Shown here: piece after piece, positions 1 to 64,000 of the stretch
Numbering within the stretch: position 1 is the first letter of the stretch
Layout: every line of letters begins with the position of its first letter
DNA from: Pelodera strongyloides
Taxonomy: Eukaryota; Nematoda; Chromadorea; Rhabditida; Rhabditidae
Length of the DNA stretch: 64,000 nucleotides
NCBI GenBank assembly: GCA_036852015.1
Contig: JAANDG010000322.1
Span: 62,001-126,000 of the forward strand
Direction of reading: 5' to 3'
Program-made: the position numbers and the translations under genes
Notes under the pieces: model-generated
Database searches by the model: none
Seen by the model: the letters and a program-made list of their open reading frames with translations, nothing else
What the model was told of the DNA's origin: nothing

Positions 1-769
1 GTAAAGTTGTCTCGGTCACCGCGTAACTTTTCGACGGTTCTCTTCCAGTAATATATACTTTGCAACCGGCTTGACCAAGTTGTAGAGCAATACCTCAAAA
101 AGACAACTTTACGCTAGAGGTCTAGAGACCTTGTACAAATGTTCTTAAAGGATCGGTTCACCTTAAATTGTGTCTGTTTTTTTTGTTTCTGTATTTTCTA
201 AAAGGGATAATAAAAATCGGAATGCAAAAAGTAGTGTTCAATTTCAATACTCACGAAGATATTGGGTGATAAAGTGGTGGATTGATCGGTACGAAATGCA
301 AAAAGGGCAATTGTCCTGCCTTGTTTGTATAGAGACAATTACCCTTTTTGCATTCGGGGCCGATCAATCCACCACTTTATCACCCAATATCTTTTTATTA
401 TCCCTTATAGAAAATAAAGAAACAAAAAAAAAACAGACACAATTTAAGGTGAACCGATCCCTTTAAGCTAATGTCATTAGAACCATAATTTGAGTTAAAA
501 AATGGAGTATACGCCATTGTGAATTTGCATTTCCATCATAGGTTTGGAAAAAATGGCACATGTGCATTGTGTGTTTAAAAGATAAAAAGACAAAAGTAGT
601 GTGATAGAGATGTAATATTATAAAGTTAATTAGTTTAAGATACCGGAAGGTGTAAGTAACTTTTCAAAAACAAAATATTTTTTTTCTAAGAAAAGTAAAC
701 ACCTTTGCCAACGCCACGGCTTGCACCGGTCACTAGTGCAATACGGCCTTCCAGTGGCCGATTCGCCAT
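1..769 (-). CDS. DHRS1-like short-chain dehydrogenase, 5' part (paralogue 1)
   Basis: Two exons read on the minus strand, 769-703 and 93-1, with the rest beyond the window edge. Exon 1 opens with MANRPLEGRIALVTGASRG, carrying the SDR cofactor motif TGxxxGxG. It ends in phase 1 at a GT donor (702-701). Exon 2 follows a TTTTTGAG acceptor and reads IALQLGQAGCKVYITGREP. The intron position and phase are identical to the complete paralogue at 22281-26053, and the protein is closely similar, so this is a tandem copy in the same orientation. SDR proteins of this family are NAD(P)H-dependent oxidoreductases; human DHRS1 is the nearest family I recognise. The catalytic Ser, Tyr and Lys lie outside the window, so activity cannot be judged. 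The ATG at 769 is preferred because it aligns with the paralogue's start. The intron (94-702) carries a palindromic element. Confidence 0.85.
145..466. mobile_element. Palindromic (fold-back) MITE in intron 1 of the first DHRS1-like gene
   Basis: The ends are inverted copies: TTAAAGGATCGGTTCACC on the left and its near-exact complement, ending in TTTAA, on the right. The arms continue inward, including a region around GATCGG..CCGATC near 280-370. There is no coding capacity beyond the chance 98-codon frame. Length and TTAA-like ends match the other palindromic elements in the window. Confidence 0.8.
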
Positions 770-823
770 ATAGAAGTAGGATAATACAGGTGAAAACTGC
801 AACGCATTGATAAAATTATGGGC

Positions 824-960
824 CTGAGGCCATATTCACCACTCCATTTCCCTCGGGGAAATATTCCCTGGGGACACAAAATAGCATTCTAATGTGAGAC
901 ACGCAGAGAAAAAGACGTGGAATTCCCAGTGGGGAATTGACTGGTGAATATGGCCTCAGA
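824..960. mobile_element. Short palindromic element, GAGGCCATATTCACC family, copy 1
   Basis: Terminal inverted repeats CTGAGGCCATATTCACC / GGTGAATATGGCCTCAG enclose about 100 bp with a CCCTCGGGGAAATATTCCC core. Two more copies occur at 19284-19420 and 44227-44361, with the same internal AATGTGAGACACGCAG stretch. It is a non-autonomous element; no transposase is seen. Confidence 0.8.
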
Positions 961-1047
961 GTATTAATTAACATATAAAAGTAGGAAAAGGTGCTTCTGG
1001 CTGGATAACCCACCAAAGGTCAACATAGAGAAAACTGGTACATTATA

Positions 1048-1157
1048 ACGCGAAACTTTGGCCGGTGCGCGGCCTACAAAAAATGGGTGGGCCCACACAC
1101 GGCGGCCCACCCATTTCGGGCGCAGTGGGGACCGCGCACCGGCCAAGTTTTCGCAGT
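1048..1157. repeat. GC-rich inverted repeat
   Basis: The arms GCGAAACTTTGGCCGGTGCG and CGCACCGGCCAAGTTTTCGC face each other across a second inner inverted repeat (TGGGTGGGCC / GGCCCACCCA). It can fold into one long hairpin. No second copy is seen in the window. Confidence 0.7.
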
Positions 1158-1648
1158 GTAAGACTAAACGGATGAAAGTAATGGCATTGAAAATACACAG
1201 TAATTGCGGCCACAGAAAAAAAAACTGTAAGTAGCCGGTCACGAAGTGGTTTTCAAAATGGTTTTCAACGAAAACCCATTTCTTGACCGACCACTCATCA
1301 TTTGGTGACCATGTCGTGACCAGCTGACGACGGTTTTCGAGAACACTTGGGAACCGACGCCAAATGGGTTTCTACGTTTTCTATGTAATTATTATTGAAG
1401 TGCTTTCCAGCAGGCAGACATAAAAAAAAGTGAACAGCGTTTCCGTTAAAGACGGCTTATCAACTAGTTTTTATTGTCATTATTCATGGTCGAATTACCA
1501 GTAAATAAATAAATATCATGCAAAATGTAGTTTTGTGACGAGGTAATGGTGAAATCGATGCAAGGGCCAAGTCAGCCAAGTGGACTGTTTTGAAGCGCTT
1601 TTGGCTACAAAGCTACGAACTATACGAGAATAACAGAGATATATGATA

Positions 1649-1790
1649 GAAAGAGAGAGTGATAGAAAGAGAGAGAGTGTGTGTGAGAGAGAGAGGAAAT
1701 AAATTGAGAAGCGAAGAGTGCGTAGAGATAGAGAGAGGCGATGGAGAGAAAACGAGAGAGACGGCGGAAAGCGAAAGGGAGAGAGAAAAC
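1649..1790. repeat. GA-rich low-complexity tract
   Basis: Impure (GA)n/(GAGAGA) purine tract. Open frames on the minus strand here (Ser/Leu rich) are low-complexity artefacts. Confidence 0.85.
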
Positions 1791-1887
1791 AAACTGACAG
1801 GACAGTGAGTTAGCCAATGACAAAAGGCTTTTGGAAATTTGATACGTAAAATAAAAAAATCAAGGAACTCCTTTGTCAACCTATGAA

Positions 1888-2052
1888 TTAAAGCGAGATA
1901 CCGGCCGGGTATTGGACGCATCTCAAGTACTTGCATTCATCTGCATTTATGTAACGGGGGAGGGGGTCTAATTGGGGTCTCATTTGCATATGCTGCATAA
2001 GAAAGTAGGTGTACCCAATGCGTTCAAAAACCGGTCGGTATTTCGCTTTAAG
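1888..2052. mobile_element. Palindromic MITE, AAGCGAAATACCGGCCGG family, copy 1
   Basis: It starts TTAAAGCGAGATACCGGCCGG and ends ACCGGTCGGTATTTCGCTTTA. This is the most abundant repeat in the window, with related full or partial copies near 21988, 24515, 28253, 28607, 33503, 35343, 37826, 45637, 46343, 46752, 48070 and 54334. Each carries the same ends and a middle rich in TTTGCATA and TGCATAAG. It is non-coding. Confidence 0.85.
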
Positions 2053-2902
2053 GAATGTGAAAACGAAGTTTGTCATATGTGAGAGTGAAAGTTGAAAGTT
2101 TGGAACACAAATAACCGAGTATATAGTCATATACAGTAATCCTGTACCTGTAAGGAATGTTGATTTGTAAGGCCTACGAGACAATATGTGATAGTAATTA
2201 TTGTTGTATTATCTTTCTATTTCACAATTAGTTTATAGTCACACATTGGCTCGTTTTCCCTCATGTTTACATCAACACGCGAGGAACACCTGTCACAGCT
2301 TTGTGTTGTTGTTTGCTGCGGGTAAAGTGATGTGGCTAGATGTGTATTGATTTTATATAATATGTACACTATAATATTCAACTGATAACCGGTTTTTCAT
2401 GTTGGGCTCAAAAAAAAAAGCTTAAAAAAGTTTTGAAGGTGAGGAAAGTGAAAATAAAATTAACAAAAACTTTTATGTAAGAAGAAAAACAATTTCAAAC
2501 CGCTCCAAAAAACTCCTTCAGTATGGGATTCGAGTCGTGCGGACAGAGCTAAGCCAAATCTCTGTCCACGGGACGTTTGAATTTACGAGGCTGTTAGACA
2601 GCGAAGAAAAACAGGAGGGCGTAAGAGAAATTTTTGAAGTCAGCAAAGAAAAAGAGGAGGGCGCGAGAGAAATTGTTTAAACTACGGTATTTTGTGACAG
2701 CGTGTTATAGAATATCTGTGAATCAGGCTTGACATGCGCTTTAACATAAGCCACCCGAAAATGACAGCCCCACTCGTGATAACTTTTACCTACTATGACC
2801 GGAATAAATTTAACTAAGCCCTTCAGGACAATACTCTAACATACTAGCATACGATATTTCGTCTTTTTCTCTAAACCATCCAGTACTAGATAGACCCTCT
2901 AC
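2053..2902. other. No gene recognised
   Basis: AT-rich sequence. A repeated phrase (GAAGAAAAACAGGAGGGCG... and AAAGAAAAAGAGGAGGGCG...) occurs twice near 2600-2670. No splice-bounded open frame convinced me. Confidence 0.4.
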
Positions 2903-3299
2903 TTAAAGGGACAGGCCCATCAAAGTAAACCTATATTTACGAAACGTTCATAATGTATATAAAACATTTTTATTACAATATATACAAACCAAATTTCACC
3001 TACTTTCGCCCTCGAGGACTTTTTCCGATATGCTCATCCGCATATGTATACCATAAAGCTGCAGACTTCCAAGGTGTATATGCAAATTTAGCTCGCATTT
3101 TAATTTCTTGATAAATTTGCATATACACCTTGGAAGTCGGCAGCTTTATGGTATACATATGAGGATGAGCACATCGGAAAAAGTCCTCGAGGGCGAAAGT
3201 AGGTGAAATTTGGTTTGTATATATTGTAATAAAAATGCTCTATATACATTATGAATATTTCGTAAATATAGGTTTACTTTGATGGGCCTGTCCCTTTAA
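2903..3299. mobile_element. Palindromic MITE, GGGACAGGCCCATCAAAG family, copy 1
   Basis: Near-perfect palindrome of about 397 bp. The left end TTAAAGGGACAGGCCCATC is mirrored by GATGGGCCTGTCCCTTTAA on the right. The arms pair almost throughout, for example CTCGAGGACTTTTTCCGAT at 3011 against its complement near 3180. Further copies at 44548-45424 and 54565-54942 carry internal rearrangements. Confidence 0.9.
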
Positions 3300-3652
3300 A
3301 GGGAAAGAGAAAACACTCTACCCGTCGGACCACATTTTTCTTTATGATGCGTTATTGATTTTTCCATTATTGTGAATATAAACACTGTTACCTTTGTGGT
3401 GTAATTCCAATATAAACACGTGTCCAGAAACAGCACATGGTGCACCTAATCCAGTAGGTGGCCGCTTTAAAGACCCGCGTGGCTACGAGCAGTAAGTAAG
3501 ATAATACTTATTCCCTATTATTCGAATTATTACTTTCGTTATAATTATCGTCGTTATTTCGTACATTTCTTGGCATTGTATACTCGCATATTTTTCATTC
3601 TTATTATTCTCACATATATTGTGCCTCGTATTTTCTTATAATTATACTGAAG

Positions 3653-3945
3653 ATCTTGCAACTATTTGCCCCGTTCCGCTGAGCTTCAGAAAACGTCAGC
3701 AGCAAGTGGAGAACAACAAACTCTGCCCGCTAGGTTACGCCAAGGTAAATAACATTAAACTAGCTTTCGTATTATCTCTTAAAAAGAAAACAGTCTACAA
3801 AAATCAATTAAACTTGTTGCAGAGCTACATGATAACCCCCGGCAAGAAGTGCATAAACCGGGACACCAATCAAGCATGCAATAAAGACGAATGTGATGTG
3901 TGCACCACCCGTGAATGGAACCGTATAGTGGAAAAAAGAGAATAA
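3653..3945 (+). CDS. 3' exons of a possible cysteine-rich protein
   Basis: Two exons in one frame: 3653-3744 (ends ...CPLGYAK at donor GTAAAT) and 3823-3945, after a TTGTTGCAG acceptor, reading SYMITPGKKCINRDTNQ... to a TAA stop. Both exons are phase 0 at their junction. The pattern ICP-x-LCPLGY-x-KC-x-AC-x-EC-x-VC suggests a disulphide-rich, probably secreted protein; I do not recognise the family. An upstream block (3455-3491) has an acceptor CCAG and donor GTAAGT and reads GGRFKDPRGYE, but its phase does not fit this frame, so either it is unrelated or I have the acceptor wrong. No signal peptide exon was found. Confidence 0.4.
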
Positions 3946-4189
3946 TTGTAAATAATCTCTTTCCCTTTATTATTTGACCATCCGATATTTACACCAATAA
4001 TTTTCTTCTTCAATAGCTATGACTCGTTTTCACAGTGTTTAAATTTTCATATTTACCGTAATATGAGTAAAGTTTCTTGTGAGCTTTCGATTCCAACCAC
4101 AAAACAAATGCGTTTAACACATTTTTATTTGCCAACGTTTCGGTTTACAGTTTACACCATCATCAGGGCAGATTTAATTACCTACAAAG

Positions 4190-4201
4190 CACATATATAT
4201 A

Positions 4202-4262
<61 letters not shown>
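4190..4262. repeat. (AT)n microsatellite
   Basis: About 70 bp of alternating A and T. Confidence 0.95.
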
Positions 4263-4265
<3 letters not shown>

Positions 4266-5372
4266 TAACTCAATTGGACCATAAACATAACATGACTCAA
4301 TACAAAAACAAACAACGAATTCACAGAACAATAAACTTGTGCGTGCAACGAAAACAAATCTTGACTAATCCGGAACAACATTCATCAATAATGGGAAAGA
4401 CAGATGGTATGTCAATTGAGAGTGTTAAGAGGAGATAGTGCGTGTTAAAGGGAGAGGCCCACGAGAAAAATGTTTTGCTCAATTTATATGTACAGAATGT
4501 CCACTATTTCAGAAATATTACGGCGAAAACCGCATTTCTTTACGCCTAGAACTCGCAGAGTTATTCCCCGGCAAACAGTTCGGTCAGGTACCGTAGCCAG
4601 AATCAATTTTTGCGCTTTTAGGGCATTACTGTATTGGAAACGCGTCTTTATAATCGTAGGAATTTTCTTTGTTCGTTTGACAATTATTATGTAGAGAAAG
4701 AATGCAAATTTATTTATTTATTAAATAACACCGAGGTGTGCATCAAATAATATGATGAAGAGAAAGCAGTGTAGATATAACGAAACCAGTTGTACTGTAG
4801 TCGATTAGCAATCGGGTAAAAGAAAAATGTGAAGGTGTATTTTCATACTCTTGGTCTGCTTTACATAGTTTTGCAAATATTTCCCCAAATCCTTTGTTAT
4901 ATGGGCGACATTGTATTGTTACCTCAAAAAAATGGGCCACGAGATAAGAACTTCACAATTGGGCTTAGGTAAAAGTAACTATTACAACTGAATCTCAAAA
5001 ACTAGCACAGTGAATACCCTCCACCCGCAGGCAACCTTATGCGCTACAATAAAATGTCGCAGCGCCGCAAATGGCTTTTAGTGGATAATCCACTTGATTT
5101 TGGGAAACTTTGCAAAACTATGACGAAAAAAGAAAGGCACAAATAACAAAGCACAGTGTTAGAATAAAGACCCGCATCGATATATCCCGCATAATGTTTA
5201 CAAGAAAAGAAACAATCGAACAATGAAATACATAAAGCGATTAAACAAAGATTTGTAGTTAATTCTTCTTCGTAGACAGAATAATAGCTTCTTCTTCTTC
5301 GTAGTCGAAATCAAATACCAAGGGTAATATGGGTTCCCTACCAGTTCATTCCATAAACTAAACGAATTATCA

Positions 5373-8252
5373 TTAACGATTCAAAGTAAGGGTATACTCT
5401 CGGAAGTTGGATGTTACATCATTTATTTCTAACATCGTAAGTAGATCATTTCTACCATCATTTCTATCCATTGACTTTAAACGCCGACTAAGAGATTTTG
5501 AACTTGGTAATTGTAAAAGTTTGTCTGGGAGTTTGTTTAGCCATTTAGCCGTGCGAATAAAGAAACTGTGATAATAAGGATTCAGTTTTGAGAAGGGTAC
5601 ATGCAATTCAAAAGATGAAATACGACCTCTAGTTGGTCTCCAAGCATAGTATTTACTAAACGAGGTGGAGAGTTCTCCCTTGAGTAACTTGAATGCAAAT
5701 ACAAGGTCTTGCTTTATACGTCGTTGTTGCAGAGATAAAAGGTTAAACTTACGTAGCCTTTCGCTATAGCAAGGGATCGGAGATTGTCCAAAACATTTTT
5801 GAAAGATAATGCGCGTAATACGGGCTTGAACTTTTTCAACTTTGGTTATGTCTTTCTTTAAGTAAGGGCTCCAAACAACGCTTGCAAATTCAAGGATTGG
5901 CCGAACATATGTTTTATATGCTTTCAAGAGTATTAAAGGATTTCTCTGTTTTATGGTTTTGTTAATCGCAAACCAGGCTCCCATTCCTTTAATACACATT
6001 TTGCTTATATGATCAACGTATTGCCAATTGTTTTGCACTTGTATGCCAAGATCTCTAATTGTACTAACCGAACCCAATGCAAAGTTTTTCACTTCGTAAA
6101 CATATTTCATGTTATTTTTTCCAAGATATAATACACTGCATTTTGATTCGGATAATTCGATTTGCCAATCATTGCAAAAATCTGATAGAGCGTTTAAAGA
6201 GATTTGGAGTAATTTATGTGCCTCTGATGCATCTTCTCTTTTGTATTGACAAAACACTTTACAATCATCGGCAAAACACCTTATTGAAATGCTCGGCGAA
6301 GTTTTTACTGCCTTTGGGAGGTCGGATATATAGAGTAAAAAGAGTAGTGGCGCTAAAATTGAACCCTGTGGGACCCCAGAGGGCGCTGCGAATTCACTTG
6401 AAAAGGTGCTATTATTTATTTTAACAGAAAAGGTTCTCTGAGAAAGAAAATCCTTTATCCATTGAACAAGTTGTTCAGGGAATCCCAATTTCCGTAGTTT
6501 GAAAACCAATTTTGAGTGAACTACCTTATCAAAAGCCTTTGCTATATCCAAATAGACTACATCAATCAATTCCCCTTTTTTGTGAGAAGAAAGCCAGTTT
6601 TTCTGGCAATCCAACATCTGTAATTCTACAGATTTTCCTCTAATGAACCCATACTGCTCTTCTGGTAAACAGTTTAGTTTCAAAACAAAACGATTTATTT
6701 GATTGAGGACAATCATTTCCATTGTTTTACATATAGCGCTATTTATGGATATTGGCCGAAAATGAACTGGGAGGGTTGGCTTTGAGATCTTTGGCACTGG
6801 GGTAACAATAGATTTTCGCCAGTTTGATGGCATTTTACCGGTCTCAAGAGAAAGATTATAAATATAGGAAAGAGGTTCCGCCAGTTCTCTTTTCAGAGAT
6901 TTTAAGAAATATTGCGGTATTCCATCAGATGTAATAGAAAAGGAATTCTTTAATTTTCCCAAGGCTTTATACACTTCATCCGGATAAATAGTAGGTATTT
7001 TATGATTTCTGTACGTAGTAGACTTTGTATGCATATATGGCAACCGCCCATTATCATTTGTAAAGACAGATTTAAATTGACTCCCAATAAGCTCAGCTTT
7101 TAGCTGATTGTCATAAACAGTATCTTGTGAATTTGGATCAGTGATTACCCCAATATTGCATTTTCCCTTTATACGAGCATTCACATAAGAAAAGAACTTT
7201 TTCCCGAATTTATTATCAAAAAATTTCTTTTCCCTGTGAGCGAAAAACTTTTGGAGCGCCTTTTCTAAATTGCAGTTTATGTTTCTCATGAGAGCTGAGT
7301 TTGCAACAGATGGATTTTGTCTATTGATAAGGAATAAACGACGTTTATGATAAAGCATATTCTTTATATATGCAGGAAATTTTGTTATTTGCAATTCATG
7401 ATACCTGCTTGGGACAAATTCTCCTATTAAATAACGGAGATACTCAGTTAATTTCTGTTCCAAGTCATTTACATCAAAATAATATCCAAAGAAGTTTTCC
7501 CAATCTATTGATAAAGCTCTTGTGATTGAAGACCAGTCTGCATTTTTGAAATCAAGAATTGGTGTTCTCTTAGATAAAAGACTGGGTGAAAAGTTTACAT
7601 TGAAAGTTATTGTATTGTGATCAGATGTACCAATGGCGGGCTCTACATTTAGCTCAGTTATAATATGAGGAGAACTGGAAAAAACATGGTCAATTATACG
7701 CTTTTCACGTGTTGGTTGATTCACAAAATAGGCCCAACCCATAGATGTGACAAATTCACCGAAACCCTTTTCTTTAGCTGATTTTGGAGCGGGAGAAAAA
7801 CAATCGTAGTGAATGTTGAAGTCGCCAACTACTATAGTTTCCAGGCCACAACTGCATAGATTTATGATTTCATCATATAAGCTAGTATCAGCCACTGTTG
7901 TGCAGCCCGGCAAGCGATATATAATTACGAAACGTATTTTTGTAAATTTTACTATGTTCTCAAGATCCAAACATAGCACTTCGTAATTTGAATTACTTAT
8001 GCTTTTTTGCTCTTTGCAAGTAATATTTGGATTTGTGAGAGCACAAATACCACCACCCCTTTTAGATGTACGATCCAGGCGAAATACGTTATAATCCAGC
8101 CCATCAAGTATTAAAGAACTACCTATGTCTTTTCTTAGCCAACTCTCTACACATATAAATAAGTCAGGATTCTTTTGTGATAAATGCAACTGAACAGACG
8201 AAAGATTCTTTAAGACGCTTCTAATGTTACAATATGATACCAAGAGTGACAA
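5373..8252 (-). CDS. LINE ORF2: AP-like endonuclease plus reverse transcriptase
   Basis: About 959 residues. The N-terminal apurinic-type endonuclease shows SYCNIRSV, CVESWLRKD, RTSKRGGGICAL, VVGDFNIHYD and IGTSDHNTITF (the last near residue 209). The reverse transcriptase (about 430-720) shows RPISINSAICKTMEMI, QYGFIRGKS, VYLDIAKAFDKV, PSGVPQGSILAPLLF and the catalytic RCFADDCKV near residue 655. The C-terminal part has no zinc knuckle that I can see. The frame at the endonuclease start has no nearby ATG: it opens upstream through a TTG, overlaps the end of ORF1, and has its first in-frame Met deep in the endonuclease. Translation therefore probably depends on reinitiation, frameshifting or a non-AUG start. 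Target-primed reverse transcription is the known mechanism for this class. Confidence 0.9.
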   Translation of the reverse strand: MSLLVSYCNIRSVLKNLSSVQLHLSQKNPDLFICVESWLRKDIGSSLILDGLDYNVFRLDRTSKRGGGICALTNPNITCKEQKSISNSNYEVLCLDLENIVKFTKIRFVIIYRLPGCTTVADTSLYDEIINLCSCGLETIVVGDFNIHYDCFSPAPKSAKEKGFGEFVTSMGWAYFVNQPTREKRIIDHVFSSSPHIITELNVEPAIGTSDHNTITFNVNFSPSLLSKRTPILDFKNADWSSITRALSIDWENFFGYYFDVNDLEQKLTEYLRYLIGEFVPSRYHELQITKFPAYIKNMLYHKRRLFLINRQNPSVANSALMRNINCNLEKALQKFFAHREKKFFDNKFGKKFFSYVNARIKGKCNIGVITDPNSQDTVYDNQLKAELIGSQFKSVFTNDNGRLPYMHTKSTTYRNHKIPTIYPDEVYKALGKLKNSFSITSDGIPQYFLKSLKRELAEPLSYIYNLSLETGKMPSNWRKSIVTPVPKISKPTLPVHFRPISINSAICKTMEMIVLNQINRFVLKLNCLPEEQYGFIRGKSVELQMLDCQKNWLSSHKKGELIDVVYLDIAKAFDKVVHSKLVFKLRKLGFPEQLVQWIKDFLSQRTFSVKINNSTFSSEFAAPSGVPQGSILAPLLFLLYISDLPKAVKTSPSISIRCFADDCKVFCQYKREDASEAHKLLQISLNALSDFCNDWQIELSESKCSVLYLGKNNMKYVYEVKNFALGSVSTIRDLGIQVQNNWQYVDHISKMCIKGMGAWFAINKTIKQRNPLILLKAYKTYVRPILEFASVVWSPYLKKDITKVEKVQARITRIIFQKCFGQSPIPCYSERLRKFNLLSLQQRRIKQDLVFAFKLLKGELSTSFSKYYAWRPTRGRISSFELHVPFSKLNPYYHSFFIRTAKWLNKLPDKLLQLPSSKSLSRRLKSMDRNDGRNDLLTMLEINDVTSNFREYTLTLNR

Positions 8253-8272
8253 TTCATCCCTACTTTGACAAT

Positions 8273-9142
8273 TTAGTTTCCCTGGCGATGAAACTGATTG
8301 TTTTGGTTGGATAACCGGGGGTTTTGCCAGTTTTGAGGGATGGGGGTCTGCATGGCCTCATTTGTGCGATCGGCAAATTGCGGGTCATTTTTCCAAACAA
8401 GTTTTGTATCGCGCAGTTGATAAAGTTGGCCACCCAGAGAATTGAGGTAGTCCCTCTGATCGCGCAACTTTTTGAGGTTTTGGCGCTCTTCAAAAGAGAT
8501 GCTGGGACGAATGTAAAAATTTGCCCATTTTGAATTTCGAAGCTTATGCTTCGTCGCGAGAACCCGTCCAACAGAATTTCTCGTTGGCATCTCGACCTTC
8601 CAAAGGAACGAGTTCATTTTAAAAATGCACGCTGGAGACTCTGGAATGTCTAAATGTTTTAGAAGCGTTTTAACCTCATAAGCCACCTGATTGTCTTCAG
8701 ACACTTTCGCACGCGCAATTGCTTCCGCCTTATCCTGGCTGGATACAGTATTGGGATCAGTGTTTGGTGGGTACCTTGGGGCCTGCGCGTACACATGCTG
8801 TGGGATATTAAAGACGAGCGAACGGAGACGCTTCTCCTCTCGCACTGCTTGCTGCATGCACGGCGCCGTGCCATTCAGTACTGTTTTGGTGACCTCCAAC
8901 ATTTTAGCCACCGCAGTCAAAAACTTAGAAGCTTCATTTGCAGTCAAATGAAGTCCCTCCGCGCCAAAACCATTCTGAATGATATCCGTGATATCTTTCT
9001 CTTCCATACCAACAACCTCCACTAAAGCTTGCTTCTTAATTGGTCTCGATGGTGACTGTGAGACATTTTCATTACTATCTGCCCGACGTTTATTAGCAGA
9101 ACGATCTACCTCCATTGGAGTCTTTAGACCTTGATCGGTCAT
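8273..9142 (-). CDS. LINE ORF1 protein
   Basis: 289 codons starting at ATG 9142 and ending TAA just upstream of ORF2. The N-terminus is charged and serine-rich (KRRADSNENVSQSP, basic PIKKQ). The middle is helical. The C-terminal half (SLVFNIPQ, IFKMNSFLWKVEMPTRNSVG, YIRPSISFEERQNLKKLRDQR) has the layout of the RNA-binding ORF1 proteins of CR1/L2-type LINEs, where a VRF/IRPS-E-R block is usual. The end is rich in Gln and Asn. The expected role is binding the element's RNA in the ribonucleoprotein. Antisense open frames across it are shadows. Confidence 0.75.
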   Translation of the reverse strand: MTDQGLKTPMEVDRSANKRRADSNENVSQSPSRPIKKQALVEVVGMEEKDITDIIQNGFGAEGLHLTANEASKFLTAVAKMLEVTKTVLNGTAPCMQQAVREEKRLRSLVFNIPQHVYAQAPRYPPNTDPNTVSSQDKAEAIARAKVSEDNQVAYEVKTLLKHLDIPESPACIFKMNSFLWKVEMPTRNSVGRVLATKHKLRNSKWANFYIRPSISFEERQNLKKLRDQRDYLNSLGGQLYQLRDTKLVWKNDPQFADRTNEAMQTPIPQNWQNPRLSNQNNQFHRQGN

Positions 9143-9358
9143 TTAAAGGGGTTGTATCAGTAAATTCAGAGAAATGAACCGTAGAAACTAATTTTGACGT
9201 TGCTGACTACGATACCTGGCCGAACCGTTTGCCGGAGAATAACTCTGCGAGTACTAGGATTCAAGCAATGCGGTTTTCACAATAATATTTCTGAAATTCC
9301 GGACGTACTGTACAAGCAAAGTGAGGAAAACTTTTTCCTCGTGGGTCTCTCCCTTTAA

Positions 9359-12300
9359 GAGGAGGGACGAGAAGGTTGACCTGAGAGAGATAGATATACT
9401 GATAGGATTGAGAGATATTTTCTTGGCACCAGAGCTAGTAACTCGTATTTCCTGTTGAGTACGGGTCGTTCCGATTGGATTGACACTGCCTCACTGATCA
9501 GGAAGTTGCACTCTAGATAGTTGCACTCTCGATAAAGAATGGAAGTAGAGATTGAGAAAGGAATAGAAGGGTGAGCATCCTTGTGGTGAGCATCAAGTAA
9601 TTTACCGTAATGCCACAATGAGCCGCTCGTCCTTTTTTACATTGCTATCTAAATTTACTGTACCGGAGTGTGATTAATACTAGGGCAATTTTGATGTACA
9701 TAGCCTTTTTTTATATTTTTTTGACATTGGATGCACATATTTTCGAAATTGAGTGGATTTTTATTGTAGCAGCTAACCAATAAACCACATTATATGTACA
9801 CTCAGACTATGTACCCAATTGTGTACATTCCCGAGATTGCAAAGACAAACTAATAGAAGTGTAAAAAGTATTTTTTTTTTAAAGAAAACAAGCAAGATAC
9901 AAAACATAAACATAGTTTCCCAAGTTTTGCTTGTACAGGTTGCTTGTTATTCGTATACACACATATGATTTTTTTTGCTCCATCTACGTATTTATAAACT
10001 CCTGTTTCAACTAATTGTAAGGGTAAGAGTGAAACGTCGTCTAAAACATTGAAAAAACTAATTGAAAGTATTTTATGACTGATGCAAGTGACGAAGAATA
10101 TAAGCCCTGCCTGGCTCTTGTTGTGTTAACTCGCCCAACCTTCGCCAGACGCTCGCCAGAATCTCGCGAGGTGCTGAGTAAACTGTTTTTCAAGGTAAAT
10201 ATTCGAGCAAAAATAACGCGACGAGCGAAGACCGCCCAACAACCGAAAGTCTACCGGATCAGCTCCTGGAGTATTTGCAAGTTCCGTACTAACTCAAATA
10301 CACCGTTCACTTTGGAGTTTCTCCATTGGCATCATATCATATCACATATATTTTATTGGATCCTGCTGAAATTTGACCGTTTTGGAATTATGAATTTACT
10401 TTATTTTTGGCTTCTTGATGACAATGAGAAAACGATTCCTTGCGTGACATTCACATAAAACATTCTAGCAGAGTGATTCATAAGGATAAGAGTAATAGTA
10501 ATAAATATAAATATAGTGATTAATAAACCATTCGAGTTATTCTGTGTCTGTGCGATAGCTTTGTATATGCTTTGTATACAGTACAGGAGGATTCAGTTGT
10601 ACAACATCACAATAATCAGTTGCTATACCGCTTTAAAAATTCAAACAAACTGTTACTGTGGAATTGGTTGAAAAGGAATATGGTCCACCCCAAACCCCAT
10701 AAAGCCGCTATTCACTTTTGTTGTTTTTTATTCCACGACTGCGGTTCAACCATCTGCTAGATTTGGACGGGTTAGGCTTTTCTTATTTTTGAATTAAAAA
10801 TATTGATTTTCGAGGATACTAATTACACTGCTAAGTAGTAACTACTAACTGTGAAAGATAGCCTCCGTATAACATTTAATTTAGTTTTTGAAGTTTTACG
10901 GCAAATTACCTGATTTACAGAATATGTTTGGTGCCCCCTTAGACCTTCTATTAGCTTTCTATTCTTTCATACTCATCGCTAATCCTTTCCCACAGTAATG
11001 TGTCATACAAAAGTAACAAAAGACCGTTAATCGATTCTGTCTGGGATGTAAGATTTGAACCCAAAAAACCATTCCGAAACCATATTCTATTGCCAATCGC
11101 TCTTTCTTGCGCAACAACCAGATGCGCGTTTTTTAAATGTTGAACTATTTTGTGTTTACCAAGCTGTTTACTAATACAGTAACGATAATCACAATCATCC
11201 TTTTCAACCTTGCATGATTTACTTCGTCATATTTGTTCGAAAAATTTTTGATACAAGTTTGGCGCGCATAATTTACTATATATAAAATTTACATCATATT
11301 TATTGTATTTCGTGGTCTAGTCGATCTTCCAATTAGATATACATACAATTCTTCGATTTGAATATAATCCTTACAAGTACCTTTGTTTATCACAAAATCC
11401 CTTGGAACTCTTTGCGCAGCGCTCAACAAGAGATTCCTATTAAATTATTATAGATCCAAAAAAAGCCGTTGTTTCCATATGTAATCGTCATTAAATAGTG
11501 AATAAAAATCATTCGTTATGCCTTAAACAAATTAAACATTTTTTTTGGTTCATGATCTTGTACTCATTATTATATATATTATATTTATGTATTTCTTTGT
11601 TTATAAGGAATTATATATATATTATATTTATGTATTTCTTTGTTTATAAGGAATTACCATTCAGTATCCTTTTGGTCCCTCGTCAGTATACGTGCGTTGT
11701 GAAGCGCCGTGCCTTGGGGTTCCTGTTGGTTGACATTTGACATTAGTTGTCCATTATTACACTGCATGCTCTTTCTTTGTTTATTTATTTATTGTCTTAA
11801 AATAAACCATATTATTATTATTCATGATTGTAGGATTGTGATAAACTATTGTGTGAATCTACATCTGATTCAGCATTATTCGCAGTCTCATTTGCTTATA
11901 TTTTTTGGCCGTATATGTGTTTGTTAAATTTTGCATGTAAATTCTTCGACGTGAATATAACCCTCGTGTGTTTGTTAAATTTTGCCTGTGCCTTTAGCAT
12001 GCACACTGTTTTTCATTATGTTCTATCAGGAATTCCTGGAACTATTTATATATTCACATCTACTATTTTTCAACATACTTCTCCTATGCTTTTATATATT
12101 TTTTTTGCTCACACAAATATTTTTGATCTTTCTTCTTTATAAGGTTAACCTCGTCAGCTGAGATCACAGACGTATACGTATAGACGTATTCCGTATAGGT
12201 GTTCCTTTTAACTGATGGGTGAGGGTTTCCTATTTCCAAGTATCCCAAAAAAATCGGTATGAATCAGTCAATACTACCGTATTTCTGCACGTAACCTGCA

Positions 12301-12769
12301 TACATAATATGGAAAATTAAAAAAAAAATTCTCGTGTATTTCCAAAATGCTGTAAATTTTCAGCATACTTGGAAACCCCATTACAGTACACTTCAACCTT
12401 TTGCGTACAGGCTACGGCTACGGTATCAGCTACGGCAGCAAGTGAACTTTGTTTCGGTGTATATTTACGTTCTTTGACACATTCATTCAGAATTTGACAC
12501 TTGACATTCATTCTTTGACACATTCATTCAGAATTCTAGGAAAAATATGCGTATTTATATATGTAGATCCCATTATAGCTTAATTTATTAACTTAAGAGC
12601 TCTCATTCCACAGCGCGCAACTTTCCCTATCATATCTTGATTTTTGCGGACAGAAACAGAAGTACAAAATATGAAGAGATTTTTTTACCGTCAAAGAGAA
12701 TTCCCCTTGTAAGTGCAAACACTTGAGTTTTATGGCTGTATCACAGAACTACTGATCAAAACCTGAACA
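9359..12769. other. AT-rich stretch, no gene recognised
   Basis: A block at 10091-10195 reads DEEYKPCLALVVLTRP... up to a GTAAAT donor and could be an exon on the plus strand, but I found no matching partner exons. A roughly 42-bp unit (ATTATATTTATGTATTTC...) is tandemly duplicated at about 11569-11652. CATTCATTCAGAATT also recurs near 12480-12535. Nothing else stands out. Confidence 0.4.
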
Positions 12770-15700
12770 TCTCCACTTCCAAATCTGAACATATTATCTT
12801 GAACGTATCTTGAACATCCACTTCATATATTGAAACGTATCTTGAACATCTCCACTTCCATATATTGAAACGTATCTTGAACATCCACTCTATATATTGA
12901 ACGTATCTTGAACATCTCCACTTCCATATATGAAACGAAATCGTATCTTAACATACTTCCATATATTGAAACGTATCTTGAACATCTCCACTTCCATATC
13001 TTGAACATCTCCACTTCCATATATTGAAACGTATCTTGAACATCTCCACTTCCATATATTGAAACGTATCTTGAACATCTCCACGTCCATATATTGAAAC
13101 GTATCTTGAACATCTCCACTTCCATATATTGAAACGTATCTTGAACATATCTTGAACATCCACTTCCATATATTGAAACGTATCTTGAAACGTATATTGA
13201 AACGTATCTTGAACATCTCCACTTCCATATATTGAAACGTATCTTGAACCTCCACTTCCATATATTGAAACGTATCTTGAACATCTCCACTTCCATATAT
13301 TGAAACGTATCTTGAACATCTCCACTTCCATATATTGAAACGTATCTTGAACATCTCCACTTCCATATATTGAAACGTATCTTGAACATCTCCACCCCAT
13401 ATATTGAAACGTATCTTGAACATCTCCCACTTCATATATTGAAACGTATCTTGAACATCTCCACTTCCAATATTGAAACGTATCTTGAACAAATCTCCAC
13501 TTCCATATATTGAAACGTATCTTGAACCACTCCATCCTATATCGTATCAACATCTCCACTTCCATATATTGAAACGTATCTTGAACATCTCCACTTCCAT
13601 ATATTGAAACGTATCTTGAACATCTCCACTTCCATATATTGAAACGTATCTTGAACATCTCCACTTCCATATATTGAAACGTATCTTGAACATCTCCACG
13701 TCCATATATTGAAACTCTCAACCCCCACTTCCATATATTGAAACGTATCTTGAACAACATCCCCCCATATTTTGAAACGTATCTTGAACATCTTCATATT
13801 GAAACGTATCTTGAACACTTCCATATATTGAAACGTCTCCATATCTTGAAACGTATCTTGAACCTCCACTTCCATATATTGAAACGTATCTGAACATCTC
13901 CACTTCCATATATTGAAACGTACATCTTTGAAACATCTCCACTTCCATATATTGAAACGTACTTGAACATCTCCACTTCCATATATTAAAACGTATCTGA
14001 ACATCTCCCCATATATTGAAACATATCTTGAACATCTCCATATATATTGAAACATATCTTGAACATCTTGAACATCTCTTCCTTATATTGAAACGTATCT
14101 TGGACATCTCCACTTCCATATATTGAAACGTATCTTGAACATCTCACTTCCATATCGTATCTTGAACATATCATATATTGAAACGACTTGAACATCTCCC
14201 TTCATCTACTTGAACATCTCCATTCCATATATTGAAACGTATCTTGAACATCCCCTTATCCTATATTGAAACGTATCGGATCCCCTTTCCATATATTGAA
14301 AAGATCTTGAACATCTCCACGTCCATATATGAAACGTATCTTGAACATCTCCACTCATATATTGAAACGTATCTCCACTTCCATATATTGAAACGTATCT
14401 TGAACATCTCCACTTCCATATATTGAAACGTATCTTGAACATCTCCACTTCCATATATTGAAACGTATCTTGAACATCTCCACTTCCATATATTGAAACG
14501 TATCTTGAACATCTCCACTTCCATATATTGAAACGTATCTTGAACATCTCCACTTCCATATATTGAAACGTATCTTGAACATCTCCACTTCCATATATTG
14601 AAACGTATCTTGAACATCTCCACTTCCATATATTGAAACGTATCTTGAACATCTCCACTTCCATATATTGAAACGTATCTTGAACATCTCCACTTCCATA
14701 TATTGAAACGTATCTTGAACATCTCCACTTCCATCCTTGATCCACTTCCATATATTGAAACGTATCTTGAAAATCTCCACGTCCATATATGAACCGGATC
14801 TTGACATCTCCACTTCCATATATTATCTTGAACATCTCCACTCCATATATTGAACGTAGTTGAAAATCTCCTCTTGAAATATATCTGAAACTTGAACATC
14901 TCCCTTCCATATATTGTATCTTGAACATCTCCCCGTCCATATTCCAGTGACACGTATCTTGAACATCTCCACTCCATATATTGAAACGTATCTTGAAAAT
15001 CTCCACTTCCATATATTGAAACGTATCTCGTCCACCTCCATATATATTGAAACGTACTTGAACATTGAAACGTCCATCTACTTCCAAACGTATCTTGATC
15101 TCCCTTCTCCATATATTGAAACGTACTAGAACATCTCCCTTCCCATATATTGAAACGTATCTTGAAACGTAAACATCGTCCATATATTGAAACGTCTTGA
15201 ACAACATCTCCACTCCCTATTTGAAACGTCTCTTGAACATCCCACTTCCATCTATTGAAACGTATCTTGAACATCTCCACTTCCATATATTGAAACGTAA
15301 ATCTTCATAAAAATCTTGAACTCTCCATTATATATCTTGACGTATCTTGAACATCTCCACTCCACTCCATATATTGAAACTATCTTGAACATCTCCACGT
15401 ATATTGATATGACATTTCCACTTTCCATATATTGAACGTATCTTGACTCTCCACCTCCATATATTGAAACGTATCTTGAACATCTCCACCCAATATAGAA
15501 TCTTGAACTTCCACCCTCATATATTGAAACGTATCTTGAAACTCCCACTATATTGAACGTATCTTGAACTCTCCATTCCATATATTGAAACGTATCTTGA
15601 ATCTCCAATATTGAAACGTATATTGAACATCTCCACTCCATATATGAAACGTATCTGAAACGTATCTTGAACATCTCCACTCATTGAAACGTATCTTGAC

Positions 15701-15960
15701 ACGTATCTTGAACATCTTCACTTCCATATATTGAAACGTATCTTGACCATCTCCACGTCATATATTGAAACGTATCTTGACATCTCCATATATTGAAACG
15801 TATCTTGAACATCTCCACTTCCATATATTGAAACGTATCTTGAACATCTCAACATATTTGAACGTATATATGAAACGTATCTGAACATCTCCACTTCCAT
15901 ATAATACATATTTAAAACGTATCTTGAAACGTATCATACATTGAAGCGTGTTGAACCTCT
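12770..15960. repeat. 35-bp satellite/minisatellite array, about 90 units
   Basis: Tandem repeat with a 35-bp period, including CTCCACTTCCATATATTGAA followed by ACGTATCTTGAACAT. Units are virtually identical in the core at 14389-14730, and again near 13560-13700. Towards both ends they carry many single-base deletions and truncated units. Read on the minus strand, all three frames of the consensus are open, because three units make exactly 35 codons, so the long minus-strand frames here are a property of the repeat. The array is flanked by single-copy AT-rich sequence. I take it as satellite DNA, not protein-coding. Confidence 0.95.
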
Positions 15961-17234
15961 CCATCCAAATAACATTGAAACCTACGTTGGCTCCATTCAC
16001 CCTTTTTCTCCCTATTATTCTCTCACTCATTTTTGCACATTTGCACATTACATTTCCAACAATTTACCAATTTACCGCAAATAAAACAGTAAAACGCTAA
16101 TTTACAGATATTACTTTACGAAAGATCTCGCTGGAAAGTAGCTTAAATTCGTTTCTTTCCTACCATTCCCCACCAGCTGTGCGGTTAGAACAAAGGCTAC
16201 CACAATATGGTACAACTATAGTACAGCTTGTTACAATATGGTACAGCTTGTTTAGAAAAATAGAACTTGACACCAAGGTCCCGGCTTCAGCCTCTATGAA
16301 CCACATGTTAATATGTGTTTGGAGTTCTTAGAATGGTTTCCCATCTACTCTAGCTTCTCTACTCTATTCCCAGAAGGTTTCATTTTTGAACATTCCCTTG
16401 ATGCTTGCTTTATAAACTTACGCTAGTCTCGCTGCATAGTTCACAAATTTTGTCGAAAATCTTTCTCTGATAATGTTTACGTTAGAAATTTCTTGTTATT
16501 TTTTTTCTTTTCGTTTCTAGTTATCAAGTTTTCTAGTTCTAGTTTCTAGTTATTTCGCTTTGTCAAGTGTTTTAGTCTGATGTGTCGCTGAATGCAAGAA
16601 GATGTCTACAACTCATAAAAAAAACATTCCAATACACCAAAACTACCCTAGACGTACTAAGGTTTTTTTGTGGATTACTCCGTTAGGAAGTTCAAGTTAG
16701 AGCCGTATGAATGAATAACCTGCTTCCCTGTCAGCAACATTTTGAATGGTGAAACTGGTGGCCTTTGGTGACCAAGTACTTAAATTAAACATCTGAAATA
16801 TAGCATTTCTCTTATTATGATGAGACACGAAGGAAATCTTACTTCACATTGCATGAGACTTAATATACTTCACTGTCGCTTGTCTTTTAATTTTCTTGTC
16901 AAGGCAATCTCGCATGGTGTTTATCGACCGATTAAAATGGTGCACAAAAAATAAGTCTCTCTGTTGATATCTTTAGTTGCAGAAAAAAATATTAAAAAAA
17001 AATTCGTCGCATTTAGGCCATACGAACGGTTGCGTACTAGCGTACTTGCCATTCAACTACTCACGACCGCGCAGATATATCTGCAGAGCGCGTTTACACG
17101 TTGTCAACGGTAAGCGATTATTTTGAGTTTGCCATTTATTACCACTGAATATTACCACATATGTCTGCCACCAGGATGATACTTCATATGTTTACTTGCG
17201 TCCTAACCTTTTAGCATGTGGTATCTTCCCCCAG

Positions 17235-17359
17235 AGGCGCAGACAACATGCGAATACGCGAGAATGCAGAAAGCGGACCACACGAGGAGAAGCAACTGCA
17301 TGGCCGCGGAATCAGGAAACGCAATCTTGCCACACCACTACTCGTTCGAGAAAGTTAAG
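17235..17359 (+). CDS. Candidate isolated exon
   Basis: 125 bp with higher G+C than its surroundings, bounded by acceptor CTTCCCCCAG and donor GTAGTC. The frame that stays open through the donor reads AQTTCEYARMQKADHTRRS... . Another frame is open up to a stop just before the donor, so the coding frame is not certain. No partner exon was found; function unknown. Confidence 0.3.
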
Positions 17360-17868
17360 GTAGTCTTTGTTATTATACAACTTCGGCTTTTAGCCTTAAG
17401 TAACCATTTGTGAAACAAAACCACAAGCATGACCAGTTTTTACGAATTTGTAGAATTGTAAGTAGTATTTTCATTTTTTTTTAGTATGTCTTACTTTTCT
17501 TTTAAAGTTTAGCTATAAATGAATTTCAAGCGATCAGAAATCATCAGAAAACATGATCTACGAAAACAGTAGATGTTTAACATTTCACAAAAAATTCAGA
17601 AAAATTCAGAAAGACAAAACAAAACTTTCTTCCGCGGAGCACCACTCCGTCCGGGTATCCACTGCGCGGTTCCAGGACTGCAGGAGCAGGCCTACGGTGT
17701 GCAAACATTTCGTCCTTCTTTCCTCTCTATGAAATGCATTATTTAATATTCGCATTGCCTTAAACTACTTTACGATCTTGTTTTTTTAACCTTCCAGTAA
17801 TTGCACTGATTCGAGATTAAGAGATCTCTTCCTGAGATACGAAGCAACCAATATTCTGTTTAGATTGG

Positions 17869-17940
17869 TGCCTCGTGCTGGAATCGAACCGTCGACCTTC
17901 TGTTTACTAGAAATACGCTCTGCCACAGAGCCAATGAGGC
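17869..17940 (-). pseudogene. tRNA-Thr(AGT)-like sequence, probably a pseudogene
   Basis: On the minus strand this is exactly 72 nt with a standard tRNA layout. The acceptor stem GCCTCAT/ACGAGGC has one mismatch, the D stem GCTC/GAGC is perfect, the loop CTAGTAA places anticodon AGT, and the T loop is TTCGATT. The anticodon stem (TATTT/ACAGA) and the T stem (GACGG/CCAGC) each have two mismatches, which argues against function. The next bases are ACCA, i.e. discriminator plus an encoded CCA, so it may derive from a mature tRNA copied back into DNA. Confidence 0.6.
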
Positions 17941-19283
17941 AACTTTTTTCCGCGTGCGGAAAAAGTTAAGAAATCGGGTAAGATTTGCATTAATACTAAT
18001 CAAAAGAGTCGGGACACGGGTCTAAAGTATCATTGCATATTTTAGTTTCCCAAAATCCTAAGCAAGCCGCAGGGAATTCTCCACATAACAAGTCATACAC
18101 TCGAAAAGGAGTACCACCACGGTTTTAATTTCATGGTCTTTTCCTTGAAATTATTATACTTATGGACGTGGAGCTAGTGTTCAGAGAACAAGCTCTGCTC
18201 GATTTATATTCGGTGCTTAGTCCTGCATTTGTGATAGCGAATTGGTTTAAACTTCATGTCTTGCATTTACCCGATGAGCGTTGCACATATCCAAGTCTGC
18301 TGTATTTATACTTCATCTATTTTATCAGTACATAAGTAATAACATAGCTACTGTGTCCAATAACGGGATGATCCGCGCCGCCTCACATCTATAGCTTACT
18401 TTTTTTGGTCAAGTAATTGTACCCTTAAAAATCATTTGCATTTCCCAACCGGCCATGATAGGTTTTTCCGCACGGCTCTTTTCATAATTCTTCAGTTTCA
18501 GGTTGATTATAAATATCCAAAAAAAAATTCGGCAGCTTCAAAACCATGATTTCATACCGCCAGTTGAAGGCTTGAAGGTGTGAACATAATAATCGTATAT
18601 TTAGTTAGGTCCCGTGACAACAGAACGTTCGCAGCCAGGGAGTATCGCTAACCGAGTACATACCAGAAGCTAAACGACAAGGAAAAAGGACCCGACGTAT
18701 AGGTCATCGGTATGTTTATGCTAATTAGGCCGAAGGCGGCAGAGTTATCTTCATGTCACGTGCAATTTTATTAATTAGCACTTATGTTTGTTTTCCCCAC
18801 AAAGTACTTTACTAATCTACACTCATTGTTTACTTCAATACTGTATGAAGGCTGAATAATTAGCGAGATTCCCAACTACAATGTTTTTAAACAACACGTG
18901 TTATTGAATTTCTTTCTAATCAATACATGGTCCCATGTTCAGTAGCACCGTTTCTAGCTCATAAATCTGAAATAATGGAAGATACAGTTATGCCGACAGC
19001 ACACAAAAGTTGTCTGCTCAGACATAATTAAAACTTGTTTGTTTTAGGCGAAACGGCAGCGGGCCACTTCGCGGAATACGCGACAACATAGCGATAACTT
19101 CCACGTATGTTTTATTATTTATTTACTATTTATTTAACTACCTGGGGAAGAAAAAAATAACGAAAATTTAGAACGCAATGACCGTGTTAAGATTAGAAAT
19201 GAGCTCGACATTCTGCTGTTTATATGTATTTTGGACTGTTCATCCACATGTTCTAGTCTTCCTGATAGATTACCTTTAACTTC

Positions 19284-19420
19284 AGAGGCCATATTCACCA
19301 CACCGATTCCCTCGGGGAAATATTCCCTGTGGACAGAAAATAGCATTCTGAAGTGAGACACGCAGAGAAAAAGACGGGGAATTCCCCATGGGGAATAGAG
19401 TGGTGAATATGTGAATATGG
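19284..19420. mobile_element. GAGGCCATATTCACC-family palindromic element, copy 2
   Basis: Same ends and core as 824-960. The right end is altered, with GTGAATATG duplicated. Confidence 0.75.
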
Positions 19421-19618
19421 TGTTATCACGGTTGACAATGAGCAATTTGTTTGTACTTAGAAGCACAAAAACAACAAAAACAACAAAATTCCAGGTAAGC
19501 AGTATGTGACCCAACCAAAAAGGAACCATGGACGAACCGACACAGAAGTTTCTGTCCGCAGTGGAAAGATGACGGCGCAGGAGTGTTTCACATATTGGGA
19601 GAGCGCACCATCCGGAGG

Positions 19619-21030
19619 CCGGTTTCACAAAAATTTAACTCCGGGGTAGGGACCCTAACCCAGCCTCGCGAGAGCGAAACCCATTTCACAAAAATTTAAC
19701 CCCCCGGGATAACTCTATCCCGAGCAGGGGCAAAGTTAACCCGTGACCTCTCTTTCCAAGCCAAACCCGGGGCAGGGTTAACCCGAGTCCGGACTCGGGT
19801 TAACCCTGCCCAGCTCGCACAAAGAGTTTCGCTGGCAACATTTGGTAACGAAATGCAATAAGAAAGGTCTTAGGAGTGTATTTAATGTATATTTATGTAT
19901 TCTTTACATTTTTTAAAAAGAACTATAATTTGAGCATACGAGAATTAAATATTTCTCATATTTTTTCGCATATTTTTTGTTTAATCGTCATAAATAAAAA
20001 ATGTATATAATAATAATACCTAAATATACTAGTAGTTTACCTCTCCTTTCTTATATAACAGATAAGTAGAAATTCAGAGTGCCGTATTGGTGTATGCAAC
20101 CATGAAACCCATGCACGGTACCGAGATTGCATAATAAGCCCACAGTATCATGTTTTTCTTATAAACTACCCAAACTTTGCTATAAAATATGCGCCTAAAA
20201 AGATAATACGTGCTCGATAAGAAATCAAATAAGCTGTTATAGGTAAAACAAATTAAAATGCATAGTTTATTACCAAACTAAGCTTTTCACTCTTTATCAT
20301 TACCTTATTACAAGCTTTTTATTCAATTGCTGCTTAAAGCGAAATACCACCCGGTTTGGGGTTTTTTCACCAACCATTTGGGGTTTTCAAAAAAAAAAAA
20401 AGTTAAAAAAAAATAAACAAAATTAAAAACACAAACAAATAAGGGCATCTTGCACAAAAATGTTCTCAAACAACCATATTTTGCGATTTTGTATGGGAAA
20501 ATTCGCTTCAGGCGATTTGCCGATTTTAATACTAGCACGGCCCTGGAAAAATCGAGGGATGGCCTTTTCAAATGATCACGCATACAGCAGCATCCAAATG
20601 ACGAAATGTTGACAAAATATTTCGAATTCGGCTAGTAAAACGGTGGTTTGAAAACGGTGGTCAACGCACGGTTGTTTACTCCTCCTCTTTTTGTATTTTT
20701 TTGTTGAGACCGACCGCTAATTCGCTTTAATTCAGACTAGAAGCGACTTTAGCCTTTAATTATGCCCTTCCTTACATATCACATACAAATGATTCGAACA
20801 CTTTGCTAAAATCGAGTATAACAAACAATTTGGCCGACTTTGGCTGCGTACTCAGCACAACGTTGCATTTCAGGATGCGCAGCCAAAGGGATAGTGCCGG
20901 GTTAGCCGCCCTGCGGCGGTAAATCTTTGTGAAATGGGTGGAGGGTTAGCAGGTTAGCTACCCCACGGGGCAGCCACCCTGAGGATAAAGTTAACCTATC
21001 CTAACCGGAGTTAAATTTTTGTGAAACCGG
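19619..21030. mobile_element. 1.4-kb element with long terminal inverted repeats
   Basis: The left end CCGGTTTCACAAAAATTTAA is inverted at the right end (TTAAATTTTTGTGAAACCGG at 21011-21030). Imperfect pairing extends about 130 bp inward, including repeats of CCCATTTCACAAA and of GGTTAACCC-like strings. The interior is AT-rich and has no transposase-like frame, so it is probably a non-autonomous DNA transposon. Confidence 0.7.
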
Positions 21031-21987
21031 AATCAAACCCGTGATTTTAGGACTTGAGTTATAATGATACTAATTATTAATCCCATTTGTTCTTACTTTT
21101 ATGACTGATGCAAGGTCCCCTTTTTTAGCATTTTGGTGTGATCTTTTTTAAGAACATTGTTACAGTACACATTGAATGACCTTTTACTTTTGCTATTGTC
21201 CAGGAGTATTTTGCGAATGGAATAGAAGATAGAAGAATAGAAAGGGAAAACTCTACAAAACTCAATAGAATATAAACATTTCGCAAATTATTGATTTTGA
21301 CAGATTTTACTCATAAAAGAGTACGATTGATTAGCATATTTGATCTAAAAATCGCAAATGAGGGCCACCAACAAACGTTGAAACGTTGAAAGTATTCACA
21401 GCGACAACCAATTCAAATCGTAACTCGTCAGTAATGAACAGTATCTGAAGGACCACTACTTCTATCTTCTATTGAGAAGATTGAATATTGACTTGATTTG
21501 TTAATCACCATTTTTCATTTTTCATTATGATTATCTTTCGAAAAGTAATACTCATTGTCAGGCTAGCTTCTCCTTCTTTTTATAATATATTTCACATAAC
21601 TTTTTGCCGTATTTTTATTAACCTTTAAAATGTTTATGTCAAGTACGAATCAAATAAAAATAAAAATATTTTTTTTATCGTTTTTAATAAATAAATAAAT
21701 ATGCACATCACAATGATAAAACAAAATAACAGAACAAATTAAAAACAAAAACCAGCAACTGTACTAAAACTACCGTAATAAAACAAACTGTTAAAGCACA
21801 AATAAACATTATTGTGATGAATAAAAGGAACGATACAGGCTTGCTTTGATTTTGATGAGATTACTATTTTAAAAACGAAATAAAAATATAACGATAATAT
21901 TATTTACAATTAACACTAAATGTAAGCATCCAACAGAGGCATTACATATTATTACACGACACCTTAGTATATAGTATTCATATGAAC
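21031..21987. other. No gene recognised
   Basis: AT-rich. Includes a TTTTTAATAAATAAATAAATATGCACATC phrase near 21685 that resembles the CR1 LINE tail. Confidence 0.3.
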
Positions 21988-22169
21988 GTTAAAGCGAAGT
22001 ACCGACCGGTTTTTGAAACGCATCGTGGCTATTTGAATCTCACGTATTTATGCTAACTTGCTCGTATTTAGCTCGATTTGTTTATTCTAACTTAGGTTAA
22101 TTTGCATAAGCTGCATACGAGTGCTGGTCTACTCGATGTGTTTCAAAACCGACCGGCATTTCGCTTTAA
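21988..22169. mobile_element. AAGCGAAATACCGGCCGG-family palindromic MITE, copy
   Basis: Begins GTTAAAGCGAAGTACCGACC and ends CCGGCATTTCGCTTTAA. The interior shares the CGTATTTATGCTAA and TTTGCATAAGCTGCATA blocks with the copies at 35343 and 46752. It lies just downstream of the DHRS1-like gene. Confidence 0.85.
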
Positions 22170-22280
22170 GTTAGAACCAGCTCTCTCAATGAAAATTAAT
22201 TCCTGGATTTTTAGACATGGCAAATCGAAAACCTCATACGCTTCCCAAGTGCAATACACATTAGCTTTTCTAATTATATT

Positions 22281-25200
22281 TTAGAGAAATTTATAGCTGG
22301 CCATGTGCATTGCCGTTAGTGGCATTCGAAGGAAAGACGGAACAAAACAAGCGGTTCTTTTCCAGCCCAGAAATTCCAAAGCCCCTTTTACTTGACGAAG
22401 ATCGCCGGGCACCTTGCCTAAATAAAAATGAAAGGATGTTTGAAGCATATTTAGATGTCTGGGTAAAAAGCTGATCATAACGTTGCACTGACAACCACAT
22501 TATAATTAGTAGAGTCTACAAAAAAAAACTAATGTTTTCTGCCGCCCAAAAATCAGAGTTAAAATTGTGAATACAGTAAACAGAATTAAAGTGTCAGGCC
22601 CATTTCAAATGACCCCTATTTTTGATGATTCAATCTGATTCTCCATGTCAAATATAGTAGGATGCAATATTTTTCTAATTTTCAAGCGCAAAATTCACAG
22701 ACCATTCAACAATTTACCGTGGGCAGTCATACCCAGCTATCTATCGCAGTTGGCACGCCCATTCGCGCTGATTGGCCGATATCGCAATTGCCACGCCCAA
22801 TAGAGCATATTGCCCAATTAGAGCGAAAGAGCGTGACAACTGCGATAAATAGTTGGGTATGACTGGCAATGGTAAATTGCTGAATACTGCGTGAATTTTG
22901 CGCTTGAAAATTAGAAAAATATTGTATCCTACTATATATGACATGAAGAATCAGATGGAATCATCAAAATAGGGGTCATTTGAAATGGGCCTGACCCTTT
23001 AATTTGCAACACCTGCACACAAATGGTGCGTTCAGCGAATTCCTTTAGTTTACTACAAGTAACAGTTTACGAATAGGTTTCCATATAATTACATAAACAC
23101 CCACCATCAATATCCTTGAATCCATATTCACGAGCCAGATCGCACGTCAATAGGATCTTGCCGGACTTGCGAATTACCTAGAAAAAGTTGGTAAAAACAT
23201 TGAAAAGGACTTCTATTTTATTCAGACAATAACACGTAGATATAGAGCGAATAACCTAGAAAAAACATTAAAAAGGGACAATCTATTTTATTCATAGAAT
23301 CACACGTAGATATAGACTTGAGCATGCTGAACTAGTATTCCTAACCTTCCGATCCGTTGCAAGAGCCACAATAGCCTTCCCGGGGAATTCAGTGGATTCT
23401 GACGTCGCCATTTGCTTCTCGATCAATTCCTAAAATATACTCTGTTAATGTTTTCCAAGCTTGTTCCGAGAAACTAGGCCTCTCCAAGCTTGTTCCGACT
23501 ATTTTCCCAGTATTCTCCAACAACTTTCTCGGCCCAAGCTCGGAAAACCCGAGTTTCTCGGGCCAAGCTGGGAAAATACTGGGCCCGAGTTGGGGCGTCA
23601 AGGGGGCGTGGTTGGCCAATGTACACGATACTACACTTAACGTCTACCGAGGATGCGTAGTATGCTTTAAGACGCGCATGCATTTTCGATTATTTTTATT
23701 TTTTATTTTCACTTCAGCAAATTTTACACATGTATTCACTGTTTATTGCTTGTTTGCTGCGTTGCTTTCCAAATTGATGTTATATTCAGTGTTATTGTTG
23801 TTTTGTTACTTGTGTGTTTACGCATACCACACACAGTTCAACGATGCCGTATACCTGTAGAAATTTCCCCATATGTGTTAACACCTAGGTGTTAACAAAA
23901 TGAAGACTAAGCACTTCAGCACTCAACCTCAACTCCTCTAACAGATAAGTATAATACATATTCACCTTATCCATCTTGAGCACATTCTTGATCTCGTCAG
24001 TCTTGGCCATAATATCGGACATCTCAGTATGGACAACGCCCGGCCAAAGGGAAACGCAGGCAACGTTAGTTCCTTCGAGTTCGTGGGCCATATCAACGGA
24101 CATACGATCGACCTGCAGGAGATACAATTATTTAATTCTGTGTGGAATGCTGATAAGTTTGTTGTAAGCAATAATACTAAACAACAGCCATCAACAATTG
24201 GTTTCTACAGTATCTACTGTGTCGCTAGCAAGTGCGTACAATAAGCAAGTGCAGCCATTTCGTCATGTGTCACAGTGCAGTCGTGAGTCATGGTCATGGG
24301 TCCCGTATAAGAAGCGAAAGCGTAAAACTCACGGCACATTTTCCAACGCCATACGCCACGTTGAAAACATATTGGAGTCCTCCGGCAGACGAGATATTTA
24401 CAATGAGACCAGACCTAAGTAATTTTTTTTATAGTTATTCATAATTCCGTGTCGCGGTCAGCTTCTTTTCCGACCATAAAAAATGTTCGTTATAGAAGAT
24501 TTACCTAGGTCCTCTTTAAAGCGAAATGCTAGCCCCTTTGGAAAATTTGCATACGATAAGCAAATCCTATGTATCCTATGCTAATTTTGTACGATCGTCC
24601 ACGGCAATCGTACAAAATTAGCATATGATATACAGGATTTGCCTATCATATGCAAATTTTCCAAAGAGGCTAGCATTTCGCTTTAAACAAATGCAAACTT
24701 AGGACTCTACAGCACGCAGAACTAGAATAAGATGAATAAAAACACTATTTTATACAGTATACCTTCTCTTGACCATCATCCGAGCCGCATAAACACTGCA
24801 GACGTAGTTGTTACGTAGTCCCACATTGTTGACAGCATCCCAAAATGTCGGGTCTAATTCATAGAACGGACGGCCACCAGCCTCACGGAAATCCTAAAAT
24901 TATGAACTAAGAACAGGAACATTTATTTATTTATTTTATTTATTAAATACACCAAAAGGTGTGCATCCGAAGATGAAAATAAAACGAACATACACATACA
25001 AACGCAAACAGATGACCGATGTGCTTTATGACATGACATGGCATGTGACTTATGTATGGTGTATTTTTCGATTTGAATGGTCATTTTTACACGGTCCTTA
25101 TCAATTTGCGAATAGGAAAGCTGGATATAATTATTGGAAAACGCTAAATACAGGAATCCCACCTTCACAGCCGAGAATGCATTGTTCACAAGAATATCCA

Positions 25201-26053
25201 ACACTCCGTCGTTATCTTTTTCGATTTTCTCGAACAATTTCTTGACATCTTCGTCCTTTGAATGATCACAGTAGATGACCACAGCCTCGCCACCACGGTC
25301 CCGAATCTCTGTATGAAGTGAAACAACTAGTTAGTAGTTGGCGACGAAGTTTAGAAAAGAATTATTACTGACGACTAGTTAATAGGCTGCTCGCAAAAAA
25401 ATGTAATTTAGGAGTGTATACACCACTCTGTCTCTGTATCTATGCATTCTGTGTCGCATTCAGATGTTGGGACTAGGAACTAAGGAACATTGATATTTTA
25501 TTTTATAAATGAGTAACTGCAGTGTGCGCTAGCACCCTGTGCGTTACGGAAGTTCAATTAGAATAAAATGTTCCGCAATATAAAGAGGGTGCCGAGCTCA
25601 ATCGAATCTCATTATGCAAATGAAATTTGTGATTGTCTCCATTCACAAAATGTTCATCTACGTTTTAGACGTTGCATAAGAGTATAAGTATGGAAGACGC
25701 CTCAGGCGGCGCAGCCGTCTGGTTCTTAACATATTTTCGATAAAATTTTAAAGTTAGCCCAAGGGTTAGCAATAAAGCCTACCTTGCGCCGTCTTATCCA
25801 ATGCGGGAAGAGTGTTCTCCCTTATTGCATCACTCATGGAAGGCTCGCGTCCTGTGATATAAACTGTACATCCAGCCTGACCGAGTTGTAGGGCAACACC
25901 TTGAAACAAAGTTTATTTCTCAATGAACTGATGTCATTTTCTCGTTGTGATTGATTGTATGTGTGAATAAAGTTGTGATAAATGTGTACCTCTTCCGATG
26001 CCCCTGCTAGCCCCGGTAACTAGAGCAATATGTCCTTCGAGAGGACGAACCAT
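22281..26053 (-). CDS. DHRS1-like short-chain dehydrogenase/reductase, complete (paralogue 2)
   Basis: Nine exons on the minus strand: 26053-25990, 25899-25783, 25308-25163, 24893-24763, 24414-24333, 24112-23966, 23429-23346, 23177-23105, 22417-22281. All junctions have GT/AG and all phases match, giving 326 residues against 313 in human DHRS1. The cofactor motif TGASRGIG is at residues 13-20 and NNA near 102. The catalytic set is the serine in NISSAGG (161/162), Tyr174 and Lys178 (YGVGK). Other family signatures are DAVNNVGLR, VSLWPGVVHTEM, ALATDRK and LTCDLAREYG. The C-terminus (FVPSFLRMPLTAMHMA) is hydrophobic, as in the family, where it may contact membranes. The predicted role is an NAD(P)H-dependent reductase; its substrate cannot be told. 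Introns contain MITEs and a LINE fragment. A TTTTCCTTCAG acceptor 24 nt upstream of ATG suggests either trans-splicing or a 5'UTR intron. Confidence 0.92.
22588..23002. mobile_element. Palindromic MITE, GTCAGGCCCATTTCA family, copy 1 (in DHRS1-like intron 8)
   Basis: About 415 bp with inverted ends TTAAAGTGTCAGGCCCATTT / AAATGGGCCTGACCCTTTAA. The arms pair through TATAGTAGGATGCAATATTT and CACGCCCA segments. Copies lie at 48548-48957 and 48972-49354. Confidence 0.88.
24515..24687. mobile_element. Palindromic MITE, subfamily of the GCGAAAT type (in DHRS1-like intron 4)
   Basis: Near-perfect hairpin. It starts TTTAAAGCGAAATGCTAGCC and ends GGCTAGCATTTCGCTTTAAA, with a short spacer around CCACGG at 24600. 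The ends match the abundant family but the arms differ. Confidence 0.85.
24921..24985 (-). mobile_element. Truncated 3' end of a CR1-type LINE (in DHRS1-like intron 3)
   Basis: TTATTTATTTATTTTATTTA followed by TTAAATACACC, AAGGTGTGCATC and a GATGA motif matches the 3' end of the full LINE near 4700-4760. No coding part remains. How far the fragment extends to the right could not be judged. Confidence 0.55.
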
Positions 26054-26090
26054 ATCTGTGGGCAGACGAGCGATTGGCTGAAGGAAAAAA
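26054..26090 (-). promoter_or_regulatory. Splice acceptor just upstream of the DHRS1-like start
   Basis: On the minus strand a T-rich tract ends in CCTTCAG at 26078, leaving a 24-nt leader before ATG 26053. In nematodes this arrangement is typical of spliced-leader addition; a cis intron in the 5'UTR would look the same. Confidence 0.45.
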
Positions 26091-28252
26091 ATGTCATTAG
26101 TAAACAAGAAACTCTTATTTAGTAGTAACAATCACTAACTAAAAATTGGGTAGCGCGCCATTAAAATAAAATAAATAAATAAGTTTTGCTAATGTGCGGA
26201 TAGTGACAACTGCCCTTGCACTGATCTCTAATCTAAAAGTTTAATATAATGTAAAAGTTTACTAATAGCTTACTGCATATATAGATACTGACAATTGTCT
26301 AGACTAAGAATCAACACTAATAAGTAATAAGCTCAAAAGCTCCTCGATATTTACTTACTGCTTCTTACCAATCTTACCACAATGTCACGCAAAGAAAAAA
26401 GTTTGTAATAATAATTATTTAAAAAATAAATATAAAGGGAAAGTATATAAAGGGAAAGTAAAGACCGAAAAGTGAGCTATAAATTCGTTCTAGTTCTAGA
26501 AGAAGCCTTATCAGCGGAAAACATGACAATGCTTGTTTACATGGAACAGAGCAAACTCTATTCTTGTTAAGACCAATGAAATAGGAAGACGGAATTTCAC
26601 AGTTTTTCGTAAATATTACTGTTGTTAGTTGCGTCAAAACCATGGAAACCAACGAAAGGAACTAAAATAAGTAACATACTCACGTTTTGAATAAGACAGT
26701 CAACATCTGCTTATATTCACCGTAGGAAATAGGCAGGTGATCATAGATGGTCATATTCTAATTTGCCAAGGGAGAGATCAAGAAATAGACAGATGAAGAG
26801 AGAGAGAGATATATAGTGAAAAATAGAAAGTTACAATATCAGAATGTTAGGGACAGAGTACAGAGTGAATTCAAGGACAACGTATCCTTAGAAGCAAACT
26901 TCTGTGCCAGAAGGACACAATATGGAACATAATTTGCAAGTAAGGCATGGCATGGGATGTCGACCATTCTTTACAAAACTACGTGCCATGTCCCTTTAAA
27001 CAAGTCAAATTTGCAAGACCAACCTGATAAAACAACGACTGACAATAGTCAGCAACTTTACATAGAAAAGACGTCATTTTCTTCGTTTCAACATCAAAAC
27101 CAAACTTTTGAATATAAATATAAATATATCAAAGGCTGAAATTACATGCACAGAACTGACAGAAGTGACTGAATTTAATATATGTTAATAAAATAAATAA
27201 CGGATCTATAAATAATATGATGAACAGAGACAAAACTATAACGACTAAAAAGAATATATAATAACTCCTAAAGATACTTTCCAAATAAAAGAGGATAAGC
27301 AATTATTTTTACGAATAAAATACAAGTTTACGTGCTAGTTTCACACGTTACTCAAAGTGTCAAAGTTCAAGAACGCAGACTGCTACAATGCGGAACAACT
27401 TAAGACTTAAACAAATAGAGAAAAATACAAGTGCGAACTTGCACTAGGCTATAGCAAGTCAGCAAGTAACTAATTGTAAGTGCATACAAGAAAAAAAAAT
27501 CAAAAAGCATGTAAATTTTGCAGTTTTTAATTTTAAAGAGACACGTTGTGGCTATGTTCTTTGCCACGAACTCCTTGCAGCTTGCTTCTAACCATTAGGA
27601 AACAATAATCTTACGTATATTATATAGAACGTAAATGTCAGCTATGTGTAGCTTGCCAGCTAAGCTAAAGTTACCGTCCAGAAGTCCAGATTTTTTTTTG
27701 GAGTATTCATTTTCTCGTGAGCATGATCCTTTGAAAGAAAGAGCAAAAATGAAACGAAAGAAATTTTCAAAAAAAAGGTAACAAGTTAGCTTATTTCCCA
27801 GTTTCGAGTACTCTGTTTACTCCTCTACCACTGCGTCGTTTATTGAGCAAACGAAAGATGAATTTCATTGTGCAATGCAGAGTTTTATTTTAAACTGTTT
27901 TTTCACATAAGAAGTCCGATAGCGAATAATTATTTGTTTGATCAATCGGCAGAAAAATTAAATCAACATTTAAATAAATAAATATAGTTTTAAGTCAATA
28001 TTTAACTAACCGTTGTTGAAAATAGACGTCCCGTGTTTTGACCAAAACGAATAATGCAAGCCCGTAACATATACATACAATAAATTTGTTCTGAAAACCA
28101 AGAAATTGTCCGAAAAATAAATGTTTAAATAGTATTAAACATAATTTTAAACTTAATTGTTACTTGTAAATGTTACAACGTAAAATTAAAAAATAATGAG
28201 ATTTAATTCAAATGTTTCATAATTTTTTTCATAATTTGGAGAGCAGAAACAT
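26091..28252. other. Intergenic, no gene recognised
   Basis: AT-rich sequence between the DHRS1-like start and the EFHD2-like 3' end. No clear exons or long repeats noticed. Confidence 0.35.
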
Positions 28253-28367
28253 AGCGGTATAACAGCTGGTTTTGGAAACGTATGCTGAACGTTGTATTCA
28301 CATGTAGCGTATTCAAATAAATGCACGGTACATCGCGAATTTTTAAAACCGGCCATTTTATCGCTTT
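28253..28367. mobile_element. Short variant of the GCGGTATAAC palindromic family
   Basis: Starts AGCGGTATAACAGCTGGTTTTGGAAACGT and ends AAACCGGCCATTTTATCGCTT. A sister copy is at 48070-48199 and a half copy near 46343-46400. Confidence 0.6.
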
Positions 28368-28606
28368 AGTCTATAATAAACCAAAAAAAAAGCGAAGAAA
28401 AAAAAACAGATTTTGTGTCGAACAGAAAGTTGTTTACTCGGAAAAAACATTGATTGTGTTGGTGCGTGCGTTTTGCAACAGAGATGCTAGATGCATCTGC
28501 CGTAAATAAAATATTAGGTCAACAATCAAAACACGTATTTTATTCAGCTATTTTTTTGCACGTAATGTTGATAAAAACTTACTACATCACTACTAGAACA
28601 TTTTGC

Positions 28607-28787
28607 TTAAAGCGAAATACCGGCCGGTTTTTGAAACGCATCGCGGACACTAGTAGTTTTATGCATCATATGCAAATGAGCACAATTTAGAATAAAAAAA
28701 AAACGACCCCAATTCGATCCCACTTACCATAAATACATGCAGTCGTCTGCGATGAGTTTCAAAAACCGGACGCTATTTCGCTTTAAA
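28607..28787. mobile_element. AAGCGAAATACCGGCCGG-family MITE, copy
   Basis: Ends TTAAAGCGAAATACCGGCCG and CGGACGCTATTTCGCTTTAA. Its right TTTAAA is shared with the next element, which starts at 28783. Confidence 0.85.
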
Positions 28788-29204
28788 GGAGGAGGCTCAC
28801 GAGAATGAAGTGCTCAAATGGTTTCCTTTTATCGACAGACGATGGTATTAAATTCCGAAAGACATACTTTACAAAGCAAAATCTTTTACTTGGAAGGAGT
28901 AAATCAATGTAAAACTATGAAGTCTATAAAAATTTTGGATCGTAGTAAATAGTTGATTTCCATGGTGGGCATGCAAATTTACAAGTCATTTTGCAAGCCG
29001 GCAAAAATTTTGAATGCCCACTATGGAAATCAACTACTTACTACGATCCAAAATTTTTGTAGACTTCATAGTCTTATATTGATTTGCTCCGTCCAATTAA
29101 AAGCTTTTTCTTTGTAAAGCATGTCTTTCGGAATTTAATACCATCATATTTCGATAAAGGCAACCATTTGAGCATTTCATTCTCGTGAGCCTCCTCCTTT
29201 AAAG
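28783..29204. mobile_element. Palindromic MITE, GGAGGAGGCTCACGAG family
   Basis: Near-perfect 420-bp palindrome. It starts TTTAAAGGAGGAGGCTCACG and ends CGTGAGCCTCCTCCTTTAAA. The arms pair closely (for example GATCGTAGTAAATAGTTGAT around 28940 with its complement near 29030), with a short centre near 28985. The 99-codon minus frame inside is a by-product. Confidence 0.88.
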
Positions 29205-29250
29205 TGAATTGTTTTTTTGTCCCGTTATTGATTAAATGTGTGAAACCACA

Positions 29251-29342
29251 GGAAAGAGAAAGCCCCGATATGGCCTCGATCAAGGCCGAATTTTTCGAGG
29301 GACTTGATTGGGGCCATACCGGGGCTTTGTTTTGGTTTCCCA
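29251..29342. repeat. GC-rich short palindrome, GGGGCCATA type, copy 1
   Basis: GAAAGCCCCGATATGGCC pairs with GGCCATACCGGGGCTTT, bracketed by CAGGAAAG and GGTTTCCCATG. A second copy is at 36813-36902 with compensating changes (CCCCATATGGCCCC / GGGGCCATATGGGG). Confidence 0.7.
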
Positions 29343-30223
29343 TGGAATTGATCTCTTTTTGCCAATTGGCCACAAGGAATTGAACGTTTTGTATATTTGG
29401 GCGTAGAGCAAAGAGATACCTTTTAATTACGGTAAAAGTTTCTTCTCTAGAGAATTCTACCCTGAATGTTTATGCAGATGCGCCAAGACCATAACACAAT
29501 TATAATTTTTTTATTTCTTTAAAAGAAAACAATCCGAATAATATTGGTTGTGACCAAACGTTGAAAGGTTCAACAATGAGCCGGAAGAAAATATTATTTA
29601 ACAAATCAATAAATAAAGCAAAATAATGTGAGTGAGCAAAATAAAAGGTGGAATCATTATTAAAATAAACATAGTAAGTTATAAGAATCATTATGTTAAT
29701 ATTTTATAAAATAAGAGACTAAAAAGTACTTCTAAATAGATGGCAAGAAGCAAGTTTTCATAAAGAAAATCGTGAAAATGAAATAAATAACAACAATTGT
29801 TTTGTGTTCAAGAATCTAGTAGACAGCACCATTAGGAAGCATATGAGGATGAAAAATAATCTCGTTTAAAGATAGTAAAACAATACAGTAAATAAATATG
29901 CTAACTCACGGGTAGATTTCTTGTGATTTGATGAAGATTGATAGCATAAAAACATTAGTTATTATGTGAGTATACAAAGTCAAATCCACAAATCAATAAT
30001 GAACAAAGAGAATATAAAATAATAACAAAGTATTAATATTTTCTGTAGCTGAAGAACATATGCAGTATAGACAGAGTAGCAAATATAGTTATTAGTCTTT
30101 GAAGTACTTCTAAATAGGTTAAATAGACACATAGACATAGCCGTTGGAGGTACGATGGTTAAGCCACTACTCGGCGTGTCGGGCGACCAATCGAAAACTG
30201 CGCTGTACCCTTCAAGCCTTCAA

Positions 30224-33200
30224 CTAGTGAAAGATATTCTTATTCTGTAGGAATCTCTCCCTTCTCTGCTTTCTCTCCTCCTCTTCTCTCTTTCTCTCTT
30301 CCTGTTCCGCCTTGATTTCTTCTTCAAATTTGGAAGTTTTGCTCAGCTCTTCGATCTGAAACACTGAATTATTCAGTTTGGAAAGAATGGAAAATCCATT
30401 ATCGGTTGTAGGTAGAAGGTAAAATTAGGTTTCCGGTCAGGGTAAGACTATGGTGAATTACCATAAGAATCCGAAGACCAAATACAGTTAAGCTGTGAGT
30501 TATCTATGTGTTCGAAATCTGATCAGCTATTAGATTTCTCTAAGCGAATGTGTTAAGAACAATAGACAGTTTATGTAAAGTTTGGGCGAGAAAGAATGTG
30601 TGGCCCAGCTCGCGCCCACACAACACAGATAATGGATGTGCCGCTAATTACCAAACCCAATTACAATTGTCCGTCATTCGAGTTGTAGGTAATTATTGAA
30701 ACGGAATGAAACATTTCCCCACCTTTGCCTGGAAGAACTGGGCTGCTCCGTGAACTCCTTCCTTCGTAACATCTACAGAATCAGCGAGTTTTTGGAAAAC
30801 CTGAAAATATTGCCCAATCCAAATGACCAAAATGTTAACGATAACCACTAGTCACAAGCTTGTTACTTATCGAAACTTCCACCGCGCAAAAGTTTCTTTC
30901 TGGTTCGTCGCCCAATTTTCGCGTAGTAGCAGGGTCCCATACGTTCACAGGCGCGCAGCGCGGAAATGCGTAACCGCGTCCGCGGGAAAGTGGTGGCTTT
31001 TTAACATAGAAAGGCGGCGACGCAGAAAAGAGTTTCCCTGCGTCTCGAATTTTTTCATGAATTTGCAATATTTCCTCGCGGATGCGACTACGCACGCCTG
31101 AGAACCAGAGTACGCCAGCGGTCGCAACAAGTGATGAGTGCGCCACCGGTGAGCCATGCCTTGCGGCGCTCCCATTTTCACCGTAGTATACTGTGCAAGC
31201 ACACAGTGTCATCAGCGTAGCTGCACGCCAGGGTAGTTCCACTTATTTATAAATTTAGCCCAAAGCCCAAAGTACAAAAAAAGTAACAAACCTCGGATGA
31301 AGCCCCCAGTTCTCCGGAAGCGGCGAGTCGAAAAATCAAGAAGAACTCACGAAGAGAAATCTTTCCGTCTTGATCCTCGTCTACCTAAAATACACGCCAA
31401 ATGAATAAATGTCTGTTTAAGTGGATTATACAATTTCTTTGATGATATGTCAGTTACATGGAATTTCTTTTATGATACCCTTTTTTCGATATTATCTTTG
31501 ATTTACTACTTTGAATTTTAAAACTATTGAATTCTTTCATCGTCTCGTATGGCGTTGCGCTCTTTCCAAGACTCTAATAAACATTAAACATTTAAAATGT
31601 CAGCAAACTAGTTGGTCACGTGATCGAAAATAAACACTGTAATAGTTGCGTTCGCTACCAAACTAATTTCTGCCTTGTAATTAGTCAACTAAAGTGTGTA
31701 CCTTCTTAATAATTCCCTTGAGTGCAATATGTGTCTGAGCCTCTCCAAGGGATTCCATCATACGCTTTAACTCCATGAAATCAATGAAATTGTCCTTGTC
31801 TTCATCAAATCTGGAAAGTTAAAAATATTGGAATCTCCGTAAAATAAGAAAAACAATAACTTATTTTTATGATATGGGATATGCTTGCTCTTCTCACTTC
31901 GTCGTTGTTATTGTTAGCATCATAGTAACTCGTATTGATCTTATTCTTATTCCAAACTGAAATGGTCACGAGTGGTACCAGGTAGTCCACAAAACGAAGG
32001 AAAACGAGTAGAAGCTTATTATTTATTGTTAGATGCAATATACATAACCTGATAAAATATAAAATGAATAACTACTTCTTGAATGTTTCCGTGAAGTATT
32101 TGATTTGTTTGCGAGAAAATTCCGGGAATTCTGCGTAAACGGGAATTTTCCTGTTACTGACTGCATCCACGGGCTCTCCTAAACAGTTTATTTTCATACT
32201 AAAAACACTTTTAAGTATTCTTTAAACATTAATCTGTCATCTGGATTTGTCATCTGGAACTCGTCGCCTACTGCTCAGGACCCTGCAGAACATGTCATAA
32301 GCAAACATTGAATCTGTACTTTGAACTTTGAACTCCCTTGAATAAAGGTGCACGCTCTTGAAGCGTAAAAAAAACTATCCGACGATGTTAAGAAGTGGCT
32401 AATATCCATTTTCAAGATGAAAGTCTCAACTAATGCTGCAACCTCCTATATACAATACCAATATTACTTTTCATAAAGTAAATGTAAAGCTTACCAAAAA
32501 TTGCTCGATCCTCAAACATGTTAATCTAGAGGGTTAAAAGATGGGTTGTTAGTATCTGTAAATTTGTAATCGTTATACATACAGTACCCACAATAATGTT
32601 TTCAGCATGCACCAGGCTTCACAAAATATAGCAAATAAATTTTCCTGAGAAAAAAAGGTTAGAAAAACGTAGATTCAAAACTCTGAACTCTGGGGGGTTA
32701 TTGTTGGAAGAAAGAGTTTATGTGATGTTCATCCGAAAACATTTCCATTTACATTATAAAAGTGCATGGAAAAATAGGCATCAAAGATGGTTGAGATTCG
32801 TAATGTAATTAGCTGTTATTTCCATTATAACACAGTGAATCATAGGGAATTTAACATAACAAGGAACAAGAATATAGAATAGGAGAATAAAAACATTACA
32901 CCACTTGTTTTAAATTTTACATTGTCGACGTACTCGAGGAATATTTTTTTTTTTCATACATTGCAAAAAGCATTTTTTTTGTAGTTTGGAGTAGCGAAAG
33001 CACGCGAGGCGCGAGGGGTACTTATAACTAAAGTCCATCGTAATTAATGAAACTGTAATTAAATGGATAATCAGTGCTATACAGTATGTAATGAAAAGAT
33101 AGAGAGCTAGGGGTGGCTAGAGAGAGAAAAAGAAAGAGAGAAAGAGTGAGAGAGAAAGAGAGAAAACCTTGTGTATCTCTATAAATACCCGTGACTTACG

Positions 33201-36200
33201 CAAAGAATGACTCATAAAAGGAGATTCATCATCTTACGTTGTAAATTGATATAAAAACATTGAACATCTCAAGTGAGTCATAGAAAACTATTGAAAAACC
33301 GAAAAGATTTGTTTTGATAGCGGTATTACAAACAATATTATTTGTAAGAATGGAAAAATTATCTCAATATTTTACCTTATACATATGGGATGGGAAACCG
33401 ATAATTTGGTACCTTTACATAAAATGAAATGTAAAGTGATTGGGTAAACCTTAACTAATTGTAAGTACTAATAGCAAGAGGTACACGCACCAAGTTCCCT
33501 TCAAGAGAAATACCGGCAGGTTTTTGAAACGCACGTGGACATCTGTATTCTTACGTATTTATGCTAATTTTTTCGAATTTAGATCGATTTTTTATTCTAA
33601 CTTCTGTTCATTTGCAGATGCTGCATAAGAATGCTGGCCTAATCAATGCGTTTCAAAAACCGGCTTGTATTTTTAAATTATATAATGAAAAAACATTATG
33701 TGCATCTCTGCAATTCCGGATAATCGAAAAGATTCACATTAATTAAGCCAGCGTCCAGAAAACATTTCCACGAATTTTAAATTAAATTGATTTTCAGATG
33801 TTCCACACAAAGAGAGCAGATGTGCATAATAAACAGTGATTCAAAACCCTTTCGCAACGAAAATTAATTAAAAGACAAAGAAAAAACTAGAGCAAACTAT
33901 GTCAAGTCATGAACATAATAGGTTCAAAGGTATGTGAATAGGTTATAGAATCGTTTATCTGCAGAACAACTAACAATGACCAGAAAACAGTGATACACAA
34001 GGCTTATACCTGGTCCTGATCTTGCTGATATACTACATGAATTATATAAGCAGCACGTTTACATAACGTCAATTAATTTATAGCGACACATAAATAAAGA
34101 AAGATCTAATTAGTAAAGATAATTGATATTGAATTGATAATTGATGAGAATGATGATAATTGAATAAAGATAAAAGATAATCTAAAAAATGCAAAACTAA
34201 TTATACCCCGAAAATTTTAATCACAAAATTGGTGCACGGAGACGGGGAGGCTTTGCACCTTTCGGAAATTACTTTTACACAAAAAAGCGGTATTGAAGTA
34301 TGTACACGCTATAGTATGGAAAGAAATACAAAATCCGTATAAGGGGAGGCCGCGGGAGATATATAATATTCACACCGCACTGCGGAGAGAAGAAGGATAC
34401 TGCGGTGAACAGAAAAACAAACTTATGAGCTGCAAAAGAAGGGGTTACGGCCGAGCAAGAAAGAGAGGAGAGAGAGAGAGAGAGACGGAGAGAGAGAAGG
34501 CGAGAGAGAGAATGGAGAAAGAGAGAGAACGAGAGAGAGAGTGATAGAGAGGGAGAGAGAGAGAGAGACGGAGAGAGAGAAGGCGAGAGAGAGAATGGAG
34601 TAAGAGAGAGAACGAGAGAGAGTGATAGAGAGGGAGAGAGAGAGACTAGAGCACCAATATCTTGGAAAAGGAATTAGGAACCCCCATCATCTCATCCTTA
34701 ATTACCTCGGGTGGTATGAAACAGATAGGGTGGGCGGGAGAGAGAGAGAGAGAGAAAGATAGTGCTAAAGGGTATATCTGATGCGCACCAATTTGGTTCC
34801 CGCACTCCAGTCAAGGTCGCTTTGATATCAGATCACCGCAAATGCGTTTACCAAAACTATTTAGAGGAATCCGGTTCAGAGCTGAATAAATAATACACAC
34901 TTAGGATTAGTAAAGAATGGGAGACAGGTTTTCCATTCTTGTTATGCAAAATAGAGATGAAAATAACTGCTCAAGCGAAAATTCTAATGTTCTCGGGACA
35001 AACCACATTATTCGTAAATGTGCGTGCAGTTATTTGAATTGCATAAAATAGTGGATTTACTGGTAATAGACATAAGGAAAATGAATACATTATAGATAAT
35101 GATTTAAGCGTCGTCACACAGGATTCATTGAAAATATTACTTGGCCAATTGCAAACCGTAAATTTGTTCCTGTGGATAAAAAAAAGCATTGCAGCATACT
35201 GTTTTCTCTTTCCAAGAATGGGGGAAGCATTATGATGCTCAATGCGTCCCCGCACTCTTTTGTGGGCTCAGGTGGGTGAACGACCAGTTAGAATTCTTTA
35301 TATAAGGTTCAAGCATGCGTTCCGTTAGATAAATTAGGTTGTTTAAAGCGAAATGCCGGTCAGTGTTCTGAAACGCATCGCGGACAACTGAATTCTTGCG
35401 TATTTATGCATTCTGCTAATTTGCTCGAAGTTAGCTCGATTACTTATTCTAATTTATGTTCATTTGCATATCCTGCATCAAACTGCTGATGTACTCGATG
35501 CGTTTCAAAAACCGGACGTTATTTCGCTTTAAACCATACATAAAAACACACAACAAGATTTATTCGACGAATGAAAAAGCACACCTTTTATTAGCAAGAG
35601 AAACATATTGTGTTGCAAAGAAAATCAAAGTGAAAACCAAAATACAGAAAAAAAATTCAAAGAAGGATAAATGTAATTACCTTGTAATATTTTGTTCCTT
35701 CGCTCCAACATTTCTGCTAGTTCATCCTCAGCACTCTTTTGAGGTTTCGGCTAAATGGAAAGCTTTAATTACTTATAATAATAATAATAAACAATATTGA
35801 TTAGTATTAATGTACCGAATTGGAAAATTCTCGTTTCGTGTTCACCCTTTTAAATCGAGGCGACAATATTCTCAAAAAAGCTAATATAATTGATCCATGC
35901 ATTTTGTTTTTATACCATCTTATTGCTTATTGCTTACTTTAACCGGTGTGGGTGGCGGAGGCGGGACATGTGAGATAGTTGGAGACACAGGTAGTCCTAG
36001 AGGCGAGAGAGCCGTAGGTGTCCGTGGTGAACAGGCGGAGGAAGTAGAGATGGAGACAGGAGAATGAAGCGCGTGGTCTACGTTAGTCGAAGTTGTAGGC
36101 TGAACTTCGATCTAAAAGTAGAGTATATTTGCAACATGGCGTTTTCTTAATTGCGTGTGTAATTTGCCTTACCACCCACGACTACAATTAATTAGTGAAG

Positions 36201-39200
36201 TCAATAGCCAGCCAGTTGTGTGAAGAAAAAAAAATACAAGCTTTTAGTAAGGTTTCACGAGTTCAAGTTCATATTGGCAAGAATGTCATATGTGTGTAAG
36301 TAGTAAGAGGAGATGTTCTATTTTGTTACTAAATCAAAAACTACCATCGATCGCGGAGGCTTTGGCGGTTCAGTGGGAGGCGGGGGAGGGGAGAATATTG
36401 GCTTGGCTCCTAAACTAGTATGAGTATTCATTCAAGTGTAGGCGTATCGTATCCATTTACCGCTTGGCACCTAACGGTCTCGGTTCGTCGTATTTTATCT
36501 CGATTCGGATTGGAAACTTGACTTGGTTGGATGACATTATTATTAGGCAAAAATACAATGTGTATATATATGTTTGGGAAAACCTACCATTGGGTATCTT
36601 TCCACTTCCCGCAAATCCAAAAGGCGGAGGCGGAATCGGAGACGACGGAGGCAATGGGGTAGGGGAAGACTCTAGAAATAGGAACTCGTATTATGTTCGG
36701 AAAGTTGATAGGGTATTTTGTGGGATTGCCCCTACACTACATGGAGTTCCGACAGAGTGCTGCGTGGATTCAATCAACAGTTATTTCTCACTGAAACTGT
36801 ATGCAACTACACAGGAAAGTGAAAACCCCATATGGCCCCGAAAGGGCCGGATTTTTTAAGGGACTTGATCGGGGCCATATGGGGGGTTTTTGGTTTCCCA
36901 TGAGGTCAACATGAAGGTAATTAAAGCACGTAATCGGACAGCGCTCGTTATTCGATTTGAAAATTTAATAAGAAAAAGTTACTACCTTTTTGAGAAATAA
37001 GTGCTGGTGGTGGAGGTACGGGCAGCTTGGGAAGTTGGGGACTGGCTGGCTGAAGAGCTTTATTTACAAAACACGAAAAAAAAACACATTTTTATTCAGT
37101 TTCGAACTTATCATTTTAGATACTTAAATACCACCCGGTGTGACTTGAGTTAAACCGTAGTTTAACCCAAGTTTAACTTACGTTTAACTTTGAGTTAAAC
37201 CGCCAAATGACTACAAGCTTCATGTTGGAATCACCACAATATATGTCGTCTTTGAACGTTACCTTTTCTGGGGGTGTCGGAGCTGGTGCTTTGGAGGTTT
37301 CTGGCAATGCGCCCTCTTTATTTTCTTCCCGCAGAAGACCCGAAATCAAACTGTCCAGATCGTCAGGTCTCGCTGAAATTAACTTTCCGTTTAAAAGCAC
37401 TTGTTCAGACTCTTTGCTAGCGGGAGCAAGCATAGGCACATGATGACATATGACGCCTGGCAAACCACGTGCAGTATCGCTTTATATGGCTTTAAACTGA
37501 TAATAGACAGGAACTTAGATCATCTAGCAAATAGTGTAAACAAAGTCTTCACGAAAACGCTAACCTGGTGCTGCTGAAGGTTCACTTGGTGCAGCCAAAA
37601 GCGTGGGTTTGTTGAGAGTTGAAGGAACTGGTGGCGGGATAGAAGGAGAGGGAGACTTGCTTTTTCTGGATTCAGAAATGAGCTCAGTCTCCTCGGTTAT
37701 TGGCGAGACCGCAGGCTTTGAAGACACAGTCGGGGGTGGAGGGGGACGGGGGAGGACAGGGCCGATCGCACCACCAACTAGAAAAAAATGCAGACAGATG
37801 ATATAAAAATTTAGCGATGTGTTCCTTTAAAGCGAAATACCGGTCGGTTTTTGAAACACATGAGTACACCATCATTCTCATGCAAATTATGTAAATGACC
37901 ATAAATTAGAATAAAAAAATTGAGATAAATTCGAGCGAATTAGCATAAATACGTAAGTATTCAGTTGTCCACGAAGCGTTTCAAAAACCGCCCGGTATTT
38001 CGCTTTAATCAAGCATTGCTCAATAAAGTGTTCGAAACTTGTCATTAGCTATGCTGTTTATTGTTTTCAACTAAAACTAGCGTTCACAATCAGTTAGACG
38101 CCGTAATTTAGATATATGTATATGTGGATATACATTTCCTAGGAAATTATGCAAAAAAAACGTATGCCCACCTTTCGAGGCGAGAATTGGTTCGTCGTAA
38201 ATCTGATCTTCAATTGGAGAGACGACTTGTTCAGTGGCTGGAACAAAATAAACCAAAATCTTCCTTTCCAGCCCATTTAAACTAACATCCCACTTTAAAG
38301 GAACGCAGTCACTTCAAATTCGTCATTTTACTTTGTTTATAATTGAATATAGGAAAGAATTGAGAAAAATACTTTACCAAAACCAAACTATTTAAAATCT
38401 AACCCAGGGAGTGAACTACGAGATAAGTGGAGTTACTAGACTACCGCGGGATAACGAAACATCACAATGGTTTTTTTACTAGCTTCACTGCAGTATGTCT
38501 GTCAGGTAGCAATCGGAGAATTATCTTTCAAACTGTCAATAAAGGTGCCAAGGAAAATCAATAAACTCTCACCAGTCGGTGATCCTTCCTTACTCAAAGT
38601 CGGCTTAGGTGATATTTGTGGAGGTGCTTTGGGTGTAAGATTCTCCTTTGTTGAATCTTCACATTCCAATTCCAGCGCCTTTTCTATCGCTTTAAATTCG
38701 TCTATTTCATCAATGTACGTGGTCAGAGTGGTTGACGTCTGTTGCGAAGAGACAGTCACATTAGAATCAGAAGACTGAGCATTTATTTGAATAACGGGTT
38801 CTTGGGGAAGTACAGTACGCTGTTCAGCACTGACAGAACCTTCCTTCTCGGGAAGGCTAACTTCCTGCGCAGATGCTTCAGGGACTGGATTGACAACCTG
38901 ATTACTTTCATTCTGTACGGGTACAGTGACTTGTGTGATTGGTGTAGGTACGCTGTCCGGAGGCTGCTCAATGTTTGGAAGAGCCGTCGTTTGATCTTGA
39001 GTCAAAACCTTAGCATCTGGCTCTGCTATGTTGTTATTAATCGTAGCGGCAGCAGGTTCGGGACTAGGATCAGAAGCTGAAGCAATTTGTGGAACCGGTT
39101 CTGAAGATGGGGACTCAGCTGAAATTGCCACACTTTGCTGTGTAATAGTGGTTTGCACATCGGCAACTTGAGGTATTTGAGATGGATCGTTCTTCTTGGA

Positions 39201-41364
39201 AGGTAACTCCAAAGGCTGATCTGCAAACTCCACAGGGGCAAATTTGGTGATTGGAGACTGGGGCTTCGGAGGCGGTGGAGGGGGCGGACCGTCTGAAAGA
39301 GAACACATAAATTAAAATTAGCATACAATTAGCAGAAGAAGAATCACGACGAAAATGTGGTAACTTCTCATAGAGGATGATTTGAATTTTTGATTGGAAG
39401 CACCTACGGTAGATCCCAATTAAAAGCGGTATTTATTTCAGCACGTCCAATACCCTTTTTATGGGTACAAGTTTGGAAATTGGTTAGGTTCGGTCTCTAT
39501 TACTTCTTTAAATTTTCCACACCTCTGAAGGTCGGACTCTGAGGTCGTTCTGCTGCCCAGATAATATTCTCCGTTTTCTTTCGTCTCTGTGCTGCCAATG
39601 CTCTCTCGAGTTCTGATTCACCCTCGCTTCGCTTCAGAAATAATCGAGAAGGAGAGGCGACACGGTCACTACAATGGAAGTGGAATAATTTCAAATGTTT
39701 TGGCCCTAAACATAACAAGGGCATTTGTCATGTCGAGCTCCGGTTACTGTACTCAGGACTTCTGTGAAACTCGTAAAATTTGAACGAACACTATTCTCAC
39801 AATCAGCCATAAAGGAGATCGCTCTCTAAAAGATTTCTGTCGGGCTAATCTGCTCCACAACAATGGGTTGTGCCTCACCAAGATATACTTTGCACTTAAT
39901 ATCCACATCACTTTCTGGCATGTATGTTTTTCTCTGGGATTTACACGCATATATTATCTTTGGAAATAAAAAAACACAACTTCTCACCGATGATGTTCCA
40001 CCTTGAACATCGGACGTCGGTTCACTGCAGTTGGATCCAACTTAAAACACTTTATTAAAGAGACGGGCTCAATTCTGCGGGCGTAAGTTTTTGCTTATTT
40101 TTATCAAGTGTAAAACAATCAAGGGCAAATTTGGTCCCAATATCAAATCGCAATCTCAAGTACTCGTTTAGTGCTTATGCTCATTTTTGTCTCAAGACCG
40201 CGAACTTACCGTATAGGCTAATTTAGAGAGAGATATTCGGACTAAATTTGTCCTTGATTTTTTTAAACTTGATAAAAATAAGTAAAAACTTACGATCGCG
40301 AAATGAGCTCATCCCTTTAAATAACTTTGTTGGTTACATATATTCCAGTTTATAGGTGAGACACTTGAATACAATAATTCCACGGTGGGTCTCGACTCCT
40401 ACGCTGTCCAAACCAATTCCTCTTTTTGTAAACTACTAATACTAAATGAAGCGTTGACAAGAAAATGCTAAGATTAGATATTTTGTCGATAAAATATAAT
40501 GAAACCTACTTCCGGTATGGCTTCAGTTTTACACAAATTTGCGAGTGAAAGGGGTGGAGGAGGAGTGTCCTTTGTTGAGGGGGAACTAAATTTATACGTG
40601 AAATAATTACCGTATATCTCAATAAATAAATCATTCAAGTGCTGCAACTAAAATAATTAGTTGAGTAGTATCTTGTTGTGTCGTTGACAATTGCGGCTTG
40701 AGATGCGAACTATATATGTTTCGAAACAGTATTGTTGTATTTTGTATAACATAAAAATAGCAAATCAAAACATACCCGAGACTTTTAGCTACAACTGTAG
40801 TAGGTGGAGGTGAAATAGGAGAAGAACACTGAAATATTTTTTATTCACCTGCGAGGTAGCCTGTATATAAATATAAGCAACGAGAAACAACGAGAAGCAT
40901 CCATAAACTCGCAAGCTTGTATATAAGCAACGAGAAACATCTTCTTAACTCGCAATAAATTGACGAATGACTGAAGTTTGATTACTTGGCTTCCGCAAAA
41001 TGCTGCAAATCTCTATGAACTACTGTAACTGCTGTACTGTACCTCTATGAACTACTGTAAGGCAGATTTACGCATAGCAAGCTGCATCTAATATACTTCG
41101 CATCAAAATAATAATAAACGCAAGGTTAGTTTATTTCTCCTCAAAAATAATTGAATTGTATTACGCAATAGTTAGAACCTCGGTCCCAGAAACGAAGGAA
41201 GTAAGCTACGGGGAAATTCGAAAGCTATGGATAACCACCAGCCAAATCAAAATACAAAGCACTATATTGAAGATGATGATGATTTGATTCTTTGCAAAAA
41301 TTTCTATTATGAGGACAATGCGCTGGCTCTCAAGTTTGTGCTTGAACCCCCGTTTATTAAAAGA

Positions 41365-41440
<76 letters not shown>

Positions 41441-42622
41441 TAAGAAAGAAAGAGAGTGTTCATAACAAGAAGAGAGCAAATAAGAAAGAAAGAAGAAAAT
41501 GGTTTCATATTTTGATGAATGAGCTAATTATCCGCGGCTGGTGCCTATTTGCACAGGAAAGGGAATATGAACTTCCAGAAACACAAATATTTGCATCCGA
41601 TTTTGGGGAGGAAAAGCAAAGCAAAGAGGAAAGCATTAGGGACCATGGAGAACTGTCAACGAAACGGAAAACAACAAAATGGACGGAAATGTAGAAATTA
41701 GTTTATAATTAATGTGGTGGTCTCCTACTTCGCCCGATTAGTTACTCCTACCGTAGTGTTAGCTATCTACTGGCTGTACAGGGTTAACTTGTTAACACAA
41801 ACAAATTTTCGGTGCTTTATCCAGGTAGCGTATTTGAAATTCAGGCGTAACTTAAACTCTTTATTAGAAAAAACGAAAAGCAGTAGCAAATGTAAATAAA
41901 CATGAAATGAGAGAAACACACACAGGCTGAGCACATTCAAGACGCTCAGCTTCTCACGCGGTGTATGTAGGTGTACTTTACCTTAACCTTAATCTATCCC
42001 AATGTATATACTAAGCCGGCCTATGATGTCTATTGGATAAGCAACGGTGCCCGCTGAGCCTCCCTACGGGTGTCTTACCCAATGTTTTACAATTTTACAT
42101 ATCAAAAAAAGAATAACCTGTGGATTTGAGTTACTCTGCAGTTCCGCTCCTTTCAAAGCCTCCGTTATTAATGTGTCAATTGAAATCGAATTGTCTTTGG
42201 CGACGAAGGGATTTGGCACGATCTGAAAATTTATTTATTTTAATTTGTAAATAAAATTACCTAATTGCTTCATATTTATTAATCCTAAGCGATTCTCAGT
42301 TTTGACGGCGGAGATGGTCTTTTCCGTGTTTTTACGGGCAATACGTTCTATTTCTGTCATTTCATACCATACTACAATTTTATAAAATATTATCATCATA
42401 GTATTCGCTTTCCCACTTTTCATTTTTACTGCGTACTAAATATGACCACGTATTAAATGCTACATACCACATACATACTATAATTAAAAAAAAACATATA
42501 TAAAACACCTTTTGTGCTATGACAGGTGCGGGTGGAGGTGGTGCATGCACGGGTTCCGGTTCCGGAGTTTCCACCTTGGCAAGTCGCCTCGCCAGCTTCT
42601 CTGACAGCTCCCGCTCGGCCAT
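30224..42622 (-). CDS. EFHD2/swiprosin-like EF-hand protein with a long proline-rich insert
   Basis: Twenty phase-matched exons: 42622-42509, 42222-42118, 40828-40776, 40585-40510, 40040-39988, 39668-39523, 39292-38573, 38237-38172, 37777-37565, 37372-37263, 37049-36986, 36671-36588, 36409-36345, 36111-35938, 35750-35681, 32178-32076, 31810-31702, 31384-31292, 30800-30723, 30355-30224; about 875 aa. The start MAERELSEKLARRLAKVE matches the N-terminal helix of EFHD1/2. DELAEMLERRNKILQG (about 690-705) matches the family's second Leu-Arg-Arg helix, and SELERALAAQRRKK (about 152) is a third. The core FPEFSRKQIK is followed by EF-hand loops DEDKDNFIDFME (741-752) and DEDQDGKISLRE (777-788), both with all Ca2+ ligands. 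A basic/acidic coiled-coil tail (FEEEIKAEQEERKREEEER) ends the protein. Residues about 45-680 are Pro/Ser/Thr-rich with poly-Pro runs and one IYDEP site. The family binds Ca2+ and F-actin. The first and middle exons rest on splice signals and phase only. Confidence 0.88.
32495..32519 (-). CDS. Alternative first exon of the EFHD2-like gene (MFEDRAIFG)
   Basis: A CCCTCTAG acceptor ends at 32526. ATG 32519 follows six bases later and the exon ends at donor GTAAGC after one base of a split codon. That phase fits the exon at 32178-32076 (reading MFEDRAIFGEPVDAV), giving a form of about 179 aa with only the EF-hand core and tail. It cannot be internal to the long form, because joining the 35681-35750 exon to it would hit a stop at once. 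A separate promoter or leader trans-splicing site is implied. Confidence 0.6.
33113..33166. repeat. GA-rich tract
   Basis: Impure (GA)n in the long intron upstream of the EF-hand exons. Confidence 0.9.
33503..33672. mobile_element. Degenerate AAGCGAAATACCGG-family MITE
   Basis: AGAGAAATACCGGCAGGTTTTTGAAACGC on the left and CGTTTCAAAAACCGGCTTGTATTTT on the right, with the usual middle. The terminal TTTAAA is lost, so this is an older copy in an EFHD2-like intron. Confidence 0.75.
34458..34765. repeat. GA-rich low-complexity block with an internal duplication
   Basis: Two near-identical segments of roughly 84 bp containing GACGGAGAGAGAGAAGGCG and GTGATAGAGAGGGAG, plus a separate (GA)n at 34738-34760. 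The Arg/Glu-rich open frame here is an artefact. Confidence 0.85.
35343..35533. mobile_element. AAGCGAAATACCGGCCGG-family MITE, copy
   Basis: Left TTTAAAGCGAAATGCCGGTC, right CCGGACGTTATTTCGCTTTA. Located in the EFHD2-like gene, about 150 bp from the 35681-35750 exon. Confidence 0.85.
36813..36902. repeat. GC-rich short palindrome, GGGGCCATA type, copy 2
   Basis: CAGGAAAGTGAAAACCCC...GGGGTTTTTGGTTTCCCATG, sister of 29251-29342, in an intron of the EFHD2-like gene. Confidence 0.7.
37826..38008. mobile_element. AAGCGAAATACCGGCCGG-family MITE, copy
   Basis: Left TTTAAAGCGAAATACCGGTCGG, right CCGCCCGGTATTTCGCTTTA, lying in the intron between the 38237-38172 and 37777-37565 exons. Confidence 0.88.
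40055..40320. mobile_element. Palindromic MITE abutting a splice acceptor of the EFHD2-like gene
   Basis: The ends TTAAAGAGACGGGCTCAATT and GAGCTCATCCCTTTAA face each other, with inner pairing around TTTTTATCAAGT/ACTTGATAAAAA and GTCCTTGATTTT. Its edge is about 15 bp from the acceptor of the 40040-39988 exon, so the element now borders the branch/polypyrimidine region. Confidence 0.75.
41364..41438. repeat. (GA)n microsatellite
   Basis: About 75 bp of pure GA in EFHD2-like intron 2. The plus-strand frame of 155 codons with an Arg-Glu run here is an artefact. Confidence 0.95.
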
Positions 42623-43456
42623 ATATACTCTAACCCAAAAAAAGGGAATATAGAATAGAGGTTGCTGGATAGAAAAGGTGTAAATCGAAAAATGTAGCAA
42701 CGGAACTTTAAAGTTGCCCATTTCGGCCCTAGTAGTTCTCTAGAAATGTACCGTGGCTCGACCACAGAACACAGAAGTAATCAGAAAGGGAAAAAAATGA
42801 AGAAAAAAAAACATTAAACAACATATCTTATGATTTACTTTGTAAACGTGATAATCTATAAGAACTTGTCATCGAACACAGATAGCTCAAATAATAGAAA
42901 TTTAAATATACTGGTGGAAAAAAAAGATAATATTTACCAGTATCAAAACAGATACAGTTGCGCTTGCGGACAAGGACACGGATCACTATAAAAGCAAATA
43001 TGTACGATTGCTAATTTCGCACTTTGTTTTAAAAACCGAGATAAAAAGATACACGGCTTATTTTGCTTCAGTGCCCTGATTCTATACTTTAATTAATGAT
43101 TCGGAGTAAAAAGAAAACAAAAAATGTTGACCGCGAGGAGTTATAAGCGTGTGTGGCATACATCGCTTGTATACAGACAAGAAGGCACCAAATTAAATCA
43201 TGTTGTATAATTTCCTGATTTCAACTATGCCAAAGCTTGATCCACGAGACCTGCGATATCCTAGGACAAGGCATTCAAAAATAGAAGTCTCAGTGTGGAA
43301 AGGCCCGCAATTAGCTCGTCGAGTAGGGAAGATCGTTCCAAAAACATATGTCAATACTCTTGGTTCAGGACACGGAAAAGTGGATGGTTTTGAGTGGTTC
43401 TGAGTGAAAAAAAAATAGGAAAAAAAGATAAAGGAACATATGCATAGTGAGAGAGA

Positions 43457-43492
<36 letters not shown>

Positions 43493-44226
43493 AGGAACGA
43501 AAATAAAAATAAAAATAACGAAATTACGAAATTGACCACCGGACGTGTGAAAAAATAACAATTCATGATTCTAAAGGCTGTGACGCTTAAATGGTATCAA
43601 GGATTTGATATAGAAAACGGTCAACTGCTCAATTAATATTCTGCGAGGAGGCTTCAATCCGTGCACATTCCGATTAGAACTTTATTCTGCCTCCGATGGG
43701 AGACAGAACAAAACTTCTGGAGCGCCACTGGGTCTGACAAGATTCTATTACTACGGAACGCTGGTCAAACCTATCAAAGTTGAAGTGTTCATGTCACTTG
43801 AAAAAAAAGTCTTGGTTAGCAATTGGAATTCCGTGAATTGTGGGATATTTGCTTGGGACTCATCAGGAAATATTGGGTCTTAAGAAGAGAGGACACAGGG
43901 CGAGAGAAATGGCAGAGTGATGATTTTCCAGAAGGACGAAGGAGAGAGCTGATTGAGAAGCAACTAGACAGTGATGATTTACCCGAGAGACGAAGGAGTG
44001 CGCAGACGACAATGAGAGGGAGATAGCGGGATATGAGGGAATGTGGACAGTCGCAAAAATCTCACACCTTCTGCTAACTCCGCCTCCTGGTTTTATCAGA
44101 AACAGCTGACTGGATGAGTCAGTTATAAAGATATCAACATCGATGTGGTTCATGAAATATGACTACACAGACTTACGTACGAGAGATACCAAATATTTTA
44201 TCTCCTAATAAAAAAAATCTTGGATC
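42623..44226. other. Upstream region of the EFHD2-like gene
   Basis: A GGGTTAG acceptor lies 9 nt upstream of ATG 42622, which could be a trans-splice site. Beyond it is AT-rich sequence with a GA tract at 43447-43494. A segment at about 43890-44020 contains an imperfect duplication (GATGATTTTCCAGAAGGACGAAGG / GATGATTTACCCGAGAGACGAAGG). No gene recognised. Confidence 0.4.
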
Positions 44227-44361
44227 CAGAGGCCATATTCACAGCTTCGTTTCCCTCGGGGAAATATTCCCTGGGGACGGAAAATAGAATTCTAATGTGA
44301 GACACGCAGGGAAAAGGCGGGGAATTCCCCGTGGGGAATTGAGTGGTGAATTTGGCCTCAG
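44227..44361. mobile_element. GAGGCCATATTCACC-family palindromic element, copy 3
   Basis: Same layout as 824-960 with a few substitutions. Confidence 0.8.
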
Positions 44362-44547
44362 GTCAGGTACTGCGCCGTCTAAAAACGGCAGGACAGTTGG
44401 TCTTGTAACATATATTCGCCAATTGCATTACCAATTAGATAAGCAAATTTATTGCATTAGGAGCCGAAAAGGACCAGGCGGGCAAAGAGATTTGCATATA
44501 ATGCATGGAAGTGAAGTTGTCCAGCATAGTTCCAGTACAATACCGCT

Positions 44548-45424
44548 TTAAAGGGACAGGCCCATCAAAGTAAACCTATATTTACGATACGTCCATAGTG
44601 ACTAACAAGCATTTTTATTACAATACCAGTCAGCTCACGCCGCCTGCGGCGACTTACATGGAAATATCAAATATGATTGGTTTAGCATGGGCATACTTAT
44701 ATACAAAGCTTCAAACGTATCATAAGAAATTCACATAATAGGAAACAATTGCATATGCATCCTTCGATAGCTGCGACACTCTTTTTATACCCGAACATGA
44801 AAATTTGCATTTCGTAACGCACATCGGTATGCAAATTAGGCTACAGTTACTCTTTTATATATTACCAGACGGCTCACGCCGCCTGAGGCGACTTACATGG
44901 AAATATGGTTGGTTTAGCATGGGCATACTTATATACAAATCTTCAAACGTATCATAAGAAATTCACATAATAGGAAACAATTGCATATGCATACTTCTAT
45001 AGCTGCGACACTCTTTTTATACCCGAACATGAAAATTTGCATTTCGTAACGCACATCGGTATGCAAATTATGCTACAGTTACTCTTTTATATAATAAGAC
45101 AATACAATATATACAAACTAAATTTCACATTTATTTGCCATGGAAAACTTTTTTCCGATGCGCTCTGCTCAAATGTGTACCGTAAAGCCGCAAATATCCT
45201 TGTCGTCAATGCAAATTTATCGTGAAATTATAATGCGATTAAAATTTGCATATATAGCTTTGAAATCTGCAGTTTTATGGTACACATTTGAGCAGAGCGC
45301 ATCGGAAAAAAGTTTTCCATGGCAAATAAATGTGAAATTTAGTTTGTATATATTGTAATATGCTTGATAGTCATTATGAACGTATCGTAAATATAGGTTT
45401 ATTTTGATGGGCCTGTCCCTTTAA
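44548..45424. mobile_element. GGGACAGGCCCATCAAAG-family MITE with an internal tandem duplication
   Basis: The ends are TTTAAAGGGACAGGCCCATC and GATGGGCCTGTCCCTTTAAA. Two near-identical units of about 235-240 bp (44624-44862 and 44863-45096) lie inside the left half. Each starts CAG(T/A)C(A/G)GCTCACGCC and ends CTCTTTTATAT. The palindromic core resumes at about 45100. It is about 480 bp longer than the copy at 2903-3299. Confidence 0.85.
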
Positions 45425-46750
45425 AGTATGGGAATGCTTAATTCCATTTTCTATGTTTTGTCTTTGTGCCGTTAATCGTCGAAGGTTAAATGAAGTCAGT
45501 AACGGTATTTAGTTTCACCTCTGCTTTCTGGTGAATCTTAGTCGGTACATTTTCTTATCACTAAAACCATGAAAAGTGCACAGAGTGACTCATTTTCTGG
45601 TGATTGATAGCGATAGACCAGCGGCAACTTCGCCAAAGTAAAATATGTAAGAATTCAGTTGTCCACGATGCGTTTCAAAAGACCACCGCTATTCCGCTTT
45701 ATGCCCTATGAGTGGAACTTCTGTTCAGTAGTTCCAAGCACCGGTCAGCTCTAAGTTTCTGCTTTTTTCCGCTATTACTTCCCATAAATATTGTGGAATA
45801 CATACATATATCATTAAATGCGACCGACAGTTAATCAGAATAGTTCACTCAGTTTTTTTGCGTTATCTTTGAGCAAACATTCTCACCTTTTTTGTGCTCA
45901 TTTGATGTTTTTATTACAACATGTGAGGAGTCCGAATGACCAACGGATTTGTGTGACTATAAGTTATGAAAAATAAAAGAAATTATGGATGTGGGCATGG
46001 GCATGGAGAATAAAAAGAAAGGTTAAAAGAAAATTTATAGGACAGGAAAGGTTAATTATAGGTTAGATAAAGCAAGGCACAACGGATTAAAAGGTAAAAG
46101 GGTTTCATTGGCAAGTAGCAAGAAACTTTGAACTAGATGAACCGATAAGTTACATCATAATAATATTGTCGTTTTCGTAAAAAAAAACATCAACTGTACT
46201 CAAATAAAACGTAAAATTGCCGGCACAAAATGTCTGTCGTGTCCGCTGGCAGAGGGCAGTGGCCCATTGCGCGTTGTACACTAAAATGCGTTTGGACAGC
46301 CGTTCAGATAATACAACTACCATTGGACCAGATGCTGATTCTTAAAGCGGTATGCACGTGGTTTTGAAAGGTATGCTGGACAACAACTCTGTTATGTGTA
46401 TAATTATATGCCTGAATTGCAGTTCCGACGCAAAACGAAGCACAGGTTTTTGACTTACTTTTCACAAACCACACGAAATAACGGTTTTAATACTTACCAT
46501 GAGGTCAAATATTTATAGGTGTATTTCGCTACGTACAAGTGTTTAGCACCACAAAAAGCAAAAAGAAAACATAGTAGAAATAAAACTTTATTTGAAACAA
46601 TCAAACAAACACAATGCTTAAACTAATAAAGAGAAAGATCAGCAAAGACAGGTCCAAACAAGAGAATCAGCTATCCAAATGAGTCTTCCTTTTAAACAAG
46701 TGTCGAATTTATTAAAAAATTAGCAAAGAAAATATACGGATTATTTTGTT
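45425..46750. other. No gene recognised
   Basis: Holds partial MITE ends at about 45637-45702 and 46343-46400 and AT-rich sequence. No splice-bounded open frame found. Confidence 0.35.
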
Positions 46751-46751
46751 C

Positions 46752-46914
46752 CCGAAATGACGCATCGGGGACAACTGAATTCTTACGTATTTATGCTAAT
46801 TTGCTCGAATTTAGCTCGATTTTTTATTCTAATTTGTGTTAATTTGCATAGGCTGCATAAGGCTGCAGGTGTACCCGATGTGTTTTTTAAAAACCGGCCG
46901 GTATTTCGCTTTAA
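46752..46914. mobile_element. AAGCGAAATACCGGCCGG-family MITE, left end truncated
   Basis: The interior CTGAATTCTTACGTATTTATG and the right end ACCGGCCGGTATTTCGCTTTAAA are intact. The left end begins inside the element at CGCATCGGGGACAAC. Confidence 0.8.
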
Positions 46915-47718
46915 AGGAAAGGGTCGGATAAATTCGTCATTTTTGTTCTTTTATCATTAAAGGAGGAGGCGCACCATTAGTAACTCCTTTCCTGTTCGAC
47001 TCCTCTCATTTTATCGAAAGAACATGGTAAATAATCGCCAAAACATGCATAATAAAGCACAACAATACACTTTGAAGGAAATATTTAAGTTAATTGACGA
47101 AACTTGCGCGATACATTTGCTGCCGTAATAAATGTTATGTTATGTTATGTTAAAGAACGGATGATAAAATAAAGGTACCGTATGATTTTAAGCACCCGCA
47201 AACTACCGTATGATTTTAAGCACCCGCAAAAAGTAAACTTGCCGGCAGCGTGCCGGCAGTAAAGACACGTGCCTTTCTTTCGCACTACAAAGTACATCGG
47301 CGGTTCGAGCGTATTATCCTTCGGCAAAATGTTAGCCCGTTATTTACACGGAGGCAGTTTTTGGCTGCGTTTTAGTATCCACCAATGTTTTTCAGTTTTT
47401 CTGTAACTGGGACCGTATTTTTCTTTATCTCTTCCAATATTTAATGATAATCGAATTAAAATGACGAATTTATTGTTACTGCGGCCCTTTAATTTTTTAG
47501 GCTTTTCATTTTTACAATATTAACACACTGTTCTGTGAAAGCAACACGTTCTTCGTTAGCCACAAGTGGTACTGGAGGTGATTACACGCACAACCGTTTT
47601 ATCATCTAAATTGAGTTACTTACATGTATAATAAGCAAAAATAATGTCCAACAATATGTGGCATTCGGCCAACTGATTTATAATACATACATAATGCTAT
47701 TCACATTGATTTTACTCT

Positions 47719-48073
47719 TAAAGGGATAGGTTCACCTCGAATTTCACCTTTTTTTATAATTTATGTTGACAGCCATGGTATGTGGGAAATAGCGCAGCCA
47801 GGCTGGAGACGCTAGAAAATACAGGGCCTTTTATCATCCTCTGTCTATCTCAACAATATCTGCACCTCCAGCCCGGCTGCGCTAATTCCCACATACCATG
47901 GCTGCGGTACTCCAATTGTTTTATAGATTCGAGGTTAGCTTTTTTTGAGCAAGCTCTCCTACTACGGGGAGCAAAGGAAATTTACTGCAATTTTCGCATT
48001 TTGACCGTCATAGGTCATACTATCAACATAAATTATAAAAAAGGTGCAATTCGAGATGGACCTATCCCTTTAA
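47719..48073. mobile_element. Palindromic MITE, GGGATAGGTTCACCTCG family, full copy
   Basis: The ends TTAAAGGGATAGGTTCACCTCG and CGAGATGGACCTATCCCTTTAA enclose a two-part structure. An inner hairpin of CCATGGTATGTGGGAAATAGCGCAG type is followed by a single-stranded segment up to TTATGTTGA inverted repeats. A nearly identical core lies at 52454-52770 in the opposite orientation. The 110-codon frame across it has no codon-level support. Confidence 0.88.
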
Positions 48074-48199
48074 TGCGGTACAACAGCCAGCTTTTGAAAC
48101 GTATGACCATATAGTGGTCACTGTATTCCCATGTGTTACATTCCTATGTAAATTGTTCAACGTCGTACGTTTCAAAAACCGGCCGTTATATCGCTTGAT
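48070..48199. mobile_element. Short GCGGTACAAC-type palindrome
   Basis: TTAATGCGGTACAACAGCC on the left, AAACCGGCCGTTATATCGCTT on the right. Its left TTAA is the same TTAA that ends the preceding element. Confidence 0.7.
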
Positions 48200-48547
48200 G
48201 TAAATAAATTATCGTTCAACATGTTATTTTTTATTATATTGAACCCGCAAACGAGCAAACCTCTTCCACTAAGAGATGGCAGCTTGAAAAGGGATCCGAC
48301 ATAGGTTTTATACGGTTTATACAAGATAAGTGTGAGTAGAGATGATATTGGGCTGTGAAGGCCAAACAGCAACAGGTAGAAGTGGCCGGATACGAGAGGG
48401 ATAAATAAAAAGAGAAATAATAATTTAATCACCATAATTTATGTTATGGTGCCCTGAGTAAGTAACCCAGTACGAAGCAAAACGTTTGCTTACTTAGTTA
48501 TATTCATATGTATTAACTTTGGATTGGTATCGTGCGGTGGTAAATAG

Positions 48548-48957
48548 TTAAGGGTCACGGTCAGACCCATTTTATGTACCCCCTATTTTTGATGACTCCA
48601 TCGGATTCTCCATTTCAAATATAGTCGGCTGAATTTTTTCCAATTTTCATTCGCAATATTCACGCAGTTTTCAGCAATTTACCATGGCCAGTCATACACA
48701 ACGATCAATAGCCGCCCACTCACGCTGATTGACCAATAAGCAATTGCCACGCCCAATATAGCATATTGGCCAATCAGCGCGAAGGGGCGTGACAACTGCG
48801 ATTGATAGTTTTATATGCCTGGCCATAGTACATTGCTGAGAACTGCGTGAATATAGCGACTGAAAATTGGAAAACAATTCAGTAAACGATATTTGAAACG
48901 GAGAATCCGATAGAGTCATCCACAAAGGGGATACCTGAAATGGGCCTGAACCTTTAA
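48548..48957. mobile_element. GTCAGGCCCATTTCA-family MITE, copy 2
   Basis: TTAAGGGTCACGGTCAGACC at the left, GGGCCTGAACCTTTAA at the right. Interior CACGCCCA/GGGCGTG pairs as in 22588-23002. Confidence 0.85.
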
Positions 48958-48971
48958 AATCTCGTTTTTCA

Positions 48972-49354
48972 TTAAAGGGTCAGGCCCATTTCAGGTAACC
49001 CCTATTGTTGATGACTCTATCGGATTCTCCGTTTCAAATATAGTAGGCTGAATTTACTTTCCAATTTTCATTGCGTATTCACGTAGAGTTTTGCAATTTA
49101 CCGTGGCCAATACACAGCTATCAATCACAGTTGTCACGCCCATACACGCTCCTTGGCAAATACAATTGCCACGCCCAATATAACATATTGGCCAACCAGA
49201 GTAAATGGGCGTGACAGCTGCGATTGGCCATGGTAAAATGCGTGAATGTTGCGCATAAAGTTTGGAAAAAAAATGCTTCCTAACATATTTGATACGGAGA
49301 ATCAGATAGAGTAATAAAAAACAGGAGTTAACTGAAATGGGCCTGACCCTTTAA
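48972..49354. mobile_element. GTCAGGCCCATTTCA-family MITE, copy 3
   Basis: Second copy of the family beginning 15 bp after the previous one. Ends TTAAAGGGTCAGGCCCATTT and AAATGGGCCTGACCCTTTAA. Confidence 0.87.
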
Positions 49355-49689
49355 CAATAAGCGAATGTACGAAGGAAACATGTGCGTTTCTCTCGGTGTG
49401 CGGGAAACAAGCTGTTTATTAAAGGGAATATGTAGGCACTCAAAATGAGCAAAAAAAAACGTGAAACTAGCGTTTCCATACCAGACGTTAATTTAAATAG
49501 GCGACTGAATATGTAAATACGAATTTGCATATCCTGCAGCTTGAATGCCGATATAAGTTGAAATTTGCTCCATCAGACCCAAATTTATGCCACGGGTCTG
49601 ATTAACGCGTTTACTATGGAAAAGGCGAACTTTGTAATTCATTTTCTTTTAAGTGGGTAATTGTAGACAACTATTGTTATTGTTTCCTT

Positions 49690-52450
49690 AATGGGAAACA
49701 CGCATTCTATTAATATAGCTTAACTTCAAAAAGGGCCTACACCTTACCTTGAATACCTTGAAGACCGTTATATCAGCTGTTGGCTCGCCAACAGCGCAGG
49801 TCGCAACTACGCCATGAAGACCTGCATCTTGCGATGCGATTCCATGCACGTCCAAATGATTTAACCATCGGGTCTGCCCATCTCGTTGGCGGTCGCCCTT
49901 GAGGACGCTTGTAATCGCGGGGACGCTATTCTGTGACCCGAGTGGTCCATCGATTGTCATTTCTACGAATGACATGACCAGCCCATCGATGTTTCGAGCT
50001 GTATATCCTATCAATTATATCATCTGCGCCGGACTTTTCCCGAAGTGTGACGTTTGACATACGATCACGGAGGCGCGTGCCTACCATTTTACGCTCCATG
50101 GCTCTCTGGGTGACAAGTAAGGATTCTTCGTCTTTCTTTGTCGTGCACCAAGTTTCTGAAGCATAGGTCATTGCTGGCAGCACATGCGTGCTAAACACCT
50201 TGGCTTTCACTTCTTTTGACAGCTTCACATTGGTGAGTACATCTCGTAGCTTCCAGAAAGCCTTCCACCCAGACTATTTACGACGAGAGAGTTCGGCGGT
50301 GAGGCTGTTGCTGGGGTTAACCTCGCGTCCAAGGTAGACATACTTCCCGACCTTTTCGAGCGTGCTGTTGCCAATACGTATATCTGCACCGATGTTTGGT
50401 CAATGATCGTTAGCCATCCACTGCGTCTTGCCTGCGTGGGCTTCAAGACCGATTAGCGGCGTTACTCGAATTAGTTCGTCTAGGTTTTTCTGCAGTGTAC
50501 ATGGGTCTTTGGCTATAAGAACAACATCTTCGGCAAACAGTAAGAACTAAGAACTGTAGTGTTTCGCCGTCAATGTCATATCCACCGGACATGTTGGCGT
50601 CTCTAAAGCACATTACAGAGAAGCAGAAAACAGAGTGGGTGAAATGACATCCCCTTGTTTGACTCCGCGTTCAACGGGCACCTTAACTGGCGTATGCAGG
50701 AGTTGGATGTCTGTGGCGCACTGGGTATACAGCTCGTCTATCATAGACACGTAGCTCTCTGGCATTGCGTGCTGTTTCAGAGCATTGAGGGACCGCCTGC
50801 TTCTCAACCGAATCGAACAAACAACACACAGAGCGGGATCTTGTACTCCCTAGACCGCTCGATAACTTGACACATAGTGTGAGTGTGGTCAATAGTCGAG
50901 TACCCGCCTCGAAAGCCTGCCTGCTCTCTTCTATTGCCTTATTCCAGCCACTTGCTGATTCGGTTCAAGATGACGCGAGAAAACAGTTTTGACAGCTGTG
51001 ACATCAACGCAATTGGACGATAGTTGTTTATGTCCTCTTTGCTTCCCTTCTTATGGATCAGGATGGTGTTACTACCTTTCTAGTCCTCAGGGACGATTTT
51101 CATTGAGAGGATATTGTCGAACAACTTGCAAACCGCGGATAAAGCGGACTTCGTACTTCAGGAGATCAATGGAAATGCCATCATTGCCAGGAGCCCTGTT
51201 ATTAGGCATTCTCTTCACAGCATGTTCAATCTCGCTCTCCATGAACTCCGGCACGTCCTCGTTCACTTCAATGCCTGATTTCGGAACAAGCTTCTTCGAA
51301 GCAAAGAGACCACAGTTGCCTCCTTATGCAAGGAATAGCGTTGGCGTGCTTTCTTTATGGATATAAGACGCTCGGCCGCTTCGAGAGCTTTAACCTAGTT
51401 AAATCTCTTATAGTCTGCTTCAACCATCTTTCGTAGGTCGCGACTGAGGCTCTGTACGTTTTGACCCTGATGTAGCCTTTTTCGTCTCTCACGTATCAAT
51501 TCAATGGTCTTCGACGTCAGTCTTTCTCTAGGATGAGCACAAATGACCGGCCTAGCCTCAGCTGATGCCCTCGCCAATTCCCGGCTCAGTTCGGAGTACG
51601 ACTGAGGTGAACCGTACATCGACCAGTCCACTTATTCATTATAGCATGGGCTAGACCCGGATCAACGTCTCCCCGCCTGGAGGTGCGCCTTCTGAACTTA
51701 ACAGAACCAAAGTTGATGATGGACTTGACCAAGCAGTGATCTGAACTTGAGCCGCACCAGCTTCTACCGACGATCTTACAGTCAACGACCCGATGGGCGT
51801 CGTTGCAAAGGACATAGTCCAGCTGTTTCTTGGCACCTACGGGCTCTGACGGGTCCAAAGTCTACGCTTTCGTTGTTCGAAAATGGTGTTCAACACGTAC
51901 ATGCACTGACTTTCCGCAAAATCTGCTAGCCGTTGACCACGGTCATTACGGGCGTCTGCAGCGTAGTGCCCAAAGTACGTCTCCCCATCGTCCCTTGGAC
52001 CGATGGACGCGTTGATGTCACCGACGATAAGCTTGACATGTGGACGACTGTTCGTCAGTTCTCGCTCAATGTCATCATAAAGCTCATCCACGACCTCGTT
52101 GTCATACTCGCTGGTGGGAGCGTACACGTTAACAACGGTGAATGTCACACGTTTCACTTCGCCATGAAGGACCGCCACACGCGGGCTGTCTGCTCTCATA
52201 TCGCTGACATATGGCAGGTATTCTGGGGGACTATGAAGCCCACACCGCCAGACCTCGACCTCTAATCTCTGGCTCCAATGAGCACACGGTGGCCACTGTG
52301 CCAGGTCTTGCACTTGCTCTCCTTGGACCACGTCTCTTGGATAGCAACGATGCCAGCGTACACATTATCGAGCTCGCCCGTCAACTGATCGACATCAGCG
52401 TCCTTGTGCGGCGTCCGGGCGTTAAACGTAGATATATGAAAATAGGAAAA
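49690..52450 (-). pseudogene. Decayed RTE-type LINE
   Basis: Pieces of one RTE-clade polyprotein in order on the minus strand but in different frames. Endonuclease: ISTFNARTPHKDADVDQL (near 52420), FTVVNVYAPTSEYDNEV and KLIVGDINASIGPRDD (52150-52000), then KKQLDYVLCNDAHRVVDC and SSDHCLVKS (51820-51720). Reverse transcriptase: VPVERGVKQGDVISPTLF (near 50650). C-terminal part: FSTHVLPAMTYASETW, TQRAMERKMVG and SSKHRWAGHVIRR (50200-49950), the last being highly typical of RTE elements. Several frameshifts and stops break it, so it is not functional. Higher G+C than its surroundings agrees with a separate origin. The 5' edge lies against a fold-back element at 52454. Confidence 0.88.
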
Positions 52451-52453
52451 AAC

Positions 52454-52770
52454 AAATTGCACCTTTTTTTATAATTTATGTTGATAGTATGACCTATAAC
52501 GGTCAAAATGCGAAAATTGCAGTAAATTTCCTTTGCTCCCCGTAGTAGGAGAGCTTGCTCAAAAAAAGCTAACCTCGAATCTATAAAACAATTGGAGTAC
52601 CGCAGCCATGGTATGTGGGAAATAGCGCAGCCGGGCTGGAGGTGCAGATATTGTTGAGATAGACAGAGGATGATAAAAGGCCCTGTATTTTCTAGCGTCT
52701 CCAGCCTGGCTGCGCTATTTCCCACATACCATGGCTATCAACATAAATTATAAAAAAAGGTGAAAAAACA
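52454..52770. mobile_element. Core of the GGGATAGGTTCACC-family palindrome, inverted relative to 47719
   Basis: Practically the same sequence as the interior of 47719-48073, read in the opposite direction, but lacking the outer 20 or so bases (TTAAAGGGATAGG...) at both ends. It is bracketed by the direct repeat GAAAAAACAA on both sides, which looks like a target-site duplication of 9-10 bp. Confidence 0.75.
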
Positions 52771-53174
52771 ACTGGGGTTCAGTTTCCGCGGCTGGTTGCA
52801 CCAGCCGGGTGATAAAAACGGTACTTGGGAAGGTTTCTTGGATCAGAGCTGGACACACATTCCGTAGTCAAAGATGGCCTATTTTCTGGAGCGCACTACT
52901 TCGGTAGACCAGAGCGGACTGGAGGGACCCATTCGGGTCCCTGAGGAACAGTCCTAGCTTTAACCTTTTTTTAAGGCAATCCGGTTTGGGTTTGTTGGGT
53001 ACCCTATTGGGCACAATTACCCACAATTCCACAATGTTATCGATTTTTTGGGGCTTGAGTTGTAACAGAAACCATAAATTGTCTAATACGCCCAAACCCG
53101 GCAAATTTATTACACGCTCAATGTATAGTATAGTGTGTCCGTGCACTGAGTGTGCTACCTATTTGTGTTACACA
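52771..53174. other. Unassigned segment, possible element remnant
   Basis: G+C-richer than its surroundings at first. Contains a perfect 7-bp hairpin GGGACCC-ATTC-GGGTCCC near 52923. No coding frame recognised. Confidence 0.3.
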
Positions 53175-53306
53175 AGTTTCAGTTACTTTTTTCGGCATAC
53201 GCAAAAGGTAAGCATTTATTAAATTTCAGGAAGCTGTTGTTCATAGGCAAGGTAAGCGTTTTTTGTTTGTTACTTTTCAGGAGAATGCTGTAGCAGTAAG
53301 GTAAGC
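53175..53306 (+). repeat. Tandem splice-signal-like units
   Basis: Alternating strings with exon/intron grammar: TTTCAG, 26 nt ending AAAAG, GTAAGC...AAATTTCAG (22 nt), a 22-nt block ending GCAAG, GTAAGC...CTTTTCAG (29 nt), a 20-nt block ending GTAAG, then GTAAGC. The would-be introns are far shorter than the usual nematode minimum of about 40 nt. Either it is a tandem repeat with a unit near 50 bp or a relic of an exon/intron duplication. Confidence 0.5.
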
Positions 53307-53570
53307 GTTTACTACCTTTTCATTTACACTTATAATAATATATATTATAACTTTCATTATTATAAACCATCTTTAATTGCCCTCTCTCCTATTTCCTTTC
53401 AAACTCTTAAAGCCATGGCCGTCGCACTGACGAGACCCCACCATGGTAAAACTCCTCGTATGCGACTGGGGTCGAAACGGGGTCCCATATTTCTGTTATG
53501 GGCCATATTACTTCTTTTATTATTCTTGCACTAGTATATATCTATTATAGTTTTTCTTTTATTACACTTT

Positions 53571-54147
53571 TTAAAGGGTGAAGTCCACCTCAGAAAACAA
53601 AAAAGTTATTAGTTTTATTAAATTTCCCGTGTCTGTATCTACCAGAATAACTAAAACAAATTTGACAGAAAATTATTTCCAACGAAATATAGAGCAAAAA
53701 ATAGCCCTCCAGTACCATTATTACGATAGGCGTCGATGTGGTGTGGTGCATGATAAACCGCGCTCTCGCTACCGTTGTTTGGGGACAATGAAAGGGCGGG
53801 ATTATGGATGTGCGTTTGTTGCTTTTTTAAAACCATGCATTTTATTTTTTTGCCAAGCTAAACAAAGCACAATTAATCGTATTGCGTTGTAGTTATTTTA
53901 GAACATTTTTTTTGTTTGTATTTTTTTTTTCGAAAAATTTTCAAACAATTTTTTCTTCTCAACCAACATGTAAAAGGATACCAGGCTACCGTAATCCGAG
54001 GTACTCAAGCTGGACCATTTTTTGCTCATATTTCGTTGGAAATAATGTTCTGTCAAATTTGTTTTAGTTATTCTGGTAGATACAGACACGGGGAATCTAA
54101 TAAATATAATAACTTTTTTGTTTTCTGAGGTGGGCCTCACCCTTTAA
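53571..54147. mobile_element. Palindromic MITE, GGGTGAAGTCCACCTCAG family
   Basis: TTAAAGGGTGAAGTCCACCTCAGAAAAC at the left is inverted at the right as GTTTTCTGAGGTGGGCCTCACCCTTTAA. The arms pair for about 130 bp (AACTAAAACAAATTTGACAG... against its complement near 54055). The 580-bp interior carries AT-rich and GC-rich parts without coding signature. Confidence 0.85.
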
Positions 54148-54333
54148 ACATTCATTCATCCATACGTGCGTATTATAAACACAAAATAACTGTTACCACA
54201 TAACCGTAGACACGACTTGCCTGTCAAGAATTGAGACGTCTCAGGGCTATAAAACATTATAACTCCGGCAGCAACGGGCAAACAAACAGTAGCCATCGGA
54301 GTAACAAACTGGAATTTTTTATAGGAAACTAGT

Positions 54334-54513
54334 TACAGTGAAATACCGGCCGGCTTTTCAAACGCATCGTGGACAGCTGAATTCTTACGTATTTATGCAA
54401 AGTTGCCCGAATTTGGTTCGGTTTTTTATTATAATTTATGTTCATGCATAGGCTGCATAAGAATGCTGGTGTACTCGATGTGTTACCAAAACCGGACATT
54501 ATTTTGCTTTAAA
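54334..54513. mobile_element. AAGCGAAATACCGGCCGG-family MITE, copy
   Basis: AGTGAAATACCGGCCGGCTT at the left and ACCGGACATTATTTTGCTTTAA at the right. The terminal base changes suggest an older copy. Confidence 0.8.
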
Positions 54514-54564
54514 ACTCGTCGGTTGGATGCTCGAAAGAGCAAACCTGTGAGGGTTGAGCATTAG

Positions 54565-54942
54565 TTAAAGGGACAGGCCCATCAAAGTAAATCTATATTT
54601 ACAAAACGTTCATAATATATATAAAGATTTTTATTACAGTATATACAAACTAATTTCACCTAAACTCACCCTTGGGAACTTTTGGACATAGTGACCATTT
54701 AAACTTCCCGATGGCCAATTTGCTCGGGAAGTCGATTTATCTCCGTTGGTTTTACCCAGCTACCAACTTTTACACCTTTTGTGGGGTGAGGGGGTTCCGG
54801 CCCGGGATCGAACCAGTGACCGGTGGCGTGGTGAGCAAGGGCCTTGCCACTTGACCACCCCCTCGCCCCTAATAAAGATGCTTTATATAAATTGTGAACA
54901 TTTCGTAAATATAGGTTTAGTTTGATGGGCCTGTCCCTTTAA
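54565..54942. mobile_element. GGGACAGGCCCATCAAAG-family MITE carrying a tRNA-like insertion
   Basis: The ends TTAAAGGGACAGGCCCATC and GATGGGCCTGTCCCTTTAA match 2903-3299, but most of the inner arms is replaced by about 190 bp (roughly 54680-54869) that includes a tRNA-like sequence on the minus strand. Confidence 0.85.
54788..54864 (-). repeat. tRNA-derived (SINE-like) sequence
   Basis: 77 nt on the minus strand. The ends GAGGGGG and CCCCCTC pair perfectly over 7 bp. An A-box-like TGGTCAAGTGGCAAGGC resembles Leu/Ser tRNAs and a B-box GGTTCGATCCC follows at the expected distance. The anticodon arm is not convincing, so this is tRNA-derived, not a gene. Confidence 0.6.
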
Positions 54943-55366
54943 CACAGTCTTTACAGTAATTGTCCCGAGACCCTCCTACAGACAAACTCTGCACAACTTT
55001 TCTCCCGTGCGCCGTGCCCTTCTAGCGTTGTTAGGCGCGAATAAATAGGATAGGGAGGAGAAATCACGTCTAACCTGTATAAGTAAAACTTTAATCCACT
55101 TCCACTGCATGTCCTGTGTCTTCTTACTGGAAAGCTTTCGTCGCGTCCACATAGTCCACCACGACGATCCGACGGCCACTAAGATCTTTTATTAATAATT
55201 ATAATAGGGGGCGGTTGGGAGAATTTGCCTCCATGTGTCGCTGATTCGTGTGATCCCTCTCTCTCTCCCAGTACTGCCGATGGAATGCGGTTTTGTTCCT
55301 GCAAGCCTCCTCAGTCTGCACAGACAAATTCAATGTAAATGACACTAATTATGTGTGAATACTTAC

Positions 55367-58300
55367 CGAAAATTACTGCGAATAAGAAGGCAAAGAGCAC
55401 AGCTACATTAATCATGATGAACACTGCATCATTCTGGGCCAAAACGAAACCACGTGGATTATCAAGAAGAGCTTTCGTATATTCGGGATAATCCTAAACA
55501 AAAACAAAACTGAAATTGTGAAACATCGAACCTCGTTAATGAATGAGAGCAATCCCACAATATTTTCCCGTTCGTAGCGTTTAATGTATGATCTCCTGTA
55601 TATTGTTGCATTTTGTTTGTTCGCTTTGTATGTCTTTGTGTATTTTATCGACAAACTGTGCGTGTACATTTTTGTGTGCGTAATATATTATATCAAATTT
55701 TTTTGTTATATTATGAGTATTTCTTTCTTATGCTATATATGGTATCGAACGCGAACGGGCGTAATGCGAACTTGGTTTCTGAGGGTTAATATTTACCTTA
55801 GCATAATAGGGAATTACTTCATCCACATTCGTCACTGATACGTAATAACCTAATAGTATTCCCATGTACGATGATAGGAGCGAATGAAAGCATACAACTA
55901 ACATCTTAAATTGCCTGAAAGAGTGATATTAGCCGGTATTCTCGGGTCACTCTGGGAGGGCACCTTGGCAGGCAGGTCTGAGTCTGGGAAAAAAAGTCCG
56001 CAAAAAAGATGAGTCTGCGTCTGGGAATTTTTTTTCTGAGTTTGCGAAAAAAGTCTGGGAAAACAAAAACCAAATGGGAAATGGTAACGGTCTACCAGTG
56101 GTAGGTGCACGTGAATAGGTGTTTGTGAGAGAAGGCAAACAAGAAAACGAAAATCGAAATCTGGACCGGGTATTGTATAATTGAAAAATATTGCATATAA
56201 TAGTAGTAGTAGTCGTAAAGTAAAATACAAAATGTGTTGAAAATCAAGTTTAATTAAAGGGTCGCAGTCACTTCAAATCTCCTTTTTAGTCTTTTTACGT
56301 CAATTACCCATAAATGTAAAAAGATACCTAGAAAAGTGTAGTTTGCGCGTAGCAACCGAGCGCCAATAGAACATGGCGTCAAAATGTCGCACCCCAAATA
56401 CAGTATACCGAGGGAAGCGTACGCTTTTTTCATACGCGTTGCAACGGGCTGCGCAATTTCTGCCGCACCTTTTCGAAATTCGCTTGGCCAGTTATCTAGG
56501 TTTTTTTGTGTATTGGTGACAATGTTTTGTGTTTATTTGTTTTTATGATTGTTTCTTATTGTTTGCATAGTAGTCTAGCGTATTCGTTTCATGTGAGGTA
56601 GGCAGCCGCGTGTTACGTGACTAATACCGGCGTTTTGTAAATGTTTAATAATAATTTTATTCCAGTTTCCTTCGGTCATTGTTAAAGTTACATTTTCCAT
56701 GTATTCGCATATTTATTCTCCTTCATACTCCTTCCTGTTGTTCTGCAGTATTTACATGCGTCTCTAATTCCTTTTTCGTGGTATCTTTTTATTACATTTG
56801 AATCGAGTTATTGAAGTTGTAAAAATACTTGTCGAAAAAGTAGTAAGCTAACGGTCTGGCTTTGTCTGTGAGAGAACAAGGAAAGCGTTTAAAATAGAGT
56901 GGAAACTCGTGTTGTATTAGACAAGTTCAGTGCAGTGAAGTCGCAGTTGTTAAACTGGGTGACGGAGTCAGTACTAGAGTTCCGTACAGTTCGGAAGTGA
57001 AAGAGAAAACCGTACAGTTCGGTGTATACCCAATGTTTCCGTACAGTTCGGAATTGGAAGAGAAATGAGAAGATCGTACAGTTCGATCAAGACTAAGTCA
57101 GTTGGTCAATCAGTTTGCTGTTGTAAGCTTCCGTACAGTTCGGAAGAGAGACAGTACTGAAGAGGAAATGAATCGTTTTGCGGTGGGTACCGTTCTATTT
57201 TTCTAATGGGCATTTACGTTCGGCTACTGCGCAGAGTCATATGAATATTAGTTATCGCAAAAGAAATGGACGGCATGCGGCAGGTCAGGGGTGTAGGACT
57301 GAAGCAGTATAGTCCAGAGTTCCAGAGTCCAGGTATTCGCAGTCAATAGGACACGTGGGGGACTGAAGGTGATTTTTGTTTTCTTTGAGGGAGTGCCAAG
57401 CACCGTATTTCGGTTTAAAGTGCGGGGACATTTCATCGTCCGTTCATAGTTCATGGAAGGTTTCAAGGGTGATACTACATGTGTGGTTAAGTAAAAACCG
57501 ATGTGAGCGGAGTACTTTAATTGGAAGGGTGTGTTCTTTATTATTTAATCGGAGTAATTGGAGGAATAGCTAGGCCGGAGAAGTCACCTTTATTTTCGGG
57601 CCTGGTATAGGACGAGGCCGTCTTTTATAGAGGTCAATTTAACTTTGGTGGTTCGCGTAACGCTTGCAATTTGTAACCAATAATTATGTGGCTGCTTTCT
57701 TTTCGGTTTTCACGGTTTGCGTCATTTGCGTGGCGGTGGTACTGGTGTACGGGACTTGGTAAATCCGTGCGTCAGTATTCGTGAGGGACTGGCATACACG
57801 AGCATACAGTTGGTTTTGGGAGATGCAAAAGATCAAGGACGGACAGGTATCGTAGAAGGGTAGAAGTAGTGGTGTTCATACTTGTATTTGTCAAGCGAAC
57901 TAGATCTCATTGCTGTGCGATGTATTCGTGGGAGTGAAACATTGGCCGGAATGCTGTATGTAAGATTGCACTTTCGAGGGCGCCATCGCCAGCCACCGAA
58001 TAGAACACGCCGAGATTTTTCTACTTAGTTCTACAGAAAATGCAGAGACGAATGACTTGCATTCGTAAGAGTAAGAGGTTACATTTATATCATCGTCGTT
58101 CAGCCGAAGCCGCGGAACCGGCAGTACGCAATTTGGTACAGATCACAAAGGGCGCTTGTGGAATATGATGTGATTTACGGGATCAGCCATTAGCTCAGTC
58201 CCTCAGCCGAATAGAGGAGAAAGATACATGTTACCCGTCCGAACTTTCGGAGCCTATTTGCTGTATATTTGTATATTATTACTCTAGTGCTTCTTTCTCC

Positions 58301-60064
58301 GACTTGGGGACTATAATTGTAGGTGTAAGCCATTGGCCAATTGCCAAAAACTGTGTGTGCCTGAGGAAATTGGTTTGCTCCATGCGATATATGCGGTCGT
58401 TACTTCCACTTATCACTTCAGACAAATACGCACCATTATTTTTCCACACACCATTATTTTTAATCATTATTTATGGCCTGTCGTATGTTAGGTTAGGATA
58501 CTTTATGTTAATCTACTAGGAAAGTAGGAAATTTCCATTTCACATTTTGGCATCATTTTATCATGCTTCGTCGCTTTCATAATTTTAACCGTATCCGTGG
58601 TCTGTGGTCATGGTGTCCTTTTCTATATATCATAATACTCGGGTTCGTAATTACAGTGGCGATTATGTCGTGCTTGCGACCAAGGCTATGTGTGCGGTAC
58701 TGTTCAAAAGGTTCAACAATGAAAAAAGATGGCCCGGCGATAATCGTGTCTCACTGGCAGGGCTTTGTGGAAGCGACACTATTTTGTGGTTGGTTAAATT
58801 TTTTTTTAACTTGTCTTACTTGATACTGTGCAAGGTGAAAGCAGACTTCAGACTCAAGACGCCAGCTTTTTAGTTTGTAGCGTGTGAACATTCAATCGCT
58901 TTTTCGAGACCATGATCCTTCTTTACCTTGCAACCAGCTAGGAAAGCAGGGTGGCCATAACAAGGCCATTGTGGTCAGGTCAAGCGTAGTTCGGGTTTCT
59001 ACACATTATTGTATAGCAAATATAACATGTCAAGATTCTACACGCAATGTGTGTAGCTGATTGACTAAGCGCGTTTTGGCGCAGGGCAAAAAAGTGCGGA
59101 CATTTTTGGCCAAAGACCACCTCCGGATTGGCCCAGACCACCTACCACCTCCGGTTTTTGGTCTGACCACCTCCGATTTGGGGGATCTATAGTAGCTTAT
59201 ATTTCGCATATTAAAACGCTCAAACTGCACAATAGAGCAATATAACTATGCCTAATTAGTAGCTTAAATACACTAATTCATAACTGTTCATTTACCCGTA
59301 TTACGTACATTTACGTATTAATATTAACTAATTTATTTTAGGTGAGTGGTGTGTTGTCTGGAGTGATGCTGTGGCGTGCTTTCCTTTTCCTAACGAATGT
59401 TTCACTTTCACAGCTTACGGGCTCACCCTGGCATTGTTTTCCTTAGATTGCTATGGCTCGCTTTTTATTTGCTTTTGAAAATAAAGTGTGATTTTCCTTC
59501 CCGGTGTTCGGAGTTTTTGGTTCGTTTTTGGTATTTGCATGGGCATGGACATGGACTTCACATGCGACTGACTACATACACAAACGACTGCTGATTATCA
59601 CGATTGAATTGGATTCCAACTTCAATAATATATGATTGTTGTATGTTTGCTGGTTCCTATTATTATATGATTGCTATGTTCCACCTCACTGCCGACACTG
59701 ATCATTTATCACGCGTGCATATTTCTTTAGCCTAGTGTAGGGTTACTCACTCGTAACTGTAATTCTGTAAGAGCGAAAATGGGAAAGAAAAGAATTTTCC
59801 TGTCTATATAGCTGATCAGATCATGTTAGTAATAGAAATGCTGGAAGTACATAGGCATGCAGATAGGAATGCGTAAGCGTACGAAAGTAAAATGGCGAAA
59901 AATTGCTATATAAACTTCTGACTATAAAACTAGAAGTATTCAATTTTAGCAGCTTTCACGCAGCCCTATTTATCTATTTACACGATAAGTCATTGCATAC
60001 TCACTAAGTAGATAACTTAAAACACCCACGACAATAGAGTAAAAGAATCCAACGTCTGCAAATC
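55367..60064 (-). CDS. Multi-pass membrane protein, internal exons (partial model)
   Basis: Four phase-consistent minus-strand exons. 60064-60005 reads FADVGFFYSIVVGVLSYLL, a membrane segment. 59764-59751 is a 14-nt microexon reading NYSY. 55914-55797 reads QFKMLVVCFHSLLSSYMGI, with a second membrane segment. 55493-55367 reads DYPEYTKALLDNP..., then NDAVFIMINVAVLFAFLFAV, a third. Acceptors are TTTTTTTAG, TTACAG, TTTCAG and TTTGTTTAG; donors are GTGAG, GTGAG, GTAAAT and GTAAGT. An 18-nt block at 60328-60311 (KYQRE) would fit upstream in phase. Both ends of the protein are unresolved; downstream, 55308-55200 holds an open frame TEEACRNKTAFHRQYWER that only fits with a different donor. I do not recognise the family; a nematode chemoreceptor is possible. 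The 3.8-kb intron holds the hairpin cluster at 56980. Confidence 0.55.
56254..56515 (+). repeat. Half of a palindromic element plus 184-bp direct repeat (copy 1)
   Basis: Begins TTAAAGGGTCGCAGTCACTTC like the MITEs, but no inverted right end follows. Bases 56332-56515 recur at 63489-63673 in the same orientation with a single extra T. The same MITE start occurs alone near 38296 (TTTAAAGGAACGCAGTCACTTC). Confidence 0.8.
56516..56978. other. Intronic, nothing assigned
   Basis: AT-rich sequence up to the hairpin cluster, with no gene recognised on either strand. Confidence 0.3.
56980..57146. ncRNA. Cluster of five hairpins with invariant TACAGTT loop
   Basis: Hairpins at 56980-56996 (TTCCG/CGGAA), 57009-57023 (ACCG/CGGT), 57037-57053 (TTCCG/CGGAA), 57072-57088 (GATCG/CGATC) and 57128-57146 (CTTCCG/CGGAAG). 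All share CG-TACAGTT-CG. In hairpin 4 the three outer base pairs differ from the others and all three changes are compensated, as is the changed pair in hairpin 2. This covariation points to selection on an RNA (or DNA) hairpin. No transcript or strand can be shown from sequence. It lies in the large intron of the minus-strand membrane-protein gene. Confidence 0.5.
57147..59114. other. Intronic, unassigned
   Basis: Open frames near 58560-58870 (plus strand, reading for example DYVVLATKAMCAVLFKRFNN) have no splice context or recognisable motif. No MITE ends seen, which is unusual for this window. Confidence 0.3.
59115..59175 (+). repeat. GACCACCTCCGG motif cluster 1
   Basis: Three copies of (G)ACCACCTCCG at 59115, 59144 and 59165, two of them followed by GATTTGG-like sequence. 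Two further copies lie at 61755 and 61787. Confidence 0.6.
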
Positions 60065-60409
60065 CTAAAAAAAACGTATTTCAAGTTGGGAAATTGCCAA
60101 AGTTGAGTGATGGTTAGAGAGCTTTAGTTAACCGGAGTGTGGTAGAGAATCGTGGGCTTTGCTATTCATTGTTAGACAGTATGTAATATGCGCGAGACAG
60201 CTGACGAAAAAATTATGAAGAGAGCATAGGAAAAGGAGATGCGCAGGTTTTTTCTCTGTCCGCACCTTATTTTCGATCCCAAAAGGGATAAACGAAATTT
60301 TCGAAACCACCTTCCCGTTGGTACTTAACTTAAATAAAATTACAATATATTTACATATTTAGAATCTCCAGAATGTCCTCTTTCAAATGGTATAGGTCAT
60401 ATAGCAAAT

Positions 60410-60690
60410 TGATTCCAAAATTGAGCAATGGGAAGGTTGTTTTGACAATTGGGCGTGGACCGGAAAGCGGACGGCGCGCAATTTTTTTTCAGGTTTTTTT
60501 TCTTACAAAATTAATAAGTTTTTTCGTAGTGGATATTTTCGTCTGAAATTTTCGTATGTTGTTCAAATAACTTTGACGTATACAAACAATACCTACTGAG
60601 CGATTTTAAGCAAAAAATGAATCAACGGGAAGGTTGTTTCGAGTGGACGGAATTCCGGACGGAATTTTTGGCAAAACTTGAAAAGGGGTG
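60410..60690 (+). repeat. Imperfect direct duplication around GGGAAGGTTGTTT
   Basis: Two stretches about 195 bp apart (near 60429 and 60629) share GGGAAGGTTGTTT followed by GTGGACnGGAA, GCGGACGG/CCGGACGG and an AATTTTT run. Confidence 0.5.
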
Positions 60691-63488
60691 TTTTAGTGCT
60701 TATTTTGTAGTAATAAGAGTTAGGAATGTAATATATTCGTATTCTGTATACGAAATAACATACAGATCAGTTTTCAATTGATTAAACAATATTTTTCAAG
60801 TATTATAACAATAGTAGTATTAGGCGGGTATTGGTGATATGGTAAGTGAATGTGTGAGTGAAGAGAGACACCACTATACTTCTGCTGCAGTTATGTTAAT
60901 TTTGCTTGGAGCCTTATAATTCCATATGTTACATACATTTCAGATCTATAGTCTTTTTTTCCAGCTATTACAAGTTTTCCCTTTAAGCTGCAGCGCGAGC
61001 CTTTCTAAACAGCCATAAAAGTACCGTATGCGGTCGTGGATCCTAGTCGTGACAATTAATGTAATATCAAATAACGGCGTTTAGGCAACTATAGTATGCG
61101 TACCGCTTTTGTCTAATAGGAGAAAACTCATAAACACACACAAAATCTCACCGGGATGTAACATAAAAACATTTATAAGTGTACTAAAACAAATAAATAG
61201 CAAATAAGACTACGTGTTTGTGAGTGGAGTGGTTGTAGAAGATCTGCAGGAGATGTCGTTCCACCTGTGTTTAGTAGTACTATAGTTTAAACTAATACAT
61301 TGGTTCCAATTCAATCGTGTTAATTGTGCTCGTGTAGAATTAGTCGTTCTTGTCCAGTCCTTTGCTTTGCTTAGATGCATTATGAAAGAAGCTCACACCA
61401 AAGGAAAGAACCAAGGGAAAAAAAATCACATTTATTCAATAGGCAAAAAAAGATGAAACAATGAAAGAGCATTCGTATCTTTCTTCGGTGAGTGAACTGA
61501 GTGAAAGGGAAAACTGTGCACCATCCCAAGGAAAGCATGTCACGGCAAATCACGCAAACAAACACACCTGAAAAAACAATTAATGGGTTTGATAGTAAAA
61601 TAAAACGTATTTGCAACATAAGGAAATACTTAAATAACGTAAAAATGAGCCGCCACCCTGCTAGGTTTAGCGAAAAATAGACCTCCCCTACAGTACTACA
61701 CACAAAAAAATGTTGGCCAATTTTATTAGGTGCCCGTGTTACCGTAACCCAGAAGACCACCTCCGAAAAGCCATTTTTACTTAAGAGACCACCTCCGGAT
61801 TTTGGTTTTGCGGTCCGGGGATTTTATGCCCTGTTTTGGCGGTGTAGGTTATGATATGAGGCATACTGCTAGGAAAAGCCTACAGTCATTCAGTCATAGT
61901 GCAAGTTGCGAAAACGTGGTGATGGATCCTAGCCTAAAACTATCCGCTTTTGGTCAAAGAACCAATGAACAACCAGTGTACAGTGTAGATCAGCATTTTG
62001 CACAGAACCAGAAGTTACTGAGTTATTAGTTCGAACACTTCGCATGTAGTACATAGGCATCTTGTTGAAACTCTATTGGTCCAGAAACGTATCGGAGTGG
62101 GAGTATCATAAGCTGGTCAAAAGGCAAGCGCAATCTTGGAAACAATCTCCATACGACCCTATTTTACCGACGTATCATGCTAGTTATGAACGTTAGCTGT
62201 TCGCTCGTTCGGGAGAACCGGCAGAATATTACTTACGTATGTGTATGTTATAAGAAAAAAGAAAGGGAACGCAACGTTTTAATCACACAAGTCTTTAGAG
62301 TGCAAGTGGCCGAACGAGTTCTATCGGCGCCGTGATTTTCTTTGACGGATAAGAAAAGGTTTCCATCAGTACGGAGCGGTGAAGGAATTCAAGGTAATTT
62401 ATGTTTGTTTTCCGCGTTTCCATTGTACCTAGTACCTAGCCAGGGTATAATTTCCTTCGTAAATGGAGATGCTTGGATATGGATTGGAGATGCTTGGAGT
62501 TAAATATGAATGAATATGAATTAACTAATCGTGGAAGGCGTGGAGGGGTGGCCAAATGTAGACGTAGCCTAAGACCACCCGAACTGCACCGGGCTAGATG
62601 TCTGAACACTTTTCAGTTCAGTTGCTTACACTTACTCAGGCTCAGGCGGCTTTAATACTTCGTGAGAAAGTAGACATTAGGGAATAGACACCAATTTCGA
62701 ATGAGTCCAGACCAGTACCAGAAACGTCTGAGTTGGGTACAATGTTCATACAATATTAATTTACCGGACACAGTAAGGTCATTTGGTCATTATTTTGGGG
62801 AACGCTCGTTCGGAACGAGAAAGCTTCGTTGAAAAGAAAACGTGCGTGGGTGCGCGCACTGCACAGTTCTGTAATGACTGACGTTTTTAGAATGAAAATG
62901 TGAAGAGTTCTATGAGCGGATAAGCTCCATCGAATGGACGCTTGGATCGTCCTAAGTGGCAAGGAAGCGTCGGGCCATTCAGAAATGTATCTGCGAAGGA
63001 ATTCAAGGTGCTTTTGAAACATACGTTTGGTCCGTATCAGTATTTTCCCAGTAACGGCAGTACAGTATTTTATACTAGTGTGGAACCAGAAGTTTGGTTG
63101 GCGGACGGGCTAATAACTCAATAGGCGTGACATATGGTATAGTCCAAAGTTCAAATGTTAGAGGGGGGTATTTTACGGGTATCACAAACATGTAAATATT
63201 GTATGTGTACCATGGCGACTGGGAAATATATACTAATTTTGAAAGTCGGTACATAAACTCCAAACGTTCCACGGAGGGGAGGCTCGACAATTGACGTTGC
63301 TTTTGAGTTTAGACTCGTTACCATATGCCAGCCAGACAGACGTATCGGGTTTTTCTCCCCTTCGGGGCTTTGTAGTCTAGCAATAAACCATTCCCATTTT
63401 CGGGTTATTTCATGTGTCACGTGGGTACACCAAAAGCGAGGGGCGTAGCGCAAACGTAATTTTTCGCGTAGAAGTTTACGCCGTAGCT
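60691..63488. other. No gene recognised
   Basis: A minus-strand frame at about 61570-61490 follows a TTTTTTCAG acceptor and reads VFVCVICRDMLSLGW, but has no fitting donor phase. A plus-strand frame at 62942-63124 (VSAKEFKVLLKHTFGPYQYF) is protein-like but unrecognised. The phrase GAAGGAATTCAAGGT recurs at 62384 and 62995. The second GACCACCTCCG cluster is at 61755-61800. Confidence 0.3.
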
Positions 63489-63673
63489 AAAAGTGTAGTT
63501 TGCGCGTAGCAACCGAGCGCCAATAGAACATGGCGTCAAAATGTCGCACCCCAAATACAGTATACCGAGGGAAGCGTACGCTTTTTTCATACGCGTTGCA
63601 ACGGGCTGCGCAATTTCTGCCGCACCTTTTCGAAATTCGCTTGGCCAGTTATCTAGGTTTTTTTTGTGTATTG
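63489..63673 (+). repeat. 184-bp direct repeat (copy 2)
   Basis: Identical to 56332-56515 except for one extra T in the final T run. Sequences on both sides are unrelated between the two copies. Confidence 0.9.
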
Positions 63674-63757
63674 TCCCACCCGCCCCTGTGCCCTTATGTG
63701 TGTTTTCCACCACTTAGGGCCACTTTGGTACTGTTCTGCTGCTATCATTTTCAGAAC

Positions 63758-63889
63758 ATGCCTCGTCACACTGGCGGATCCTACCAGACCAAGGAATCCA
63801 TCGCTCTACCTTATACTCGCAAGGGAACAGGGATTCAATGTTCAATACGGAGATTCGTCATCGATTATAAGCAAAGAATAAGCTCCTGA
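63758..63889 (+). CDS. Short ORF behind a trans-splice-like acceptor
   Basis: ATG 63758 lies three bases after TATCATTTTCAG. The frame reads MPRHTGGSYQTKESIALPY and continues to TGA at 63887-63889 (43 aa). The tight acceptor-AAC-ATG spacing is what a trans-spliced nematode mRNA start looks like. No donor is seen before the stop, so it would be a tiny protein, unless the exon uses a donor I missed. Not recognised. Confidence 0.35.
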   Translation: MPRHTGGSYQTKESIALPYTRKGTGIQCSIRRFVIDYKQRISS

Positions 63890-64000
63890 TTTTTACGTTC
63901 TTTTCTCGTCGGGCATTCATTTCCTACCATACGTTATCATCGTTCCTTAATCTGTAGCACATCGCTGTGTTTTAACTAAAAAGTACAACTTCTATATGTT

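Follow-up and report, generated by a model that had tools for sequence, protein, structure and literature searches.

The window analysed in this study, a 64,000-nt stretch of the Pelodera strongyloides genome, carries five short hairpins that, judging from the arrangement of the surrounding repeats, sit on the plus strand in the leader of a non-coding PAT-like element (DIRS order, tyrosine-recombinase type). All parts of this element given here run on the plus strand. The 5′ terminal direct repeat A1 (56332–56515, 184 bp, beginning AAAAGTGTAGTTTGCGCG) is followed by a leader that reaches to the array (56516–56979) and is 60–85% identical in six copies, by the hairpins themselves, and by an interior (57147–63375) that is non-coding according to an open-stretch scan and tblastn and is interrupted by a nested insert. 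The B1 repeat (63376–63492, 117 bp, with an AATAAA at 63382) then runs into the A2 repeat (63489–63673) at the junction GCT-AAAA-GTGTAG, and the stretch from A2 to B2 (63674–64000) continues past the window end to the second copy of the 117-bp B repeat, B2 (C322:126103–126219). This copy begins at 56332, ends a little beyond the window and spans 7.9 kb, its own length without the insert being about 5.1 kb. The insert (59082–61833, 2.75 kb, strand not assigned) is DNA-transposon-like, with ends CAGGGCA...TGCCCTG and an 8-bp duplication, TTTTGGCG; it is missing where the copies L009, L010, L011, L012 and L016 align across the site and is not part of the system. It looks like a non-autonomous element of what we take, on general criteria, to be the hAT type. 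We also noted, on the minus strand of the window, a non-LTR retrotransposon-like stretch with 994-aa and 289-aa open frames and, by eye, an endonuclease and a reverse transcriptase (RT) (5373–9142), and a large tandem array that is open in several frames (12823–15680).

The core CGTACAGTTCG occurs five times without change in the window, always on the plus strand (starts 56983, 57011, 57040, 57075 and 57132), and 0 times in each of 100 dinucleotide shuffles of the window, which bears out the original prediction of five hairpins with an unchanged CG-TACAGTT-CG and varying, mostly paired stems. Hairpins 1 (56980–56996) and 3 (57037–57053) both read TTCCG-TACAGTT-CGGAA, the outermost pair of the latter being absent from 10 of 17 copies; hairpin 2 (57009–57023), ACCG-TACAGTT-CGGT, appears in other copies as CGCCG/CGGTG with a G.U pair; hairpin 4 (57072–57088) is GATCG-TACAGTT-CGATC; and hairpin 5 (57128–57146), CTTCCG-TACAGTT-CGGAAG, has altered stem or loop letters in several copies. 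At the site of hairpin 4 the copy on C545 has TGCCG/CGGTC, in which T-A has become C-G on both sides and A-T has become G.U, one loop letter also being changed.

Folded singly, the five hairpins all take a 7-nt loop on a stem of 4–6 bp, with energies of −4.1 to −8.0 kcal/mol; these values are equalled or bettered by 3 to 28 of 200 shuffles, and the single stems are weak. When the 211-nt array stretch was folded whole, site 1 was predicted to pair with site 5 and site 2 to take another pairing; five separate hairpins are thus not favoured by this predicted fold. The fold z-scores of this stretch were −2.99 versus −2.43, the minus strand being no worse than the plus strand. An Rfam search of positions 54000–60500 at E values up to 1 returned a single match (60295–60451, 29.3 bits versus a gathering score of 139.7), and no described RNA family fits. 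A coding repeat was also considered. One frame translates the cores as PYSSE, but the gaps between them (28, 29, 35 and 57) break the frame, and the 166-aa open stretch of C79 gave no Pfam match; the coding reading was therefore rejected.

Structure and coding capacity of the family

The split direct repeats, in the order A1...B1-A2...B2, are found in the window copy, in eight further copies with both ends and in a coding relative on C351. Seven of the other copies with both ends are 4.6–5.3 kb long, and L009, which is also interrupted, spans 8.0 kb. The 184-bp direct repeats had suggested an LTR retrotransposon, a reading dropped in view of B1 and B2 and of the A-B order. No exact target duplication of 3–9 nt was found at the element ends in any of the nine copies with both ends (9/9), and absence of a target-site duplication is a criterion of PAT-like (DIRS-order) elements. 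A1 starts with AAAAGTG or AAAGTG in most copies, B2 ends in AAAA, and B1 joins A2 through AAAA; a circle closed at B-A would yield exactly the internal junction, as would be expected of circles inserted by a recombinase. The first core lies 606–916 nt from the start of A1 in the 11 of 17 copies in which A1 could be placed. In the window copy, A1 and A2 are identical in 177 of 179 aligned columns over the compared stretch, which points to a recent insertion.

The array is part of a multi-copy retrotransposon, a point that the original prediction missed. The family to which the window copy belongs appears to carry no genes of its own. In a stop-to-stop scan of 16 spans, some of them partial, 15 had no open stretch above 174 aa, the exception being C545, whose longer ones lie in a nested element. 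Of the 17 copies, 16 were without a match in a tblastn search with eight proteins of coding relatives, and C545 gave one weak match (E 0.004); the four open stretches of 135–174 aa in the family had no Pfam match. By open-stretch scan and tblastn, RT/RNase H and tyrosine recombinase coding is therefore absent from the window family, which for this reason is filed only as a non-autonomous PAT-like relative. C545 (L029) is the most diverged copy; its nested element is a coding retroelement that has open stretches of 443 and 260 aa and, by eye, looks BEL/Pao-like.

Distribution and conservation of the hairpins

In the genome searched (160 Mb, 1171 contigs), exact cores number 135 versus 134 for the backwards pattern. 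By number alone they are thus not over-represented; what stands out is that they cluster. Inside 18 related elements there are 83 of the 135 exact cores, the other 52 lying elsewhere, and these 83 have one orientation (83/83), which in C351 is that of the coding strand. With one pair more, CCG..CGG is found at 70 sites, 66 of them in related elements (backwards control 46), and TCG..CGA at 20 sites, 17 of them in related elements (backwards control 3). Leaving C351 aside, there are 81 exact units, of which 75 form at least two outer pairs and six form one. An array is carried by 17 copies, some cut by contig ends, and hairpins are present in C351 as well, so that further genomic copies, named beforehand as a test, do exist.

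Two other occurrences were set aside. A core on C56, 4.9 kb before a recombinase, was taken as chance because it is a single core with no RT-like open stretch between. Beyond this genome, a two-core pattern matched 18 viral and 16 prokaryotic stretches, which were taken as unrelated: among the matches inspected, a single 18-bp tandem repeat accounts for 16 of the 18 viral ones, and the others, by eye, show no array with a fixed loop and varying stems. This 18-bp tandem repeat, which holds the core and is common to 16 of the 18 matched IMG/VR contigs (L049–L066), is unrelated to the array. In a separate search of the genome, a 22-nt sequence that we take to be the nematode SL1 was found in 315 exact copies (backwards control 0), which fits the nematode host; at C26:1276–12412 it recurs about every 600 bp, probably as a spliced-leader gene cluster.

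When the 17 copies were aligned, the hairpins stood out as islands among spacers that gain and lose letters. In seven copies, 52–55 of 55 core letters are identical to those of the window copy, and the spacers, gaps counted, match it at 74/190, 64/97, 58/90, 53/83, 57/83, 62/87 and 54/94, the lowest figure (74/190) being that of C79 with its tandem growth. The array, compared as two separate pieces, is 83–95% identical in six copies and exceeds every other tested 167-nt stretch of the interior in all six, although the margin is thin (95 versus 93) in C79, which among these copies is most like that of the window. In five of the six, the array is 83–89% identical versus 56–70% for the interior between the array and the insert site. 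The element ends are also conserved in six copies (A1 81–94%, B1+A2 85–95%, B2 88–96%).

The comparison supports the repeated element of the original prediction, in which the loop is fixed and the stems covary: in 27 distinct units, standard pairs fill 88.1% of cells versus a shuffled mean of 72.8 (0 of 500 shuffles), and the covariation score is 0.381 versus 0.130 (0 of 500), though units related by descent are not independent, so that these figures and those on stem types below overstate. Sliding the pairing partner by 1–3 columns gave at most 60% pairing and a score of 0.150. Double-side pair changes (three) and further pair types (six) in the 27 units were not above shuffles, being reached by 221 and 356 of 500, respectively, and the outermost counted pair is open in nine of the 27. 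In eleven stem types, 26 of 33 outer pairs are formed versus a shuffled mean of 16.7 (p 0.0001), and a hand-picked set of five stem kinds forms 14 of 15 pairs, matched by 1 of 120 permutations. Decay was seen at site 5 of C238 and C792, where stem pairs and one loop letter are lost, and changes of the loop or inner pairs were also seen in C79, C869, C1055 and C545; the altered loops read UACAAUU, UACAGGU, UACAGCU and UACAUUU. In C79 (L010, 4871–5080) the array has expanded to eight exact cores through 27-bp tandem steps, and in four of its units the C-G closed stem is no longer than 3 bp. The earlier view that simple tandem duplication is an unlikely origin holds between sites and between elements, C79 being the one copy with such growth.

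The coding relative on C351

The element on C351 has the order A1, two hairpins, ATG, RT, RNase H, B1-A2, recombinase stretch and B2. Its hairpins, 21 nt apart, have the stems ACCG/CGGT and ATTCG/CGAAT and the loop of the window family, the outer stem ATTCG/CGAAT being absent from the listed units of that family; the ATG, 340 nt beyond them, opens 47 aa. The RT is well matched (PF00078, E=6.1e-21) and the RNase H is above its cut-off, while the recombinase, at 25.5 bits, falls just under its cut-off of 27.1. Of the putative Dam-like methyltransferase domain of PAT-like elements there is only a hint: the PF05869 match reached 13.8 bits versus a cut-off of 28.1; the stretch aligns with P0006, whose own PF05869 match of 24.8 bits is also below the cut-off. 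No zinc finger of the CCHC/CCCC type was matched in three frames upstream of the RT, where a broken or spliced Gag could hide one. A1 and A2 of this element are identical at 182 of 184 positions, and B1 and B2 are identical over 90 bp. In a protein search with 7997 candidates scored, the RTs nearest to that of C351 were two unnamed ones (51 and 43%), and the nearest named ones were from Trichostrongylus, Cylicocyclus and Haemonchus.

The window copy and C351 share words of 13–16 letters only in the ends, in the AATAAA/B1 stretch and in the hairpins (the 16-mer AACCGTACAGTTCGGT); other shared words are of 11–12 letters, the same as in the reversed control. Searches of the genome with RT and recombinase gave 27 and 43 matches, respectively, with 38 Pfam matches in all for recombinase elements, and C846 holds a near-identical copy (99%) of the C351 recombinase. 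A DNA search of the genome with A1 and leader of C351 gave three matches and no second full leader, one full C351 copy being seen. The pairing of C351 as helper with the window family as parasite would rest on the shared ends and hairpins, and another helper may exist.

C351 resembles the nematode form of Pat1-like elements (PAT, DIRS order), which has the same A1...B1-A2...B2 split direct repeats. In the accessible text of the paper describing that form, the recombinase is placed after the internal repeats (PMC4157794), and in C351 it likewise follows them, so that the layout of C351 agrees with that form; the named RTs closest to its own also come from nematodes. The window family differs in lacking RT and recombinase, and C351 differs from the Pat1 subgroup, which has a zinc finger in Gag, in that none was found. 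A leader hairpin array is not described for Pat1-like elements in the accessible text of the same paper, where the words 'hairpin' and 'stem-loop' occur 0 times (PMC4157794).

Possible roles of the hairpins

The reading we put forward, to which we assign about even probability, treats the hairpins as a recognition signal that acts in cis and lies in the leader RNA of a PAT-like (DIRS-order) retrotransposon unable to move on its own. The near identity of A1 and A2 in a window copy without genes of its own suggests recent mobilization in trans, and a family that moves without genes must be recognized through its nucleic acid. The ends are needed by the recombinase and by the reverse-transcription path, which as generally understood does not need the hairpins; since the coding element and the gene-less family have both ends and hairpins in common, the hairpins are most simply read as an RNA tag. 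According to this model, the plus strand would be transcribed from A1 and the hairpins would form in the leader RNA, where the UACAGUU loop, on its short stem closed by C-G, would be read by a Gag-like protein or the RT of the coding element; repeating the hairpin would give higher avidity. This reading would select the RNA for packaging or reverse transcription, so that the family is mobilized in trans, and the tyrosine recombinase of the same coding element would then act on the shared AAAA-flanked ends. The fixed loop, the near-fixed closing C-G/G-C pairs and the swapped outer pairs would fit an RNA binder that reads the loop. Against the signal reading stand the weak single stems, the whole-array fold, the minus strand that folds no worse, the outermost pair lost in nine of 27 units, the two covariation measures that do not exceed shuffles and the 3-bp stems in C79. 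Moreover, there is no obvious RNA-binding Gag, and C351, of which one full copy was seen, has two hairpins, not five. Retroviral packaging signals, which consist of several stem-loops in the leader, offer a parallel in position, in the presence of several fixed-loop hairpins and in serving elements that depend on proteins supplied in trans; they differ in that no sequence relation is known and in that the element class considered here uses a tyrosine recombinase, not an integrase.

We give some, though clearly minor, credence to the possibility that a factor of the host or the element binds the array as double-stranded DNA (as promoter, silencer or insulator), the near-palindrome being a dimer site. 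The dyad of the 17-mer TTCCG-T-AC-A-GT-T-CGGAA is near-perfect and continues across the loop, several sites lie in one leader at an irregular spacing of 20–57 bp, and the minus strand folds equally well. The leader of Drosophila gypsy, too, carries an array of repeated sites, those for Su(Hw). However, the Su(Hw) sites are DNA, whereas the window array has covarying outer arms, and a dimer site would hold its half-sites and leave its centre free, while here it is the TACAGTT centre that is fixed. This asymmetric centre is never inverted in the 83 exact cores, although tandem duplication alone keeps orientation too; the single orientation and the asymmetric fixed loop also weaken the cruciform binding site of the original prediction. 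Furthermore, pair 4 is G.U on the plus strand in six of the 27 units and C.A in one, a weak lean towards plus-strand RNA. An RNA element with another job, such as dimerization through the loop, stability, nuclear export or translation, seems unlikely to us: the loop ACAGU could pair with a second copy save for the central A, and the whole-array fold joins sites 1 and 5, but a translation signal would be needless in non-coding copies, and retroviral dimerization loops have even palindromes, whereas the centre here is odd, with an A.A mismatch.

That the hairpins have no function and are recent tandem duplicates in a repeat, preserved by youth, we hold to be very improbable. The tandem growth in C79 and the fact that several copies are 95–99% like that of the window would agree with it; however, in five of the six compared copies the interior has diverged far more than the array, the cores are nearly fixed, and C351 has the same hairpins with hardly any other interior sequence in common. 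Least of all do we credit METT-10/METTL16 sites with m6A in the UACAG loops, for all that the host is a nematode and that UACAG lies within a hairpin loop, as in the several hairpins of one RNA, MAT2A. After UACAG the motifs differ, the loop here being UACAGUU; none of the changed loops reads UACAGAR, and neither UACAGARAA nor UACAGAAAC occurs in the array loops. In the accessible text of the study of the worm enzyme, the METT-10 motif is UACAGAAAC, changing its end to UACAGACUU leaves no methylation in vitro, and METT-10 is inefficient on other targets (PMC8208822). The original prediction, which cited METTL16 as a parallel and not a match, was right to do so.

Taking the recognition signal one step further, we tentatively propose, as a possibility somewhat short of even, that the array may serve a lineage of tyrosine-recombinase retrotransposons as an RNA address code, a signal of several hairpins that the element's own protein would read and that a gene-less parasite family would have retained while shedding nearly everything else. 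To our knowledge, how tyrosine-recombinase retrotransposons choose their own RNA has not been defined, and in the accessible part of the open-access literature we came across no signal made of hairpins in the leader of DIRS, PAT or Ngaro elements. An interior that has diverged save for its hairpins makes these a likely signal, and as a motif they are small and open to testing, since variants and stem swaps occur naturally. Should the address code be real, we know of no RNA recognition signal defined earlier for the DIRS order.
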